DNA from: Novipirellula aureliae
Lineage (GTDB): Bacteria > Planctomycetota > Planctomycetia > Pirellulales > Pirellulaceae
DNA: 64,000 nucleotides
Assembly (NCBI RefSeq): GCF_007860185.1
Contig: NZ_SJPY01000007.1
Coordinates: forward strand, 496,001 to 560,000
Direction of reading: 5' to 3'
Below are positions 1-64,000 of this stretch, in pieces. The translations under genes were made by a program, and so were the position numbers. The notes below the pieces were generated by a model, which worked only from the letters and a program-made list of their open reading frames with translations, did not search any database and was not told where the DNA came from. Positions within the stretch are counted from its first letter, which is position 1. The number at the start of each line of letters is the position of its first letter.

Positions 1-1948
1 AAACACCGGACGCGCCGAAGCGATTTGCAATTACGACGAATTGTTGGCCAAACCCGACGTCCGTGGAACGGAGGTATGGGAAAAGGCAAAAGCGGAAACT
101 CCCGAACTCGCTGACGACTTAAAGGTCCATAAACCCTACATCGACGCCATCACCTACGCGTCCCCCTTCGCCGAAGGTGCGCGGATGCAGCGAGTTACCG
201 AGGTCATCGATTGCTGGTACGACTCCGGTGCAATGCCGTTCGCCCAATGGGGTTGGCCGCAGCACAACAACGAGCGTTTCCGTGATCAATTCCCCGCCGA
301 TTTCATCAGCGAAGCACTCGATCAAACTCGAGGTTGGTTCTACAGCCAGTTGGCAATCAGCACGATGTTGTTCGGCGACGGTGCATCGATCCGCGATGAA
401 TCGCTGCCTCTGGAAAACAAACTCAGCGGTTCCAAGGCAACGGACGAAATGCTTTCCGACCAAGCATTCCCGCATCCTTACCGTAACTGCATCGTGCTCG
501 GTTTGATGCTCGGCGAAGACGGCAAGAAGATGAGCAAGAGCAAAAAGAACTACCGCGAACCGAACGAGATCTTTGACAAATACGGCGCCGATGCTCTGCG
601 CTGGTTCTTCTTCGCCGGGCAACCACCATGGACCGCGATCCAATATCGAGAACAATCGATCAAAGACTCGATCCCCGAATTTTTGCTCCGACTTTGGAAT
701 GTGTTCAGCTTCTTCAGCATCTATGCCGAAATTGATGGGTTTGATCCGACAACCGCCAAAGATGCGGACGAACAATTAACACCAGAGTCTTTCGCCTCGT
801 CACCCACCTATCGAGACATCAAAGAGCGAAGCGAAATCGATCGCTGGATCGTCTCGGAACTCAACCGCACGATCGAGATCGTCGTTTCGCGAATGGACGC
901 ACTCGATAACTACAACGCCTGTCAAGCGTTGACTTCGTTCGTCGATGCGCTCAGCAATTGGTATGTTCGCCGCAGCCGAGATCGATTCTGGGATAGCGAA
1001 AAGGAATCACCAGACAAGTACGATGCGTATTGGACGCTCTACGAGACGTTGCTTCAAACCACCAAATTGATCGCTCCGTTCGTCCCGTTCTTGGCAGAGA
1101 CGTTGTGGCAACAATTGACGGCACCGTTTTCGGAGCAGGTGAAGAAGAGTGTCCACCTTTGCGATTACCCCGAAGGACATTCCGATCGAGTTGATACGAA
1201 TTTGTCAACAAGCATGAGACTGCTTCGCGAGATCGCCTCGCTCGGTCGTGCGGCTCGAGCGGATGCGAAATTGAAGGTTCGATTGCCGCTTTCGAAGGTC
1301 GAAGTCGTACTGACGGACGATTCGCAAATCGCGTGGCTGAAGACGCACGATTCGCTCATCCGTGAAGAATTGAACGTCAAAGCGGTCAACTACACAACCG
1401 ATGGCGAGCAATATGTCCAGTACAATGTTGTGCCAAATTTCAAACGCTTGGGCCCTCGCGTCGGAAGAAACATCCCAGCGGTGAAAAAGGCATTGAGCCA
1501 AGCCGACGGCAATTCGTTGCTCGCGTCACTTAGCCGCGATGGCAGTGTGAAAATTGAGTTACCCGATGGCGCATCGATCGAGCTCGATGATCAAGATATC
1601 GAAGTTCGCTTGCAAGCCAAGCCTGGTTGGGCTGCCGCGCAAGGCAGTGGATGCGTGGTGGTGCTGAACACCGAAGTGACCGACGAACTGAGGCAAGAGG
1701 GTGTCGCGAAAGATCTGATTCGTACGATCCAAAACCAACGCAAAGAGATAAAATGCGACTATACCGACCGGATCGTGGTGGCGGTCGTCACGACCGATGC
1801 CGATGTTTTGGCAGCCGTCAAACAACATCGTGATTTGATTTGCGGTGAAACGTTGACCAGCAATCTGACCGATTCCGCAATCGACTCGGTCTCGCCGATC
1901 GACACCGAGTTTGGTCAGATTTTTGTGCAAAGGGAAACACTCCTATGA
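1..1948 (+). CDS. ileS: Isoleucine-tRNA ligase, C-terminal part (5' end outside window)
   Basis: Class I aminoacyl-tRNA synthetase that charges tRNA-Ile in the cytoplasm. The frame is open from base 2 with no start codon before the window edge, so only the C-terminal part is present. The KMSKS ATP-binding loop is at nt 527-541, preceded by the conserved [11 protein letters not shown] and TRGWFYSQL blocks of the catalytic domain. The anticodon-binding helical domain follows (SEIDRW... and [13 protein letters not shown]). The C-terminus has the [13 protein letters not shown] type of tail and shows no cysteine zinc-binding knuckle, which fits the eukaryote-like IleRS type (inference). The last codon overlaps the next gene by four bases (ATGA), indicating translational coupling with purN. 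Confidence 0.95.
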
Positions 1949-2538
1949 CCGATCACTGTTTGAAGATCGGTGTTTTTCTCAGTGGCAGTGGCCGAACGCT
2001 ACAAAACCTAATTCATCATCGCGATCAGCACGGATTACCGATTGACATTCGTGTTGTCATCAGTAGTCGCCGCGATGTACGGGGCGTCGAGATCGCCCAT
2101 GATAATGGGATTGATGTGCGAGTCGTAAGGAAGTCCGACTACCCAAATCCAGACGAACATTCTCGACAAATGTTTGATCCATGCCGTGAAGCAGGCGTCG
2201 ATTTGGTCGTGATGGCAGGCTACTTGAATCACGTTTTAATCCCTGCTGACTTTGAAAACCGAGTTATCAACATCCATCCGTCCTTGTTGCCCGCGTTTGG
2301 TGGCCCGGGAATGTACGGAAGCCGCGTGCACCAAGCGATTCTCGACCGATGCGTCAAGATTACGGGATGCACGGTTCACTATGTCGACAACGAATACGAC
2401 AACGGCCCAATCATTGTGCAACGATCGTGCGAAGTCCGCTCAGACGATACCGCCGACACGCTGGCGGCTCGAGTGTTCGAGCAAGAATGCATCGCGATGC
2501 CTGAAGCAATCCGGTTGATTGCAGATGCGAAGCGGTAG
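1945..2538 (+). CDS. purN: Phosphoribosylglycinamide formyltransferase (GART)
   Basis: Third step of purine synthesis: transfers formyl from 10-formyl-THF to glycinamide ribonucleotide. At 197 aa it is close to normal PurN length. The nucleotide-binding loop [12 protein letters not shown] is at residues 11-22, and the family's catalytic triad can be placed at N109 and H111 (in [11 protein letters not shown]) and D148 (in [12 protein letters not shown]). The ATG overlaps the ileS stop (ATGA), so the start is well fixed. Pairing with ileS has no metabolic logic and is probably only transcriptional. A strong hairpin begins inside the last codons. Confidence 0.95.
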
Positions 2539-2560
2539 CGAATGCTCGCTGCTTCGCATC
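2524..2560 (+). terminator. Hairpin overlapping purN stop codon
   Basis: Perfect 10-bp stem GATGCGAAGC (2524-2533) with GCTTCGCATC (2551-2560), continued by an inner AGCGA/TCGCT stem and a 4-nt loop. It overlaps the purN stop codon and lies between the convergent purN and ispF genes. There is no U-tract, so classic Rho-independent termination is uncertain; a 3' processing or bidirectional stop is possible. Confidence 0.55.
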
Positions 2561-2711
2561 CCTTGAAGCGATACTTAAATCCTAGTGCTTCCACCACAAC
2601 GAAGAATGAGGGTAAGAATCTTTCGTGGCGGTGCCTCAGCGATGTCGATGTTACTCCAATTTCCCAGGGCGTCTGAGCTCATTCGCGTGATTAGCGGGCG
2701 AAATCCTCTAT

Positions 2712-3224
2712 TCACGGTGAGAGAGAGTTTGCGGTTCCGCACGCCAAAACAACGACATGGCAGGCGATCGCAGCAGCGTCTCCGATCGCTCCGATCCCCT
2801 CGGCCGTTTTTGCTTTGATACTGACTCGATCGATAGAAATATCCAAAAGCTCGCTGACAGCATGACGCATTTCATCGATGTGCGGAGCCATCTTTGGACG
2901 TTCCGCGATGATCACGCAGTCCAAATTGACGATCTGCATGGAATGGTGTCGCAGTCTTTGAATCGCTTCAAGCACAAAATCTTGGCTATCGCGACCACGG
3001 TTCTCTTCGGCGTCATCAGGAAACAGCCGCCCGATGTCCGCTTCACATACCGTTCCCAGAATCGCATCGGTAATCGAATGGAGCAGTACATCGGCATCGC
3101 TATGACCGATCGCATGGACCTCGGCTGGCAAGTCGACGCCGCCAATCCGCAGTGGACCACCGTTACCAAGACGGTGTGAATCGTAACCAAGACCGATGCG
3201 TATCGAAGGAAGGGAAGCTGTCAT
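2712..3224 (-). CDS. ispF: 2-C-methyl-D-erythritol 2,4-cyclodiphosphate synthase
   Basis: MEP-pathway enzyme that cyclises CDP-methylerythritol phosphate to MEcPP on the way to isoprenoids. The 170-aa length is normal. Metal ligands are readable: D15 and H17 in GLGYDSHRL and H49 in HSDADVLLH. The substrate-loop block AKTAEGIGAIG follows near the C-terminus. It is convergent with purN and divergent from the ABC ATPase gene, and stands alone here (no ispD next to it). Confidence 0.95.
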   Translation of the reverse strand: MTASLPSIRIGLGYDSHRLGNGGPLRIGGVDLPAEVHAIGHSDADVLLHSITDAILGTVCEADIGRLFPDDAEENRGRDSQDFVLEAIQRLRHHSMQIVNLDCVIIAERPKMAPHIDEMRHAVSELLDISIDRVSIKAKTAEGIGAIGDAAAIACHVVVLACGTANSLSP

Positions 3225-3279
3225 GGAAGGATGATAATCTGGTTGAAGGCGTTATGGATGAAACGGGGTCCCAGGGTTT

Positions 3280-3316
3280 GCCTAGGCCTCCTGCTTTGCA
3301 GGCCTCCGGCCTAGGC
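3280..3316. repeat. Perfect 9-bp palindrome in divergent intergenic region
   Basis: GCCTAGGCC (3280-3288) pairs with GGCCTAGGC (3308-3316) around a 19-nt loop that itself contains AGGCCT twice. It lies in the 238-bp gap between the divergent ispF and ABC ATPase genes. It resembles the other GC-rich 'GGCCTCCGGCC' repeats at 11.2 and 29.1 kb. No promoter could be assigned with confidence. Confidence 0.5.
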
Positions 3317-3462
3317 ATTGCCGTTCACCGCGTTGCCCGTTGGACACGCGGTGAAACAGGGCAAAATCAAAGGGGATCTATTGTCATTTGCAACGGTCTC
3401 TACAATAACCGATCCAATCGTCGTCGTGGTACCCATTTTCTATTTTAGGTTTTTGCATTTTC

Positions 3463-4452
3463 ATGTCGATTATCGAAGTACGAGGACTGACCAAATCATA
3501 CCGCGTTTACAACAAACGCGAGGGGCTTCGTGACAGTGTTCGTGGCTTGTTTCGCCGTGAATACAAAGACGTTCACGCAGTTCGAGGGATCGATCTCGAT
3601 GTGCAGCAAGGCGAATTTGTCGCCTTTCTCGGGCCCAACGGTGCAGGAAAAACGACAACGCTGAAATTGCTGAGCGGCGTCATCAACCCAACCGAAGGAT
3701 CGGCAACCGTCATGGGATACGTCCCCTGGCAACGAAAGAACGAATACCGCCGCCGCTTCGCTTTGGTGATGGGCCAAAAAAACCAACTTTGGTGGGACCT
3801 GCCCGCTCAAGAATCCTATCGTTTGCACCAGCAAATCTACGGTATTGATCGCGAAACGTTCCAAGTCACGCTCGATGAACTGACTGATCTACTCGACGTT
3901 ACGCGTTTACTCAACCAACCGGTGCGTGAACTATCGCTCGGCGAACGAATGAAGATGGAATTGATCGCAGCGATGCTACACAGTCCGGATGTGCTGTTTC
4001 TTGACGAACCAACCATCGGTCTCGATGTCATCGCCCAGCACAATATCCAGAAATTCTTGAAGTACTACCAAGAGAAACGGAAAATTACGATCCTGCTGAC
4101 CAGCCATTACATGAAGGATATCGCAGCGTTGTGTAAGCGAGTCGTCATTATCGCGAACGGTCGGATCGAGTATGACGGATCGCTTGTTGGGATCGTCGAC
4201 AAATTTTCGGGAACCAAGATCATCACGTTGCAATTTGCGGACGGTCACCGACCCTCGCTCGCCGCCTTTGGGGAAGTTCTCGATGAAAGTTGGCCGAAGG
4301 TCAAGGTACGCGTCAGTCGGGCAGACGTGCCGCGAGTGTTGGCCGAGACATTGAGAGACAACCCGATCGAGGATGTTTCGGTGGAAGATCCGCCGCTCGA
4401 AGAAGTCATTGCCGAGCTGTTTCGCGAATCGAGTGAACGAGGTAGCGTCTAA
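3463..4452 (+). CDS. ABC-2 type transporter ATP-binding protein (orphan)
   Basis: ABC ATPase of the NatA/EcsA-like exporter class, 329 aa. Walker A GPNGAGKTT is at residues 57-65, the Q-loop at MGQKNQ (103-108), signature LSLGE at 157-161 and Walker B VLFLDEP at 177-183, followed by the D-loop and the H-loop in LTSHYMKD. About 90 extra residues after the nucleotide-binding domain form the C-terminal domain usual for this subfamily. The cognate permease genes would normally follow, but the next gene is zwf; there is no membrane gene in reach. The substrate cannot be inferred. Confidence 0.88.
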   Translation: MSIIEVRGLTKSYRVYNKREGLRDSVRGLFRREYKDVHAVRGIDLDVQQGEFVAFLGPNGAGKTTTLKLLSGVINPTEGSATVMGYVPWQRKNEYRRRFALVMGQKNQLWWDLPAQESYRLHQQIYGIDRETFQVTLDELTDLLDVTRLLNQPVRELSLGERMKMELIAAMLHSPDVLFLDEPTIGLDVIAQHNIQKFLKYYQEKRKITILLTSHYMKDIAALCKRVVIIANGRIEYDGSLVGIVDKFSGTKIITLQFADGHRPSLAAFGEVLDESWPKVKVRVSRADVPRVLAETLRDNPIEDVSVEDPPLEEVIAELFRESSERGSV

Positions 4453-4536
4453 CCCTCGTCAATCCGCAACAATTTACCTAAGCTAAATTCCCGACGATTC
4501 TCCTTCTCGAATCCCCACGTAGGAAACGATCATTCG

Positions 4537-5991
4537 ATGGCAAATACGATTGTAATTTTTGGCGCTTCCGGCGACTTGACCAGCCGTAAATTGATTCCCG
4601 CGCTCTATCGTTTGTTTCAGAAAAAAAGGCTCCCTGAAGGATCTCAAATTGTTGGAGTTTCTCGTAGTCACTTCGAACACGACCAGTGGCGAGATGCACT
4701 GAAGACCAGCGTCAAGAAATTTGCTGCCGATTGCTTCAACGAGAATACCTGGAAAGAATTCGCCAGCCAAATCTATTACCATGCAGGCGATATTACCAAT
4801 ACCGAAGATTTTATCTCCCTATCCAGATTTCTCGACAGTACCGAACCGGAAAACAATTCAGGCCGTTTGTATTACTTGTCGACCATGCCCCAACTCTACG
4901 AGAAGGCGATCCAACAACTGGGGGCAGCAGGACTAAACGACGACGCCAACGGATTTCGACGAGTGGTGATCGAAAAACCGTTCGGGACCGATTTGAAGTC
5001 AGCTCAGGCGCTCAACCAATCCATTCATTCCGTTTTTCGTGAAGACCAAATCTATCGTATCGATCACTACTTGGGTAAAGAAACGGTCCAAAATATTTTC
5101 GCTTTGCGATTCGCCAACAGTATTTTCGAACCGATTTGGAATCGAAACTTTGTCGACCATGTGCAAATAACCGTTGCGGAAGAAGTCGTCGTCGGACGAC
5201 GAGCCGGTTATTACGACTCCGCGGGCATCATGCGTGATATGTTTCAAAATCATCTACTTCAATTGATGATGATTACGGCAATGGAGCCACCATCGCGATA
5301 CGATGCTGCGATGGTACGCGATGAAAAAGTCAAAGTGTTGCACAGTATTCGCCACATGACGGGTGGTGATTTCGCATCCGATACCGTTCGTGGCCAATAC
5401 AAAGGCTATCTCGAAGAGGATGATGTTCCGGCAGGAAGCGAGACCGAAACCTATGCCGTGCTAAAACTGTATTGTGACAATTGGCGATGGAATAACGTCC
5501 CGTTCTATCTGCGCAGCGGCAAAGGAATGTCATGCCGAACGACGCAAATTGTCATCCAATTTAAGAACGTTCCGCATATCTTGTTTGGGGAAAAGACGCG
5601 TGAACCGCTGGGCAATCGTTTGGTCATGCAAGTTCAACCAGCCGAGGGAATCCAGTTACATTTCGAAACGAAAGTGCCTGATTCCGAAATGAAGACTCGC
5701 ACCAGTACACTCGACTTTAGTTTTAGCAACACGCCTGGCGGTAAATCGATGCCTGATTCGTACCAACGACTACTCCTGGATGCGTTGACCGGTGACGCCA
5801 GCCTCTTTGCCCGCAGTGATGAAGTGGAATTGGCGTGGGGAATTGTCGATCCGATCCTGGCCGCTTGGCGTAGCCCAGCAGCCCCTCCGTTGTATCGCTA
5901 CGAAACGGGATTGTGGGGACCGCCGGAATCCTCCGAGTGGATGTACAAACAAAACCGGGAGTGGTTCGACGTTTGCCCCGTCCTGTCCTAG
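4537..5991 (+). CDS. zwf: Glucose-6-phosphate 1-dehydrogenase
   Basis: Oxidises glucose-6-phosphate to 6-phosphogluconolactone with NADP+, the entry to the oxidative pentose phosphate pathway. The 484-aa length is typical. Nucleotide-binding GASGDLT is at residues 9-15, EKPFG at 146-150, and the substrate/catalytic block RIDHYLGKE at 174-182. C-terminal family blocks (YLRSGKGM, then the LLLDALTGD segment) are intact. It lies 84 bp after the ABC gene. There is no pgl or gnd beside it. A 150-bp inverted-repeat element follows about 27 bp after the stop. Confidence 0.96.
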   Translation: MANTIVIFGASGDLTSRKLIPALYRLFQKKRLPEGSQIVGVSRSHFEHDQWRDALKTSVKKFAADCFNENTWKEFASQIYYHAGDITNTEDFISLSRFLDSTEPENNSGRLYYLSTMPQLYEKAIQQLGAAGLNDDANGFRRVVIEKPFGTDLKSAQALNQSIHSVFREDQIYRIDHYLGKETVQNIFALRFANSIFEPIWNRNFVDHVQITVAEEVVVGRRAGYYDSAGIMRDMFQNHLLQLMMITAMEPPSRYDAAMVRDEKVKVLHSIRHMTGGDFASDTVRGQYKGYLEEDDVPAGSETETYAVLKLYCDNWRWNNVPFYLRSGKGMSCRTTQIVIQFKNVPHILFGEKTREPLGNRLVMQVQPAEGIQLHFETKVPDSEMKTRTSTLDFSFSNTPGGKSMPDSYQRLLLDALTGDASLFARSDEVELAWGIVDPILAAWRSPAAPPLYRYETGLWGPPESSEWMYKQNREWFDVCPVLS

Positions 5992-6018
5992 CCATTTGCC
6001 AGCATTGACTCTTAGGTA

Positions 6019-6168
6019 GTGGATCTTGTTAAAGATCCTAGCCCAGATGATACGCAGACTGTTTTTCGAGCAATGAACGTAAACGCTTGAAGGCGTAGAC
6101 TTAGCAAAACAATTTGCAAGCCCATGAATCATCCGGGCTAGCGCATGGGGATCTTTAGCAAGATCCAC
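6019..6168. repeat. 150-bp MITE-like element carrying the 90-bp dispersed repeat
   Basis: The ends are inverted copies of about 20 bp: GTGGATCTTGTTAAAGATCC (6019-6038) and its near reverse complement at 6149-6168. Each end is itself a small palindrome. Between them, 6051-6140 is a 90-bp block that recurs at 10789-10878 with a single mismatch (89/90). No coding capacity. It occupies most of the 355-bp gap between zwf and the next gene; the rest (6169-6346) shows only a short TGACAAATGACAAAT direct repeat. Confidence 0.7.
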
Positions 6169-6346
6169 GCCCCCCCACCCTCATTCTCTCCCCAACTCCT
6201 AATGACAAATGACAAATCCCCCCCTTGGCTACACGCGGGTGATTCTGCGATACTGTTGATCGAAAGATAAGCCGATCTGGCGATTTTCGCCTGCAATTGC
6301 ACGAAACACGGAAACACTTTTACGTTATCAAACTCAGGAATGCTGA

Positions 6347-7264
6347 ATGTTTAAGAACTTTTCTCCTTGGTTATTGGGGATCAACGGTCGCCAAAGCGAA
6401 CTCATCGAATTGGCGCTGACCTACGGTTTTCGTGGAATGGACGTCGACATGGCCGATATGCTTCGTCGTAGTCAGCGAACGAGTCTGGAAGATGCCACGA
6501 AATACCTGCGGGCTACCGAAATCCGAATCGGCGGATTCGATCTGAACATCAATTTGGATGCAGACGATGAGACATTTACCGCCCAAGTGGCTACGTTGCA
6601 CCCGATGGCTGATATCGCGAAGGAACTGGGCACCAAGCGTGCTTACGTCAAGTTGCCAGCCGCTACCGACCGCTTACCCTACCACGAGTATTTTGAGATT
6701 CAGCGGGCCCGCTTGAATCAAATCGCCGAAGTATTGGCTCCCCGAGAAATCTCGCTGGGAATCGCTTTTGCACCTGGCAAGGAATTGGAAGAAGGCAAAG
6801 AATTCGCTTTTGTTCGTGACGTCGAAGGCTTCATCGCTTTGGTCAGCAGCATTCCAGCATCGAACGTTGGCTATGTGATTGACACCTTCGCATGGGTCGT
6901 TGGCTCAGGTTCGATGGACCAATTGACAGGCATCCCAGCCGACAAAATCGTTTCCGTCCGGCTCGGGGCTGTCGCCAGTGAAGTCGAGCCGTCCAAAGCG
7001 GTCACGAATGATCGGGTATTGCCTGAGAAAACAGGTCTGATCGACCATGTCGCTGTCCTCAAACATCTCGACGAGATCGATTATGCAGGTCCGATCAGCC
7101 CCAGCGCTTCGTCAACACGCTACAAGGGACAAACTCGCGAGAGCACGGTCCAGCAAGCCCAGGAAGCGATCGATAGCATTTCCAAAGAAGCTGGTTTACA
7201 CGTCGCTCCATTGCCAATGGATTTGATAGAAGACGTGCCCTACGAACCCACGCCAGCCATCTAG
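6347..7264 (+). CDS. Sugar phosphate isomerase/epimerase-like TIM-barrel protein
   Basis: A 305-aa protein with no signal peptide that looks like the xylose isomerase-like TIM-barrel superfamily (AP endonuclease 2 type). Features read: N-terminal LALTYGFRGMDVDMAD, the GFDLNIN segment, and a C-terminal VLKHLDEIDYAGPISP block typical of this fold's last strands. The usual metal-binding His/Glu set is not clearly conserved, so the activity may differ or be absent. It lies 31 bp before ruvA on the same strand. The substrate is unknown. Confidence 0.7.
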   Translation: MFKNFSPWLLGINGRQSELIELALTYGFRGMDVDMADMLRRSQRTSLEDATKYLRATEIRIGGFDLNINLDADDETFTAQVATLHPMADIAKELGTKRAYVKLPAATDRLPYHEYFEIQRARLNQIAEVLAPREISLGIAFAPGKELEEGKEFAFVRDVEGFIALVSSIPASNVGYVIDTFAWVVGSGSMDQLTGIPADKIVSVRLGAVASEVEPSKAVTNDRVLPEKTGLIDHVAVLKHLDEIDYAGPISPSASSTRYKGQTRESTVQQAQEAIDSISKEAGLHVAPLPMDLIEDVPYEPTPAI

Positions 7265-7295
7265 TGCTTTGCCAGGCACTTCAAAGGACTAGAAA

Positions 7296-7922
7296 TTGAT
7301 CGTTACGATTACGGGAAAACTGCTTCGCGTTGGTGAAGCAGCCGTTGTGATTGAGTCGTCGCCATTCGAATACGAAGTATTGGTTGCCGATTTTACCCGC
7401 CGACAACTACAGGGGAAGATCGGTACCGATGTCCGTTTTCATACGCTCGATTACATCGAAGGCAACGCGGCACAAGGCGGACGTTTGACGCCGCGTTTGA
7501 TCGGTTTTCTTTCCGAACCCGAACGCCAATTCTTCGATTTGTTCTGCAGTGTCGATGGTGTGGGCGTCAAAAAGGCTCTACGGGCAATGGTCCGGCCGGT
7601 CAAAGAGTTGGCCGTTTTGATTGAGCAGCAAGACGCAAAGGCGTTGTCGGCGCTACCGGGTGTCGGACCTGCCACGAGCGAGCGAGTGATCGCAAAACTA
7701 CGACGAAAAATGCCTCGTTTTGCCTTGATGGTCGATCGAGAAGGAATTGCGGATACCCCCGAACTTGGGCCACAAGTGGTTGGTGAGACATTTGACGCAC
7801 TCATGACGTTAGGCCACTCCGAAGCGGACGCGCGCCGATTGATTGACGAAGCGGTCGCAAGCGGTAAAAAATTCAAGGACACCGAATCGCTTTTAACCGC
7901 CATCTACCAACGTGGTCATTGA
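7296..7922 (+). CDS. ruvA: Holliday junction ATP-dependent helicase subunit RuvA
   Basis: Tetrameric DNA-binding subunit of the RuvAB branch-migration motor. 208 aa. The N-terminal OB-fold begins ITGKLLRVGEAAVVIE. Two helix-hairpin-helix motifs are visible: FCSVDGVGVKKALRAM (about residues 84-99) and LSALPGVGPATSERVIAKL (about 113-131). The C-terminal third domain (LMTLGHSEADARRLID) that contacts RuvB is present. The start is TTG at 7296, chosen because it places the canonical RuvA N-terminus directly. ruvB and ruvC are not adjacent. Confidence 0.93.
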   Translation: MIVTITGKLLRVGEAAVVIESSPFEYEVLVADFTRRQLQGKIGTDVRFHTLDYIEGNAAQGGRLTPRLIGFLSEPERQFFDLFCSVDGVGVKKALRAMVRPVKELAVLIEQQDAKALSALPGVGPATSERVIAKLRRKMPRFALMVDREGIADTPELGPQVVGETFDALMTLGHSEADARRLIDEAVASGKKFKDTESLLTAIYQRGH

Positions 7923-8013
7923 GTAATCCCATCCGGTTCTAATTTGCCTAGCTTCTATCTACACTAAGGGAAGCAGCTAATCCCAAACCGATCCCAATCC
8001 GCGAGGTGACACA

Positions 8014-8757
8014 TTGAACGGATACGGCGCATTTAGCGACGATTTCTACATAAACCTGATTTTGACGACCGAAATGGAACTGCCCAAAGGTCGCGAATCT
8101 ATTCTTCACTTTTTTGAACAAATCCGACGCCGATATCCAAAATTACAGAATTTCTACAGTCGTGACAAAAACGAATACGTGATCGAAGAAGAAAAAGATG
8201 CTGGATCGTATCGGTGGGTCTCGACAGAATCCAAACGGATCAACACGGGCAACGTGAATCCCTCGGACGCCGATGCCGTCGACGATCTAAACCGCACGGT
8301 TTTGGAGTTAATTCCCTATGAATTATCGGTTTCTCCGCTCGATTGTGAATCGCTCAGCGTGATGTTCGGCTTTGATTTTGCTTATCGTGGCAACCATAAC
8401 GAAATGATCGCCGATGTGATTGGGGTTGCCCCCGGGCTCCAGCCGTTCTTGAAAGTGCCGTATGGGAAAGTTCTGTCACACGAACCAGCAATCCAATTTG
8501 CACTCGATGAGGAATGCAGGACACAATGCCGCGTTAGCTTTGAATCACGAACCAATGCCTACCAGGTTCGTACGTCCGATTTTGCCGAAGAACAACTGAG
8601 CGTCTATTTGACGGTTCGCCGTTATGATAGTCTCGGACCTAACGATACGTACGTCGCCGAGTACGATCGTTTGGTCGCATTAGGACGCGATTTGGTCGAA
8701 GAATACCTGGTCGCCAGTATCCTCAAACCGCTTCAAGACGCAATCTCATTGCCCTAG
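8014..8757 (+). CDS. Conserved protein of unknown function
   Basis: 247 aa, TTG start, no signal peptide and no membrane segment. I do not recognise the family. The sequence is acidic and evenly composed, with a readable alpha/beta pattern: an N-terminal ILTTEMELPKGRESILHFFEQIRRRYP block and a C-terminal helix ending in VEEYLVASILKPLQDAISLP. It has normal codon use and is probably a real gene because no other long frame competes here. The stop codon sits four bases before the first hairpin of the 44-bp repeat array, so the array is likely transcribed as its 3' UTR. Confidence 0.7.
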   Translation: MNGYGAFSDDFYINLILTTEMELPKGRESILHFFEQIRRRYPKLQNFYSRDKNEYVIEEEKDAGSYRWVSTESKRINTGNVNPSDADAVDDLNRTVLELIPYELSVSPLDCESLSVMFGFDFAYRGNHNEMIADVIGVAPGLQPFLKVPYGKVLSHEPAIQFALDEECRTQCRVSFESRTNAYQVRTSDFAEEQLSVYLTVRRYDSLGPNDTYVAEYDRLVALGRDLVEEYLVASILKPLQDAISLP

Positions 8758-8761
8758 TAGC

Positions 8762-9030
8762 CGCGTCTCTCCGAGACGCGAATTTCCCCCACGCGTCTCG
8801 GAGAGACGCGGCTACTTTGAAGCCAAGTTTCCCCACGCGTCTCGGAGAGACGCGGATGCTTTGAAGCGAAGTTTCCCCACGCGTCTCGGAGAGACGCGGC
8901 TACTTTGAAGCCAAGTTTCCCCCACGCGTCTCGGAGAGACGCGGATGCTTTGAAGCCAAGTTTCCCACGCGTCTCGGAGAGACGCGGATGCTTTGAAGCC
9001 AAGTTTCCCTCAGCGTCTCGGAGAGACGCG
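8762..9030. repeat. Array of seven hairpins, 44-bp period (one inverted, six direct)
   Basis: Core CGCGTCTCGGAGAGACGCG folds into a perfect 8-bp stem with a 3-nt loop. The first copy (8762-8780) is in inverted orientation (loop TCC); six direct copies start at about 8792, 8836, 8880, 8925, 8968 and 9012. Spacers of about 25 bp (TACTTTGAAGCCAAGTTTCCC type) are nearly identical, with GGCTAC/GGATGC variation after each hairpin. The last copy is slightly degenerate. It fills most of the gap between the 247-aa gene and the next; 9031-9228 shows nothing recognisable. Confidence 0.9.
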
Positions 9031-9228
9031 GATGCTTTGACTTGCCCGAAATAACCACCAACCGTAGCGGATTTGCTGTAGCGATTACGTCGACCATGCC
9101 GATTCTATCGAAGGAAGCGCGGAAGACAGGAAGCGCACGCAAGGTACGAGCGCTCGACATCTTCTCAAAATACGAGCTAGGTGAACGAAACCTGACGGTT
9201 TCATGATCCAGAAGGATGAATCGGACGA

Positions 9229-10257
9229 ATGAATCGAACTAAACCGCATCAGCGTTTTGAGATCTCTTGGAAAACAAAGGCGGCTGCCGCTGCGCTATTG
9301 TTTGTCTCGAATATGCCTACTGCGGAAGCGCAGAGGGCCGTTGTACCAGGATCGGGCAGCGAGATCGTGGGGGTTTCCGATGACTTCGAAGACCCAAATT
9401 GGGCCTATGTGCCCAATAACCCCAAGAGCACCGAAGATATCGACGAAAACCAACGCAGTCCAATGGGCCGCACGACCAATGGACGTTGGTACGAAGGTGT
9501 CAAGCGAGGACATCCCGACGTGGTTGAGCGCGTCCGTACCCCTGCGGGCGGTTTGCCTGGCAGCCAGGGTGCTCTACTGATGCGATCAAAGTTCACAGGA
9601 ATTCCAGGTAGACCTGAGAACAAGATGCACCAGGACGATTTCATTTGTAACATCCAGTACCGGCTGAAACGTAAAATTGATATCTCGGAATGCCCGAGCG
9701 TGACCACGAGAGTGTTCTTACCGCCGGTGGCACAATGGGAGCAACGAAGTGGACCTCATTTCGGATTCCGGCTGGCCTTGGAAACGACCGCCATGGTCGA
9801 CAAAGAAAAAGGTATTGGAATCTTTAAGCGGACCGTGGAAGAGATGGGCAATGAGATCTATTGGCCAGGCATGTTTATCGAATTCGAAAGCAAAGCCGAT
9901 TCGACGCGTACGCAAGATTATGCCTATCTACGCGTTCGCAGTGACCAACGCGGCGGCGATTTCCGCGGTCCTCAAATCACGACCACCGGTTGGTGGACTC
10001 TCGGTATGAGCGTCACACCCGATGGTATGGTTCATTACTACGCATCCCCGGGTGTCGATGACTTGACCGAAGAGGATTACATCAGCAGCCAATTTCCCTA
10101 CTCGTACCGTGCCGAACGATTCCGAACGTTCTTCTATAACGTGTGTAGTGCGGATGATGGTCGAAGATGGAGCACAGCCTTTATCGTTGACGATCCGAAG
10201 GTCTTCGTGCTGAAGCCGAAGCAGCAAATGGCATCGCGACAACCAACCCGTCGCTAG
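9229..10257 (+). CDS. Secreted protein of unknown function, predicted beta-rich
   Basis: 342 aa with an N-terminal signal peptide (KTKAAAAALLFVSNMPTAEA, cleavage probably after AEA). I do not recognise the family. The mature part has many aromatic and charged beta-strand-like segments (GPHFGFRLALET, WWTLGMSVTPDGMVHYYASPG), compatible with a concanavalin A-like jelly roll, but no catalytic motif can be named. Probably exported to the periplasm or cell surface. It sits alone between two repeat regions. Planctomycete-restricted families of this kind are common (inference). Confidence 0.7.
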   Translation: MNRTKPHQRFEISWKTKAAAAALLFVSNMPTAEAQRAVVPGSGSEIVGVSDDFEDPNWAYVPNNPKSTEDIDENQRSPMGRTTNGRWYEGVKRGHPDVVERVRTPAGGLPGSQGALLMRSKFTGIPGRPENKMHQDDFICNIQYRLKRKIDISECPSVTTRVFLPPVAQWEQRSGPHFGFRLALETTAMVDKEKGIGIFKRTVEEMGNEIYWPGMFIEFESKADSTRTQDYAYLRVRSDQRGGDFRGPQITTTGWWTLGMSVTPDGMVHYYASPGVDDLTEEDYISSQFPYSYRAERFRTFFYNVCSADDGRRWSTAFIVDDPKVFVLKPKQQMASRQPTRR

Positions 10258-10372
10258 GGCAAGCGGTCACCGGTAGCGGAAGTCGTCAAGAGGTTGACTC
10301 AGTTGGAGCTAGATGCCGCAGTCATACAATCGGCGTCCCAAGGGATTCAAGCCATTAGCCCGGATGATTCAT

Positions 10373-10878
10373 TAGCCGTTTTGGCGATAACGGCCTGTCG
10401 ATTTAATCGTTTAACGCTTAGCCGAAGGCGTCAGCTTTTCCATAAGCGGTCGCCTATGGCTTGGCGTTAAACAATCAGTCGAGTCAAACCGATTAAATCA
10501 GCAGGCCGCTAACGCCAAAACGGCTAACCCGGATTATTCATGGGTTCGCATAATGTTTCGATAACTCCCATGCAGCAAGCCGTTTACATTCATTGGTCGA
10601 AAAACAGTCTGCGCATTAGCCGTTTTGGCGCTAGCGGCCTGCTGATTTAATCGTTTAACGCTTAGCCGAAGGCGTCAGCTTTTTCATAAGCGGTCGCCTA
10701 CGGCTTGGCGTTAAACGATAAGTCGAGTCAAACCGATTAAATCGACAGCCCACTAGCGCCAAAACGCCTAATGAATAATCCGGGCTAATACGCAGACTGT
10801 TTTTCAAGCAATGAACGTAAACGCTTGAAGGCGTAGACTTAGCAAAACAATTTGCAAGCCCATGAATCATCCGGGCTA
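10373..10878. repeat. Composite repeat: two 154-bp palindromes alternating with a 90-bp element
   Basis: Palindrome 1 (10373-10526) and palindrome 2 (10617-10770) are both 154 bp, begin TAGCCGTTTTGGCG and end with its near complement, with an inner hairpin around GCCGAAGGCGTCAGC. Between them (10527-10614) lies an inverted, diverged copy of the 90-bp repeat; after the second lies a direct copy (10789-10878) that is 89/90 identical to 6051-6140. No protein-coding signal. Probably non-autonomous mobile DNA or a recombination product of one. Confidence 0.85.
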
Positions 10879-11413
10879 AGCTTCAGTGGCGTGTGGACTT
10901 CGTTCCGCATTGGTCTGTTGCAGAAGGATATCGCCTCCTTGTACGAAGGACGTTTGGCATACCAGAAAGCGTTGCTCAGTGCGTCAGGACGCTTGCTTCC
11001 AAACCGCAAGCGAGCCCGCAGTAACCCGCGAGTGTCCCACACGCGCAGCCAGAAATCGACAAAATTCCCAAAAGAGCAACGCAAAGCAAAAGCGAAACAG
11101 GCCAACGCCGATGCCGAAAAAGACAAACCAATCCCCCCCCGATTAACGACAAAGTAGGTGGCATTGGGCTAACGGCACCGGCAAGGATGTTTCGGCCTCC
11201 GGCCTTGTGGGTCGATGGCGCAGCTATCCACGGGTTTTTCGGTGGAGCCAGAAAAAAAAAAACAACAATCCTGTGTTATTCGCCATACCATCTTCAGCCG
11301 ATCGGCTGGGTCATCCTCAATCGGTCCGAGATCCTGTTCGTCCGTTAGAGAAAGCTATTGGACCACATGCCGATGATTTCGTTCATTCTCGTTCATAGCC
11401 AAAGTAAACCATG
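10879..11413. other. Non-coding or undecidable 535-bp stretch
   Basis: Several overlapping frames of 62-101 codons are open on both strands at 10839-11164, with no start signal, no recognisable domain and no preferred frame; I call none of them. A GGCCTCCGGCC palindromic element lies near 11190-11205. The rest, up to the stop of the flavoprotein gene on the other strand, shows nothing recognisable. Confidence 0.5.
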
Positions 11414-13012
11414 CTACGGTTGCTTTTGTGAAAAGTACAACGCTCCGGTCGGACAGGCTGTGATGCATTTTTCGGCAACGCTTCCGAGTGCCTCTTCCAT
11501 CGTTGCGTGAAATGGCACCCCAATCCGTACGTCAAATCCACGACCAACAAAACTCAACCCCAACGCATCTTCCGACTCGTTAGCGATTTGAATACACAGC
11601 TCACAATTAATACATTTGCCTGGTTCGTAGATAACCGAGCCGCTGCGATTGACCTTCACATAAGCTCGCCGCTCGCTTTGATATCGCGTCGGGTCGGCTC
11701 CGTATTTTCCCGCGTAAGTCTCGAGCGAGCAATTGCCGTGAGCAATACACCCGCACTCTAGACATCGTTGCGATTGATCAGCGGCTACCGAACCTTCAAA
11801 AATCATCGGAAGATTCTTGGAACTCGAAATGGAATCGCCATTCTTCGCAGCCTCACCGAGCCGTCCGATCGGTTTCCCATTCGACAGAAACTCAGCCATC
11901 TCCTCGGTTGGGATCTTGCCAACTCGCGACGAGAACGGACGAACAACGGGAGTAATCGTTTGCCCTCGAACAAACTCGTCGATTGCGGCCGCAGCTTCTT
12001 TACCATCCGCAACGCTGCGAACCACCAAGCCCTTACCACGGATCGCGTTGCCGGCCGCAAACACTCGTTCGGTTCCCGTTTCAAAAGTCCCTGCGTTGAT
12101 CTCGATTCCTCGGCGGCTGATCTTCAACCCCCAATCGCCAGCAAGCTCTTTCGCTTCGCCGCCGATACAGATCAAAATAGCATCGAAGTCATTCTGCAAG
12201 TCACTCAGTGTTACATCAGTGCCAAGCGAGACTCCTGCGGCGAACTCGACTCCCATACGCAAAATGACGTCAATCTCACCCTGGAGGACTTCAGCGGGCA
12301 AGTCCTTCGGGAAATCGGTTCGAAGCCGGCCACCCGCTCGATCGGCGGCGTCGATCAGTATGACGTTGTGCCCTGAAACGCGTAAATGAAACGCAGCCGC
12401 CAACCCGGTTGGCCCCGCACCGACGACCACAATCTGTTTTCCGGTGTCTTCTTTACAATTCGGGACATAGGGAGAGTCCGAAGCCAAATCTTGATCGGCA
12501 ACCGAGCGTTTCAAATCGCAAACTTCAACGGGTCCATCAGCGGACGAGCGCCTGCAACCTTTCTCGCACGGCTTTGGACATACTCGCCCGAGGACAGCGG
12601 GCAGGGCAATGTCTTCCTTAATCGTCGCAATCGCCGATGTAAAATCTTCGTCACCGATGTCCCGCAGCATTTTGGGAATGTCCATGTGGGCCGGGCACGC
12701 GAAATAGCACGGTGCCAAACAATCACCAACATGGTCACTAAGCAATAATTCCAAAGCTGTTCGCCGCAGCGCATGGACCTCATCCGTTTCGCTTTCCACT
12801 CGCATGCCGTCCACCGCAGGCATCCCACACGACGGAAGAACGCGACCGCTATCGACCAGCTTGACCAAGCACACTTGGCACGATGTCGATGCTTTGTATC
12901 CCTTCAAGTAGCAAAGTGTCGGGACATCGATGCCCAGTTTGCGAGCGGCATCGAGAATCGTTTCGCCATCCGCGACTTCCACTTCGACATTGTCAATGGT
13001 TATTTTGGGCAT
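11414..13012 (-). CDS. NuoG-like ferredoxin / GltD-like FAD oxidoreductase / 4Fe-4S chimera
   Basis: 532 aa, cytoplasmic. Domains in order: an N-terminal [2Fe-2S] ferredoxin (residues about 1-80, Cys pattern C-x10-C-x2-C ending in PSCGMP) as in NuoG and HydA; a GltD-type N-terminal iron-sulfur segment (CYFACPAHMDIP, then CPKPCEKGCRR); an FAD-binding Rossmann domain (VVVGAGPTGLAAA at about 195) with a second dinucleotide domain ending in RVFAAGNAIRGKG; and a C-terminal NuoG-like [4Fe-4S] region (CINCELCIQ, then CITACPTGA). It combines the NAD(P)H-linked flavin module of glutamate synthase small subunit/NfnB with NuoG-type electron wiring. It starts 12 bp after the NuoEF gene and is the last gene of the operon. 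No hydrogenase H-cluster or molybdopterin domain is present. Confidence 0.85.
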   Translation of the reverse strand: MPKITIDNVEVEVADGETILDAARKLGIDVPTLCYLKGYKASTSCQVCLVKLVDSGRVLPSCGMPAVDGMRVESETDEVHALRRTALELLLSDHVGDCLAPCYFACPAHMDIPKMLRDIGDEDFTSAIATIKEDIALPAVLGRVCPKPCEKGCRRSSADGPVEVCDLKRSVADQDLASDSPYVPNCKEDTGKQIVVVGAGPTGLAAAFHLRVSGHNVILIDAADRAGGRLRTDFPKDLPAEVLQGEIDVILRMGVEFAAGVSLGTDVTLSDLQNDFDAILICIGGEAKELAGDWGLKISRRGIEINAGTFETGTERVFAAGNAIRGKGLVVRSVADGKEAAAAIDEFVRGQTITPVVRPFSSRVGKIPTEEMAEFLSNGKPIGRLGEAAKNGDSISSSKNLPMIFEGSVAADQSQRCLECGCIAHGNCSLETYAGKYGADPTRYQSERRAYVKVNRSGSVIYEPGKCINCELCIQIANESEDALGLSFVGRGFDVRIGVPFHATMEEALGSVAEKCITACPTGALYFSQKQP

Positions 13013-13024
13013 CGTATCTCAAAC

Positions 13025-15388
13025 TCATTCAACGTAGACGGCGTTCTCGGGACAAACTTGGAAACAGGTGTCGCAGCGGGTACACAAATCGGAGTTGATC
13101 GTGTGGATTTTATAGGGCGTGATCGGAATCGCATCGACGGGACATTCTTGAGCACAGAGCGTACACCCCGTGCATGCTTGATTGATTTTGTACTGGATCA
13201 GCGTCGTGCATCGTCCTGCTGGGCAACGGCCATCGAGATGAGCTTCAAACTCGTTGCGGAAAAAACGGAGCATCGATAACACCGGATTCGGTGCGGTTTT
13301 ACCGAGACCGCAAAGACTTCCCGCAGACACATCTAGCGACAAGCGTTCGAGTGTTTCCAAGTCTCCCCTCTTTCCTTTGCCTTCACAGATACGATCCAAA
13401 ATGTCGAGCATTCGCCGTGTTCCCACTCGACAAAACGTACATTTTCCGCACGATTGATCTTGTGTGAAACGGAGGAAATAGCGGGCGATATCGACCATGC
13501 AATCCTCTTCATCGAGCACGACCAGACCTCCGCTCCCCATGATCGCGCCGACTTCGGCCAGCGATTCATAGTCGATTGATGTATCGGCCAACTCGGCCGG
13601 TACGCATCCGCCCGAGGGGCCACCGACTTGGACGGCTTTTAGTTTCTTTCCGTTCGCAACACCGCCGCCCACTTCGTCGATCACTTGACGGATCGTGATT
13701 CCCATTGGAACTTCGATCAGACCACCGCGAGCGATTTTGCCTGCCAAAGCAAAGACTTTCGTACCTTTGCTCTTCTCCGTCCCAAGGGCTGCGAACGCTT
13801 CCCAGCCGTTGCGGAAGATCCAGGGGACCAGAGCATACGTTTCGACATTGTTGATTAACGTCGGCTGTTTCCAAAGCCCCAGTTCGGCAGGATAGGGAGG
13901 ACGCAAATGTGGCATCCCTCGTTCTCCCTGCATCGAAGCCAACAACGCCGTTTCTTCGCCGCAGACAAACGCACCGGCGCCCTCCATGATCCCCAGCTTC
14001 ATCGAGAAATCACTTCCCAGAATGTGATCGCCAAGAATCCCGTCCGCTTCACAAATTTTGATCGCTTCACGAAGACGTTTGACGGCCAATGGATACTCCG
14101 CTCGAACGTAGAAGTAACCTTCACGCGCCCCGGTTGCCAAGGCGGCAATCATCATTCCCTCAATGACCCGATAGGGAAACGATTCGAGAATCATGCGATC
14201 CATGAACGCTCCCGGATCGCCCTCGTCACCGTTACAGATAATGTACTTCTTTGCCTGTTCGTCGTTTGACAGGTCGACGTCATGAACCTTTTGCCACTTG
14301 ATGCCTGATGGGAAGCCCGCCCCACCGCGACCGCGAAGACCACTCTTTTTCACCTCATCAATGATTTGTTGAGGATCGTTCATTTCGATGCATTTTTTGA
14401 GTGCAGCAAAGCCGTTGTGGCGTTTGTACTCCTCCAAATCCATTGGATCGATTTGTCCACAGTCCTCCGTTGCCAAATGCTTTTGCGGACCTAAAAATGC
14501 GCACACGCTACCTTCGCGTGGATTGATCGCTTTTTGAATTGTCGGCTCATCGTCCTCATCGACGATAAATCGATCGAGCCATTTTTCAGCCGTATACGAT
14601 AGTCGCTTGGCCCATCCACGAGGCTTAAAATGCTTCATCACCAACGATTCCGCATCCTCTGCTTGCACCTTTGCATAGAGTTGTGTGGTCCCGTTTTTGG
14701 GCACGATTTCCAATAGGGGTGTTTGGTGGCACATGCCAACGCATCCGACCCGCTTTACGTCCGCGCAAGCTCCCGACTGCGCCAACACTCGCTCCACCGC
14801 ATCGCGAACCTTGTCACTACCTTGGGCGACACAGCACGAGCCCATCCCGATTCGAATTTCGCCGAGCGATTCGCCGTTCCGCGGGCTTCGAGCCGGAGAC
14901 GGCGATGCAACACGATTGAGTTGCTGTTTAAAATCTCCTAGCATCTCGGGGACTTTGCGTGGCGATAGACCGCCATAGGTCAGATCATCCATTTGGACCA
15001 CGGGTGCGAGCGTACAGCAACCCAAGCAGGCGACGGATTGAATGGTAAACTGGCCATCTTTATCCGTGTCTTCCGCTTGGGACAGTTTAAGCTCGCTGCG
15101 AATCGAATCGATTACCAATGGAGCGCCTTTGACATGGCACGCCGTGCCCAAGCAGACATGAATCAAATGCTTGCCGACCGGTGTATGTCGAAATTGGCTG
15201 TAGAAAGTCGAAACGCCTTCGATCGATGCGGGAGTGATTTCGGTTTGTGAGCAAACATGCCGAAGCGCGGACTCCGGCAAGTAGCGATAGTGCGTCTGAA
15301 TTTGCTGCAGAATCGGGATCACTGCTTCCGGTCCTCGCCCGATCCTCGCAATCGCGTCGTCAACAAAGGCTAGGTCGATATTCGTCAT
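13025..15388 (-). CDS. NuoE-NuoF fusion (NADH-binding flavoprotein with extra ferredoxin domain)
   Basis: 787 aa, cytoplasmic. Residues about 1-160 are NuoE-like, a thioredoxin-fold [2Fe-2S] domain with CLGTACH and CLGCC. Residues about 175-265 are a second thioredoxin-fold [2Fe-2S] domain (GSCCVAQG, then CVGMCHQ), as in HydB/HndC. Residues about 280-700 are NuoF: NADH/FMN loops LRGRGGAGFPSG and CNGDEGDPGAFMDR, the GAGAFVCGEETALL block, SLBB segment, and the N3 cluster motif SCGKCTFCR. The C-terminus has two [4Fe-4S] motifs (CTGCTLCAQECP, CTRCDTCFQVCP). This is the architecture of the flavin subunit of electron-bifurcating or NAD(P)-reducing hydrogenases, but no hydrogenase subunit is nearby. 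It is followed 12 bp later by the NuoG/GltD-like gene, its probable partner. Confidence 0.9.
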   Translation of the reverse strand: MTNIDLAFVDDAIARIGRGPEAVIPILQQIQTHYRYLPESALRHVCSQTEITPASIEGVSTFYSQFRHTPVGKHLIHVCLGTACHVKGAPLVIDSIRSELKLSQAEDTDKDGQFTIQSVACLGCCTLAPVVQMDDLTYGGLSPRKVPEMLGDFKQQLNRVASPSPARSPRNGESLGEIRIGMGSCCVAQGSDKVRDAVERVLAQSGACADVKRVGCVGMCHQTPLLEIVPKNGTTQLYAKVQAEDAESLVMKHFKPRGWAKRLSYTAEKWLDRFIVDEDDEPTIQKAINPREGSVCAFLGPQKHLATEDCGQIDPMDLEEYKRHNGFAALKKCIEMNDPQQIIDEVKKSGLRGRGGAGFPSGIKWQKVHDVDLSNDEQAKKYIICNGDEGDPGAFMDRMILESFPYRVIEGMMIAALATGAREGYFYVRAEYPLAVKRLREAIKICEADGILGDHILGSDFSMKLGIMEGAGAFVCGEETALLASMQGERGMPHLRPPYPAELGLWKQPTLINNVETYALVPWIFRNGWEAFAALGTEKSKGTKVFALAGKIARGGLIEVPMGITIRQVIDEVGGGVANGKKLKAVQVGGPSGGCVPAELADTSIDYESLAEVGAIMGSGGLVVLDEEDCMVDIARYFLRFTQDQSCGKCTFCRVGTRRMLDILDRICEGKGKRGDLETLERLSLDVSAGSLCGLGKTAPNPVLSMLRFFRNEFEAHLDGRCPAGRCTTLIQYKINQACTGCTLCAQECPVDAIPITPYKIHTINSDLCTRCDTCFQVCPENAVYVE

Positions 15389-15480
15389 GGTTTTTTATTG
15401 TAGTCGTTTTAGGAGTCGGTGGCAGTCTATCGTCGTTTATCGTAGGCGGGGTCCAGGAGTCTCTACGACGTAGACCCGGC

Positions 15481-17292
15481 CTACTTCCCGATACATATCA
15501 ACTTTGATTTCGTCCGGAAATACATCCGTCCGTCCTTCACCGCTGGGCTCGTCACACACTCGTCACCCAAATTGCTTTCGGCAATCGTCGTGCATCCTTC
15601 CATCGTTGTGTCCAAAACATAAACCTTGCCATCCGTGTCGATTAAATGCAAATGATTGTCGATCATCGTTGGCGATGACGAGAACGAAGCATCGATTTCA
15701 TGCTCCCAAATCGGGTCCTCGGCTCCCTGTAAATCATATGCGCAAAGCAGCCCGTCCGAGGTCAACAAGAAGACCATCTTCTCAGTCGCCAATGGACTGC
15801 ACAAAGCCGGGGCTCCATAGTAGTTTTCCCACAGCAGATGTGTCTCGGTGACGTCCCCTTCCCCATCCGCTTTGATCGCGGTCACTCCCGGCATCTCGTT
15901 CGCCACCACAACGATGCCATCGACAGAGACGGGCGATGGTCCGACGTCGCCATCCAAGCACTCCGCTCGCCAAATCTCGCTCCCATCTCGCGGCGAATAG
16001 GCGACGACAGAAGGCGGACCGCAGACGATCAATTGAGGTTCACCGGCGACGTCTACGATAATTGGAGTCGCCCAAGAATTCGGGACCTCTTCGCGATTTG
16101 CCTCCCAAACCGTTTCACCCGATTGAACATCCAAAGCCAAGAGCTTCGATAGAGCATCCCCTTCATGCCCCTGGTCAAATTGTACAATCAGCAAGTTTTC
16201 AAACGTTGTCAAGGATGACGCGTGTCCGTAATTGTTTATGGGTATGCCTAAACTCCGAGACCAAGTCAGCTTGCCCTCAAAATCAAACGCTCCGATGTCA
16301 CCGTTTGCAAAAATGGCAAACACACTTCGTCCGTCGGTCGCCATCGTCGGAGCGGCGTAACCGGTATCATCCATCACCTCGGGGACTTCCGCCGTGCTTT
16401 CGGGAGTGGATGGAACTTCTTGGCTCCATAGCCGTTCACCTGTTTCAGTCGCGAAACAGATCACTTCCCGTTTCTCTTCGGTCGCGCCTGATAGAAAAAT
16501 CCGGTTTCCCCAAATGATTGGCGAATTGTTGCCGGGTAGCGGAACATCGGATTGCCAAACCACTCCATCACCCGACTCGGCATCAAACTCAATCCGTACC
16601 GATTGATCCGAAACGATCCCCAGCCCATGCGGCCCACGAAACCGCGGCCAGTTCTCTCGCCGTTCTGCTTCACTCGGCAGCGATGGTTGGTTCTCCGTTT
16701 TGGCTTCATCTAACTCTGCTGCTGCCTCTGCTGCAGCGGTTGCCGGTTGGGCTACCGATTCCGCCTGTCTCTCTGCCGATACCAAGTGGGGACTAACCAA
16801 ATTGATTGACGCAAATCGATTCTCCATCGCTGCAAAAAAACCGAAAGCGACAACGACGGTTAGCGCCGCTAGACCAGCGACAGCGTAGCGACCCGTTCGG
16901 CTATCCACTTCATCGGCTGCCTCTCGATGTTCTTGCGGTGTCGATCGTGGATCCGGTAAACGACGACGTAGTACAGCAGCCCATTTCCCGAGTCCGATGG
17001 TTGCGGATGAGCTTAGCAGCAATAGCCAAGCGCCCCAATAGGTAAAACTTCGTTGGTCGAAATAGACTTCTCGAAGTTCCGCATCAAGCTCACGAAACGA
17101 GGCTTGCAACGCTTCGTTATTAGGATCGTTCCTTAACTCGTCTCGCATTTCCGTGTAGATCGCACCACTTAGCGGATCCTCTTCGGCCCGGCGCGCGTAA
17201 TCATTGATCAATAGCAGTGCAACGATGACGGCGAACACGCCTGTGATGATGGATGTGCGGAAAGCTATTTTGTACCGGTCGTTAGGAGTCAT
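15481..17292 (-). CDS. Membrane-anchored PQQ-like beta-propeller protein
   Basis: About 603 aa from the ATG at 17292, which overlaps the preceding stop (ATGA). Three membrane segments come first: ITGVFAVIVALLLIND, WGAWLLLLSSSATIGLG, and VAGLAALTVVVAFGFFAA. After a linker, the rest is a PQQ-like (YVTN/WD40-type) propeller: repeated blades of the form VICFATETGERLWSQE, LLALDVQSGETVWEAN, GSEIWRAECLDGDVGPSPV. No PQQ-dehydrogenase catalytic signature or heme motif is visible, so a binding, scaffold or sensory role is more likely than catalysis. The propeller should face the periplasm. It is coupled to the NapH/NosR-like gene. Confidence 0.85.
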   Translation of the reverse strand: MTPNDRYKIAFRTSIITGVFAVIVALLLINDYARRAEEDPLSGAIYTEMRDELRNDPNNEALQASFRELDAELREVYFDQRSFTYWGAWLLLLSSSATIGLGKWAAVLRRRLPDPRSTPQEHREAADEVDSRTGRYAVAGLAALTVVVAFGFFAAMENRFASINLVSPHLVSAERQAESVAQPATAAAEAAAELDEAKTENQPSLPSEAERRENWPRFRGPHGLGIVSDQSVRIEFDAESGDGVVWQSDVPLPGNNSPIIWGNRIFLSGATEEKREVICFATETGERLWSQEVPSTPESTAEVPEVMDDTGYAAPTMATDGRSVFAIFANGDIGAFDFEGKLTWSRSLGIPINNYGHASSLTTFENLLIVQFDQGHEGDALSKLLALDVQSGETVWEANREEVPNSWATPIIVDVAGEPQLIVCGPPSVVAYSPRDGSEIWRAECLDGDVGPSPVSVDGIVVVANEMPGVTAIKADGEGDVTETHLLWENYYGAPALCSPLATEKMVFLLTSDGLLCAYDLQGAEDPIWEHEIDASFSSSPTMIDNHLHLIDTDGKVYVLDTTMEGCTTIAESNLGDECVTSPAVKDGRMYFRTKSKLICIGK

Positions 17293-18629
17293 CGAGGATC
17301 TCCCGTTGTTTCGATGGAAACCAATTGCGAAACGTCGCCGACTAAACCTTGGCGAACATGCTCGCCCGGACAATACCAATAGCATCGCGCACAGGATACA
17401 CATCGTGCCCGGTCCGGTTCATAATCGACTCGTCGACGGCGAATCGACAGCGTCACGAACTTGACGCCGACCACCAAGCCGACCCATCCCCCCAGAGCCA
17501 TGCCGAGCCAACCAAAGAGTTCACGCTGACCGATAGCGCGCTCGATCAAGGCCGAAGTGGGTTGCCCCGTATTCCGAAACGCTTCGCTGGCGTCCGTCAT
17601 CCCTTCGACTTCGCCTGCATCTTCTTGAATGATCCGTTCCGCCAAACGAACATCCGCGTCCAACTTTGAAAGAGGCGTTTTGAGCAACAAACCAACCAGA
17701 ACACCACAAATGATTAGTACGGGCACTGATAAAAGCGATTTGGCCAATCGACCGCGAGCCTTTACACGTTCTGATTTATGAATCGGTCGAGTCGGCGTCG
17801 CGATCGCACCGTAGGGGCAGCTGTTTTCACAAAGGTGGCATTGGATACACGTCTCCGGTGCAATACGTCCGTGCCACTTCGAACCCTTCGACAATACACC
17901 CAAAATCGCACCGTAGGGACACAGATAGCGGCAATAGGGACGTCCGATGAATACCCCCAACAACAAGATCGACCCGCCGAAGATCAACATGTTGACGTTA
18001 CCGCTCATGCGGAACATCGCGACGAATGGATCGTAGCGGCAGATAATGAACGCCGTGCCGGTCGCAGCGTAAAGAATCGCCAAACCGAGATAGATATAAG
18101 GGACCAACCCGAGCGAATGATCGAGCCAAGAGGGAACGCGAACCGGACGAACGGCGACCACTTCTTGAATTGCCCCGAGTGGACAAACCGCTGCACAAAA
18201 CGTGCGTCCGAAAAACAGTGTATAGACGAGCGGCAAAACAAAGATCGCGATCACGGTCCAGGGAATCGCGTAGCTGGAGTCGAACATGCCGAGCGTTACA
18301 TTTTGCACTGCCCCGATCGCGCACACACAACCGCCCCGTGCGAAACCAAACCATAGCAGCGACGCCACGGCCAATGCGAACAATCCACGGCGTGATCGGC
18401 TGACAATCGCCAAATAGGACGCCAGCGACAAGGCGATGACAAGCAGCCCTACGTTCAGCCACTCCCATATCGGACTGTCAGGATTCGATGGAAGCGTAAT
18501 CGGAACGTCGTGGTTCGTAAACTCGGGAACGGGAATCAATTCCGAACCGACCGCTACCGAACTCGACAAGCAGAGAGCCCCCAATACCAGGAAGATACGA
18601 ATTTTGTAGACCGAAGATGACTGGTTCAT
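17289..18629 (-). CDS. NapH/NosR-like membrane iron-sulfur protein
   Basis: 446 aa. A signal-like N-terminal segment is followed by about five or six membrane helices (WLNVGLLVIALSLASYLAIV, VIAIFVLPLVYTLF, YIYLGLAILYAATG, MLIFGGSILLLGVFIG, SVPVLIICGVLVGLLL, MALGGWVGLVVGV). Two NosR-type CX3CP motifs (CAAVCPLGA, CRYLCPYGA) are present, then a ferredoxin motif CIQCHLCENSCP and a C-terminal CVSCARCYWYCP. NosR/NapH/RdxA-type proteins pass electrons across the membrane; the FMN-binding N-terminal domain of NosR is absent. Both ends overlap neighbours by four bases (ATGA), so ferredoxin, this protein and the propeller are translated as one unit. Confidence 0.88.
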   Translation of the reverse strand: MNQSSSVYKIRIFLVLGALCLSSSVAVGSELIPVPEFTNHDVPITLPSNPDSPIWEWLNVGLLVIALSLASYLAIVSRSRRGLFALAVASLLWFGFARGGCVCAIGAVQNVTLGMFDSSYAIPWTVIAIFVLPLVYTLFFGRTFCAAVCPLGAIQEVVAVRPVRVPSWLDHSLGLVPYIYLGLAILYAATGTAFIICRYDPFVAMFRMSGNVNMLIFGGSILLLGVFIGRPYCRYLCPYGAILGVLSKGSKWHGRIAPETCIQCHLCENSCPYGAIATPTRPIHKSERVKARGRLAKSLLSVPVLIICGVLVGLLLKTPLSKLDADVRLAERIIQEDAGEVEGMTDASEAFRNTGQPTSALIERAIGQRELFGWLGMALGGWVGLVVGVKFVTLSIRRRRVDYEPDRARCVSCARCYWYCPGEHVRQGLVGDVSQLVSIETTGDPR

Positions 18630-19396
18630 TGGAAAGAAGGCTCCTGCGAATCACTTCCCTTTTGTTGGCTCGCTCTCCACACTCGTTGTCGTTCGGCACG
18701 GGCAAGTAACTCGTTGGCTTCCGCTTCCTTGACCTGATCAATCTCTGTGCCGGTTTGTTCAGCATCACGCTCAATGACTCGTTTCGTCTGCGAACCGCGC
18801 GCTTGGTAAACGGCCGCCGCACGTTCCTTCAATATTTCCGATTGGCTTTGAGGGATTCGGTAGAAGGCTTCGGTTGGACATGCCGTTGCGATAGCACATT
18901 CATTACAGTTCAAGCACTTTTGATGATCGATCTGCAAGTACAACGAACCGTTCATCAACGCGCAGCCCTCGACACACTTGGCGCAACCGATACAGATTGG
19001 TTCGTCGATCGTGTATTCGTAAAATCGCTGCCCCGATTTCTCTTCGACAAACTTGCGAACGATTGCGCCCGTTGGGCAGGCTTGGTTCTCAGCGGCCGTA
19101 TCGAGCGATTTGTAGTTCATCTCAAAATAGCCGGTACAGACGTCACAGAACCCACACATATCGAAACAGTTGTAGCACTTAACGGCCGAGACGTCCAAAA
19201 CACAATGCGTCGCACAATTACCACATGCGGTACACCTATCGGGATCAAGCTGCCATACCATCGGCTCGCCTTCGCTACGGCGACCAACCAAAAAACCGCC
19301 CGCACTGGCCATCGCAACGACGCCACCGGTGCGCAAGGCATCGGCCATGAACCGGCGACGATCCTGTTTGCCCGAATCAAAGCTATTGGTATCCAT
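18626..19396 (-). CDS. Tat-exported polyferredoxin (NapG-like)
   Basis: 256 aa. The N-terminus has a twin-arginine motif (DRRRFMADAL) before a hydrophobic stretch (GGVVAMASAGGFLVG), so it is probably exported folded through Tat. Cysteine motifs give three to four [4Fe-4S] sites: CTACGNCATHC, CYNCFDMCGFCDVC with CPTGA, CIGCAKCVEGC, and CLNCNECAIATACP. The C-terminal 70 residues are a charged, helical, coiled-coil-like tail (EQTGTEIDQVKEAEANELLA). NapG and NapH form a quinol-oxidising pair in nitrate respiration; here there is no nitrate reductase gene. It starts two bases after the small four-cysteine gene stops and overlaps the NapH-like start. Confidence 0.87.
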   Translation of the reverse strand: MDTNSFDSGKQDRRRFMADALRTGGVVAMASAGGFLVGRRSEGEPMVWQLDPDRCTACGNCATHCVLDVSAVKCYNCFDMCGFCDVCTGYFEMNYKSLDTAAENQACPTGAIVRKFVEEKSGQRFYEYTIDEPICIGCAKCVEGCALMNGSLYLQIDHQKCLNCNECAIATACPTEAFYRIPQSQSEILKERAAAVYQARGSQTKRVIERDAEQTGTEIDQVKEAEANELLARAERQRVWRASQQKGSDSQEPSFQ

Positions 19397-19398
19397 GT

Positions 19399-19644
19399 TT
19401 ACCGAAGCCCCTTCTTGACGTTTTGTTGCAATTTTGCTCGCCGACTACTCAACGCGGCGGGTTGTTCACAACGGTCCCACAATCCACACGTCTGGCAGGG
19501 AATTCGCCGCGTACAACCGCTTGCATCGCGAGATCGAAATGCTAAGAACGCGGACCCAATGCTGAGGATGACTAGCAAGGCATTCCGATACACGGACACG
19601 AACCAATCGCGGCGTGAACCTTTGAAGGGAGTTTGCTCATTCAT
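19399..19644 (-). CDS. Small membrane protein with four-cysteine C-x5-C-x2-C-x5-C motif
   Basis: 81 aa, start ATG at 19644 overlapping the end of the NHL gene by eight bases and ending two bases before the ferredoxin start, so it sits exactly within the operon. Residues about 18-33 form one membrane helix (NALLVILSIGSAFLAF). It is followed by CTRRIPCQTCGLWDRC, four cysteines in 16 residues that could hold an iron-sulfur cluster or a zinc ion, then a basic tail. The tight spacing on both sides is the main argument that it is real. I do not recognise the family. Confidence 0.7.
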   Translation of the reverse strand: MNEQTPFKGSRRDWFVSVYRNALLVILSIGSAFLAFRSRDASGCTRRIPCQTCGLWDRCEQPAALSSRRAKLQQNVKKGLR

Positions 19645-20761
19645 GCGAATTCTCGATAAAAACACGGATGGTTTGTCGATTCGGGTCGAGTACCAAAATG
19701 CGTCCATCGCGGTCGACCGCAACATCGAGTACTCCATTTCGCTGCGAGTCACGAATTTCGATCTTGGCGGTCGACTCGTTCGTAAAGGCCGCTGGCGGAG
19801 CCACGATCGATTCAAACGTCCCATTCGAATCATAGATTTTGACTCGAGGAATTCCTTTTTCTGCCGTCACAAAGCGTCCGTCTGGTAGCATGCTCAGTGC
19901 AACGGGATTACAGCACCCAAAGAATCCTTCGATGGCGGAAGAGGTCTCGCCCCAAGCTCCGAGCGCGTCGCCTTCGAGGGTGAACGCTTCGATCGAACGA
20001 GCACCAGGGTTTACAACCCGTAGCACCCCATCGTCGGCAGCCAGGACATCGAAGTGGGCGCTCGGTACGACAAAGCTTCGCAATCCTTGCTCTACCTTCT
20101 TTTCTTCATCAATTTTCAACAGCAATTCACCCTCACTGTCGAACTTCAGCACCGCTCGTTGACCTGCATCGGCAACAAACACGTTGTCTTCAAAAACCGC
20201 CAACGATGTAATCATACTGTCTTCGTTAAGGCCTTCATTGAAAACAGCTCGTCGTTCGCCACCGGCATCATAGCAATGCACCGCTGCGGCAAAGCCCACA
20301 TAGATAAGATTTGCGTCCAGGGCAAACGCGATGCAGGTCGGCGGCGAATCCGTCGTGATCTGTTGGGTCTTTCTGCCGCTTTCGTCAAACCGTTGAATTT
20401 CAACATCGCCAACGACTGCGAATCCACCGTCTGGTATAGCGGCAACGGCTCGCAGAGTTTCCATTTCGACCGGGTAGGCAGCGATTTCTTTGTAAGCCAC
20501 TTGTGCTGCATCGACCGATGTCAGTTCACTGGTGTCGAGCGAGAAACGCGAGGGCAGGCGATTGGCACGCTCGCCCCACGAATCGACTTGAATGACGGCG
20601 AACAGGGCAACGCCCGCAATGAAAACGACCCCTGCCCAAAAGATCGCTGATTTCGAACCTGTCATGACTTGGATCGGTGTCACGTCAGCCGGAGCATCGC
20701 TGTTAGACGAAACGGGTGTCGGACGATCGTGCCGCGGATCAGACATTGGAGAATTTGTCAT
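19637..20761 (-). CDS. Membrane-anchored NHL-repeat beta-propeller
   Basis: 374 aa (or 369 from the next ATG at 20746). A proline-rich N-terminus precedes one membrane helix (FWAGVVFIAGVALFAVIQV); the rest is a six-bladed NHL-type propeller with blade motifs such as GGFAVVGDVEIQRFDESGR, NVFVADAGQRAVLKFDSEG, DGRFVTAEKGIPRVKIYDSNG and DGRILVLDPNRQTIRVFIE. It is predicted to face the periplasm. No cofactor motif is visible. It lies 10 bp after the PQQ-like gene and overlaps the four-cysteine gene. Confidence 0.83.
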   Translation of the reverse strand: MTNSPMSDPRHDRPTPVSSNSDAPADVTPIQVMTGSKSAIFWAGVVFIAGVALFAVIQVDSWGERANRLPSRFSLDTSELTSVDAAQVAYKEIAAYPVEMETLRAVAAIPDGGFAVVGDVEIQRFDESGRKTQQITTDSPPTCIAFALDANLIYVGFAAAVHCYDAGGERRAVFNEGLNEDSMITSLAVFEDNVFVADAGQRAVLKFDSEGELLLKIDEEKKVEQGLRSFVVPSAHFDVLAADDGVLRVVNPGARSIEAFTLEGDALGAWGETSSAIEGFFGCCNPVALSMLPDGRFVTAEKGIPRVKIYDSNGTFESIVAPPAAFTNESTAKIEIRDSQRNGVLDVAVDRDGRILVLDPNRQTIRVFIENSHE

Positions 20762-20771
20762 TGGTCACTTG

Positions 20772-22211
20772 TCATTTGTCGGAAGCCTGACTTCTGAGAT
20801 CGATACAAGTCAGGCGGGTCAAATCGCGTACGATCAATCGCCCACCCGCAATCGCCATTGGCCCCCACGCTTCATTGCCGTCTAGGTAAATCTGTTTTTC
20901 CCAAAGGGGGCGATAAGCATCGGCGGTCGCCTCGGCAGCTAGCAAACGACCATCGTCAGCCAACATCAAAATTAGATCATCCGCGATCATGTAAGGTCCA
21001 TGGCCAAATTTGTCGCGGCCACTATTCCAAAGCTCTTTTCCTGCTAAATCGAGGCAAACGAATTGGCCGCCGCGGTGCTTGCGAATACCAAACAAATGAT
21101 TTTTGTACAAAATCGGCGTCTGTTGCTCTGAATTGAATGCTTTGCGGTCTAGTTCCTCGCCAGCGACTGCGACAAATTGACCTTGCGTTTTTTTGATATT
21201 GAGAAACATCGCACCGACGCGATCGTATCCGCTGCACAAGAATATCTGGTTCCCAGGCAATCCGATCGGCGAGGGGCTGGTTGCAAAATGTTCATCCCAC
21301 GATGTTTCATCCCAAAGCAGCGCTCCATTCTCAGCGTTGACGCCCACGGTACCACCGGTTCCGCAATAGACGTACATGCGTTGCCGGTCGTCTGTTGATT
21401 CGGCTTGGTATTCGATTGGCATGATCGATCCATGCGACATCTTCCAAGCCCGGGGGTTAGGCGTACGCCAAACCTCATCGCCGCTTGCCAAGTCCAATGC
21501 GACCAGCAGTGCGTCCTGACCGCAAGGAGCCAGAATGACGCGTCCGTTTTCCACCAACGGACATTGACCGGTATACCACTGCCGCTCCTCACTACCGTAC
21601 CGATCGACCATACGAAACAGCCATTGATTTTCACCTGTTTCGGCGTCCCAACATGCGACATCACACCGCGGCCCCATTGTGACAACAAAGTCGTTTTCGA
21701 TCGCTGGAATCGTGCGAGTCATGCCATGATTGGGCGAAACATCCGCCGGATAGCCGCTTCGCCATATCTCTTGCCCGTCTTCGAGCGACAAACACTTGAG
21801 CACATCGAATCGGTTCTCAGCGTCGTAATCAAGCAGGTAAACCTTGCCGCCTTGAATCGCTACGGACGCGTACCCTTCTTCGACTTCGAGTTGCCACACG
21901 GTCTCTGGCCCATCACCCGACCAAGCACGTCCGAGTGGTGTCGGATCGGTACTAATCGCATCGCGATTTTGGCCGCGAAAACCGCTCCAAACGCCAGTAA
22001 TCGCCGATGCCGACCCAGGTCCAACGATGGGCTCCGTCGCAACCAATGGACGAACATCGAGCGTGTCAACTTTGTCGGGCGTGTCATCCAATCCCGGCTT
22101 GCGACGGGCGAATTGATGGGGCCGCGAAAACGTCGTCCAAAGCAGAACGAGCAGGACGCAAATGACTGCAGCGGAGGCAGGAAAAAGGAAGGTCAGGCGA
22201 GTGTTTTTCAT
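20772..22211 (-). CDS. Membrane-anchored PQQ-like beta-propeller, first gene of redox operon
   Basis: About 479 aa from ATG 22211 (MKNTRLTFLF...), chosen because it directly precedes the membrane anchor FPASAAVICVLLVLLWTTF. The remainder is a PQQ-like propeller (YLLDYDAENRFDVLKCLSLE, VACWDAETGENQWLFRM, LLVALDLASGDEVWRT, FVCLDLAGKELWNSGRD). It resembles the outer-membrane-assembly or quinoprotein-like propellers by fold only. It begins the tightly packed operon that runs to 11414. The DUF368 gene ends 54 bp before its start codon and may share transcription. Confidence 0.85.
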   Translation of the reverse strand: MKNTRLTFLFPASAAVICVLLVLLWTTFSRPHQFARRKPGLDDTPDKVDTLDVRPLVATEPIVGPGSASAITGVWSGFRGQNRDAISTDPTPLGRAWSGDGPETVWQLEVEEGYASVAIQGGKVYLLDYDAENRFDVLKCLSLEDGQEIWRSGYPADVSPNHGMTRTIPAIENDFVVTMGPRCDVACWDAETGENQWLFRMVDRYGSEERQWYTGQCPLVENGRVILAPCGQDALLVALDLASGDEVWRTPNPRAWKMSHGSIMPIEYQAESTDDRQRMYVYCGTGGTVGVNAENGALLWDETSWDEHFATSPSPIGLPGNQIFLCSGYDRVGAMFLNIKKTQGQFVAVAGEELDRKAFNSEQQTPILYKNHLFGIRKHRGGQFVCLDLAGKELWNSGRDKFGHGPYMIADDLILMLADDGRLLAAEATADAYRPLWEKQIYLDGNEAWGPMAIAGGRLIVRDLTRLTCIDLRSQASDK

Positions 22212-22265
22212 GGCCCGTGTATTGTAACGATCGCCCACAAACTCGCCAACAGGAATGTCGCTAAT

Positions 22266-23222
22266 TCAACTCGGCGAACCAGAGCGAGTCGCAACCTTTT
22301 CGACGAATACGACCGCAAGGGCGGATGCGACAATTAGTCCTGCCAGCAGCCATAAATTGCCGGTCCAATCCGCAGGCGATACGAATTCCATCACACGAAA
22401 CTTTGCTTCAAGTGCCGCCGTCTCTTCCGTCGCTTGCTGAAGCGGCCATAATGTCGAAACACTGCCAAGCATCAACCCGATTAACGCTGCCATCGTCGAG
22501 CCGCGATGGTGATCGAGTAGCCAATGAAGCGCCCGAGAAAACGCCAGCAAGCCAAATAGACATCCACATGCAAACACAGCGAGCTGCGATAGGCCTTCGC
22601 TAGAAAATTGCAGATGAACGGCGTCTCGGATCAAGCCGGTAATCACGTGATAGACCCCGAACAGAAGTAGCACAAAAGCGCCACTGATCCCTGGCAGAAT
22701 CATTGCGCATATTGCCACCGAGCCACTGAGAAACAGATAGGGCAAACTCGTTCCTCCATCACCCGCAGGGACAAAGGATATGGCAACGGCAGCGGCGACG
22801 CCTGCCAAGCAAGCAACGAGCTGGGGAGCAGCCCACCTGGCCACGTAGTTTTTCACAATCCAAATGCTGCCCAAAATCAAACCAAAGAACACGGCAAAGG
22901 TTTCGGGTTGTTTGTGGTCGAGTAGCCAGTGCATTAACCCCGCCAACGATAACAACCCGGTGGCGATACCAAGACCCAAGGCGGCTAGAAACCGGAGATC
23001 GACATACTCGATCGATTCGCGAATCCGCCCGTTTGACAGGAGCTTCAATAGACGCGAATCGACTCGGCTGATTGACGTGATCAAACGTCGGTAATGGCCA
23101 AGGATCAAAGCGACCGTCCCGCCGCTGACGCCCGGCACCGTATCGGCGGCTCCCATACAAAATCCACGCAGCACGTTCAAAAATGCCGCCGCAATCGAGT
23201 CGCGTCTCAAAAAACGTTTCAT
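22266..23222 (-). CDS. DUF368 family membrane protein (undecaprenyl phosphate translocase family)
   Basis: About 318 aa from ATG 23222. The family-defining block FCMGAADTVPGVSGGTVALI is at about residues 18-37, with a second, inverted-topology copy of the PGISGAFVLLLFG type in the second half. Eight or more hydrophobic segments. Members of DUF368 have been shown in other bacteria to help recycle undecaprenyl phosphate across the membrane (established for the PopT group); function here is inferred from the family. It lies directly upstream of the redox operon on the same strand. There is no obvious functional link. Confidence 0.88.
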   Translation of the reverse strand: MKRFLRRDSIAAAFLNVLRGFCMGAADTVPGVSGGTVALILGHYRRLITSISRVDSRLLKLLSNGRIRESIEYVDLRFLAALGLGIATGLLSLAGLMHWLLDHKQPETFAVFFGLILGSIWIVKNYVARWAAPQLVACLAGVAAAVAISFVPAGDGGTSLPYLFLSGSVAICAMILPGISGAFVLLLFGVYHVITGLIRDAVHLQFSSEGLSQLAVFACGCLFGLLAFSRALHWLLDHHRGSTMAALIGLMLGSVSTLWPLQQATEETAALEAKFRVMEFVSPADWTGNLWLLAGLIVASALAVVFVEKVATRSGSPS

Positions 23223-23394
23223 AGAAATAAGATGACCCCAAACCAAGACGGAAATAAAAAAAATGACACCTCTCGCTAGTCGTCACCAAGACTAGCAAAA
23301 ATATCGTACCCGTACTTAATCAAATGGTATCGATACCCTCTACCCTCTACCCGGACGCCCAAGACACTCCCTGTTCCCGTTCTCCTGGGTAAGG

Positions 23395-23508
23395 ATTGCT
23401 CCTCAGCCGAGCCTACTTCGAAAAGCGCGGACGGAAGCGTTCTGTCTGAAGCTTATGGATGGTTTATTTCGCTTCCGCCGAGACAAGCTCGACGGAAGAG
23501 GGTTTCAC
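23395..23508. repeat. Dispersed repeat, copy A (related to 28918-29008)
   Basis: Two segments recur in the intergenic region at 28.9-29.0 kb. ATTGCTCCTCAGCCGAGCCT (23395-23414) is direct to 28918-28935. A 37-bp block at 23472-23508 (core CCGCCGAGACAAGCTCG) is the reverse complement of 28972-29008. The block folds as a 9-bp hairpin with one mismatch. No coding signal. The rest of 23223-23527 shows nothing recognisable. Confidence 0.65.
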
Positions 23509-23527
23509 ATGCTGAAACCGTCTGAAC

Positions 23528-23557
23528 GACCACCACCTAGTGAGGGGTTCGGTGGTC
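23528..23557 (+). promoter_or_regulatory. Hairpin in leader of first DUF1559 gene
   Basis: GACCACC (23528-23534) pairs with GGTGGTC (23551-23557) around a 16-nt loop, about 200 bp before the DUF1559 start. The other DUF1559 gene also has leader hairpins. Whether this is regulatory is unknown. Confidence 0.3.
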
Positions 23558-23750
23558 CGTTATGTGACAACTTGTAGGGAATTCATGCCATTGTGCGCGT
23601 TTGTCTAAGCCTGCGACGATTTCGAACAATAATTAACGTTTTTGATGCAATAAAATGAAGGTACGCGGTAGATGCCATTCGGAGATCCTGCCGTCGCGAA
23701 GTCGTATTTCGCGTTCTTCAATTCAATTTCTCTTCCAGGTCGAGGTGTGT

Positions 23751-24986
23751 ATGTTCAGACGAAAATTAGATCGCGGTTTCACATTGGTGGAACTGCTCGT
23801 GGTGATTGCGATTATTGGAGTACTTGTAGGCCTCTTGCTGCCAGCCGTTCAGGCGGCCCGTGAGGCGGCACGTCGGATGAGTTGTAGTAATAATGTCAAG
23901 CAAATTGGTTTGGCGATGCACAACTACCATTCTGCCTTCAACCAATTGCCTACTCAAGCCGGCGGGACCTACACAGTCTCGAGGCGAGAATACGCTCCTG
24001 GGCAGAATTCTCTCGAACTTTCTGCATTGGTCGGTCTTACGCCGTTCCTCGAACAGCAGGCAATCTGGGAGCAACTCTCGAATCCTTACCAAGTTCCAGC
24101 CGGCCTACCTGGCGCGGGCAATGTCTATTCACCCATGGGACCTTATCCAGGACGAACCTTCGATAAGCTCACGAATGGTCAGGCAGGGCCTTACAATCCG
24201 TTCGAATCAGACCTGCAAACTTTTCGATGCCCCAGCGATCCTGGCGTCGGGCTTCCCGCCATGGGACGCACGAATTACGGTGTGTGCCTGGGGGACTCCA
24301 TTGTCCAGACAAACGCCGCGGCTGTGATGGACCACAAAGGGGTACCGCATGATTCGGACACCGTCGCGTCAGCTAGAGCAAGCAACCGGGGTTTTTTCAA
24401 GTGTCAGATGAAATCCGACTTTCGAAGTGTTCTTGATGGCTTGTCAAACACGATTGCGATGGGTGAGTTTATTACCGATCTTGGTGACGATGACAAGCGT
24501 GGAAGGCATTTAAACGGTTCATCTACGCGGAATTTGAAGTCACCTGGCGGCGCGTTAGCATGTGTACCCTTTATTGATTCGGAACGTCCTCAATTCTGGG
24601 ATCCTAGTGCTCCCTTCGCTGCCAATGCCAACATCGACAATCGACGCGGCTATCGCTGGGCTTGGTGCATCCCGATCCACTCGGGGATCTACACGGTCTT
24701 GCCGCCTAACCGAGAACTGTGCTTTACTCAAAATTGGCATCAGTCCGAGGGTATTTGCCCTCCCAGCAGCCGACACCAAGGTGGGGCCCATATTTTGATG
24801 GGTGACGGTGCCGTCAAATTTATCACGGACTCCATTGAAGCGGGGGATCTAGCTGGCCGCGCGATGGTTTCCACTGCCGCAGTGAACACGGACCCGTTGT
24901 CGGCTGCCGGCGCGGCAAGTCCCTTCGGTCTTTGGGGATCACTTGGTACAGCCGCTTCGAGAGAAGTGATCGACGAGGATTTTTAG
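23751..24986 (+). CDS. DUF1559 domain protein with prepilin-type N-terminus (copy 1)
   Basis: 411 aa from ATG 23751. The N-terminus is a type IV pilin-like class III signal: RGFTLVELLVVIAIIGVLVG, with cleavage expected before the F. Then AVQAAREAARRMSCSNNVKQIGLAMHNYH, the hallmark of the planctomycete DUF1559 family, and a C-terminal DGAVKFITDSI block (SBP-like/H-X9-DG region). The family is highly expanded in planctomycetes and probably forms pseudopili or surface fibres; the precise role is unknown. A terminator-like hairpin and a small lipoprotein gene follow, the same layout as at 40.4-41.9 kb. Confidence 0.92.
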   Translation: MFRRKLDRGFTLVELLVVIAIIGVLVGLLLPAVQAAREAARRMSCSNNVKQIGLAMHNYHSAFNQLPTQAGGTYTVSRREYAPGQNSLELSALVGLTPFLEQQAIWEQLSNPYQVPAGLPGAGNVYSPMGPYPGRTFDKLTNGQAGPYNPFESDLQTFRCPSDPGVGLPAMGRTNYGVCLGDSIVQTNAAAVMDHKGVPHDSDTVASARASNRGFFKCQMKSDFRSVLDGLSNTIAMGEFITDLGDDDKRGRHLNGSSTRNLKSPGGALACVPFIDSERPQFWDPSAPFAANANIDNRRGYRWAWCIPIHSGIYTVLPPNRELCFTQNWHQSEGICPPSSRHQGGAHILMGDGAVKFITDSIEAGDLAGRAMVSTAAVNTDPLSAAGAASPFGLWGSLGTAASREVIDEDF

Positions 24987-25017
24987 TTTTCCAAATCTTG
25001 CAGCATCATCGCAGCAG

Positions 25018-25046
25018 CCAACTCGCCCGTTCTGCGGGTGAGTTGG
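25018..25046 (+). terminator. Hairpin with T-rich tail between DUF1559 and lipoprotein
   Basis: CCAACTCGCCCG pairs with CGGGTGAGTTGG (25018-25046), followed by a T-rich run (TGTTTCTCCTCTTTTTT). A good Rho-independent terminator or attenuator candidate, 32 bp after the DUF1559 stop and 104 bp before the lipoprotein start. Confidence 0.7.
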
Positions 25047-25150
25047 TGACTGTTTCTCCTCTTTTTTCGTACTTAAAAGGCATCGTAGCGAAGCGTGTTG
25101 CTTTTGGGGTGCTTTGCCTTCTTCCATTTATTTATGAGTCTGGGTTTGCT

Positions 25151-25321
25151 ATGAAGTTTTTAGTCCATTTGTTTGTTTTGCTGTTGGTCGTTGCCTCTGT
25201 GGGATGCGGCGCGAACGAGGAGGCAGTGAAAACCTACGACGTTTCGGATGTCGAACAGCTGTTGATCGATCATCCGGAATTGGCTGATCCACCGCCTCCA
25301 GAATTCCGGGTTGAAGACTGA
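25151..25321 (+). CDS. Small lipoprotein paired with DUF1559 protein (copy 1)
   Basis: 56 aa. The signal peptide MKFLVHLFVLLLVVASVGC ends in a lipobox-like VASVGC with the cysteine at residue 19, then a short acidic tail ending DPPPPEFRVED. It matches in size and layout the lipoprotein after the second DUF1559 gene (41725-41901), which supports it as a real gene. The sequence similarity of the two tails is low. It is probably membrane anchored; the function is unknown. Confidence 0.75.
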   Translation: MKFLVHLFVLLLVVASVGCGANEEAVKTYDVSDVEQLLIDHPELADPPPPEFRVED

Positions 25322-25578
25322 GTTCGCCTCGCTTGTGACGGGTCGGCGTTTGTAACCGTTCGGCCACTCGCCCTCGAATCTCGCACCGGTCATTGTGTCG
25401 AATCCGTCGAAATCACGCTCCACAACCGATCTCGATGGGATCGCTGCAAGGCAGGTCGATTGTGAGAAGTGAAAGCGAGCCTGTTATAGAATCTGTCGAA
25501 GCATGTTCGCCGAAATCAACGCGTCGCGGTCTTGATTGAGTTCAAGACTTCAATTCGTTGACATCTCGACGCGTTGAC

Positions 25579-25643
25579 CGGTATTCGTTAACTGGTAATC
25601 GTTAACTGGTATTCGTTAACTGGTAATCGTTAACTGGTAATCG
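25579..25643. repeat. 14-bp tandem repeat, 4.6 copies
   Basis: Unit TGGTAATCGTTAAC, alternating with TGGTATTCGTTAAC, at 25579, 25593, 25607, 25621 and a partial copy from 25635. Each unit contains GTTAAC. It lies in the 466-bp gap between the lipoprotein and the sulfatase; the rest of that gap shows no gene. Confidence 0.9.
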
Positions 25644-25755
25644 GCTCCCTGGGGATGAGTTGCTTGACGTCGAGTCGCGAAAACCAACTTCGGCCATTTC
25701 GCCGAAACGGGTGAACGCTTCCGCCACGTTGAGAGACGGATGCCTCCCTTCAGCA

Positions 25756-25787
25756 AAGTAACCTATTCAACAAGTAACCTATTCAAC
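25756..25787. repeat. 16-bp tandem duplication touching the sulfatase start
   Basis: AAGTAACCTATTCAAC occurs twice in direct succession and ends at the base before ATG 25788. Because 16 is not a multiple of three, the upstream in-frame ATG at 25740 is unlikely to be the true start. Confidence 0.85.
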
Positions 25788-27161
25788 ATGACGAGTCACA
25801 TGAACTTTATGCTGCGTCTGCTCCCGTTTCTTTTGATGGTTTCAACCGCGCCAATGGCTAACGCCAACCCGCCCAACATCGTTTTGATCTTGTCCGACGA
25901 CCAAGGTTACACCGACTATGGTTTCATGGGGCATGAGGAAATCGAAACGCCGAACCTCGATCAGCTCGCCAAGCAGAGCATGTTATTTCGGCGTGGCTAT
26001 GTTCCAACCGCATTGTGCCGTCCCGCGTTGTCGACGCTCATCACGGGACTCTATTCGCATCAGAACAAAACGACCGGGAATGACCCCGCACGGACACCAG
26101 CAAACGCAGCTCATGCTGAAAAGGCGGGTGAAGACGCTCGCGCACTGCTGCTCACACACATTGACCGCACCGGTGCCTTGCCTCAGTGGCTGGCCAAGAA
26201 AGGTTACGTCAGTTTCCAGAGCGGAAAGTGGTGGGAAGGTTCATTTGAGCGAGGTGGTTTCACCGAAGGAATGACCAAAGGGTATCCGAATCCCGGCGGA
26301 CGGCATGGTGATGCGGGGCTAGCGATTGGGCGTGAGACAATGAAGCCTGTCACCGAATTTATTGATCGCAGCGTGAAAGCGGAAAAGCCTTTTTTCCTTT
26401 GGTATGCACCTGTGATGCCCCATACACCGCACAACCCGCCCGCTCGGTTTGTTGACAAGTACCTGAAAAAGGGAGTACAGGAACGGATCGCTCAGTACTA
26501 CGGGATGTGCGAATGGTTCGACGAAACCTGCGGCACTCTGTTGGACCACATCGACAACGCGGGAATTGCCGATGATACGCTTGTCATCTATATCACGGAC
26601 AACGGCTGGATCCAGAAAGAGGTAGGTGGCTATGGACCACGATCGAAACGGAGCCCCTACGAGCTCGGAACACGAACGCCAATCATGTTCCGCTGGCCAG
26701 GAAAGATCGCCCCCGGGGATCGTCCAGAACTTTGTTCATCGATTGATTTTGTGCCGACCGTTTTAGCAGCCGCCGGAGCCGAAGGGCCGCACGACTTCCC
26801 CGGGCTAAATCTGCTGCCGCAGTTGAAGTCTGGTGAGGCTATCGAACGAGATACGCTATTCGGCGAATCATTTGCCCACGACATCGCCGACATCGAAAAC
26901 CCTCAAGCATCGCTGCTGTACCGCTGGGTGATCCGGGGATATGACAAGCTCATCCTGACTTACGACGGAGCGCCAGGTTATATGAGGTATCCGCCTACCA
27001 GCGCCGAGCCACAGCTCTACAATCTGAAAGACGATCCGAAAGAAACGAAGAATCTTGCTGAGGCGAATCCAGCAAAAGTCAAGGAGCTCAGTGCTCTGCT
27101 GGACGAGTGGTATGTTCCCGATCAGCGTCAAGCTGGCAAGCTGGCCCCTACTGCTCCCTAG
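25788..27161 (+). CDS. Secreted sulfatase with unusual CRPAL active-site motif
   Basis: 457 aa from ATG 25788 (25800 also possible). Signal peptide MLRLLPFLLMVSTAPMANA. Alkaline-phosphatase superfamily sulfatase: N-terminal metal site NIVLILSDDQGY, the formylglycine cysteine in LCRPALSTLITG, and the second metal site with the TDNGW block. The consensus C-x-P-x-R has leucine in place of arginine, so maturation by the formylglycine-generating enzyme may differ. It probably removes sulfate from a polysaccharide in the periplasm. A second sulfatase follows across a 163-bp tandem array that begins inside this gene's last codons. Confidence 0.88.
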   Translation: MTSHMNFMLRLLPFLLMVSTAPMANANPPNIVLILSDDQGYTDYGFMGHEEIETPNLDQLAKQSMLFRRGYVPTALCRPALSTLITGLYSHQNKTTGNDPARTPANAAHAEKAGEDARALLLTHIDRTGALPQWLAKKGYVSFQSGKWWEGSFERGGFTEGMTKGYPNPGGRHGDAGLAIGRETMKPVTEFIDRSVKAEKPFFLWYAPVMPHTPHNPPARFVDKYLKKGVQERIAQYYGMCEWFDETCGTLLDHIDNAGIADDTLVIYITDNGWIQKEVGGYGPRSKRSPYELGTRTPIMFRWPGKIAPGDRPELCSSIDFVPTVLAAAGAEGPHDFPGLNLLPQLKSGEAIERDTLFGESFAHDIADIENPQASLLYRWVIRGYDKLILTYDGAPGYMRYPPTSAEPQLYNLKDDPKETKNLAEANPAKVKELSALLDEWYVPDQRQAGKLAPTAP

Positions 27162-27317
27162 ATACAGATCCCTAGATACAGATCCCTAGATACAGATCCC
27201 TAGATACAGATCCCTAGATACAGATCCCTAGATACAGATCCCTAGATACAGATCCTAGATACAGATCCTAGATACAGATCCTAGATACAGATCCTAGATA
27301 CAGATCCTAGATACAGA
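27155..27317. repeat. Tandem array: seven 14-bp then five 13-bp units with CTAG
   Basis: Seven copies of TCCCTAGATACAGA (27155-27252) followed by five copies of TCCTAGATACAGA (27253-27317), which lack one C. It starts inside the last two codons of the first sulfatase, so the first unit provides its TAG stop, and ends nine bases before the next sulfatase's ATG. It fills the whole intergenic space of the probable sulfatase operon. Confidence 0.97.
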
Positions 27318-27325
27318 GACGAACC

Positions 27326-28756
27326 ATGCACAAGTTTAGAGTTGAGTATCTATCGGCTTCGTTGATTGCCCTCTGTTGCTTTTCGGCGACAGCGTTTGGC
27401 AATGAATCAGAGGTGGAAGGGAAACTCCCCAACGTTGTGTTGATCATGGCGGATGACCTTGGGTGGAAAGATCTTCACTGCTACGGCAACGAAAAACTTG
27501 ATACGCCCCACCTGGATCGGCTGTCACAGCAAGGTTTGCTTTTTACAGACGCCTATTCGGCGGCCCCCGTTTGCACGCCGACACGTGCGGCGTTGATGAC
27601 GGGAGAATCACCGGCGCGCCTGAACATTACCAATCACGCTGGAGGGCACCCCGAGAATTTTCAAAAGCCAGGTACGGACTTGATCACACCGACTTGGTTG
27701 CGACACCTTCCTCTCAAACGGGTTACACTGGCCGAACAACTCAAAGCAGCTGGGTATGCGACTGGATTCGTGGGAAAGTGGCATCTCTCCCATCTCAGCC
27801 AATCAACGCCCAACAGCGACGCGGATCAGCTGACGGAACCAGAGTTGCGGCCTGAACATCAGGGCTTCGATATCAATATTGGAGGCTGTCGTTTTGGCGG
27901 TCCTCCAAGTTATTTCAGTCCCTACAAAATCCCCAATCTGCAAGGGAAGTTCGATGGCGAGTACCTGCCCGACAGGTGCGCTGAGGAATGCATCCAATTT
28001 ATCAAGTCCACCCAAGCCGATGACAACCGGCCGTTCTTTCTGTGCTGGTGGAATTACTCGGTTCACTACCCGTTCGAAGCTCCCGCCGATCTGATTGCCA
28101 AGTACGAACAACGGAAAGGACCGGGCGTCGAGAATCCAACTTATGCTGCGATGATCGAGGGAATGGATCGATCGATCGGCAAGCTACTCGATGCAATCGA
28201 CCAACAGGGTCTGGGCGATGAAACGCTCGTGATCTTTACGTCAGACAACGGACCGTTCGATGCAAACGTTCAACCACTTCGAGCAGAAAAAGGGTACCTC
28301 TATGAAGGCGGCATTCGAGTCCCGATGATCGTTCGCTGGCCCGGTCACGTTAGCGCGGGCACGCAAACTTCGACGCCGGTAATCACCATGGACATTCATG
28401 CAACGATTCTTGACGCTACGAATCTTGAGGCGGACCCCTCCAATACTCCCGATGGAATCTCTCTGTTGCCGTTGCTTGAAAACGAATCCGAATTGAAACG
28501 CGAATCGATCTACTTTCACTATCCCAATTACGCCTTTCACAAACAGAATCGACTGGCCAGTGCCATTCGTTCAGGTGATTACAAACTGATCAAGTTCTAT
28601 GATGATGACTCGGTTGAACTCTATGACCTAAACAAGGATGTCAGCGAGTCACGAAACCTCGCCAAGGAAATGCCGGAAAAGGCCGAGCAACTTCGATCCA
28701 AGCTGGAATCTTGGCTGAAAAAGACCAACGCCAGCCAGCCACAACACGCGAAGTAA
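27326..28756 (+). CDS. Secreted arylsulfatase, canonical CTPTR motif
   Basis: 476 aa. Signal peptide LIALCCFSATAFG. Sulfatase domain: NVVLIMADDLGWKD metal block, formylglycine site CTPTRAALMTG (C-x-P-x-R, canonical), the GKWHL block, and TSDNGP with the second metal ligands. It is of the arylsulfatase A type. It is co-directional with the first sulfatase, separated only by the tandem array, and ends with a lysine-rich helix. The substrate cannot be assigned; likely a sulfated polysaccharide. Confidence 0.93.
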   Translation: MHKFRVEYLSASLIALCCFSATAFGNESEVEGKLPNVVLIMADDLGWKDLHCYGNEKLDTPHLDRLSQQGLLFTDAYSAAPVCTPTRAALMTGESPARLNITNHAGGHPENFQKPGTDLITPTWLRHLPLKRVTLAEQLKAAGYATGFVGKWHLSHLSQSTPNSDADQLTEPELRPEHQGFDINIGGCRFGGPPSYFSPYKIPNLQGKFDGEYLPDRCAEECIQFIKSTQADDNRPFFLCWWNYSVHYPFEAPADLIAKYEQRKGPGVENPTYAAMIEGMDRSIGKLLDAIDQQGLGDETLVIFTSDNGPFDANVQPLRAEKGYLYEGGIRVPMIVRWPGHVSAGTQTSTPVITMDIHATILDATNLEADPSNTPDGISLLPLLENESELKRESIYFHYPNYAFHKQNRLASAIRSGDYKLIKFYDDDSVELYDLNKDVSESRNLAKEMPEKAEQLRSKLESWLKKTNASQPQHAK

Positions 28757-28917
28757 TTTCCTGCCAAATTGGTGCATCCTAATGAGTGCTTGGTTTCCAA
28801 TCGATAGCCAAGTCGATGATGCGTCGATAGTGACAAGCCAAGGTGCTGCGTCATGGGGGCGTTCGTTGTGTTTATGATGCACCGCCTCGTTTGTTGCCCC
28901 CGTTGTCCCTAGGTAAG

Positions 28918-29008
28918 TTGCTCCTCAGCAGAGCTAGCCCGAAATGGCGTGTACTGAAGGAATTCTGAAACGTGAAACATTCTTCCGTCGAGCTTGTCTC
29001 GGCGGAGG
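28918..29008. repeat. Dispersed repeat, copy B (related to 23395-23508)
   Basis: TTGCTCCTCAGCAGAGCT (28918-28935) is direct to 23396-23413, and 28972-29008 (core CGTCGAGCTTGTCTCGGCGG) is the reverse complement of 23472-23508. The two segments are in opposite relative orientation in the two copies. No coding signal. Confidence 0.6.
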
Positions 29009-29057
29009 AAACAAGTGGCGGCTACAAACCGCACACCCGAAAGAAATTCACCCCACA

Positions 29058-29167
29058 GGCCGGAGGCCGACACATCCTTGCCGGTGGCGTGAGCCACCGG
29101 AATGGATGGCAACCGAACCGCTAGCCCGGAGGGCGGCACATAGCGATGATATGTCGGCCTCCGGCCT
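29058..29167. repeat. 110-bp inverted-repeat element with internal hairpin
   Basis: The ends AGGCCGGAGGCCGACACAT (29058-29076) and ATGTCGGCCTCCGGCCT (29151-29167) are inverted copies. Inside, CCGGTGGC and GCCACCGG form a tight hairpin (about 29082-29101). It is a MITE-like or REP-like intergenic element of the same GGCCTCCGGCC type as near 3300 and 11190. Confidence 0.7.
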
Positions 29168-29193
29168 GAAAACAATGAGACGTCAACCGTGCC

Positions 29194-30027
29194 TCAATCT
29201 GCCAGAGGCGAGACGAAATTCTGAATGGGCGTAAGGGGTGCTCCGAGTATCGCTCCAATCCTGTTCACCAGATCGTCGCCTCGAAAATCCTTTGCAATTA
29301 TTTTTCCATCGGGGTTTATCAAGAATGTCGCCGCAATGCTTTGGACTCCATAGTCGGATTGAACATCACTCGATCACCAAACGCTCGTCGTCCTTGTATT
29401 GCTCTTGAGCCTTTCTCAAGTTCGGCATCTCGGCCAAATAGGGGCCACACCAAGTGGCCCAGAAATCCAACAGCGCGTACTTGCCAGCGAAATCAGACAA
29501 CTTGATCGCATCACCGCTGAGCGTGGTCGCTTGTAGTGAGGGCGCGGTATCGCCGACATTGACAAACCGACGTAGCTCTAAAGTCACGTGGCCAACATCG
29601 AGCGGCTCGTCACTGCGTCCGCTGGGCATCTCGGGGATCGTAAAGTAGTGTACGGCGGTGCCCAGCGATTCGCCGATCCTGCACTGGCCGTGCGGCATCG
29701 TGGCGTTGATCGACAATGTTAATACGTAGTCGCCGGCTGGCACATCGTCCGCACGAAAAGCTCCGTCATCACCGACCACCACCGCATAAATTTGTTGCTG
29801 CTTGGTCGTGAAAGCGATGCCCTCGTCGGTCTTGACCCACTCCGCATACCAATTCTCTTTCTCCTCGGGAGTCATTTCCTCTACACCGTCGGGATAGTCG
29901 AATTTTGAGGAATCAGTCATGATAAGATTGGTCCCCCAGTGGTACCTGGCATCGGTTTTCGGAACGATCACTTTTCCAATCACCGGACGACCGTCACCAC
30001 CGATACTGACTTCATGATTCTGGTTTT
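29194..30027 (-). pseudogene. TlpA-like redoxin remnant, frameshifted and internally deleted
   Basis: The frame from about 30027 to 29366 begins with a carboxypeptidase-regulatory-like segment (GRPVIGKVIV ... DVPAGDYVLTLSI) and continues into a thioredoxin-like domain (GDAIKLSDFAGKYALLDFWATWCGPYLAEMP), where the usual WCGPC has tyrosine for the second cysteine. It stops at DERLVIE. The expected C-terminal redoxin segment continues in another frame (YGVQSIAATFLINPDGKIIA, ending at the stop 29194-29196), with the intervening part missing. The N-terminus is joined directly to a blaI fragment. It is the decayed remains of a probable BlaI/BlaR1-redoxin locus. Confidence 0.75.
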
Positions 30028-30123
30028 GCGTGGGAACACGTCCTGGATTTCGCCAGGCTTCATTTCGCCGTGTTCCCACAAAAGCTGCATGACTTCAAGT
30101 TCGCCCGATGTGAACGGAGGCAT
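30028..30123 (-). pseudogene. BlaI/MecI-type repressor, N-terminal fragment
   Basis: From ATG 30123 the reading is MPPFTSGELEVMQLLWEHG then MKPGEIQDVFPR, the first two helices of the winged-helix BlaI/MecI family that pairs with BlaR1-type M56 sensor proteases. After about 32 residues the similarity stops and the sequence runs, out of frame, into the redoxin remnant. The recognition helix and dimerisation domain are gone. Confidence 0.75.
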
Positions 30124-30385
30124 CCGAGTGACTCCAAAGAGAAAACGCTGAACAACAATGTGCAGATTGCCCCACACATCTTGGCGGATGTCAATCACTT
30201 AAGCGCAGAAAACCTGCATGTTTTTCGCGAGCGTCAATCAGTACTGCTGCTCTGCTGCCACGGTAGCGAGAGGGACGCCGTTAAAGAATGGTGGCAGCAT
30301 GCGTGATGAAGGGCTATCGAGATAGCAGGACGGCGACAGCAAGGCCGACGCCTTCGGTTAGCTATCCAACTATTCAGCAATCCAA

Positions 30386-31765
30386 CTATTCAGCTCGTTC
30401 GGATCGCGCCTCAAGATACTGCTTGCTTAGCTCTTTCGTCTTGGCTCGCATTTCAATCAATTGGTTGTGGTACTTAGGATCATCCACAAGATTCGTAAGC
30501 TGATCAGGATCCTCTTTTAGGTCGTGCAAGAATTCACCACCCGACTCTTGTTCGTAGTAGTTTGCATAAACGTATCGCGTGCCGCGGTATCCTTCCCATT
30601 TGGGAATGCGTTCGTTCTGCATACGATGCTCACAGAAAAATCCTTGACGCGTCCCGCCATCGTTCTGGTCAACGAGCGATCTTCCCTGGTAACGAGCAGG
30701 GATATCGACTCCAGCCAAATCGAGCAAGGTTGGTGCGATGTCTAGATTCAGTGCAATGTTATCGTTGACTTTGCTGGCGTCCTGATGGATGCGCGGGTCG
30801 CAGACGACCAGCGGCACACGTAGCGATTGTTCGTAGTGAGACCACTTGCCCGCGAATCCGCGCTCACCCATGTAGTATCCATTGTCGCCCATAAAAATAA
30901 TGACAGTGTTGTCAGTCAGTCCCTGATTCTCCAGTTGCTGCATGACACGACCGATGTTGCGATCCATGGCGGAGAGCATACGAAAGTAATTCCGCATATT
31001 TCGGTCATACTTTTCGGGGGTATCCCACCGCCAGTAGTAGCGGTCCCGATTCATGGAGTCGCGTAGAAACTCGGGTTGTGAATCGAAGTAGACGCCTCCA
31101 TCGAGTTTGGGACGTGGCATCTTTATGTCTGCATACAATTCTGATTCTTGGGCTGGATGCGGATAATGATTGACGGTGTCGCCGTCTTGGGCGTGAGCGG
31201 CATTGAAACTAACAGATAGGCAAAACGGCTTGTCAGCAGGGTTGGTTGCAACAAATTCGATCGCCTTGTCACCAGCAATATCCGTAAAATGCTGAGTCGA
31301 TTCGCCGACGCCCTTTTCGCTCCGTCCCACCGGCACGAACGAATCGAACATCTCGTTGATCGCAACCTCGCTGTCTTCCACTTTCACACCGAATTTGCCA
31401 ACGAACCCCGTTCGGTAGCCCGCTGCTTTCAATTGAGCAGGATAGCTGTTGGAGATGTCTGCCGCGGAAATCGGCGGCTCGCCGAACGTGTACCCGTGCG
31501 TTCGCTCAAACAGCCCCGTAAAAAGCGTCGCGCGACTTGCGGCACAAATGCTTGTCGTGACGAAGGCATTTTCAAAACGCTCACCATGTGCTGCGAGTTG
31601 ATCAATGCAGGGTGTTTTTACTACCGGGTGACCAGCACACCCGAGCACGTCGGCCCTGTGGTCATCCGATAGGAAAAAGACGATGTTAGGACGGTCATCG
31701 GCATTTGCAGGCGACGGAACCAATAACAATGCGGTTGTGGCGAATGCCAAATACAGCGGTTTCAT
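30386..31765 (-). CDS. Secreted sulfatase, CAASR motif
   Basis: 459 aa. Signal peptide MKPLYLAFATTALLLVPSPANA. Sulfatase blocks: NIVFFLSDDHRAD, formylglycine site ICAASRATLFTG (C-x-A-x-R, a known alternative to C-x-P-x-R), GKFGVK, and MGDNGYYMGERG with the second metal site. The C-terminal subdomain ends YEQESGGEFLHDLKEDPDQL, the usual 'DLKEDPxE' signature. Strand is opposite to the other two sulfatases nearby. Confidence 0.93.
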   Translation of the reverse strand: MKPLYLAFATTALLLVPSPANADDRPNIVFFLSDDHRADVLGCAGHPVVKTPCIDQLAAHGERFENAFVTTSICAASRATLFTGLFERTHGYTFGEPPISAADISNSYPAQLKAAGYRTGFVGKFGVKVEDSEVAINEMFDSFVPVGRSEKGVGESTQHFTDIAGDKAIEFVATNPADKPFCLSVSFNAAHAQDGDTVNHYPHPAQESELYADIKMPRPKLDGGVYFDSQPEFLRDSMNRDRYYWRWDTPEKYDRNMRNYFRMLSAMDRNIGRVMQQLENQGLTDNTVIIFMGDNGYYMGERGFAGKWSHYEQSLRVPLVVCDPRIHQDASKVNDNIALNLDIAPTLLDLAGVDIPARYQGRSLVDQNDGGTRQGFFCEHRMQNERIPKWEGYRGTRYVYANYYEQESGGEFLHDLKEDPDQLTNLVDDPKYHNQLIEMRAKTKELSKQYLEARSERAE

Positions 31766-32240
31766 TCGGATACCTTCAGTAAAAGATTTGGATAGAATGC
31801 TCGTTTGTGTCGATCATGCGTAACGCGGCTAGATGCGAAAAGACCAGCTCACACGAGGCATGAGATAGCTGCCATAGACTTTGAATCGTACCATAAGATA
31901 TTCGATCGAAGCTCTTTCTCCTAACAATTTTAACTGCGATATTGGACGATGTGCGCAAAGTCGCATGCGTCTGGGGACTGGCGCACATCGCATGCTCTGC
32001 GATGAGGCTAGCACTTCACCCAAATTTGACTTTATGGTTTACCGTTGAGGATGAGACAACGAGTCCGTTATCCCCACCAACGCAGACGGACGCATCGCCT
32101 CGTCTTCTACTCCAAAGTAAAAACAGGCCCGTCATTGAGCGATCCACGCTCCGCTGCAATCGGTGGGCTCTTGGAATCTGTACCGAACACCGTAAACCAC
32201 TTTGCCCTGTTCTGTACTGTCGATTTGGTTGCCAATCTGA
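31766..32240. other. 475-bp gap with no recognisable feature
   Basis: Between the sulfatase start and the 3' end of the multiheme cytochrome gene. Only short frames without starts or domains are open; no repeat, RNA gene or clear hairpin was seen. It probably contains the sulfatase promoter. Confidence 0.4.
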
Positions 32241-34631
32241 CTACTGGCTCGAACGGAGGCGTTGCTCCATCTGGGCAGCATAGCGTTTGGCGTCCCCTTC
32301 CAGGTACTTATTGAGTTTGGCTTTTTTGTAAATTTCGATCGCCTCGCTGATGCGACCTTGGCGCTCGTAACTGGCGGCGAGAATAAAATAGGCCTCCGGT
32401 GCAGCTTGTCCGGTATCGACGATTGAGAGCACGAATGCTTCCGACTCCGATCCACGTTCGGTCTGCTGGAGGAAATACAGATAGGAGGATGTATAGTTCC
32501 AGTTATTGGGAACGAGCTTGGCGGCTCGCTCGAGCCAGCGGAAACCTTCTTCCTTGTTGTCGCGAGCGAGTAGCACGCCAAGATTATATGCCGCCTGAGC
32601 CATCTCGGGATCGGTTTCTAACGCGGCACGCAAATGGGTTTCGGCATCCTTTAACTTGTTAAATTCTGCATCGAGCAACGCCAAGTTGAAGTTCACTAGT
32701 GAGTTTTCAGGTTCAATCAACAGCGCCTTCTGTAGCATATCATAGGCGCCTGCACTGTTACCGCTGCGGGCATGCACCATGGATGCATTGATCAGTGGTT
32801 GGATGATATCGTCACGCAATTCCATTGATTTTTCGTATGCGGCGATCGCTTTTTCCGGTTCGCCGATGCGATCAAAGTAGATGCCCTGGTTGTAGTGGGT
32901 TGACCAGCGGTCGGGGAAAATGACCAGCGAGTTCCAGTATTCAGCGTGGGCATTTTTAGAGGCTTGCTGTTCTTCTTGAGAGTAAACCGAAAGATCCCGG
33001 CCGAGCAGTGACCCGGCGGCACGAATGCGCACGGTGCGGAAACGGTCAGCGGAAGCTTTGACGAGACCTTTGGTGGTTTCCGGGGCATCGTCGTACTGTA
33101 GCGAGGCCGCCGCGGTGGCACGCACCCATTCATGCTTATTTTCAAGCTGCTTACGCATCGCTGGCCATTTTTCTGGATTCGGGCAATCATTTAGTAGACG
33201 CAGAATCGCCACTGCAGACGCCGAATCGCAGTTGGGGCCTTCAAGATAGGACAAGATTTCAGGCAGCTTTTCCCATTCGCCCTGGCGGCACCACTGAATC
33301 ACCCGACCAAGCTCAAGCACCGGAGCACCAGAATCGTTTCCAAACCATTCCTTCACATACTTGTCGGCCCACTGAGCATCCTCTTTCTTATGACCAGCGT
33401 AGTTGCCCATGATCGCTTCTTTGTTGTGATGACAGAGATTGCAGGCATTCGGCGATCCAAACTCCAGCGTGGCGGCGGGGGAGGGAGGCCGGAAGGTATG
33501 ATCCGATCGCGACATGAAAGCCTGAGCCGTCGTGGGCATATGACAGTCGATGCAGTTTACGCCAGCTTCTGATGGATGACGCGAATGGGCATGGATATTC
33601 TCAACCCGCTTGTCATGGCATGGAAGGCAGGATTGATTGGGATTGTCTTCAAATCGGAAACGTCCACTCGACGTGTGGCAGTGGATGCACTCCAGCTGGC
33701 CGGAAATGGCGCATTGATTCGCCATCCATCCAGTCTGCGTATAGTTTTCGCCCAGATCTCTGCCATCGGGCCAGAAATCCCGGTCTTCATAAGAGGTTAG
33801 ATCGTAGTGGTCGAAGTAGAGTTCGCCCGGAGTGAAGTCGCGAGTGAGGATGCTACTCTTGGCGTGGCAAGGTCCGCAGGTGGCATCTCGCTGTGCTAGG
33901 TCAAGGTCTTCGTGGAACCGCAGCAGTTTGAGATCGGTAAGCTCAACGCCTTCGGCCTCCGCTGCTTCCGCAGCTCGAACGTGCGCTTCGGCGGGACCAT
34001 GACAGGTTTCGCAGTTAATTCCAGGTTCGGTCCATGTGGTCGTATAACTGTCATCTTCTGGATTGTAATTTTTCTCCAACTGACTCACGTGGCAATCGTG
34101 GCAGGCAGTATTGAACGTGAGTTGGCGATCGGTCCAATGCAGGGCCTCGTCCTGAGGGCCGCTATCCTGAAAGTCACGCACCATGCTGCCGGCCGTGTCG
34201 TACCATTTTCTCTGATGAACATAGTAGGCAACCGGTGCCACCTGCAGCTTCCCTTTGTCCATTGGGATCAGGAAATAGCGTACGTTTCGACCGCCGAAAG
34301 AGAAACGCAGACGCCTGGTTTCTTCCACACCACATGTTGAGGTGCTGCGGAGGACACCGCCCTGTTCGTCGAATTCAACGATAAACTTTTCCCCGCCGAC
34401 CTCGATCGGGTCCGCCATCGGCTCAAGTGACTCCGCCAACGAAACACTGAAAGCTTCCATCGCCTTGCCATGGTGAGACGTGCTCCAGAGTTCATAAAAA
34501 CGTTCGTGGCAACGCACACAGCTCGGCGAACCGAGGTATTCACCTTGAGCGGTAAAATCGATCGCCCAGACTCGCTGTCCTGCAAAGGGGAGACTTGATA
34601 ACAGGAGAAGAAAGGCAAAGTATCGATTCAT
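32241..34631 (-). CDS. Secreted octaheme cytochrome c with TPR domain
   Basis: About 796 aa from ATG 34631, chosen because it directly precedes the signal peptide MNRYFAFLLLLSSLPFAG; the longer frame upstream only reads through tandem repeats. Eight CXXCH heme sites: CVRCH, CHDCH, CETCH, CGPCH, CIHCH, CLPCH, CIDCH and CNLCH, in the first half (cytochrome c554/multiheme type). A HEAT-like middle follows (WPAMRKQLENKHEWVRATAAASL), then TPR repeats (YNQGIYFDRIGEPEKAIAAY, NLALLDAEFNKLKDAETHL). It is predicted periplasmic. Such heme/TPR fusions are frequent in planctomycetes; the electron partner is unknown. Confidence 0.9.
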   Translation of the reverse strand: MNRYFAFLLLLSSLPFAGQRVWAIDFTAQGEYLGSPSCVRCHERFYELWSTSHHGKAMEAFSVSLAESLEPMADPIEVGGEKFIVEFDEQGGVLRSTSTCGVEETRRLRFSFGGRNVRYFLIPMDKGKLQVAPVAYYVHQRKWYDTAGSMVRDFQDSGPQDEALHWTDRQLTFNTACHDCHVSQLEKNYNPEDDSYTTTWTEPGINCETCHGPAEAHVRAAEAAEAEGVELTDLKLLRFHEDLDLAQRDATCGPCHAKSSILTRDFTPGELYFDHYDLTSYEDRDFWPDGRDLGENYTQTGWMANQCAISGQLECIHCHTSSGRFRFEDNPNQSCLPCHDKRVENIHAHSRHPSEAGVNCIDCHMPTTAQAFMSRSDHTFRPPSPAATLEFGSPNACNLCHHNKEAIMGNYAGHKKEDAQWADKYVKEWFGNDSGAPVLELGRVIQWCRQGEWEKLPEILSYLEGPNCDSASAVAILRLLNDCPNPEKWPAMRKQLENKHEWVRATAAASLQYDDAPETTKGLVKASADRFRTVRIRAAGSLLGRDLSVYSQEEQQASKNAHAEYWNSLVIFPDRWSTHYNQGIYFDRIGEPEKAIAAYEKSMELRDDIIQPLINASMVHARSGNSAGAYDMLQKALLIEPENSLVNFNLALLDAEFNKLKDAETHLRAALETDPEMAQAAYNLGVLLARDNKEEGFRWLERAAKLVPNNWNYTSSYLYFLQQTERGSESEAFVLSIVDTGQAAPEAYFILAASYERQGRISEAIEIYKKAKLNKYLEGDAKRYAAQMEQRLRSSQ

Positions 34632-34662
34632 AGCAAGAGGATCTTGGTAGCAGGATGGACGT

Positions 34663-34774
34663 CGCATGGGTGGGGCTTCGCGTGGGTGGGGCTTCGCATG
34701 GGTGGATCTCCGCGTGGGTGGATCTTCGCATGGGTGGATCTCCGCGTGGGTGGATCTTCGCATGGGTGGATCTC
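34663..34774. repeat. 16-bp tandem repeat, seven copies, 32-bp super-period
   Basis: Units alternate CGCATGGGTGGATCTC and CGCGTGGGTGGATCTT; the first two have GGGGCTT instead. It lies just upstream of the cytochrome start (34631, minus strand), i.e. in its 5' leader or promoter. Nothing else recognisable is seen in the 835-bp gap except a possible gene fragment at 34846-35052. Confidence 0.95.
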
Positions 34775-34845
34775 CGCGGGCAGCCAAGCTTGCGTTTCTT
34801 GGGCGATCGGCAGATAGCTTCTCCACGACCCCGATGCGCACTTAG

Positions 34846-35052
34846 CCTCCTTCTACTATAACCACGACACAAATTGGCTGCCAGATATTTCCCGATCGCT
34901 GGGCTTTGGAATATCAGGAAGTCCATGGCATCGAATCGGTAGTGTCCGGCCCCTTTTTCTACAACGAAGTCAATCCACAAGCCCGCTACCACTGCTGTGT
35001 TGATAACAAACACCAAGGACTCGTGCTGCGTGATATCTTGATTTTGGGATAA
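34846..35052 (+). pseudogene. Possible 3' gene fragment of unknown family
   Basis: One frame reads a protein-like C-terminus (FPDRWALEYQEVHGIE, then YNEVNPQARYHCCVDN, then GLVLRDILILG) ending at TAA 35050-35052. It has no start and is cut off by a stop at 34843. The composition looks coding, but I do not recognise the family. It could be the tail of a gene lost by rearrangement. Confidence 0.3.
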
Positions 35053-35466
35053 ACGGAAAGAAGCTTTGTTCTCGCTTCGTCGATTTTCCATTGCCAATCG
35101 ACCCCGTGTTGGTTTCCGTTTAAATCGCTGGCCCAGGCAGAGGTTTCTACGCGTAACGATAGGTAACGATGGTCGGCATCCGTTTGCCCGAAACCGAGGG
35201 ACCGCTAACGATTGCCGTCCACCTGTCTCCCCCCAATGCAAAGACGGCGTTTCCATGAATGACTTGGCTATCAAGCCGCTGAACGAATGGTAAAATGCTT
35301 TTTTTAACTCGGTGCGACGTTTGGGGTATTATCCAATGAATCGTCATTCCATGCGGCCGAAGAATGAAACACGCGCGATTGGATTGGGAGCTGTCATGGG
35401 GATTGCGAATCAGGTAACCTAGGTGGTCATCAAAATCAAATTTCCGATCAGTTACGGGTAAAAATA

Positions 35467-37746
35467 ATGATGTGTCGTAAACAATTAAATGCAACCTGCC
35501 GGTTTGAAAGACATTTCGCTGCTTCAATGTCCTTAAACGTTTTTTTGGCTTCGTTTATCTATCTGATACTACCCCTTCCGCATGGGTTTGCGGGTACCAT
35601 TATCGATACCGCGGATTACCCATACTGGAGAAAACTGGCTCTCACTTCAGAGATGTATGGAGCCATGAAAAACAGCGCCATTACGATTGCCAATCGGGGT
35701 GATGGAGAAACCCGGGATGTTATGGGAGCAAATGCTCTGGCATACATTCTCGATCCGGCAAACAAAAGCAAATATATCGACGCCATTAAAAAGAAATTCG
35801 AAACCAGAATCCGGACGATGAAAATCGGAACGGGTGCAGCTACCTCTTCGGTTCCATCTCACGAACTCTTGCATGCACTATTAGCTCTGGATGTCATTCG
35901 CGATGAACTCGATGAAAAAGATCTTGCAAGCTACGAGTACGACTTAAAGGACAAGATATTTAAGTTGGTTACAACGCGATGGAAACCACATGGTATAGCG
36001 ATGAGGATGATGTGGTACAAATATGCGAATGATGCCGCAAACTTTGCAGCCGCAAAGGAGCAATACGATAAAGATTTAGCCATACATTTTTTTCCAGATG
36101 GTTATTCTCCTGCAGGAAATGGCTACGTCATCGGGAGATTCAATCACATCGGACGCGGTGCTAAGAATTCAGTTTTTGATCTCATGGAATACATGGGATA
36201 CAACGAATATTTTAGCAACCCAGGGCTGCGTAACCTGCATGAGTTTATGTATGGCTACGCGTCTGCTCCATTTGGAGCGAATATGTTTTATGGTGACACC
36301 CGAGGATCTGGAATTCCCTGGGCTATAAACCGTTCTGAAATATCGACTCCTACAATTGCAAGGGCTGCCCGTTTTTCCGAAGACGCATACAAATGGGCGA
36401 TGTGGAAGCTGAAAGAACAAGCGGGATTATCACAGGGGGCAGCGACACTTCCGGGGTATTTATTGTCCTATGTTATGATGGCAGGTTCTGCTTCTAAAAA
36501 CACCCCCATCGAGATCGATCTTAATGATGCAGAGATGGCTCCCAGCAGAATCTTTGATAATTACGCTGCGTTGATCGGAAATATTCAATCGAAAGATGCT
36601 TTGTACTTAAGCGTTTTGTCCATGACTGAAAAAGTAGACTGGCATGCTCAATACGAAGCCAATTCGATTGGGCTGTCAGGATATGGCGAAAGGATTTTGA
36701 GAAATTCTGGATATGATGGTCCCGATAACGACGTTTCAGCCGAAGGGCTCACAAGTTCGTGGGATTTCATAAAGTTTAACTCTGAATCCGGGAACGTGTT
36801 AATGGTCGACGGGGAGAAACACAGCAGTAAGTTTGGCAATGGAATAACAGAGGGGATCGTTGGTACCGACATCGAATATTTCAGGGCATCCAACAAAACG
36901 GCAATCAAAGGAGAGCACTTCCGAGATGTCGTGTTTGTACAGGCTGCCGATGGTGCAAATGGATACTATGTCGTTATGGACCATGTAACAGCCGATGCCC
37001 CCGGAGCAGAGATCAATATCGTTTGGCATCCCAACACAGCCATCGTGAAAACGGTTGAGGACAAAAAACACTACCGCTCAGAACTCAAGGTAAAAGAGGG
37101 TGCATCAGGTCCGGTGCTCTATAGTAAAAACAAAGTAAGCTTGGACACCTTCCTGGGAACCACGCCAAGCTCTGTCGAAAAGAAAGAAATGGTTAATCAG
37201 ATGAGAGGACGCCATTATCGGGCTGAGTACCTGTATAACACGTATCCGACAGCCAATCAAAAAGCCGACATTCTGACATTGCTTTTTCCAGGAGATCAAG
37301 ACCATGCGATCGGCGATATGACCCAGATCATAAGCGGTGCGTATTCAGGCTGTCGAATTACTCAAGGAAGCGTTGAAGATGTTGCTCTCACTTCTGGAGG
37401 TACAGCCTCTGGGACAAATGAAACGGAATCTTTTCAGGGTGTAAATGTCGTTTACAGAAAACTAGCAGGAGAGCTGGTTTCTTATTTTGCAAAGGGTCAA
37501 TCATTTCAATCAGGACAGGACATTCCAACAGGTTTTCAAGCGGATGAACCCGTTGCAGTCTATATGAAAGGTCCAATGGGGAAAATTTCTTCCTCCGGAA
37601 CGTTGGCGACGTTTTATTATCCGGGAATCTCTGCCGTGCTTCTCGATGGAAATACCGTGCCAACGGTCGGTGCTGGTCCAAATTGGTCCCAAATACAAAT
37701 TCCGGAGGGCAACTTTGATGTGGAATTTATCACAACAAACCGCTGA
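35467..37746 (+). CDS. Heparinase II/III-like polysaccharide lyase (alpha-toroid plus beta-sandwich)
   Basis: 759 aa, or about 740 from an internal ATG at 35527. A signal-like segment VFLASFIYLILPLPHGFAG precedes an all-helical domain (about residues 50-360) of the toroid type, with conserved-looking YSPAGNGYVIGRFNHIGRG and MFYGDTRGSGIPWAI loops. A C-terminal beta-sandwich (about 430-750) contains LMVDGEKHSSKFGNG and YYVVMDHVTADAPGAEI, typical of heparinase II/III-like lyases. It probably cleaves uronic-acid polysaccharide by beta-elimination. The PL family cannot be fixed by eye. AT-richer codons than in the core genes. First gene of the plus-strand part of the cluster. Confidence 0.7.
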   Translation: MMCRKQLNATCRFERHFAASMSLNVFLASFIYLILPLPHGFAGTIIDTADYPYWRKLALTSEMYGAMKNSAITIANRGDGETRDVMGANALAYILDPANKSKYIDAIKKKFETRIRTMKIGTGAATSSVPSHELLHALLALDVIRDELDEKDLASYEYDLKDKIFKLVTTRWKPHGIAMRMMWYKYANDAANFAAAKEQYDKDLAIHFFPDGYSPAGNGYVIGRFNHIGRGAKNSVFDLMEYMGYNEYFSNPGLRNLHEFMYGYASAPFGANMFYGDTRGSGIPWAINRSEISTPTIARAARFSEDAYKWAMWKLKEQAGLSQGAATLPGYLLSYVMMAGSASKNTPIEIDLNDAEMAPSRIFDNYAALIGNIQSKDALYLSVLSMTEKVDWHAQYEANSIGLSGYGERILRNSGYDGPDNDVSAEGLTSSWDFIKFNSESGNVLMVDGEKHSSKFGNGITEGIVGTDIEYFRASNKTAIKGEHFRDVVFVQAADGANGYYVVMDHVTADAPGAEINIVWHPNTAIVKTVEDKKHYRSELKVKEGASGPVLYSKNKVSLDTFLGTTPSSVEKKEMVNQMRGRHYRAEYLYNTYPTANQKADILTLLFPGDQDHAIGDMTQIISGAYSGCRITQGSVEDVALTSGGTASGTNETESFQGVNVVYRKLAGELVSYFAKGQSFQSGQDIPTGFQADEPVAVYMKGPMGKISSSGTLATFYYPGISAVLLDGNTVPTVGAGPNWSQIQIPEGNFDVEFITTNR

Positions 37747-37886
37747 CAAACGGATTTGCAACGTGCGATTCCTATAATTCGACACGTACTGCAAAAGAGC
37801 GCAATGCAACACAATGCAAATACACTGCCCGATGTCGTTTCGCGATGATTCAGCAGCAGTGATCGAATCAACCAATTGAATGATTG

Positions 37887-39359
37887 ATGGACAGGATAAT
37901 GAGTTATATAAAGATTGTTACCCTATTTGTGCTGACGGGATCTTGTGTCGGCTATGGGCGTGAATACCGTGTCGATTCGCAGGAAGAATTCAATCGGATC
38001 AGCACGGTACAAATGCGTCCGGGGGACAGAGTCCTCTTGAAACGTGGGGTGACCTTCACGGGCATGCTGACCCTTCAGGGAGATGGCGATGAAGGTCAGC
38101 CTGTTAGAGTCGCTGCCTACGGTGATGGACATCGTCCGGTGATCCAGGCACAAGGGCAGCATCGAGCGGGACTTCTATTGAAAGACCCGTCTTTTTGGGA
38201 GATCCAGGGACTGGAAATTACCAACACGAACGGGACGGATGAAGATCAGGGTGAACTGTTCGGTATCTATGTCTTGGCCGACGGTAAGGAGGGAGTTTTT
38301 CAGCACGTTTATATTGACGACTGCTACATCCATCATGTCAATGGAATGGTGGCCGGAAAACGACGGGGTGGGATCCATGTGCATATCAAAAAGCTCCGCC
38401 GTTCTAAATTTGATGATCTGCGCATTACCAACAACCGAATCGAACACGTTGGGGGAGTCGGCATCGGGAACGATTCGTCTTGCGGAAGTGTAAAGCTCTT
38501 AGACAAAGGGTTCGACAGCCAAAATCTCTGGACGCGTGTCTATGTCGCAGGCAATCGCGTGGACATAACGGGGCGGAACAATGTCATTGGCCGAGTCAGC
38601 AAGGATGCCGTCTATGAGTACAACACTCTGGCCCACAGCAGTCGCCGTAGTACCGGGCACAGCATTTTCTGCTTCAATACCGACGGCATGAAGATCCAGT
38701 ATAACGAAGCCTATGGCAACACCGGCGAGGGAGGGATCGATCGCGGTGGTTTTGACGCAGACTATAACTGTATCGACACCTTTATTCAGTACAACTATAG
38801 CCACGACAACAACTGGTTTTGTGGGATCATGAAACGTCCCACCCGTAACGTGGTGATTCGCTACAACATCAGCCAGAATGATCGCGAAGGCATCTATTTC
38901 TATGGCTTCGAACGAGAACGGCAAGCGGAGAATGTCCACATCTATAACAACACCCACTTCGTGCGCAAGGGATTAGATGTCGATGTGTTTGTTAACGGTC
39001 GCACGCCCATTAACACTCGTTTTGAAAACAACATCTTCTATTTTGAAGGTAGAGGGGAGTGGGGTGAGAACGCAGTGGGGATCAATACGGTCTTCCGCAA
39101 CAATCTCTACTACAATATCGAGCCGCACCCATCCGAGAATCAAGCCATTGTGGGCGATCCTCAATTTGTGGACCCCGGAACAGCGGGGACGGATATCGAC
39201 CTGAAAACCATGGCTGCGCTGGACGGGTATCGGCTTAGGTCAGGATCTCCCGGTGTGGATTCTGGGCTTACCATCGACAATAGCGGAGGCGAGGACCTGC
39301 TCAGGTCATCCGTTGATGATGGCCAAGTGAATGTTGGTGCTCTTGAAAGCAAGAACTAA
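37887..39359 (+). CDS. Secreted right-handed beta-helix protein (PL/GH-like)
   Basis: About 490 aa from ATG 37887, or 486 from ATG 37899; a TTG one codon upstream is less likely. Signal peptide IVTLFVLTGSCVGYG. N-terminal block MRPGDRVLLKRGVTFTGMLTL is typical of pectate-lyase-like helices, followed by repeated coils (NNRIEHVGGVGIGND, YNEAYGNTGEGGI, YNYSHDNNWFCGI, YNISQNDREGIYFYG) and a closing LRSGSPGVDSG tail. It is 140 bp after the lyase-like gene and probably co-transcribed. Substrate unknown. Confidence 0.8.
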   Translation: MDRIMSYIKIVTLFVLTGSCVGYGREYRVDSQEEFNRISTVQMRPGDRVLLKRGVTFTGMLTLQGDGDEGQPVRVAAYGDGHRPVIQAQGQHRAGLLLKDPSFWEIQGLEITNTNGTDEDQGELFGIYVLADGKEGVFQHVYIDDCYIHHVNGMVAGKRRGGIHVHIKKLRRSKFDDLRITNNRIEHVGGVGIGNDSSCGSVKLLDKGFDSQNLWTRVYVAGNRVDITGRNNVIGRVSKDAVYEYNTLAHSSRRSTGHSIFCFNTDGMKIQYNEAYGNTGEGGIDRGGFDADYNCIDTFIQYNYSHDNNWFCGIMKRPTRNVVIRYNISQNDREGIYFYGFERERQAENVHIYNNTHFVRKGLDVDVFVNGRTPINTRFENNIFYFEGRGEWGENAVGINTVFRNNLYYNIEPHPSENQAIVGDPQFVDPGTAGTDIDLKTMAALDGYRLRSGSPGVDSGLTIDNSGGEDLLRSSVDDGQVNVGALESKN

Positions 39360-39396
39360 ACGACTTGAATGACAGCTAACAGCAAAGGTGAGGAAT

Positions 39397-39681
39397 CTAA
39401 AAAGCATAGGCCTGCTGTTTCTCGATGCGAAGTTTCTTGACAAAGCGAGGAACACTCCAGTAGCTACCCTCGACGGCATGCTCGATTTGCAGGTCCTGAA
39501 AAATCCGCTGGGCGGTCATACCGTGACGGAGTTTCTCTTCGATGACCTCTCGCATGCCAGCGCACTGGCTTGTCGACACAGCACTCACTGTGGTACTGCC
39601 TGCCGCTTGGTCAGCCTCCGTAGGCACACTCGAGCCGACGGGCGCGCTGGCCCCTTTGGGATCGGATGTGGGAAGCTCCAA
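39397..39681 (-). pseudogene. IS21-family transposase (IstA) N-terminal remnant
   Basis: The frame reads MREVIEEKLRHGMTAQRIFQDL then VEGSYWSVPRFVKKLR, the DNA-binding N-terminus of IstA-type transposases. It ends in a stop soon after (QQAYAF), and the DDE domain and istB are missing. The rest of 39360-40246 shows no gene; only a TGTGACATTTGTCACATTTG direct/inverted motif near 40067 is notable. Confidence 0.75.
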
Positions 39682-40246
39682 GGGTGCCAGTGCAATCGAG
39701 AAAGATCAAAGGGGTAGAGGAAGATCAAAGCACGGTCATGGTCAAACTTGAAAATTGACATGCGCGCGAACCGACAGCGGCACGACCCATAGGGTCGTTT
39801 TTTTGGAACTCAAAGTCCAGTGAATTGTTTGCCGATGGCACTTCTCGGTCAGCATGGTGTGGTTCAGTCTCGCCACCCTGGTAGATATCCGAAGCTCAGT
39901 AGCCTCACACTGTCTTATCCGGCGTTTGAACTGCTGACAGAGCGTCACGCTTTGTACACGGGCTTGTGATTATGGCGGATGCCATGTCGATGCCCTCGGT
40001 GTCGATGGACGTTGTTTGTGTGCCTTACAGCGTGACGAGGCTCCAAAACTACCCCCGCCACATGTGACATTTGTCACATTTGACATTTGATAGGCTCCCC
40101 GGTCTTACAAATTCGACGAAACTCAAAATCGCTCCATTTCGGTATAAAGCCCGTTTTGCCGCTCCGTCAAAAGTTTTTTAGCATTCTGAAGTTTTCGATG
40201 TCCAATCTACCTTTTTCCTGCCCTATTCCTTATAATAAAAAAGCCA

Positions 40247-40329
40247 ACCAAACCTTGTGAGCGGGGTTTGGTGCCATTCACGTACCTCAGGGCGTGTTGT
40301 TCGGCGAAAGTGCCATCTCTTAAGGCACT
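40247..40329 (+). promoter_or_regulatory. Two-hairpin leader before second DUF1559 gene
   Basis: ACCAAACC/GGTTTGGT (40247-40254 with 40265-40272) and AGTGCC/GGCACT (40309-40314 with 40324-40329) form two stems 67 bp or more before the start. I do not recognise a known riboswitch. They may be leader structure or an upstream terminator. Confidence 0.35.
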
Positions 40330-40395
40330 CCTGCCCCCCAACCAGAGTGCGTTTCCTATTTCACTGAACTGTCATTTTTTTGCTGGAGTGCAATC

Positions 40396-41613
40396 ATGCG
40401 TACCCAAATCCCGAACAATCGAGCGACTGGTTTCACGCTAGTGGAGCTGCTAGTCGTCATCGCCATTATTGGCGTCCTCGTCGGCTTACTTCTACCCGCG
40501 GTGCAGGCTGCACGCGAAGCGGCTCGGCGAATGAGTTGCAGCAACAATTTCAAACAAATCGGCTTGGCGATTCACAACTACCACTCGGCATACAATCAGC
40601 TTCCAACTCACGGCTCTGGGACGGATGGGAGAGTGCGGCAACCGCAACCGGAGCGAAGCGCACATCATGCTGACGAGTTAATGGACAATAACAATGTTCT
40701 GAGCATGTTGGTGGGGATCATGCCATTTATGGAACAGCAATCGCTTTGGGAACAGATCAGCAACCCGCTAGCAAACCCTGGCGGTACACCAAACCCATGG
40801 AGCCCCATGGGGCCGAGTCCGGGCACAATCGACTACACGCCTTGGGTGACCAACATTCCCGCGCTACGGTGCCCCAGTGACCCAGGGACAGGTTTGCCCG
40901 GTTTAGGCCGAACAAATTACGCGGCATGCCTGGGAGATTCGACTTGGTTCAGTACGGTGTACCGGCATAGCGATTATGACGGAAGCGACCAAACATCGGC
41001 AGAACATCTTCGTGCGGCGCAACGTGGCCTTTTTGTTCTGTTTCATACCACCCGATTCCGAGGCTGCTCAGATGGACTCTCCAATACGATTGCCATGGGC
41101 GAAATCATTAGTTACTTGGGTGACAATGACACTCGAGGATCGGTTCCCAATGATGATTTAGGTGGCAACAACGCTACACTGGAAGCTTTACGCGACAATC
41201 CTCTCGCCTGCCGGAGCTGGATCAATCCCGAAAGCCCTCGATTCTGGAGTGGCACCGTTGATCGCAGTGCCTTCTGCCGCGGTTTCCGCTGGGCGGATGC
41301 ATCGTCGGTCTTCTCATCCAGCATGACCATCCTCCCGCCCAATGCGGAAATCTGCGGTGGGCATAATTTCGATGACACGACGATTACCGCAACCATGTCA
41401 AGTCAGCACCAAGGTGGTTGTCATGTCCTGATGGGTGATGGGGCAGTCAAATTTATCACCGATTCGATTGACGCTGGAAATTCATCCAATGGTAATGTTT
41501 GGTTGGAAGGTACTGCCGCGAACAACAATAAAGCTGGATCGAAAAGCCCCTATGGACTTTGGGGCGCGCTCGGAACACGCGCGTCAAAGGAAACGATCGA
41601 AGCGGAACTGTAA
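40396..41613 (+). CDS. DUF1559 domain protein with prepilin-type N-terminus (copy 2)
   Basis: 405 aa. The N-terminus MRTQIPNNRATGFTLVELL and following hydrophobic helix match copy 1 at 23751 almost exactly through AVQAAREAARRMSCSNNFKQIGLAIHNYH. The middle (SDGLSNTIAMGEIISYLGDND) and C-terminal HVLMGDGAVKFITDSI blocks also align. It is a type II/IV pseudopilin-like exported protein. It is followed by a hairpin and a small lipoprotein, as in copy 1. It sits between an IS21 remnant and a truncated beta-helix gene, so it may have moved in as a unit. Confidence 0.92.
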   Translation: MRTQIPNNRATGFTLVELLVVIAIIGVLVGLLLPAVQAAREAARRMSCSNNFKQIGLAIHNYHSAYNQLPTHGSGTDGRVRQPQPERSAHHADELMDNNNVLSMLVGIMPFMEQQSLWEQISNPLANPGGTPNPWSPMGPSPGTIDYTPWVTNIPALRCPSDPGTGLPGLGRTNYAACLGDSTWFSTVYRHSDYDGSDQTSAEHLRAAQRGLFVLFHTTRFRGCSDGLSNTIAMGEIISYLGDNDTRGSVPNDDLGGNNATLEALRDNPLACRSWINPESPRFWSGTVDRSAFCRGFRWADASSVFSSSMTILPPNAEICGGHNFDDTTITATMSSQHQGGCHVLMGDGAVKFITDSIDAGNSSNGNVWLEGTAANNNKAGSKSPYGLWGALGTRASKETIEAEL

Positions 41614-41657
41614 GGTTCCCCGGAACATTGCCCTAAGAACTTTGAATAATAGCCATT

Positions 41658-41681
41658 ACGGAAGATCTTTAGGTCTTCCGT
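41658..41681 (+). terminator. Rho-independent-type hairpin after DUF1559 copy 2
   Basis: ACGGAAGA (41658-41665) pairs with TCTTCCGT (41674-41681), followed by GTTTTCT. It lies 45 bp after the DUF1559 stop and 44 bp before the lipoprotein start, mirroring the hairpin at 25018-25046. Confidence 0.7.
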
Positions 41682-41724
41682 GTTTTCTGGTTGCGCAAAC
41701 CTCTAACCCCAAAAAAAGTATTTC

Positions 41725-41901
41725 ATGAGTATGAGTATTCGCATTTCGGTCGTGTTATTATCGCTTTGCACTTTGACAGCCTTGGTCGGTTGTGGAAAGC
41801 CAGGGCCGTCCATTGTAACGGAGTCAGCGACAGACTCCGAAATCGCCGAGTATAAAGCGATGCAGAAACAGGCTCAGGAAGACACGGATAGCGAGCTGTA
41901 G
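41725..41901 (+). CDS. Small lipoprotein paired with DUF1559 protein (copy 2)
   Basis: 58 aa (56 if the second ATG at 41731 is used). Signal peptide SIRISVVLLSLCTLTALVGC with lipobox LVGC (Cys at residue 23), then a short polar tail ending KQAQEDTDSEL. Same position, size and type as 25151-25321 after the first DUF1559 gene. Function unknown; the pairing suggests a role in assembling or anchoring the DUF1559 product. Confidence 0.75.
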   Translation: MSMSIRISVVLLSLCTLTALVGCGKPGPSIVTESATDSEIAEYKAMQKQAQEDTDSEL

Positions 41902-41973
41902 TTGGTCAAACTCGACAGCAGGAAAGCCCATGTCGAAAAATTTAAACCAAAGAAGAAATTGAAAAACAACGGC

Positions 41974-42012
41974 TCGCTAAGAACATTTCGCACCGACCGA
42001 AGTTCTTAGCGA
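41974..42012 (+). terminator. 11-bp perfect inverted repeat after lipoprotein copy 2
   Basis: TCGCTAAGAAC (41974-41984) pairs with GTTCTTAGCGA (42002-42012) around a 17-nt loop, 72 bp after the lipoprotein stop. No U-tract. It is a probable transcript end. Nothing else is recognisable in 41902-42308. Confidence 0.45.
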
Positions 42013-42308
42013 CGCCGGAGCAAAAAACGGAGCAAAAAAAATACGCAATCGAGATAAATATCGCAAGCGTATTCCGCTATCCCCCCTAAACGATCAACCC
42101 GCCCGCTTTTCATGACGCTTGAAGCCCAATAATGCAACAATAGGCCGAGCAGTATTCGTCCTGACATCATTTTTGCAATGAACAAAACTGCGATCGCATC
42201 GCAATAGAAAAGCATACCGCTAAGGTGTAATTTTGCAAAATTCTATCTAGCATCGTGGGCATAGACATTCAATCCGATCCGAAAATCAGCATCGAGAATT
42301 CTCCTTCT

Positions 42309-42779
42309 ATGATGATCCCCGACCGCCAACTGAAACGTGCTTGTGCCTTGTTTGCATCAATGCTGATGTCAACCTTAGTCGCCAGACCAGTCATGGCGGA
42401 AGTGCCTGACAGCCTCATTTTCGAAACACTCTTTATCAACGGACAGCAACAGATCCTGGCCCGGTACTCCAACCACACCGAAGACGCCCCAGCGTTCAAT
42501 GGAGTCGCTGCCGACAGTCTGTCGAAGGAGCGTGTGGGGACATGGAAAGACCCGACCTACGGCTACTTCTCCATCGGGATGAAACTGATCCAGGACAAGT
42601 TCAAGGACCCCGATAAGCTGCAGAGCTTTTCCTTGGACAAGGCCTCCTTGGACAAGGCCTCCTTGGACAAGGTCAAGGCACGGCACTTCAAATTGGTCGG
42701 TGTGTCAGGCTATACCCGAAACGCCGCGGCGGGTCGCAGAGATTTCGGTGTTCGGGCCAAGCGTTTACTGGCCCAATAA
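42309..42779 (+). pseudogene. Truncated N-terminus of a beta-helix polysaccharide-degrading enzyme
   Basis: 156 aa from ATG 42309. A signal-like ACALFASMLMSTLVARPVMA precedes LFINGQQQILARYSNHTEDA and FNGVAADSLSKERVGTWKDP, a block known from the start of large right-handed beta-helix enzymes (500-700 aa). The homology breaks off near residue 100 and runs into a 15-bp tandem repeat (SLDKA read 2.6 times, about 42630-42670) and an unrelated tail ending RRDFGVRAKRLLAQ. The beta-helix body is missing, so it is probably non-functional. Confidence 0.6.
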
Positions 42780-42864
42780 AACGCTGTTAAGAAGCGGCAC
42801 CCGGAAATCAGACCAACGCATTCAAAATCATCCCAAAACAGGTAAAAGTTGGAGTGGAGTCACC

Positions 42865-44616
42865 ATGAAATTGATAAAGAGCTGTTCGACAATCATGCTG
42901 TTATCTTTGCTGGCGGTGCAATGTTTTGCGGCGAACCCCATCATCACTCATATGTTTACCGCAGACCCATCAGCGCATGTCTGGGAAGACGGCAAGATGT
43001 GGATTTATCCTTCCCATGATCAGGATGATGCAACGAGCTATGGTTCGATGAATGGGCATCATGTGTTTTCTTCAGAGGATCTGATCACCTGGACTGACCA
43101 CGGTCAGATCATGCATACGGATGATATCAGTTGGGCCCGCAGTGGCCATTTATGGGCTCCGGATTGTGCCTATAAAGATGGCACCTACTACTATTATTAC
43201 CCAGTCAGAGATAAGCAGAATAAGAACAGAATTGGGGTTGCAACCAGTGATTCTCCTGCTGGTCCTTTTACAGACTCGGGATCCTATATTGAGGGGACGG
43301 ATGAAATCGATCCGGCCTGTTTTGTTGATGATGACGGACAGGCCTATTTGTATTGGGGCGGTCATCACCTACGATTTGTGACACTGAATGATGACATGAA
43401 GAGTCACAGCGGAGTAACGCACGTAGAACTGCCCAACTTTTATGAGGGTCCATGGATGCATAAAAGAAATGGGGTCTATTATCTGTCCTATGCTAGCGGT
43501 GTGCAAAAACCGATTGTCTACTGCACCAGTTCTTCCCCAACCGGGCCCTTTACCTATCGCGGGGTTCTAATGGATGCTGAGGTTACTGGAGGCGCCACCA
43601 ATCATCACTCAATCGTCAAGTTCAAGGGGAAGTGGTACATTTTCTATCATAACATCGCGTTGAGTGACATTAGTTGCAGACGGTCTGTGTGCGTTGATCG
43701 CTTGCATTACAATGACGACGGAACCATAAAGAAAGTGGTTCAAACGAAAGAGTCCGTTGCTCCCGTTCCTTACAATCTTGCGTTGAATAAGGCGGCAACA
43801 CAGTCCAGTACAGCCCAGGACGCAGGGCCCGGTCGAGCGATTGATGGCGAGACCCGCGGCAAGAAGGACGATGCCTCTGTAACCTGCACTAATCGCGAGG
43901 CGAATGCATGGTGGCAGGTGGACCTTGGGTCAGATTACATCATTGGTGATATCAAAATCTGGAACGCAATTGGTGCCGATGCTGCAGCTAAATTCGGTGG
44001 TTATACGATTTCTGTATTGGACAGCAATCAGGTTGAAGTCTGGTCTAGCCATCAGACCGCACCGGCGGAACGGCCGACAACCGTAGCGGTCGGTGGTGCA
44101 ATCGGCAGAACGATCAAGGTTCAGTTGGCCGGTGAAAATGCGCTAAGCCTTGCAGAGGTCGAGGTGATTGGCAGCAGTATTCCCATTCTGCCCGAGATTT
44201 CTACGGACCTGAATATCGCGGAGAAGAAATCCGTAACCGCGAGTGCAAGCAGTACGCATAGCTCGAGCTATTCGGCACAGAAGGCCTTCGATGGCAACCT
44301 CGGAACGCGCTGGGCTTCAACCGGTGAGTCGACCCCTTGGCTCGAGGTGGAATTCGACTCAACCGTAACGGTGCACGGCGTGAAAATCGTAGAGTATCAT
44401 GACCGCATTCGTTCCTATAAAGTTCAGGTGTATAACGAGAGTTGGGAAACCATTTTTGTCGGTGGAAACCCCAGTTCAAATAAGACGTATGATTTCCCCG
44501 CAGTAACAGGCTCCAAGTTCCGTTTACAGGTTACCGAGGCGACAGATGGCCCGACCATCAAGGAACTTGAGCTGTATGTTGATGCTGAGTCAGACCCATC
44601 GGTTTCACTAGATTGA
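42865..44616 (+). CDS. GH43-like glycosidase with two F5/8 type C domains
   Basis: 583 aa from ATG 42865, which has a GGAGTGGAG Shine-Dalgarno site just upstream. Signal peptide IMLLSLLAVQCFA. Residues about 22-310 are a five-bladed GH43 propeller: ADPSAHVWEDG (catalytic base Asp), LWAPDCAYKDGTYYYYY (pKa-modulating Asp) and FYEGPWMHKRNGVYYLSYA (general acid Glu). Two carbohydrate-binding F5/8C domains follow (LALNKAATQSS...WWQVDLGSDY, about 325-460; IAEKKSVTASASS...WLEVEF, about 470-580). It likely releases arabinose, xylose or galactose units outside the cytoplasm. The first F5/8C closely resembles the one at 63713-64000. Confidence 0.88.
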   Translation: MKLIKSCSTIMLLSLLAVQCFAANPIITHMFTADPSAHVWEDGKMWIYPSHDQDDATSYGSMNGHHVFSSEDLITWTDHGQIMHTDDISWARSGHLWAPDCAYKDGTYYYYYPVRDKQNKNRIGVATSDSPAGPFTDSGSYIEGTDEIDPACFVDDDGQAYLYWGGHHLRFVTLNDDMKSHSGVTHVELPNFYEGPWMHKRNGVYYLSYASGVQKPIVYCTSSSPTGPFTYRGVLMDAEVTGGATNHHSIVKFKGKWYIFYHNIALSDISCRRSVCVDRLHYNDDGTIKKVVQTKESVAPVPYNLALNKAATQSSTAQDAGPGRAIDGETRGKKDDASVTCTNREANAWWQVDLGSDYIIGDIKIWNAIGADAAAKFGGYTISVLDSNQVEVWSSHQTAPAERPTTVAVGGAIGRTIKVQLAGENALSLAEVEVIGSSIPILPEISTDLNIAEKKSVTASASSTHSSSYSAQKAFDGNLGTRWASTGESTPWLEVEFDSTVTVHGVKIVEYHDRIRSYKVQVYNESWETIFVGGNPSSNKTYDFPAVTGSKFRLQVTEATDGPTIKELELYVDAESDPSVSLD

Positions 44617-44788
44617 ATTTCATTTGAGTCGTCCAATTTTCGGGGTGGTACGTGTGCTGTGTAAAGCTCGACCAATCGATCGACGGATGAATTTTTGGCG
44701 ACTACCAAATCGGGCATTCCGTTGGATCATCGCCGGGTGAACGACAAGTGAGTATATTCTAAATAGGTTTCCAATAGGAGAAACGAAT

Positions 44789-47053
44789 ATGAGACAGTGC
44801 ATGGCCGGTTTTGCGGCATTATTGATTGCGGCTACTTCCGCAATGGCAGTTGAGATGGATTCTGAGAATTTGGGTGGGGCGGCATCCGATCCGGTGGCCC
44901 TTATTGTCAGTCCCGCTGGTCCGATTTCAACTCTAGAAGAGGCCCGGTTGCGAGTCAGGGAAATAAAGACGGAGCACCCCGGACAAGCGATTGAAGTGTT
45001 GATTAAAGGTGGTACCTATCCTTTGCGAAAGACCGTTGTGTATGGTTTGGAGGATTCCGGGACAGAAGGGGCGCCTGTCACCTATAAAGCGTTCCCCGGC
45101 GAGGAGCCTGTCTTTACCGGCGGGGTTCCAATTACTGGATGGGAAAAAATGTCCACCTATCCCGAAGGTGTATCTGAAGAAGCCAAGGGTAATCTTTGGG
45201 TCGCTGAGATTCCCAAGAATATTGGCGAAGACTGGTACATTCGATCACTCTATGATGGCGAGGAGCTCCTTCAACGTGCGACCTCCGGTAGCTGTTACTA
45301 CCAAGACATCAAAAAGCGAAATGATTACAACTCGGATGGTAAAAACGTAACGGGCTCGCTGGAGTATGAGGGCGACCCCGTTGAGCCTTTTGATCGCGAT
45401 GTTTATTTCCGTGGGAATGATATTAGGGACTGGAAGAATCCCCAGGATATCGAGCTCAAGCTAAAAGACCGCCCTTGGTTAGTCACCCTGATTTCGTTGG
45501 AGAAAATCGATCTGGAAAAGAAGTTTGCACGCCTTTCAGTGGATCCGGCTTACCAGCCACGAAATCCTCGTATGAAATATCGGGTCATGAACGCGATCGA
45601 CTATCTGGATGAACCAGGCGAGTGGGTGGTGAATACACAAGAAGGTCGTATCTACATGTGGCCGAAAAAGGATATTGCCAACATGAATGTGGTTGCGCCG
45701 TATCTCAGGGAGTTCATTCGGGTCGAGGGTAAAGAAGACGGTCCATTCGCAAAGCATCTGAATTTCGAGGGCTTGACCTTTATGCAGGGTGCGCGTGATG
45801 AAATTGAGGAAGGGGATAAAGGACTGCAACACGACTGGGAAATGTATGACAAGGGCAATGCGGTGATTCGGTTCCGCTTTGCGGAAGACTGCGGTGTCGC
45901 ATCCTGCACCATAAAGTCAAGTAGCGGCACGGGCATTCGCATGGATCTGCACTGTCAGCGAATCATCATTACCAACAACCTTCTGAAGTATCTCGGTGGG
46001 GGTGGGGTTGTGCTCAGTGGCTATGGTCCCGGGACAAAGGATGTGAATAAATATAACGTTGTTCATGACAATTACATCCACCATATCGGTCAAATATTAT
46101 TGCATGCCCCCGGGATATTCATTACCCAAAGCGGGCACAACGAAATCTCTCACAATACGATCCAGGACGTTCCCTACAACGGAATTGTTGTGAGCGGCTG
46201 TCGACCTCATGAGTTTTACCTCGTGAAGCGGATCCCTTTCAAGCGTGCCTGGGTTTCTTCGATTCGTGTCGAGGAGTGTGACCCCTATATTCAAAAGGGG
46301 CTGGCCGCTCGACGGCACAACAGCATCGAGCACTTTCTTCCGTTGATACACGCCCGTGAAAATAACATCATGATGAATGATATATCACGCACGCTTCTGG
46401 AGTTGCACGACGGCAATGCGATCTATTTTTCCGCCATGGGCGAGAATAATGTGGTGGAGCGCAACTATTTGCACGAAAACTATGATACCGCGGGCGCCAT
46501 TCGCCTGGATGATAACCCGAGCTTCACCATTATCCGGGAAAACGTGATCTCGGAATCGGAGAAAGGGATGGGACTCAAGGGGCCTGCGGATGTCATCAAT
46601 AACTTCATTTTTACGGAAACCTTTTTGCGCGGGAGCACCTTGCCAGCGTGGGTGGGCGGCACAAAAAAATCATTGCCGCAGCGAAATATCTTTATGCCAC
46701 CGGCCTCCTCCAAGTCGAGCAATGGTCTCTATCTAACAGATGGTCGTGCGACCAATCGGCCCTTTTATGAGAACCTCCCTAAAATGGAAGATTCGATTTA
46801 TTTCACGGAAAACACGAGTGAACCGTATGTGCCCAAAGCAGAGCTCGGCAGCGATCTGTTCACGGGGCAGTCTGTGACGCTGGGCGAGGATTCCGTGAAA
46901 TTATTATACGCTGATCCCATGTTTGATGAAGAAGCGATGAAGGAAGGGCACTATCGTTTTAAGACAGGCTCGCCCGCCAAAAAACTCGGTATTAAACCGA
47001 TCGATTTGCGTAAGGTTGGCTCCTCGTTGGCAAATCCCAAGGCGGTCCATTAG
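44789..47053 (+). CDS. Large secreted right-handed beta-helix enzyme, paralogue 1 (GH141-like)
   Basis: 754 aa; AGGAG at 44776-44780 fixes the start. Signal peptide CMAGFAALLIAATSAMA. N-terminal block ISTLEEARLRVREIK...PLRKTVVYGLEDSGTEGAPV, middle GEWVVNTQEGRIYMWPKKD, then beta-helix coils with GLQHDWEMYDKGNAVIRFRF, NNLLKYLGGGGVVLSGYGPG, HDNYIHHIG, PYNGIVVSGCRPHEFY and LELHDGNAIYFSAMGENNVV, ending in AKKLGIKPIDL. It is a paralogue of 52889-55255 and 56326-58800. This architecture fits GH141-type or related beta-helix glycosidases (family assignment is inference). It lacks the SGTTRG leader of the other two. Confidence 0.82.
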   Translation: MRQCMAGFAALLIAATSAMAVEMDSENLGGAASDPVALIVSPAGPISTLEEARLRVREIKTEHPGQAIEVLIKGGTYPLRKTVVYGLEDSGTEGAPVTYKAFPGEEPVFTGGVPITGWEKMSTYPEGVSEEAKGNLWVAEIPKNIGEDWYIRSLYDGEELLQRATSGSCYYQDIKKRNDYNSDGKNVTGSLEYEGDPVEPFDRDVYFRGNDIRDWKNPQDIELKLKDRPWLVTLISLEKIDLEKKFARLSVDPAYQPRNPRMKYRVMNAIDYLDEPGEWVVNTQEGRIYMWPKKDIANMNVVAPYLREFIRVEGKEDGPFAKHLNFEGLTFMQGARDEIEEGDKGLQHDWEMYDKGNAVIRFRFAEDCGVASCTIKSSSGTGIRMDLHCQRIIITNNLLKYLGGGGVVLSGYGPGTKDVNKYNVVHDNYIHHIGQILLHAPGIFITQSGHNEISHNTIQDVPYNGIVVSGCRPHEFYLVKRIPFKRAWVSSIRVEECDPYIQKGLAARRHNSIEHFLPLIHARENNIMMNDISRTLLELHDGNAIYFSAMGENNVVERNYLHENYDTAGAIRLDDNPSFTIIRENVISESEKGMGLKGPADVINNFIFTETFLRGSTLPAWVGGTKKSLPQRNIFMPPASSKSSNGLYLTDGRATNRPFYENLPKMEDSIYFTENTSEPYVPKAELGSDLFTGQSVTLGEDSVKLLYADPMFDEEAMKEGHYRFKTGSPAKKLGIKPIDLRKVGSSLANPKAVH

Positions 47054-47452
47054 AAGAATGGCACGGGCTTACGCCTTAAGCCGCGGAGGCATAACGACTT
47101 GCAGCTCTGTTCCTTGGTGTTGTCATCAAATTGTATTGTTTCTTTCTACGTTTGAGTACTCGAGGTTCTGTTTGTCCAGGACGGTCCCTCACTTTTAGCT
47201 CGCTGATGATCGATAGTAAATTCGCCCATTGCTCGGCGGAACGTGTCAACGATAGTGAGACAACTTTAATTCACGATTAGTGTAAAAGTTCGGACTGATC
47301 AGGGGCCAGCCCCGAATGGCACAGTCGTTTTCCTTTGGAAGTCAAGTCAGCGCATAAGCTGCCTATCGGCAGGCTGCTCATTTCTTTAGATTTCAGACTG
47401 TCGCATCGTTGATCTTGCGGCGAAGCCCTCCCAGGCTTCATGATTTAGAAAG

Positions 47453-47497
47453 CCCTCCCCGGTCGCTCTTGCCAGAACGAGACCAGGGAGGGTTTTT
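47453..47497 (+). terminator. Long hairpin with T5 tail
   Basis: CCCTCCCCGGTCGCTC pairs with GAGACCAGGGAGGG (ending 47492), followed by TTTTT (47493-47497): a typical Rho-independent terminator on the plus strand, 400 bp after the beta-helix gene. An extra CCCTCCC copy just upstream (about 47426) could compete for pairing. The 330 bp before it show nothing recognisable. Confidence 0.75.
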
Positions 47498-47748
47498 CTA
47501 TGTCCGGTATACGATATCCGAGCGTCAAAGGCAGCTTCACTTTTGCCTCGACCGTCGCAGGATTTCTTTCCTGCCCAGGTTTGCCCTTTGTCGATATCTT
47601 GTCCGAGACAAGAATCCAGAGAGTGTTTGCTAAACATCACAATCTCTTTGGTCGCACCTACTCCACTGCGATTGTTCTTTGGGCGTTTATGAGCCAAGTT
47701 CTTCGTGATGGGAAAGAGGCTTCCTGCCAATCAGCCGTTGATGCAGAA

Positions 47749-47975
47749 GGAAAAGGTGTCAGAAGGAAAAGGTGCAGAAGGAAAAGGTGTCAGGACTCTT
47801 TACCAGTGCTGCTGTGAAATGCAGAAGGAAAAGGTGCAGAAGGAAAAGGTGTCAGCAGAAGGAAAAGGTGTCAGGACTCTTTACCAGTGCTGCTGTGAAG
47901 GAAAAGGTGTCATGTGAAGGAAAAGGTGTCATGTGAAGGAAAAGGTGTCAGGACTTTTTACCAGTGCTTTTCTTC
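47749..47975. repeat. GGAAAAGGTG repeat cluster at the convergence point
   Basis: Nine copies of GGAAAAGGTG, most followed by TCAGGACTCTTTACCAG or TCATGTGAA. Three copies of GTCAGGACT(C/T)TTTACCAGTGCT are present. It is organised as nested direct repeats, not perfectly periodic. It lies exactly between the plus-strand and minus-strand halves of the polysaccharide cluster. The remainder to 48076 shows only a short AACTTTGA/TCAAAGTT hairpin. Confidence 0.9.
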
Positions 47976-48076
47976 ACCCAGTAATTTCGGTCATTCAAAT
48001 TCTCCGTGCCCTCAACTTTGAAAAAAGTCAAAGTTGTCTCACTCATGTTGGCACAGAGGGGTCATCAATTAACCTG

Positions 48077-49444
48077 TCATTGACTATCGTCAAAATAATC
48101 AATGAGCGAGTACACGTGAGAATTCAGCTCTTTCATTTTGCTGACGAGCGGCTCATACGTTTCGTAATCGTTATTCACGATTCCTTTATTGGCATTCAGG
48201 TTGGATGCATCGACTTTTGTGTTCCCCGGATCATTGTCCTGATACCGGAACCAGTGCCAACCGACGCAAACTTTGGTTTCGAGCAGGTCTAATACAAAAT
48301 TCTGATAGAACAATCCCCGGTCCTCCTGCGTCGGCACACACCACCCGGCACCGGACTCATTCGACAAACCCTCCGCATCCAATCCTTTGGCGTAAAATTC
48401 GGTCACAATCAGAGGTTTGCCGATGGCTTCCGCTAATTCTACTGCCTTCGATGCGGGCGACCATTTTCCATAGAGGTTGTATGCAAACGCATCGACATAT
48501 TTTCCAATAACATCCATCGAAGCATTTCTGGAGTAGAGACGAGGTCCGAGCAGCATGTGGTGTGGATCCACCTTCCGGATTGCCCGAGCGATTGTGCCCA
48601 TATATTTTTCGATGACAAGATCATCGAATGCATCCCGGTCGGCGTCCTTTAGATCACCGAGAGTGGCCCCTTTTCCCTTGCGGGACACCATGAATTTCTG
48701 AGCCGCCTGATAACCGGCATCATCCTTCGGCAAGTCCAGATAGCGCTCGATCATTCCTGGCTTCAGCGGAAGCTCATTGTCAAAAAAATGTCCTAACAGA
48801 TGAGGGTCGTTTTTAACCTCGGCAAGCTGCGTTCTCGCATGACGTTCACAAAAACGTTCCCACCCGGGATCGAATACGCGAATGCAGTCCGAGGGAAAAT
48901 CAACATGGCCCGATCCCCGCTTGGTAAGCCCTTTTGCAAACGTGGACATGAATTTCCAGTTGACGCAATAGTTGACCCGATTCTTCGCTTCTTTGAGTTG
49001 CTCATCGTCGCACCAGGCTCCTGTGCCGTTAAATCCATTCGCTCTGAGCAACTCGACCGTTTTATTCGCCCACTCTTCTTCTGAATCGAATGCGCGCTGG
49101 AACGCTTTTTTCTGTGTAGGACCTTTTCCCATGTTAACGGACACGACCGCTACATTCATATTCAGATACCCGTCAGGATCGACCAGCCACCAACGATCAT
49201 TCGTCTTAATCGAATAGAAAAAACCTGTCTTCTTTTGCCGACGATCAAGCCGGCTTCCAAAGTCATTCGTCTTCACTTTCTTTTCCCGATAGCGACTCAG
49301 TGAAGCAACCGTACGGGTTTCATACGGCTTCCATTCGTCTCCGGGCTTACGTTTGGCGTTCACCTCCAACGCTGCCGCATAAGACAGCGGCCATCCGATG
49401 AACAGGAAAGCGAAACCTGCTGTTAACGCATTTTTTATTGTCAT
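48077..49444 (-). CDS. Agarase-like GH-A clan glycoside hydrolase
   Basis: 455 aa. Signal peptide FAFLFIGWPLSYAAA. The WWLVDPDGYLNMNVAVVSVN opening strand is typical of agarase-like TIM barrels. The putative acid/base is in GHFFDNELPL (Asn-Glu pair, about residue 223-231), and the putative nucleophile is in PLIVTEFYAKG; GWHWFRYQDND follows as in GH50/GH86-type enzymes. Not assigned to a family by eye. Its ATG is four bases after the sulfatase stop, so it is translationally linked to the sulfatase; together they suggest a sulfated galactan or similar substrate (inference). Confidence 0.75.
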   Translation of the reverse strand: MTIKNALTAGFAFLFIGWPLSYAAALEVNAKRKPGDEWKPYETRTVASLSRYREKKVKTNDFGSRLDRRQKKTGFFYSIKTNDRWWLVDPDGYLNMNVAVVSVNMGKGPTQKKAFQRAFDSEEEWANKTVELLRANGFNGTGAWCDDEQLKEAKNRVNYCVNWKFMSTFAKGLTKRGSGHVDFPSDCIRVFDPGWERFCERHARTQLAEVKNDPHLLGHFFDNELPLKPGMIERYLDLPKDDAGYQAAQKFMVSRKGKGATLGDLKDADRDAFDDLVIEKYMGTIARAIRKVDPHHMLLGPRLYSRNASMDVIGKYVDAFAYNLYGKWSPASKAVELAEAIGKPLIVTEFYAKGLDAEGLSNESGAGWCVPTQEDRGLFYQNFVLDLLETKVCVGWHWFRYQDNDPGNTKVDASNLNANKGIVNNDYETYEPLVSKMKELNSHVYSLIDYFDDSQ

Positions 49445-49448
49445 GATA

Positions 49449-50990
49449 TTATTTCAGCCAGTCTGGCAGGCCTTTTTTTTGAAACTGCTCAACCCGTGTG
49501 TCGTAACTGTCCTTTGGAAAATCAGCATCCGCATCCCCGGCCGCTTCGTTATTCAGCAGATAGTCCCGGTGCGTCTTCAGCTCCTCAGCAAATTCCGGAT
49601 TCGAAGCCAGGTTCACATGCTCGCCTGGATCCATGCGGTGATCGTAAAGTTCTTCCGATCCATCGCGGTAGCGGATGTAACGCCAATCCAGGCTCCGCAC
49701 CGCATGATTCCCGTGATAGCGGGTTGTCACAACCGGAGCGCCCCGCTCCGCATCGTCATCTTTCAGCATCGGAACGAGACTCACGCCATCGAGCTCCTGC
49801 TTAGGGAGTCCGCACAGCTCGGTCAATGTCGGGAAAATGTCGAGCAGGCTCACCGGTTGATCTCGAAGATCTCCATGAGTTGTCATGCCCGGAACCGAGA
49901 AAAAGAGTGGTACCCGTGTGGATTCCTCCCATAGAGCCTGCTTGCGCCAATGCCGCTTTTCGCCGAGGTGCTGACCGTGGTCGCTCCACAACACAATGAT
50001 GGTGTTGTCGGCATAGGGACTCGCATCCAGCGCATCGAGTACCCGGCCGACCTGATCATCGGCAAACGTGGTGCACGCCAGATAAGCCCGGACGAGTTCC
50101 TGCCAGTAGGTCGGGCTGAGGTCGAGCACTTCTTTGTGGTCGCCTTTCGGCAGCGTTCCATAAATCATCGCCTTCCCGTACAGCGGAATATCGTTCAGCT
50201 CATCCTTCGGCACTTCGGGCACCTTAATCGATTCCAACGGGTACCGTTCGAAATATTTCTTCGGTGCGGTATAGGGATTGTGTGGCCGCAAAAAACCCAC
50301 CGCCATGAAAAACGGTTTTTCATGTTTTTGGCCCAACTGCTCAACCGCCCATGCGGCGATCTGCTCGTCGGGCATACCCTTCTTGGGCATTTCATCATCT
50401 TCCAATGCGGCCCAACACAGAGTGTCGCCTTTCACCCGTCCCCCGTTCGCCTGGAAAATTGCGCCGCCATCCGGCGGAAACGGATTAAAATGACTATTTC
50501 GATACCATGCTCCCGACTTGTCGAAGCCATAGTTACTCGAAAGCGTTTCATCCCAAAGTGGATAACTGAAATCCTGCACGCCCTTGTGATAAATTTTCCC
50601 AGCCGCCATCGTCACATACCCGTTGTCCCGGAAAAGCGTCGGCAACGGCTTTCGGCCAGCCAACACCTGATCGTACTCTTCCGCATTTTTTGGGATACCA
50701 TTTACCCATCCGGACGTGGTTGGGGCGAGTCCGCTTAACAACGATTGCCTCGATGTTGTGCAGACCGGTGCCGCACAGTGCGCGTTCGTGAAATAGACAC
50801 CCCGTTCAGCAAGCCGGTCGAGATTGGGTGTGTAGGCCTGCGGATGCCCTTCGAGCACACCCACCCAGTCATTCAGATCATCCACCGCAATAAACAACAC
50901 ATTCGGTCTACCCTGAACCTTCTCCGCAGCTTGAAGCGCGCCACAGGCAAACAGCAAACCAGTACTAATCAAATACAACAACCTATTCAT
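49449..50990 (-). CDS. Secreted sulfatase (iduronate-2-sulfatase-like) with CTTSR motif
   Basis: 513 aa. Signal peptide LYLISTGLLFACGALQAA. Sulfatase blocks: NVLFIAVDDLNDW (as in iduronate-2-sulfatase-like enzymes), site PVCTTSRQSLLSG, AAGKIYHKG, GFLRPHNPYTAPKKY, WSDHGQHLGEKRHW and the C-terminal ELYDHRMDPGEHVNLA. The third motif position is threonine, not proline or alanine as in typical C-x-P/A-x-R. An AAGGAAG-like Shine-Dalgarno site is upstream. Part of the minus-strand operon with the agarase-like gene. Confidence 0.9.
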   Translation of the reverse strand: MNRLLYLISTGLLFACGALQAAEKVQGRPNVLFIAVDDLNDWVGVLEGHPQAYTPNLDRLAERGVYFTNAHCAAPVCTTSRQSLLSGLAPTTSGWVNGIPKNAEEYDQVLAGRKPLPTLFRDNGYVTMAAGKIYHKGVQDFSYPLWDETLSSNYGFDKSGAWYRNSHFNPFPPDGGAIFQANGGRVKGDTLCWAALEDDEMPKKGMPDEQIAAWAVEQLGQKHEKPFFMAVGFLRPHNPYTAPKKYFERYPLESIKVPEVPKDELNDIPLYGKAMIYGTLPKGDHKEVLDLSPTYWQELVRAYLACTTFADDQVGRVLDALDASPYADNTIIVLWSDHGQHLGEKRHWRKQALWEESTRVPLFFSVPGMTTHGDLRDQPVSLLDIFPTLTELCGLPKQELDGVSLVPMLKDDDAERGAPVVTTRYHGNHAVRSLDWRYIRYRDGSEELYDHRMDPGEHVNLASNPEFAEELKTHRDYLLNNEAAGDADADFPKDSYDTRVEQFQKKGLPDWLK

Positions 50991-51058
50991 TTTTCCAACT
51001 TCCTTAAATTCGGTTCAGATCTAAAAGTTTTTCTTTCCGCATCAACAGCCCATTTGTC

Positions 51059-51083
51059 GAAGCTTCCAAGCAGCGGAAGCTTC
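51059..51083. terminator. 9-bp perfect hairpin between operon genes
   Basis: GAAGCTTCC (51059-51067) and GGAAGCTTC (51075-51083) with a 7-nt loop, in the 281-bp gap between the propeller gene end and the sulfatase start (minus strand). No U-tract. It may be a processing or attenuation site splitting the operon. Nothing else is recognisable in the gap. Confidence 0.4.
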
Positions 51084-51271
51084 CATAGAGACATTTGATT
51101 TATCCGCATTGATCTCCACATGACATGGGACACGACACATGGTTATTTCTCATTCAAGCTAGCCCTCTCCATCCGCATCGAACCTCTCGTTCGATTACTC
51201 TTAATCCGCTACGATTGAAGGGGTCGTAGCCACACATTCAAATGGGTCGAAGTGCTTAATGTGCCGCATCT

Positions 51272-52831
51272 TTAGTCGGCAAACGTGATGGATACTTTAT
51301 CCAGGATCGGCTTCGATTCATTGTCTGTGGTATCTGTCATTTTGACTTCAAACTGGAAGCCGTACCCCGCGGGCAGACTCGATAGATCCATTTGCGCCGG
51401 CGTTTTCGCAACCTGCTTGGAGAAGCCGGGAATATAGTCATACTTCTCGCTCACGCGTTGCCAGTCTGTCCATTGGTCGATGGAGTCGTCGTGATCAGTA
51501 TCCACGCCAACACGGACTTCCACGCGCTCCACCCATGGGCCGGGGCTGACGAAATCCTTGTCCGTCTGAGTCGCCAAATAGAATTTCCCTTCGGCGAACA
51601 TGATGTCGGGATCTGGATGCCCCTCACCGATCGTGCCGCATAACGTGAAAGGTTCATACACACTGGAAGAGGTAAACCAAGCCACACTCATACTCATTTT
51701 GTCGCCATGAGAATTCGCCGGATCGAAATCGGAAAACAGATAGTATTGCCCGCCGATGGAGATCGCAGCCCAATCCCCGTAGGCATTCTGCTCCGGCTCG
51801 TGAATTTCATAGGTACCATACGCCGCAGTATCCCCTTTCTTCACCCTGTGCTGACGAACCGCTTCTGTGGCAATTCTTCCCGGATAGTTTTCGGGGTCTT
51901 CTTTATGCCAGTGCGGATGCACATATTCGGCAAACCTACCCGTGGGCGTCGTTCGCTCGTCGACCGCCGGAGAGAGGATTTTGAAGTCTCCAATCCCATC
52001 TGGACTTACCGCATGATCCGCGAGCGGAGAGTCCCAGGCATGCGTACTCGCATCGATCGGGCTCCAGTTTTCGATGATGACATGGAAGTTCCCATCGAGA
52101 TCGCGAATAAAAGCGCAATCGGAACCATCCGACGGATCCTTAAAGGCGAGACCCATATCTTTGCCAACTTTTCCATCCGTTAAATCCTCATCAATGTAGA
52201 GATGCGGATCCTGATCGTTCGGAAAGTCATAATAAAAATAAGCGTTCCCATCGACATACTCTGCCGTGGTCATCCGTTTGCCTTTTTTAGGTGTGATTGG
52301 CCCATGATGCACCCAGTTGACCATGTCCTTGCTCTGCCAGGCATGATAGCCGCCAAGGCTCTTTTCCAGACCGCCGGGAGCATTGAACTGATTCTTAAAC
52401 GGCGTTGTTTTTAACGGAATATCAAAACCTGCCAGGGTCGCTTCCTTTGCCACAAAGCCCTCTTTCTTACCCGAGCGATACAGCCCAAACATCCAATAAT
52501 TTTTCGGGCCGAGATTCAACATGACCGGAGCATCCCCCAAATTGGATGGCCCGATGTTCGAAATCGGATCCCAATTTTTCCATAGGACGGACTGATCGAT
52601 CGTAATCGACTTCGCTGAACGTTTTTGGCTAAAGGTTTTCAACGTACTGGAGAACGTCACCTGTTCAGCCGTTGGTGCGACCAATCCGTCTTTCAGTTCA
52701 AGCTGCGTCTTCGAGTCGGTCTGTTGCTCCCACTCCGCTTGCGAATCAATCGTCCAGGTTGTATCTGCCGCGCAAGCGACACTTGAAATGGCCAACAGGC
52801 CGATTAATAGCCCATCGTTTCGATTCTTCAT
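51272..52831 (-). CDS. Secreted five-bladed beta-propeller glycosidase-like protein (GH43/GH117-like)
   Basis: 519 aa from ATG 52831 (GGGAG seven bases upstream). Signal peptide LLIGLLAISSVACA. After a beta-rich N-terminus (about 25-100), residues about 100-450 show five-bladed propeller features: YHAWQSKDMVNWVHHGP, EYVDGNAYFYYDFPNDQDPHL, GSDCAFIRDLDGNFHVI, GDWAAISIGGQYYLFSDFD and GHPDPDIMFAEGKFYLATQ. Asp/Glu residues in these loops could form a GH43/GH117-type active site. The C-terminal part (TDHDDSIDQWTDW) looks like an accessory beta domain. Family not fixed. Confidence 0.7.
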   Translation of the reverse strand: MKNRNDGLLIGLLAISSVACAADTTWTIDSQAEWEQQTDSKTQLELKDGLVAPTAEQVTFSSTLKTFSQKRSAKSITIDQSVLWKNWDPISNIGPSNLGDAPVMLNLGPKNYWMFGLYRSGKKEGFVAKEATLAGFDIPLKTTPFKNQFNAPGGLEKSLGGYHAWQSKDMVNWVHHGPITPKKGKRMTTAEYVDGNAYFYYDFPNDQDPHLYIDEDLTDGKVGKDMGLAFKDPSDGSDCAFIRDLDGNFHVIIENWSPIDASTHAWDSPLADHAVSPDGIGDFKILSPAVDERTTPTGRFAEYVHPHWHKEDPENYPGRIATEAVRQHRVKKGDTAAYGTYEIHEPEQNAYGDWAAISIGGQYYLFSDFDPANSHGDKMSMSVAWFTSSSVYEPFTLCGTIGEGHPDPDIMFAEGKFYLATQTDKDFVSPGPWVERVEVRVGVDTDHDDSIDQWTDWQRVSEKYDYIPGFSKQVAKTPAQMDLSSLPAGYGFQFEVKMTDTTDNESKPILDKVSITFAD

Positions 52832-52888
52832 GAAGGTACTCCCAAATATCGGTTTATGGGTCCATCGAAAGACCCTCGTCAATGTTTA

Positions 52889-55255
52889 TTATTTTCTGGT
52901 CAGAGAGGATCCCACCTGGCTCAGATCAATCGGTTTGATGCCAAGAGCAATGGCCGGAGAACCCTTTTTGAAGCGATAGATGTTTTTCTTCATCGCTTCT
53001 TCGTCAAACATCGGGTCGGCATAGAGAAGCTTAATTCCATTCTTGCCGGCCTTCACTTGCTGACCTGTAAAGAGATCACTTCCGAGCGCTGCCTTAGGAA
53101 CATAGCACTCGCTCTTGTTATTCGTAAAATAGATCGAGTTCTCCATCAGTGGGAGATTTTCGTAGAACGGCTTATTGGTGGCCCGTGAGTCTGTTAAATA
53201 GAGCCCGTTGCTCGATTTCGAGGAGGCGGGCGGCATGAAGATATTCCCCTTGGGTATGACCTTTTTGGTTCCCCCCAGCCATCCGGGCGTCGATCTTCCA
53301 CGAAGAAACGTCTCGGTGAACACGAAGTTATTGCTGACCTCCGCTCGGTCCTTGAGCCCAAAACCCTGCTGCGCTTCGGTGATCACATTCTCTCGGATAA
53401 TCGTGTAGCTAGGATTATCGTCTAGGCGTAGCGTGCCTGCGGTGTCATAGTTCTTATGCAAATAGTTACGTTCCACCAAATTATTTTCACCCATCCCCGA
53501 GAAATAAATGGCATTCCCGTCATGCAACTCGAGAAGCGTGCGCGAAATATCATTCATGGCGATATGGTTTTCACGCGCATGGAGAAGCGGCAGAAAATGA
53601 GACAGCGATATCTTACGATCTGATTTCAAGCCCTTGAGGATATAGGGTTCGCATTCTTCAAAACGGATGGTGGAAACCCACGCACGCCTGAACGGAATTC
53701 TCTGTGAAAGGTAAAATTCATCGGGACGGCAACCGCTCACCACAATGCCATTGTAGGGCAAGTCGTGTATGGTATTGTGCGTTATTTCATTATGCCCGCT
53801 TTGAGCAATAAAGATGGCTGCGGAATGCTTAAGGACCTCACCCATGTGGTGGATATAATTGTCGTGAACGATATTGTTTTTGTTCACGTCCTTCGTTCCC
53901 GGCCCGTAACCACTGAGTACAATCCCGCATCCCCCCAGATACTCTAAAAGGTTGCTGGAAACCTCATTTCTCTGGCAGTGAAGATCCAACCGAATGCCTG
54001 TTCCGCTACTGTTTTTAATTACGTTCGAGTTGAACTTACACTCTTCGGCAAACCGGAAGCGGATCACAGCATTGCCCTTGTCATACATCTCCCAGTCATG
54101 CTGCAACCCCTTGTCGCTTTCAAGAAGCGTATCCCGAAGGCCATAGGTAAAGGTCAGTCCTTCAAAACAAATGTGCTTGGCAAAAGGTCCATCTTCCCGC
54201 CCTTCCACTCGGATAAATTCCTGCAAGAAGGGAGCGATGATGTTCATATCTGCCGGGTCTTTCTTCGGCCACATGTAGATGCGTCCCTCCTTGGTGTTCA
54301 CCACCCACTCGCCCGGCTCATCCAAGTAGTCGATGGCGTTTCCAATCCAATAAGCCAAGTGAGGCCTCACAGGCTGATAGGTTGGGTCTGCCGCCATGGT
54401 TACCATTTTCTTCTTCTCGTCAACACTCGCCAGAGGAATCATATTCTTCAACCAGGGACGATCTTTCAGCAAAATTTCGATGTCGTATAAGTTATCCCAA
54501 GCTCTGATATCATCGCCTTTGTATTTAACGTATCGCTCGAACGGCTTTACAGGATCCCCCTCATACTTCAATTCCTTCACGATCTTCTTGCCCTGCATAT
54601 TGTAATCGTTGGCCCGGTTTTTATCGGACTCATCGTGGTACAGCTTTCCGGAAACAGCACGTTTCAACAGCGTTTCTCCATCATAGAGCGTTCGGATATA
54701 CCACTCCCCTGGCATTTCGGGAATCTCAGCTACCCACAGTTTGCCACGAGCTTCTTGCGGAGTCCCGGCAGGATCCTTTTTGCACTGTTTCCAATTTCGG
54801 ATCTCAACGCCACCGTTAAAGACTGGCTTTTCGCCAGGATAGGCTTTGTAAATGACCGGAGCATCTTTTCGTCCGGAATCTTCAGCCCCAAATACGACGG
54901 TCTCACGCAGGGGATAGACACCGCCACGGAACTGCACCTCAAAAGATCCTTCAGGATCAGCGGCTTTCAACTGGCGCACCTTCAGGCGGGCCGCATCCAA
55001 GGTGGCCAAAGGCCCCTCATTCTGCTTTGGATCAGCCGATCTCCCTGACCACTGGTCCTTTCCCTCTGGCGACACATAGAGCGTCGTTAACCCGGCCCAA
55101 ACCGAACTCTGCAAGAGCACCATCGAAACCAGCATGGTTCCAATGATTCGACCTCTTGTGCCAGAGCCTCTCGTCGTGCCAGAGCCTCTCGTCGTAATAG
55201 AGCCTCTCGTCGTGATAGAGACTAAACTTGTTCTTTGATCTCGTTGATTATTCAT
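52889..55255 (-). CDS. Large secreted right-handed beta-helix enzyme, paralogue 2 (GH141-like)
   Basis: 788 aa from ATG 55255 (MNNQRDQRTS). An unusual leader of (S)GTTRG/SITTRG repeats (18-bp units) precedes the signal peptide GTMLVSMVLLQSSVWA; an internal ATG there could be the true start. The mature part has TLYVSPEGKDQWSGRSADP, then PLRETVVFGAEDSG, GEWVVNTKEGRIYMWPKKD, beta-helix coils (GLQHDWEMYDKGNAVIRFRF, NLLEYLGGCGIVLSGYGPG, PYNGIVVSGCRPDEFY, LHDGNAIYFSGMGENNLV). Strongly similar to paralogues at 44789 and 56326. Confidence 0.82.
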   Translation of the reverse strand: MNNQRDQRTSLVSITTRGSITTRGSGTTRGSGTRGRIIGTMLVSMVLLQSSVWAGLTTLYVSPEGKDQWSGRSADPKQNEGPLATLDAARLKVRQLKAADPEGSFEVQFRGGVYPLRETVVFGAEDSGRKDAPVIYKAYPGEKPVFNGGVEIRNWKQCKKDPAGTPQEARGKLWVAEIPEMPGEWYIRTLYDGETLLKRAVSGKLYHDESDKNRANDYNMQGKKIVKELKYEGDPVKPFERYVKYKGDDIRAWDNLYDIEILLKDRPWLKNMIPLASVDEKKKMVTMAADPTYQPVRPHLAYWIGNAIDYLDEPGEWVVNTKEGRIYMWPKKDPADMNIIAPFLQEFIRVEGREDGPFAKHICFEGLTFTYGLRDTLLESDKGLQHDWEMYDKGNAVIRFRFAEECKFNSNVIKNSSGTGIRLDLHCQRNEVSSNLLEYLGGCGIVLSGYGPGTKDVNKNNIVHDNYIHHMGEVLKHSAAIFIAQSGHNEITHNTIHDLPYNGIVVSGCRPDEFYLSQRIPFRRAWVSTIRFEECEPYILKGLKSDRKISLSHFLPLLHARENHIAMNDISRTLLELHDGNAIYFSGMGENNLVERNYLHKNYDTAGTLRLDDNPSYTIIRENVITEAQQGFGLKDRAEVSNNFVFTETFLRGRSTPGWLGGTKKVIPKGNIFMPPASSKSSNGLYLTDSRATNKPFYENLPLMENSIYFTNNKSECYVPKAALGSDLFTGQQVKAGKNGIKLLYADPMFDEEAMKKNIYRFKKGSPAIALGIKPIDLSQVGSSLTRK
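55160..55219. repeat. 18-bp tandem repeat in 5' end of beta-helix gene 2
   Basis: Units GCCAGAGCCTCTCGTCGT (two identical), AATAGAGCCTCTCGTCGT and a partial fourth. In the minus-strand frame they read SGTTRG/SITTRG. A separate 14-bp direct repeat (CATTCATTTACTT) follows at about 55277-55311, upstream of the start. Confidence 0.9.
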
Positions 55256-55418
55256 ACTTCCAAATTCCTTTGACATTCATTCATTTACTTCATTCATTTA
55301 CTTCATTCACTTCGCGTCCACCCTGGCCACGCATCGCAGTCCATGATGGAAATTCTTTCCTGAAAATTAAACGAATAGACCACGTCTACGTCGCCTCCGC
55401 CGTTAGGCGGTTCATTCA

Positions 55419-56210
55419 TTATTTCAAGCTCAGCAAGGCATCCGCATAACGGCGACCCAGTTCGCGCTGACTGGCCGAATCAAAATGAGTTCCATCCAAG
55501 GTCAAAAGACCTTCGGTCGATACGACCGCCGTATTAGAAACGACGGTCGGCAACTGTATAATGACGTCATTGAACACGCGGGATGGTTTACCATCGGTAT
55601 CATCCATTTCCACCTGGCCGGCAATGAAGGGTAAATCCGGAGCATTGAAGTCCGCACGCAGATCGGCAATCAACGCGGTCAGTTTCTTCATGTAGGACCC
55701 GGTTCGATTTCCATCCGATTCACCTTGATGCCAGAGAATGCCAGCCAGGCGGCTGTTACCATCCGCGAGCGCGGCCTGAGTACGGGCCACGGCTGCTGAA
55801 TAATAATCATACTCGGTTGACGTTTTGGCCCACTTGGAGATGCTGGTTCCGCCGCGAGCGTTGACCACCAGCCCCACGGAAATTCCGGGTCGCAGCTCAT
55901 GCAACCGTTTTGCAAACCCATACCCTGGATTCAACTTTTGAACCGACAGCTTCTTTCCAACCGTTGAATATTTATTGAGCGGATTGGTAGCCGGCTCCCA
56001 TTTCCCCTCCGCATTCAACAGTTCACAGCCATCGATCGGCCCCTCATCCATCGATTCAATCGGCGCCCGCCCTGCCATATTGGACTGTCCGATCAGAAGA
56101 TAAACTTCGCGTTTGTGAATCCCCGACGAACGTTGCCCATCCGAGCTTTCTACCGCGTGGGCGAACCCTCCAACCATCAAAAAAATCGTAACAATAAACG
56201 CTCTTTTCAT
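55419..56210 (-). CDS. Secreted SGNH esterase (CE6 / sialate O-acetylesterase-like)
   Basis: 263 aa. Signal peptide AFIVTIFLMVGGFAHA. SGNH-family blocks: block I VYLLIGQSNMAGRAP (catalytic Ser in GQSN), block II-like VVNARGGTSISKW, block III ILWHQGESDGN, and the C-terminal LDGTHFDSASQRELG with the catalytic Asp-x-x-His pair. The set is complete. It probably removes acetyl groups from the polysaccharide attacked by the neighbouring enzymes. It lies between the two SGTTRG-bearing beta-helix genes on the same strand. Confidence 0.9.
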   Translation of the reverse strand: MKRAFIVTIFLMVGGFAHAVESSDGQRSSGIHKREVYLLIGQSNMAGRAPIESMDEGPIDGCELLNAEGKWEPATNPLNKYSTVGKKLSVQKLNPGYGFAKRLHELRPGISVGLVVNARGGTSISKWAKTSTEYDYYSAAVARTQAALADGNSRLAGILWHQGESDGNRTGSYMKKLTALIADLRADFNAPDLPFIAGQVEMDDTDGKPSRVFNDVIIQLPTVVSNTAVVSTEGLLTLDGTHFDSASQRELGRRYADALLSLK

Positions 56211-56325
56211 CTCAACATCCTATTCTCTAATCATCAAGTCATGCACCGTGGACCGATTCATATCAACACGGCTTCCTCTATGTATGGTCCGTTCCGATGC
56301 CAATGGGGACACCTCACTGACTCTT

Positions 56326-58800
56326 TTATGGAAGCGAATTCGAATGAGACTCATGGCTTTTTGCAGAAGCTTCTTCATCGATCCCAGGAAAGTGTTTCTC
56401 GGCCAGAGAAGAACCGACCTCCCGCAGATCAATCGGTTCAATACCTAGTTTTTCTGCCGGCGATCCTTCCTTAAAGCGAAACCAGCCTTGCTGGACCGCT
56501 TCATCGTCAAAGAGTGGATCTGCATAAAGGAAATTCACAGGTTCCTTGCCGGGAACGACGGTTTTTCCTGTTGCTAAATCCGTGCCGATGCCTGTCTTCG
56601 GCAAGAAAGGATCCCTTTTATGTGTTGTAAAATACAGGTTATCCTCCGAGGAATTGACCCTCGCCCACAGCGGTACGCCCTCACGATTCTTTGTGCTGCT
56701 ACCTATGTATAGACCTCCAATCTCGCTGGTGGAGGAACCTGCCGGGAAAAAGATATTCCGTTTTAACGCTGCCGGCTTGCGACTCGCGCCTCTACCACGG
56801 AGGAAGGTCTCTGTGGTAAACACGAAGTTATTCTCGATTTCACAGAGTCCCTTGACGCCGATCCCCTTCTCGCAGGAGGTGATCACATTTTCCTTAATAA
56901 TGGTATAGCTCGGGTTATCATCCAGCCGGAGAGCCCCCCGGGTGCCAAAGTTCTGGTGCATGTAGTTGCGCTCCGCCAGATTGTTCGACCCCATGGCGGA
57001 GAAATAGATCGCGTTTCCGTCATGCAACTTCTGGAGCACGCGGGAAATATCATTCATGACAATTTTATTCTCACGCGCATGGAGCAACGGCAGAAAATGA
57101 TCGATTGAAATAGGGCGATCCGATTCCAACCCCTTCAGGATATAAGGCATGCATTCCTCGACCCGTATGGAGTTCATCCATGCTCTTCGGAAAGGCAGCC
57201 TGTTGATGTGATAAAATTCATGAGGGCGGCAGCCGCTCACCACAATGCCGTTGTAGGGAAGGTCATGGATGGTGTTGTGAGTGATTTCATTGTGCCCGCT
57301 CTGCGCGATGAAGATGGCAGGCGAATGCCACAGGAGCGTACCAACATGATGAATGTAATTATCATGGACGACGTTGTTTTTGTTAACGTCCACGGTTCCC
57401 GGAGCATAGCCGCTGAGAACGATCCCTCCTCCTCCAAGATACTTGAGGTGGTTGCTCGCAATTTCAATCCGTTGACAATGCATATCTAAACGGATTCCGG
57501 TGCCGCTGCTGCTTTTGATCGTATTGGATGTAAAGGCACAGTCCTCCGCGTTACGGAAGCGAATCACCGCATTGCCTTTGTCATACATTTCCCAGTCATG
57601 CTGCAGCCCTTTGTCGTCCTCTTGTAGGGTATCACGCAGGCCGTGCATGAAGGTCAATCCTTCAAAACAAATGTGCTGAGCAAAGGGCCCCTTTTCCTTG
57701 CCTTCAACTCGAATAAATTCCTGCAGCAACGGGGCAATCACGTCCATGTCCGAAACATCGTTTTTCGGCCACATGTAAATTTTACCCTCCAGCGTATTGA
57801 CGACCCACTCACCGGGCTCATCCAGATAATCGATCGCATTTAAAACCTCATACGGCCTTTTAAAGTTATGGGGCTGATACGTTGGGGCAACCGAAAGATG
57901 GGCCACTTTATTTTTTACGTCAACACGCTCTAGTGGAATAAGGTTCCGCAACCAGCCACGATCTGTAAGCGCGAGTTCAATATCGTGCATGTTTTTCCAA
58001 GCTCGAAGATCATTATCCCGGAAGTCAACATGCCGTTCAAACGGTTCTACCAGAGGCCCTTCAAACTCCAATCGTACCTCCTGGTAGATGCCTTTCCCGT
58101 GTGTGTTAAAGTCGAAAGTGCGTTTTTGATCTGGCTCTCGTTTTTTCAAGTTGCCTGATGCCGCCCGGTTCAGAAGCGTTTCCCCGTCGTAGAGCGATCG
58201 GATGTACCACTCCGACCCGGGTGTTTTGGGAATCTCTGCCACCCATAATTTTCCGCGCGCGGCTTCCGGCGTCCCGGCAGGATCCTTGTCCATCTTCTTC
58301 CAGCCCTTGATCGGAACACCACCCGTGAAAACGGGCTCCTCCTCGGGATAAGCTTTGTAAACGACCGGAGCCGCTTGGCTGCCGGAGTCTTCCGGCTCGA
58401 ACACCACCGTCTCTTTGAGCGAATAGACACCGCCACGGAGTTGCACCTCAAAAGTTCCCTCAGGATCAGCGGCTTTCAACTGGCGAATCTTCAGGCGGGC
58501 CGCATCCAAGGTGGCCAAAGGCCCCTCATTCTGCTTTGGATCAGCCGATCTCCCTGACCACTGGTCATTTCCCTCTGGCGACACATAGAGCGTCGTTAAC
58601 CCGGCCCAAACCGAACTCTGCAAGAGCACCATCGAAACCAGCATGGTTCCAATGATTCGACCTCTTGCTCCAGAACCTCTCGTTGTGCCAGAACCTCTCG
58701 TTGTGCCAGAGCCTCTCGTTGTGCCAGAACCTCTCGTTGTGCCAGAGCCTCTCGTTGTGATAGAGACTAAACTAGTTCTTTGATCTCGTTGGCTATTCAT
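56326..58800 (-). CDS. Large secreted right-handed beta-helix enzyme, paralogue 3 (GH141-like)
   Basis: 824 aa from ATG 58800 (MNSQRDQRTS). The leader holds five in-frame SGTTRG repeats before the signal peptide GTMLVSMVLLQSSVWA. The mature part: TLYVSPEGNDQWSGRSADP, SLKETVVFEPEDSGSQAAP, GEWVVNTLEGKIYMWPKND, then coils (GLQHDWEMYDKGNAVIRFRN, HLKYLGGGGIVLSGYAPG, PYNGIVVSGCRPHEFYH, LHDGNAIYFSAMGSNNLA). The last quarter (RKPAALKRNIFFPAGSS...) has diverged from the other two. The first about 300 bp of coding sequence is nearly identical to paralogue 2. Confidence 0.82.
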   Translation of the reverse strand: MNSQRDQRTSLVSITTRGSGTTRGSGTTRGSGTTRGSGTTRGSGARGRIIGTMLVSMVLLQSSVWAGLTTLYVSPEGNDQWSGRSADPKQNEGPLATLDAARLKIRQLKAADPEGTFEVQLRGGVYSLKETVVFEPEDSGSQAAPVVYKAYPEEEPVFTGGVPIKGWKKMDKDPAGTPEAARGKLWVAEIPKTPGSEWYIRSLYDGETLLNRAASGNLKKREPDQKRTFDFNTHGKGIYQEVRLEFEGPLVEPFERHVDFRDNDLRAWKNMHDIELALTDRGWLRNLIPLERVDVKNKVAHLSVAPTYQPHNFKRPYEVLNAIDYLDEPGEWVVNTLEGKIYMWPKNDVSDMDVIAPLLQEFIRVEGKEKGPFAQHICFEGLTFMHGLRDTLQEDDKGLQHDWEMYDKGNAVIRFRNAEDCAFTSNTIKSSSGTGIRLDMHCQRIEIASNHLKYLGGGGIVLSGYAPGTVDVNKNNVVHDNYIHHVGTLLWHSPAIFIAQSGHNEITHNTIHDLPYNGIVVSGCRPHEFYHINRLPFRRAWMNSIRVEECMPYILKGLESDRPISIDHFLPLLHARENKIVMNDISRVLQKLHDGNAIYFSAMGSNNLAERNYMHQNFGTRGALRLDDNPSYTIIKENVITSCEKGIGVKGLCEIENNFVFTTETFLRGRGASRKPAALKRNIFFPAGSSTSEIGGLYIGSSTKNREGVPLWARVNSSEDNLYFTTHKRDPFLPKTGIGTDLATGKTVVPGKEPVNFLYADPLFDDEAVQQGWFRFKEGSPAEKLGIEPIDLREVGSSLAEKHFPGIDEEASAKSHESHSNSLP
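58669..58758. repeat. 18-bp tandem repeat in 5' end of beta-helix gene 3 (five copies)
   Basis: Units of the form GCCAGARCCTCTCGTTGT at 58669, 58687, 58705, 58723 and 58741, alternating A and G at one position. They read SGTTRG in the gene's frame. There are two more units than in paralogue 2, and the third codon base differs (GTT vs GTC), so the arrays expanded independently. Confidence 0.92.
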
Positions 58801-58929
58801 AGGTCCAAATCTTTGGGAGTTATTGTCAAGGGTTGTGTTCTGAAAAAATGAATGAGGCGGCAATTTCATCCTGCATCATTCCGTCTTTGAAGGACCTTCC
58901 TTCGATGACGAGTGTGTTTTTTTCGTGGC

Positions 58930-59253
58930 AATTCAGTCGCCTCCACTTCTTCGAAGCAGCACGTTCGGGAAGACTGCCATTTTTCACGACAAGCCGCCGA
59001 CACGTTCGTCTCGGCGGTTGCCGTGTTGTGCGAGAAAATCTTCCACTTCCGCGTCAATCGCGGCTTGAAGCATTTTGCGAGCACCTTCACGGACTCGTTC
59101 ATCCAATGGACCTTTCTCGTCGAATGGAGCTCGAAAAGAGATCCATTCCGGATCGAGCTGTTTGCCCACGGGTAAATCGGTTCGTTCTGTTTTAACTTGG
59201 TTCATGGCGTATTCCTTTGCCCACTTCGGGCCGTTGGAGGGTTCAAGTTCCAA
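58930..59253 (-). pseudogene. IS256-family transposase N-terminal remnant, frameshifted
   Basis: The frame reads MELEPSNGPKWAKEYA ... VREGARKMLQAAIDAEVEDF then AQHGNRRDERVGG, the conserved N-terminal domain of IS256/Mutator transposases. It stops early, but the family continuation RLVVKNGSLPERA is found one frame over at about 58990-58950. The DDE catalytic region is absent. It lies directly upstream of paralogue 3 and downstream of the C25-like gene in genomic order. Confidence 0.8.
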
Positions 59254-59345
59254 CAGGATTCGCCACCTTTATTATTCTTTTAAGAACGCAAATTTTGACA
59301 ATATCTCAGTCGCCGTGCGTCTGTGAGATAAATGACAACGGCTTT

Positions 59346-61691
59346 CTAGAAGCTGTAATTAATGCGATCTATTTTCTGTATGAACGTTCCTTGATTGTTA
59401 TCAAACTCATCAAGTCGAACCTTCATCCAGATCGTTCGGGTGCCATCATAATGTTCGTCGATCTGATAGTTGTCACCCTTCCTGGCAACCCAACCCAGTG
59501 GACTGGGTACGGATTCCTGTGTGATATTGCGGACTTGATGAGGGGTTCTATATCTGGCGAAAAAGGACAGCATTCTATCGGGTTCATAGGGCGTTGTTGC
59601 CAGCCCTGGCGCGCTATGGAGGTATAGGGAGCCTTTGGCACGATTACAGTATTTCACATGATCAACCCAGTAGGTTTCCGGTGCGTGCACGGTAAAGGTC
59701 CTATCGCTTCCGGAAACATAGGCTGGCTTGTATTTGGGAGTGGTTTGAGGACGATAGAAGGTCATGGCCGGATCGCCGAAACATTGGGTGCCATATCGAG
59801 CCCAGCTCATCGTCTGGTTGTACCACATGACATTCATTAGATATAAACGCGCTTCACCCAAGGTCGCTCCTGCCAGTATTTCATTCTGGAAGCAAGTACG
59901 ACCAATGTCTTTACCTGCCGGAGTTCCTCTGCTCCAAGCCACAAAGGCTGCCACTCCCTTATAGGCACATTGAATGGCCGTGTAATCTTTCCATGATTTC
60001 TTGTTTTTGATGACCCATTGTTCTTCGTCAAAAGAGCCCATGTGGCATCCGCCACCTTCAACAAGACATGGGGCCATCCCCTTATCCCCGGCTTCATCTC
60101 CAAGCATAAAGGGCCAGCCATGTTGATCCTGGATGTATAAACTAAAGTTGCTCCAATCCCACTGAGATTTTTCAAGATCGTTCATTCTGTAAACGTTGAA
60201 ACCATAATTCTCTGCTCTATGGGGCATGGAATACCATTTGTTTTGAAATTCCTCGTTATCCGGTTCACTTGTTTTATGACACATGGTATTTGCCCAGCCG
60301 GATTTGTCCAAATCGTCATACGTCAGGCAGCATGAACCATTCAAGGTGATATAGGAAGCATCGCCACCCACGATACGACCTATCGCGATCTCATGAAAAC
60401 CATCACTATCTACATTCGAGTAGAACTGGTCGGTTCCATGGATGACTCCATACTCAGTCGCACGGGCGACGCCTAAGGGGAATACTGACGGCATACCTAC
60501 GATGGCCATGTATTTCGGATGATGACCGAGCAGGTCATAATACTTGTTCAGATCCTCATTGACCTCTTCATAGCAGGGATAGGTAAACTTTATGTGACCA
60601 GGCAGGGATCGAGGAGCCCCGGTCACGTCGACCGAATAACGCTTGCCATTAATCGTAACGATGTCGGCACGCTTGACCCGTTCACCGCGGTCACCGTAAT
60701 TTCCATTTTGGTCCCAGTCGATATTGCCAGCCCAGTCACTTCCAGGTTTTCCGACCGCATAGTTACGTGTCCATCCATTAATCGTAAATGAGCCTGTCCA
60801 CCAGTCCTTTGTGCTGCTGACGGCTCCGGAAGGTTGGTCGCTTGTTTCGGACCCAGTGAAATGAGTCATATACTCCGTGTCATAGGCCAAGGTAACAACA
60901 GCGCCTTCTCTGGCTGATGCCAACAAGGCTCCTGCTAACGATCCTTTTTGTCCACGGGTCAATTCATCTCTGTCTTTAGGATTAACGACCGCAAAATAAT
61001 CAGGAGTGAGCCCATTTTTTGTCATCCAGGTGATGACCGCTTTATCATCTGAAAGAATTGTGTTTGAAACCCCCACCCCTGAAAGTTGAGCCTGGACGGT
61101 ACCGTTTTGACCTACAAGGATTGCCGATTTCGCTTCAAGTCGATCTATACTCTCTAAGACATTACTGGACAGCCCGGAACCGTCAGTTCCCCAAAAAAGA
61201 AGGGGGGCTTTAAGTCGGCCTGCCAGACAGGAGGCCGCAAGGCCTTTGGCGTAATCATCGCCGCTGCATAAGACGACGCGCTTACTCGTCGTCCAGAATC
61301 GTGCCAGCTCGCAGCATGCATCATCCAATGATGAACAGTCCAGATTCGTCACACCCTCGTACCCTGATGTTGAACCAATCGAATAGATCGTGTCTGGATT
61401 GTATCGGCCCATATAATTCGAGCCGATATATTGATCGATTGCTCCATCACGAGGCAACGCGACAACGGAAGGCATGCCATCACTGTTTATTTTGCGTCCT
61501 GCCGGAACGGCTGCCATATAAGCAAACTCTTGCCAACCTGCCTCTTCTAATGGCATCGGAACGAGCAAGGTATTTACCTTCCCAGTAACGAATGAGCCTG
61601 AACGAGTTGTTTCACCACTCTCAGCCTGAACAACCCCGCCTGATGTGAATAATAAACAAATGATGGCCGATATATGCGTATAGTTTTTCAT
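59346..61691 (-). CDS. Secreted C25-peptidase-like protein with CWB2-like N-terminal domain
   Basis: 781 aa. Signal peptide ISAIICLLFTSGGVVQA. Residues about 115-230 (VVLCSGDDYAKGLAASCLAG, LEAKSAILVGQNGTV) resemble the cell-wall-binding repeat 2 (CWB2) fold. Residues about 380-650 resemble gingipain-type C25 peptidases: YMAIVGMPSVFPLG, GRIVGGDASYI, the His in YIQDQHGWPF (H524) and a cysteine in CLVEGGGCHMG (C542 or C549) as possible dyad. The EF-like DWDQNGNYGDRGE loop at about 326-338 may bind calcium. The C-terminus is beta-rich. It is unusual in a polysaccharide cluster. A GAAAGG site lies upstream. Confidence 0.6.
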   Translation of the reverse strand: MKNYTHISAIICLLFTSGGVVQAESGETTRSGSFVTGKVNTLLVPMPLEEAGWQEFAYMAAVPAGRKINSDGMPSVVALPRDGAIDQYIGSNYMGRYNPDTIYSIGSTSGYEGVTNLDCSSLDDACCELARFWTTSKRVVLCSGDDYAKGLAASCLAGRLKAPLLFWGTDGSGLSSNVLESIDRLEAKSAILVGQNGTVQAQLSGVGVSNTILSDDKAVITWMTKNGLTPDYFAVVNPKDRDELTRGQKGSLAGALLASAREGAVVTLAYDTEYMTHFTGSETSDQPSGAVSSTKDWWTGSFTINGWTRNYAVGKPGSDWAGNIDWDQNGNYGDRGERVKRADIVTINGKRYSVDVTGAPRSLPGHIKFTYPCYEEVNEDLNKYYDLLGHHPKYMAIVGMPSVFPLGVARATEYGVIHGTDQFYSNVDSDGFHEIAIGRIVGGDASYITLNGSCCLTYDDLDKSGWANTMCHKTSEPDNEEFQNKWYSMPHRAENYGFNVYRMNDLEKSQWDWSNFSLYIQDQHGWPFMLGDEAGDKGMAPCLVEGGGCHMGSFDEEQWVIKNKKSWKDYTAIQCAYKGVAAFVAWSRGTPAGKDIGRTCFQNEILAGATLGEARLYLMNVMWYNQTMSWARYGTQCFGDPAMTFYRPQTTPKYKPAYVSGSDRTFTVHAPETYWVDHVKYCNRAKGSLYLHSAPGLATTPYEPDRMLSFFARYRTPHQVRNITQESVPSPLGWVARKGDNYQIDEHYDGTRTIWMKVRLDEFDNNQGTFIQKIDRINYSF

Positions 61692-61746
61692 GCTTGAAAC
61701 CTTTCTTCCGATACATTCTTTTTAGTAACTGACAACAAATTTTATC

Positions 61747-63660
61747 TCAGTCGATTGGAGCACTCGCCTCGAGAGATCGGACGGAAGAACTTCCCGGATG
61801 AAACAACGCTGACCGTGGTATGGGAACATGGCTGGTGGACCCGGGGATCTTCCATTGGACTTCGAACAGATTGTGCATGGAAGGGAATTCCCCATACAGA
61901 TTATACCTCTCGTAATTACCGTTGTTGACCGTGAGAACGATCTTGTGTTTGCCGGACTTTAGCCCCAGTTCAGAGTCAAAGTCGTCCCAGACTATCCGGG
62001 CCCGATTGTCACGCATCCAATGGTCCACCACAAGCTGGTCATCAATGTAGAGACGGGACTGGTTTTCCGTGCCCACCTGAAAGCTATAACTACCGTCAGC
62101 CGGAACGTCCAGGTAACCGGAAAAGCGGATGGCATACTGTTCGTCTTTGGCAACGGAAAAACTGAAAGTTGGAGTGGTTCCTGACGCACTGCTCTCAAAG
62201 GAATCCAATCCAGGATCGCTGTCAAAATGAGGGGTTCTGTATTCATACCAGAGACCCGGCTCAGTAACATTTACTTGTGCTGCCGGAAGCAGGCTTTTAA
62301 CTGGCAAATAATAGGTGGTTGAAACGGGATCGCAGGCAGTACCGGAACTCTTTAAGATAATCTTATAGACCCCCGGGGCTGCTTCGACATTGCCGCTCAC
62401 TTGTCCGTTGGGACTGACATTCAGGCCAGAAGGCAGAGCGGCTCCAGTTTCCTGGACCCACTGTACCGGGCCCCACTGTATCGGGCCCCACTGTACCGGA
62501 GATGAGCAACCGTACCTTTTTAATTGATGTGAATAAGGAGCCCCCGTATACGCTATGGGTAAGCGCCAATGGGAGATGGCTGCTGGTCTGTCTTTATCCA
62601 TTTCGCCCTTTGTCAATGTGCCCAGGGAGGTGTGCCTGCTTAACCCTTCCGGCCGCACCTTTTGCACCAGATTTTTTGTCCAGGGCATATCCATTCCCAT
62701 TCGGTATTTGTAATGGTTGTATCCAATTTCCCAGCCCATCGGGAACAGTCTGTTTTGTTTGAACCCCGGTTGTTCTGTATCGATAATCTCCCCTAGAAAT
62801 TCAAGACTGGTGGCCAGACGGTTGTCCAGCCATGGGTATGCATCGATTCCCTGGTTCCTGGCTATCTCTGCAGTCTGCACTAAAGCTCCGATTCCCATCT
62901 GGGTGTGAGGAATGTCCCGATATAATTCTGCTGGCTGTCCATTTTCAAAGGGGATATTCGTCGGCAGGTAAATTTTCAGACGGTACACTGCTAAATCAAA
63001 GAGCTCTGGATCATCCTTGAAAATTGCAGTGGCCATCAGTGATTCGGTAAGAGAAGACATCCAATTGTTTTCGTGCTCCACACGTTTCATCAACGTAGGC
63101 ATAAACAATTTGTCGTACATGTCCATAAAAAGCGTTTCTGTTTCTGGCCTCCACTTCGGATAGGTGTGCTTTACAATTTCGGCGCCTCGCATGAACATGG
63201 TGCCCATCAAGCCGATCCTCAGGTCTCCACCACGACCACCGATCTCTTTTAGAGATCTCCCCCAGGCATCCATAATGTTCAAAACATTTTCGGCATACAC
63301 TTCTTCTTGAGTGATAGACCACATCAACGCTTGGACCCAGCAGGCCGTGGCATCTTTTTCAGCTTCAGGCCAATTGGTACTAGCCCTTTCGCTGGGCACC
63401 TCAATATAAGTCTTAGGATCAGGCTTGTAACTTTTCGAGGCCCTGGAGTCATTTTTGAGCGCATCAAAAGCAGACTTCTGCGGTTCAATTCCTTTATTAA
63501 TTCGGTCCCGCATCAAATCCAATTGCTCTCCCGTCATTAAGATTCCAGGGTGGACCATGGGAACACGCTCAAGATTAGAATCCTGAGCAAAACTTGTATT
63601 CAAAAAAATAAATACAATGACAGCGGGCGTGGTTGCGATCAGATGTAAAAACTTCCTCAT
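61747..63660 (-). CDS. Alginate-lyase-superfamily protein with Ig-like and PA14 domains
   Basis: 637 aa. Signal peptide LIATTPAVIVFIFLNTSFA. Residues about 35-330 are an alpha-toroid alginate lyase-like domain (MVHPGILMTGEQLDLMRDRI, ATACWVQALMWSIT, NNWMSSLTESLMATAIF, IPHTQMGIGALVQTAEIARNQG). Then a 15-bp tandem repeat (62457-62501, reading VQWGP/IQWGP) leads into a putative Ig-like segment (LPSGLNVSPNGQVSGN), and residues about 480-600 form a PA14 carbohydrate-binding domain (FSGYLDVPADGSYSFQVGTENQSRLYIDDQ). It may be a lyase on uronate-containing glycan; 55 bp before the C25-like gene on the same strand. Confidence 0.8.
   Translation of the reverse strand: MRKFLHLIATTPAVIVFIFLNTSFAQDSNLERVPMVHPGILMTGEQLDLMRDRINKGIEPQKSAFDALKNDSRASKSYKPDPKTYIEVPSERASTNWPEAEKDATACWVQALMWSITQEEVYAENVLNIMDAWGRSLKEIGGRGGDLRIGLMGTMFMRGAEIVKHTYPKWRPETETLFMDMYDKLFMPTLMKRVEHENNWMSSLTESLMATAIFKDDPELFDLAVYRLKIYLPTNIPFENGQPAELYRDIPHTQMGIGALVQTAEIARNQGIDAYPWLDNRLATSLEFLGEIIDTEQPGFKQNRLFPMGWEIGYNHYKYRMGMDMPWTKNLVQKVRPEGLSRHTSLGTLTKGEMDKDRPAAISHWRLPIAYTGAPYSHQLKRYGCSSPVQWGPIQWGPVQWVQETGAALPSGLNVSPNGQVSGNVEAAPGVYKIILKSSGTACDPVSTTYYLPVKSLLPAAQVNVTEPGLWYEYRTPHFDSDPGLDSFESSASGTTPTFSFSVAKDEQYAIRFSGYLDVPADGSYSFQVGTENQSRLYIDDQLVVDHWMRDNRARIVWDDFDSELGLKSGKHKIVLTVNNGNYERYNLYGEFPSMHNLFEVQWKIPGSTSHVPIPRSALFHPGSSSVRSLEASAPID
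62457..62501. repeat. 15-bp in-frame tandem repeat (three copies)
   Basis: CCCACTGTACCGGGC, CCCACTGTATCGGGC and CCCACTGTACCGGAG in direct succession, keeping the reading frame. They sit at the linker between the lyase-like and Ig-like domains of the 61747-63660 gene. Confidence 0.9.
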
Positions 63661-63712
63661 GCCTTTTTCCTTTATCTGTAAAAACGATTCAACGCCCTAC
63701 CAATCATGCAGT

Positions 63713-64000
63713 CTAATCGGAGCTATTGGAAAACACCTGCACTTCTGCCAGGCACAATCCATTGTTGCCACTCATCAACTGCACCTTGACATACCGCCCC
63801 TCAGCGCCCCCTGCATTGACGGTCGTAGGGAACCCGGCCTGCTTGGTCTGATGGTTGGACCAGACTTCCTTCTGATCGGCATCTAAAATAGTTACTTTAT
63901 AGTCACTTAACCGGCCTATTGAACTTTTGTCTGAACGATTCCAAACATTGATATCCCCAATCTCATAATCCGCTTCAAGGTCGACCTGCCACCAAGCCTG
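63713..64000 (-). CDS. F5/8 type C (discoidin) domain protein, C-terminal end
   Basis: 96 codons are visible, open at the window edge; the stop is TAG at 63713-63715. The reading QAWWQVDLEADYEIGDINVW ... SDYKVTILDADQKEVWSNHQ ... YVKVQLMSGNNGLCLAEVQV is the second half of an F5/8C carbohydrate-binding domain. It is closely similar to the first F5/8C of the GH43-like protein (WWQVDLGSDYIIGDIKIW). The catalytic part, if any, lies outside the window. It is 52 bp upstream of the alginate-lyase-like gene on the same strand and probably in its operon. Confidence 0.85.
   Translation of the reverse strand, partial: QAWWQVDLEADYEIGDINVWNRSDKSSIGRLSDYKVTILDADQKEVWSNHQTKQAGFPTTVNAGGAEGRYVKVQLMSGNNGLCLAEVQVFSNSSD

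Follow-up and report, generated by a model that had tools for sequence, protein, structure and literature searches.

A small four-cysteine membrane protein tied to a ferredoxin in a planctomycete redox operon: a candidate iron–sulfur relay subunit

In the 64,000-nucleotide stretch of Novipirellula aureliae DNA analyzed here (the window), a reading frame of 81 codons lies between the genes for a beta-propeller and a ferredoxin. The locus raises two questions: whether so short a frame is a gene at all and, if it is, what its product does beside the ferredoxin. The frame, for which we use the working name cys4, is the third of eight consecutive minus-strand genes (pqq1, the NHL propeller, cys4, the ferredoxin, a NapH/NosR-like protein, pqq2, a NuoE–NuoF fusion, and a NuoG–GltD protein; Table 1). 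The ferredoxin encoded in the window carries a twin arginine in its N-terminus. As listed, pqq2 begins within the NapH-like gene, with an overlap of 115 bp; the true start is probably the in-frame ATG at 17292, which overlaps the napH stop. Directly upstream of pqq1 on the minus strand lies a 326-aa frame (22266–23246), which may encode a DUF368 protein and for which no match was reported at the other loci compared.

Table 1. Positions of the operon genes and of the cys4 features within the window
Feature	Position	Strand	Basis
pqq1, PQQ/BamB-type beta-propeller with hydrophobic N-terminal segment	20772..22238	-	ORF list, family profiles
NHL-type beta-propeller with hydrophobic N-terminal segment	19637..20761	-	ORF list, family profiles
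cys4, 81-aa four-cysteine gene, ATG to stop	19399..19644	-	ORF list, sequence, homologues
Codons of twin arginine R11-R12 before membrane helix (SRRDWF)	19609..19614	-	sequence; A3 alignment
Hydrophobic core of membrane helix, about residues 22-37	19534..19581	-	sequence; AlphaFold2 helix 11-39
Codons C44 to C59, C-x5-C-x2-C-x5-C, putative [4Fe-4S] site	19468..19515	-	sequence; spacing statistics
fdx, ferredoxin with Tat-like N-terminus, NapG-like layout, 256 aa, 18 Cys	18626..19396	-	ORF list, family profiles
NapH/NosR-like membrane iron-sulfur protein, 446 aa	17289..18629	-	ORF list, Pfam/NCBIfam
pqq2, PQQ/BamB-type beta-propeller	15481..17403 as listed	-	ORF list, family profiles
Fused NuoE + NuoF-like protein (BfuC-BfuB), NAD/FMN module	13025..15388	-	profiles, solved-structure match
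BfuA/StnC-like NuoG-GltD protein without NAD(P)H Rossmann part	11414..13012	-	profiles, solved-structure match

On the minus strand of the window, the cys4 frame opens with an ATG at 19644 and closes with a stop codon at 19399–19401; it shares 8 bp with the NHL-propeller gene upstream (19637–20761), and a gap of 2 bp separates it from the start of the ferredoxin gene at 19396. Its product consists of an N-terminal tail, the motif SRRDWF, a hydrophobic stretch, and four cysteines (C44, C50, C53, and C59) spaced C-x5-C-x2-C-x5-C. AlphaFold2 (mean pLDDT 78 overall) predicted a single membrane-type helix spanning residues 11–39, with means of 93, 97, and 84 for residues 11–20, 21–30, and 31–40, respectively, followed by a short helix between C53 and C59 (54–58) and another at 62–79. 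Confidence was low to moderate around the cysteines (blocks of 57 and 63), a region for which the model is in any case blind to metals. The sequence and the model thus bear out the initial annotation, which had described an 81-aa four-cysteine membrane protein with these gene overlaps, one helix, and this cysteine pattern.

The window's cys4 protein matched no model of Pfam, NCBIfam, or PHROGs; a search of its own genome returned only the self-match, and a search of a plasmid collection returned no match. The profile built from alignment A3 (50 rows including the window's protein) gave weak matches besides cys4 in the same genome, among them the ferredoxin N-terminus at E 0.016. A chance ORF would be consistent with the shortness of the frame and with the lack of a family model match for the window's protein; its conservation, its co-occurrence with the ferredoxin, its natural fusions to the ferredoxin (all below), and the dN/dS values of close pairs argue against chance so strongly that we give this reading practically no weight. 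Among 18 close pairs, dN/dS was 0.19–0.65, and hence below 1, in the 17 that could be computed, the remaining pair being saturated in dS. The initial annotation had named the cysteines and the frame in relatives as the place where its proposal could fail: there the frame was intact, and the four cysteines were found in most relatives, from several phyla by record title, with three cysteines in two distant copies. We conclude that cys4 is a real gene and not a chance ORF.

We examined the distribution of cys4 relative to that of the ferredoxin, which was present in 32 of 199 genomes of the family and 37 of 392 genomes of the phylum (the window's own genome being counted in both). A first set of 69 loci comprised the window and 68 other ferredoxin matches with their flanks, and the operon order, as judged by eye, was conserved in most of those long enough to show it. 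cys4 was found in 57 of the 69 loci, including copies with odd C1–C2 spacing at L099 and L145 and a C-x3-C copy at L151. None was found at nine (L125, L127, L129, L135, L138, L141, L146, L155, and L156), that is, at nine of the 66 assessable loci; the other three (L101, L128, and L137) begin too near the ferredoxin for cys4 to be judged. The genome of L101 (G065) does carry cys4, on a different contig.

The association also held at the level of whole genomes. All 32 ferredoxin-positive family genomes matched the A3 profile at E 1.0e-9 or better, a result that is partly circular in that some A3 rows come from the searched genomes (L162, for example, is a contig of G127). The 167 ferredoxin-negative family genomes gave no match below E 3.8e-4 and none that was convincing; with 27 candidates scored per genome, weaker relatives could be missed. 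The matches from three of these genomes (G030, G188, and G209) had E values of 3.8e-4 to 9.4e-4; two of them fall inside frames 401 and 503 codons long, the third contains a stop codon, and all three look like noise. The search covered 199 genomes, and the handles listed for it agree with those of the ferredoxin search.

By record title, relatives of the ferredoxin extend outside the family. At least 516 stretches in one genome collection encode one, and we examined the best 80 loci, whose record titles name Planctomycetota, Verrucomicrobiota, Bacteroidota, Lentisphaerota, Kiritimatiellota, and several candidate phyla, for example KSB1, Omnitrophota, and Poribacteria; these loci are mostly metagenome bins, whose taxonomic assignment may be wrong. 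Of the 80 loci, 57 yielded cys4 in a motif search, and a looser scan added altered copies at L165, L211, and L237 as well as the fusions L203 and L224. With the window included, a four-cysteine cys4 was present in 63 of 81 loci (twice as a fusion) and a three-cysteine copy in two; 12 had none and four (L168, L187, L191, and L235) were cut off. The first set and the named loci share organisms, and their counts are not additive. Among the 57 motif-found copies, 14 lie apart from the ferredoxin yet within the cluster: 13 of these sit directly upstream of the NHL gene and are preceded in eight cases by a pqq1 match, and the one at L167 has the NHL gene on one side and the ferredoxin on the other. 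The loci without cys4 (12 of 77 assessable) are L170, L180, L181, L185, L192, L198, L204, L208, L215, L219, L220, and L236; when the genomes of all of these except L180 were searched with A3, only ferredoxin N-termini or weak matches were obtained. Since no copy was found at these 12 loci, cys4 is not indispensable everywhere.

Sequence conservation in cys4 is concentrated in the arginines and cysteines. All rows of A3 share R11, R12, R20, C44, C50, C53, and C59; because row selection required the twin arginine and four cysteines, this invariance is partly built in, except that of R20. The spacing of the cysteines was counted in 100 non-redundant copies out of 112 from both sets, selected by a pattern that demanded the twin arginine, two residues between C2 and C3, and four to six between C3 and C4; the count excludes both fusions as well as the odd copies L099/L165, L145, L211, L237, L213, and L233. 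The C3–C4 spacing was five in 99 of the 100 copies. The C1–C2 spacing was more flexible, being five in 64 copies, six in 22, four in five, seven and eight in four each, and three in one; beyond the counted copies, it was two in L099/L165 and 11 in L145. An arginine nine residues past the first arginine of the pair was found in 91 of the 100 copies; in 69, Leu-Pro occupies positions two and three after the last cysteine. Among the odd copies, L213 and L233 (L242, L243) have a degenerate cys4 with three cysteines beside the ferredoxin, L237 has C-x3-C-x2-C-x7-C with no twin arginine at the usual place, and L211 has RK instead of RR. Together with the missing copies, the three-cysteine copies suggest that any cluster in cys4 would be an aid rather than a necessity.

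Two named loci join cys4 and the ferredoxin in a single polypeptide. In L203 and L224, the unit of twin arginine, helix, and four cysteines is fused in frame directly before the WQIDP start of the ferredoxin. In a ferredoxin tree of 81 sequences, each trimmed to start at WQIDP, L203 paired with L192, where no cys4 was found, and L224 paired with L205, which has a separate cys4 (supports 99/98 and 95/93, respectively); the supported branches require that the fused state changed at least twice. The fusions therefore point to a position of the cys4 cysteines on the ferredoxin's side of the membrane and next to the ferredoxin. The initial annotation had suggested that cys4 is either an electron relay or an anchor for the ferredoxin. 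A physical partnership with the ferredoxin gains support from the two fusions and the co-occurrence, and a relay is plausible; anchoring as the sole role is unlikely, because separate ferredoxins have a twin-arginine hydrophobic N-terminus of their own, also at loci that yielded no cys4. A role in anchoring the ferredoxin to the membrane or in its Tat co-targeting, with cysteines of secondary importance, would suit L203 and L224, the only cases in which the cys4 helix is the sole N-terminal anchor of the ferredoxin; an anchor would, however, have no need of conserved cysteines, and we consider this reading improbable. An AlphaFold2 model of the L224 fusion had a mean pLDDT of 69 and about 50 over the cysteine insert, and no inter-cluster distance was read from it. 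An alignment of fusions, ferredoxins, and cys4 proteins (A5) was set aside because the cys4 cysteines fell on ferredoxin cysteines.

The twin arginine of the window's cys4 (R11 R12), placed ahead of the hydrophobic helix, suggests that the protein is inserted by the Tat pathway, which would leave its N-terminus in the cytoplasm and its cysteines outside. The Tat signal model TIGR01409 weakly matched seven of 50 cys4 proteins with an E limit of 1 (best 0.006), and TIGR02811 (formate dehydrogenase region TAT target) matched eight of 50 at the same limit (best 0.0013); the window's protein matched neither. A Rieske Tat-signal model gave a weak match in two of 26 members (best E 0.0036). Most E. 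coli Tat substrates are described as binding redox cofactors (PMC3712460), and Rieske proteins are described as carrying non-cleaved Tat anchors (PMC5449189). Rieske-type proteins with such an anchor resemble cys4 in their N-terminal twin-arginine membrane segment, but cys4 has another motif, is much smaller, and has no conserved histidine ligands, A3 containing no conserved histidine. Rieske and heme ideas for cys4 were rejected on this ground and because none of the window's three propellers contains the CxxCH heme motif.

A parallel for the cysteines themselves is the [4Fe-4S] loop of endonuclease III and MutY (PF10576), in which four cysteines also lie in one short stretch, given in PMC11138216 as C-x6-C-x2-C-x5-C; this motif shows that so short a stretch can hold a [4Fe-4S] cluster. 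The same spacing occurs exactly in 22 of the 100 cys4 copies, and C-x5-C-x2-C-x5-C, the spacing in the window, occurs in 64. Unlike these enzymes, cys4 has no DNA-glycosylase domain and does have a membrane helix and a twin arginine. The PF10576 model was run on the window's own genome, 16 further genomes, and 26 cys4 members; it matched one of the 26 members (E 0.42) and gave no match at the place of cys4 in the own genome and 14 carrier genomes at E 10, with at most 150 candidates scored per genome. Kinship with endonuclease III is thus unsupported by sequence or fold tests, the likeness being one of spacing alone. Foldseek and VIA-align comparisons of the AlphaFold2 model of the window's cys4 with PDB folds gave no match, and the eight weak matches from a solved-structure profile search with alignment A2 (best E 0.12) were to unrelated proteins.

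The neighboring genes specify the setting in which cys4 may work. A multi-cluster ferredoxin with a Tat-like N-terminus beside a Fer4_5 membrane protein recalls the NapG/NapH quinol dehydrogenase, in which, as described in PMC5449189, the NapH clusters lie on one face of the membrane and those of NapG on the other. The window's proteins nevertheless scored far under the NapG/NapH cut-offs of NCBIfam (18.4 against 178.85 bits for TIGR00397, MauM/NapG, and 48.6 against 213.05 bits for TIGR02163, NapH/MauN). Nap operons are not known to carry a cys4-like gene, propellers, or an NADH module.

The other end of the operon encodes relatives of the Bfu and Stn electron-bifurcating enzymes. The NuoE–NuoF protein matched 9n5u_B, 9bov_B, and StnB (8oh5_B) over nearly their full length (residues 177–785 against 6–593 of 602 in 9n5u_B, E 6.6e-210), and it has two 2Fe-2S_thioredx stretches and C-terminal Fer4 matches; its layout is that of a BfuB-type core with a NuoE-type BfuC part, comprising an N-terminal thioredoxin-like and a C-terminal ferredoxin-like domain. 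The NuoG–GltD protein matched 9bov_A, StnC (8oh5_C), and 9n5u_A; 8OH5 is the structure of StnABC, whose StnC subunit combines GltD and NuoG domains (PMC10482914). The alignment of the window's NuoG–GltD protein to 9bov_A passes from position 289 straight to 425 and thereby omits the part that carries the second Rossmann motif, which binds NAD(P)H; the motif GGG[NS][TS]A was found in none of the 36 homologues with both frame ends inside the locus, 25 of which are 520–557 aa long. The operon's version thereby differs from the solved GltD relatives of the Stn/Bfu enzymes, which keep this stretch. The third redox partner of the module is therefore probably the membrane side rather than NADPH. The module would also be coupled to NapG/H-like proteins, unlike the known Stn (StnABC) and Bfu enzymes. 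The membrane forms described in PMC9304861 are Mbh-Bfu and Nuo-Bfu, with Nuo-Bfu clade 39 including Planctomycetes and Nitrospirae; that paper leaves 17 BfuB clades without an assigned function, and a term search of its main text found no mention of NapH, PQQ, or propeller.

Taken with the position of cys4 in this operon, an electron relay is a plausible role for it and, as we propose from the sequence comparisons, the best explanation. Specifically, with a probability of roughly 0.6, cys4 is a Tat-inserted single-span subunit of a redox complex that carries one compact [4Fe-4S] cluster and acts as a stepping stone between the NapH-like protein and the ferredoxin, with a Bfu/Stn-type NADH module as a further part. 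The four cysteines would hold the cluster near the outer surface of the membrane, where cys4 would adjoin the Tat-exported ferredoxin and offer electrons an extra step between it and the NapH-like subunit; the Bfu/Stn-type module would process NADH on the cytoplasmic side of the same complex.

The main competitor of this relay is a structural or assembly subunit whose cysteines bind zinc or form disulfides and which clamps the ferredoxin and the propellers onto the membrane subunit without handling electrons. Four-cysteine sites with CxxC are also typical of zinc, and the cys4 sequence alone fits iron–sulfur and zinc alike; the missing copies (12/77), the three-cysteine variants, and the flexible C1–C2 spacing would likewise suit such a subunit. 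Against it stand the near-constant C3–C4 spacing, the iron–sulfur proteins encoded by the neighboring genes, and the fusions, in which cys4 sits directly before a cluster-ligating segment of the ferredoxin; the twin arginine, moreover, suggests export of a folded, cofactor-loaded protein. We regard the structural role as unlikely, though clearly less so than the anchor discussed above. A maturation factor that delivers or protects the ferredoxin clusters before export is less probable still: Tat proofreading factors exist, and the gene is adjacent, small, and rich in cysteine, but the protein has a membrane helix and a twin arginine of its own, which point to the same destination side as that of the ferredoxin, and a permanent fusion would be odd for a chaperone.

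The relay subunit can be set in a wider frame, which we advance tentatively and would expect to be wrong somewhat more often than right. cys4 might be an exported, stand-alone counterpart of the minimal [4Fe-4S] loop of the endonuclease III type and, at the same time, the signature subunit of a new membrane-bound Bfu class, in which cytoplasmic NADH (and ferredoxin) chemistry would be linked through the NapH-like protein to a polyferredoxin and beta-propellers outside; by record titles, this class would extend over Planctomycetota, Verrucomicrobiota, Bacteroidota, Lentisphaerota, and candidate phyla. Among the top listings of keyword searches in an open-access library, none described the operon. 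If the proposal is right, cys4 is the small marker gene of a transmembrane redox complex that is widespread and for which these searches showed no description, and a module of the flavin-based electron-bifurcation type is joined to an electron chain outside the membrane. It would also bear on the role of the functionally unassigned Bfu clades of PMC9304861, and in cys4 it would reveal a membrane-bound cluster carrier of very small size. The iron–sulfur claim can be tested directly on the natural fusions.

The N-termini of cys4 and the ferredoxin also resemble each other. The twin arginine of cys4 and the arginine that follows it have counterparts in the ferredoxin N-terminus, and the cys4 profile matches ferredoxin N-termini; judging by this resemblance, the two Tat-like anchors may share an origin.
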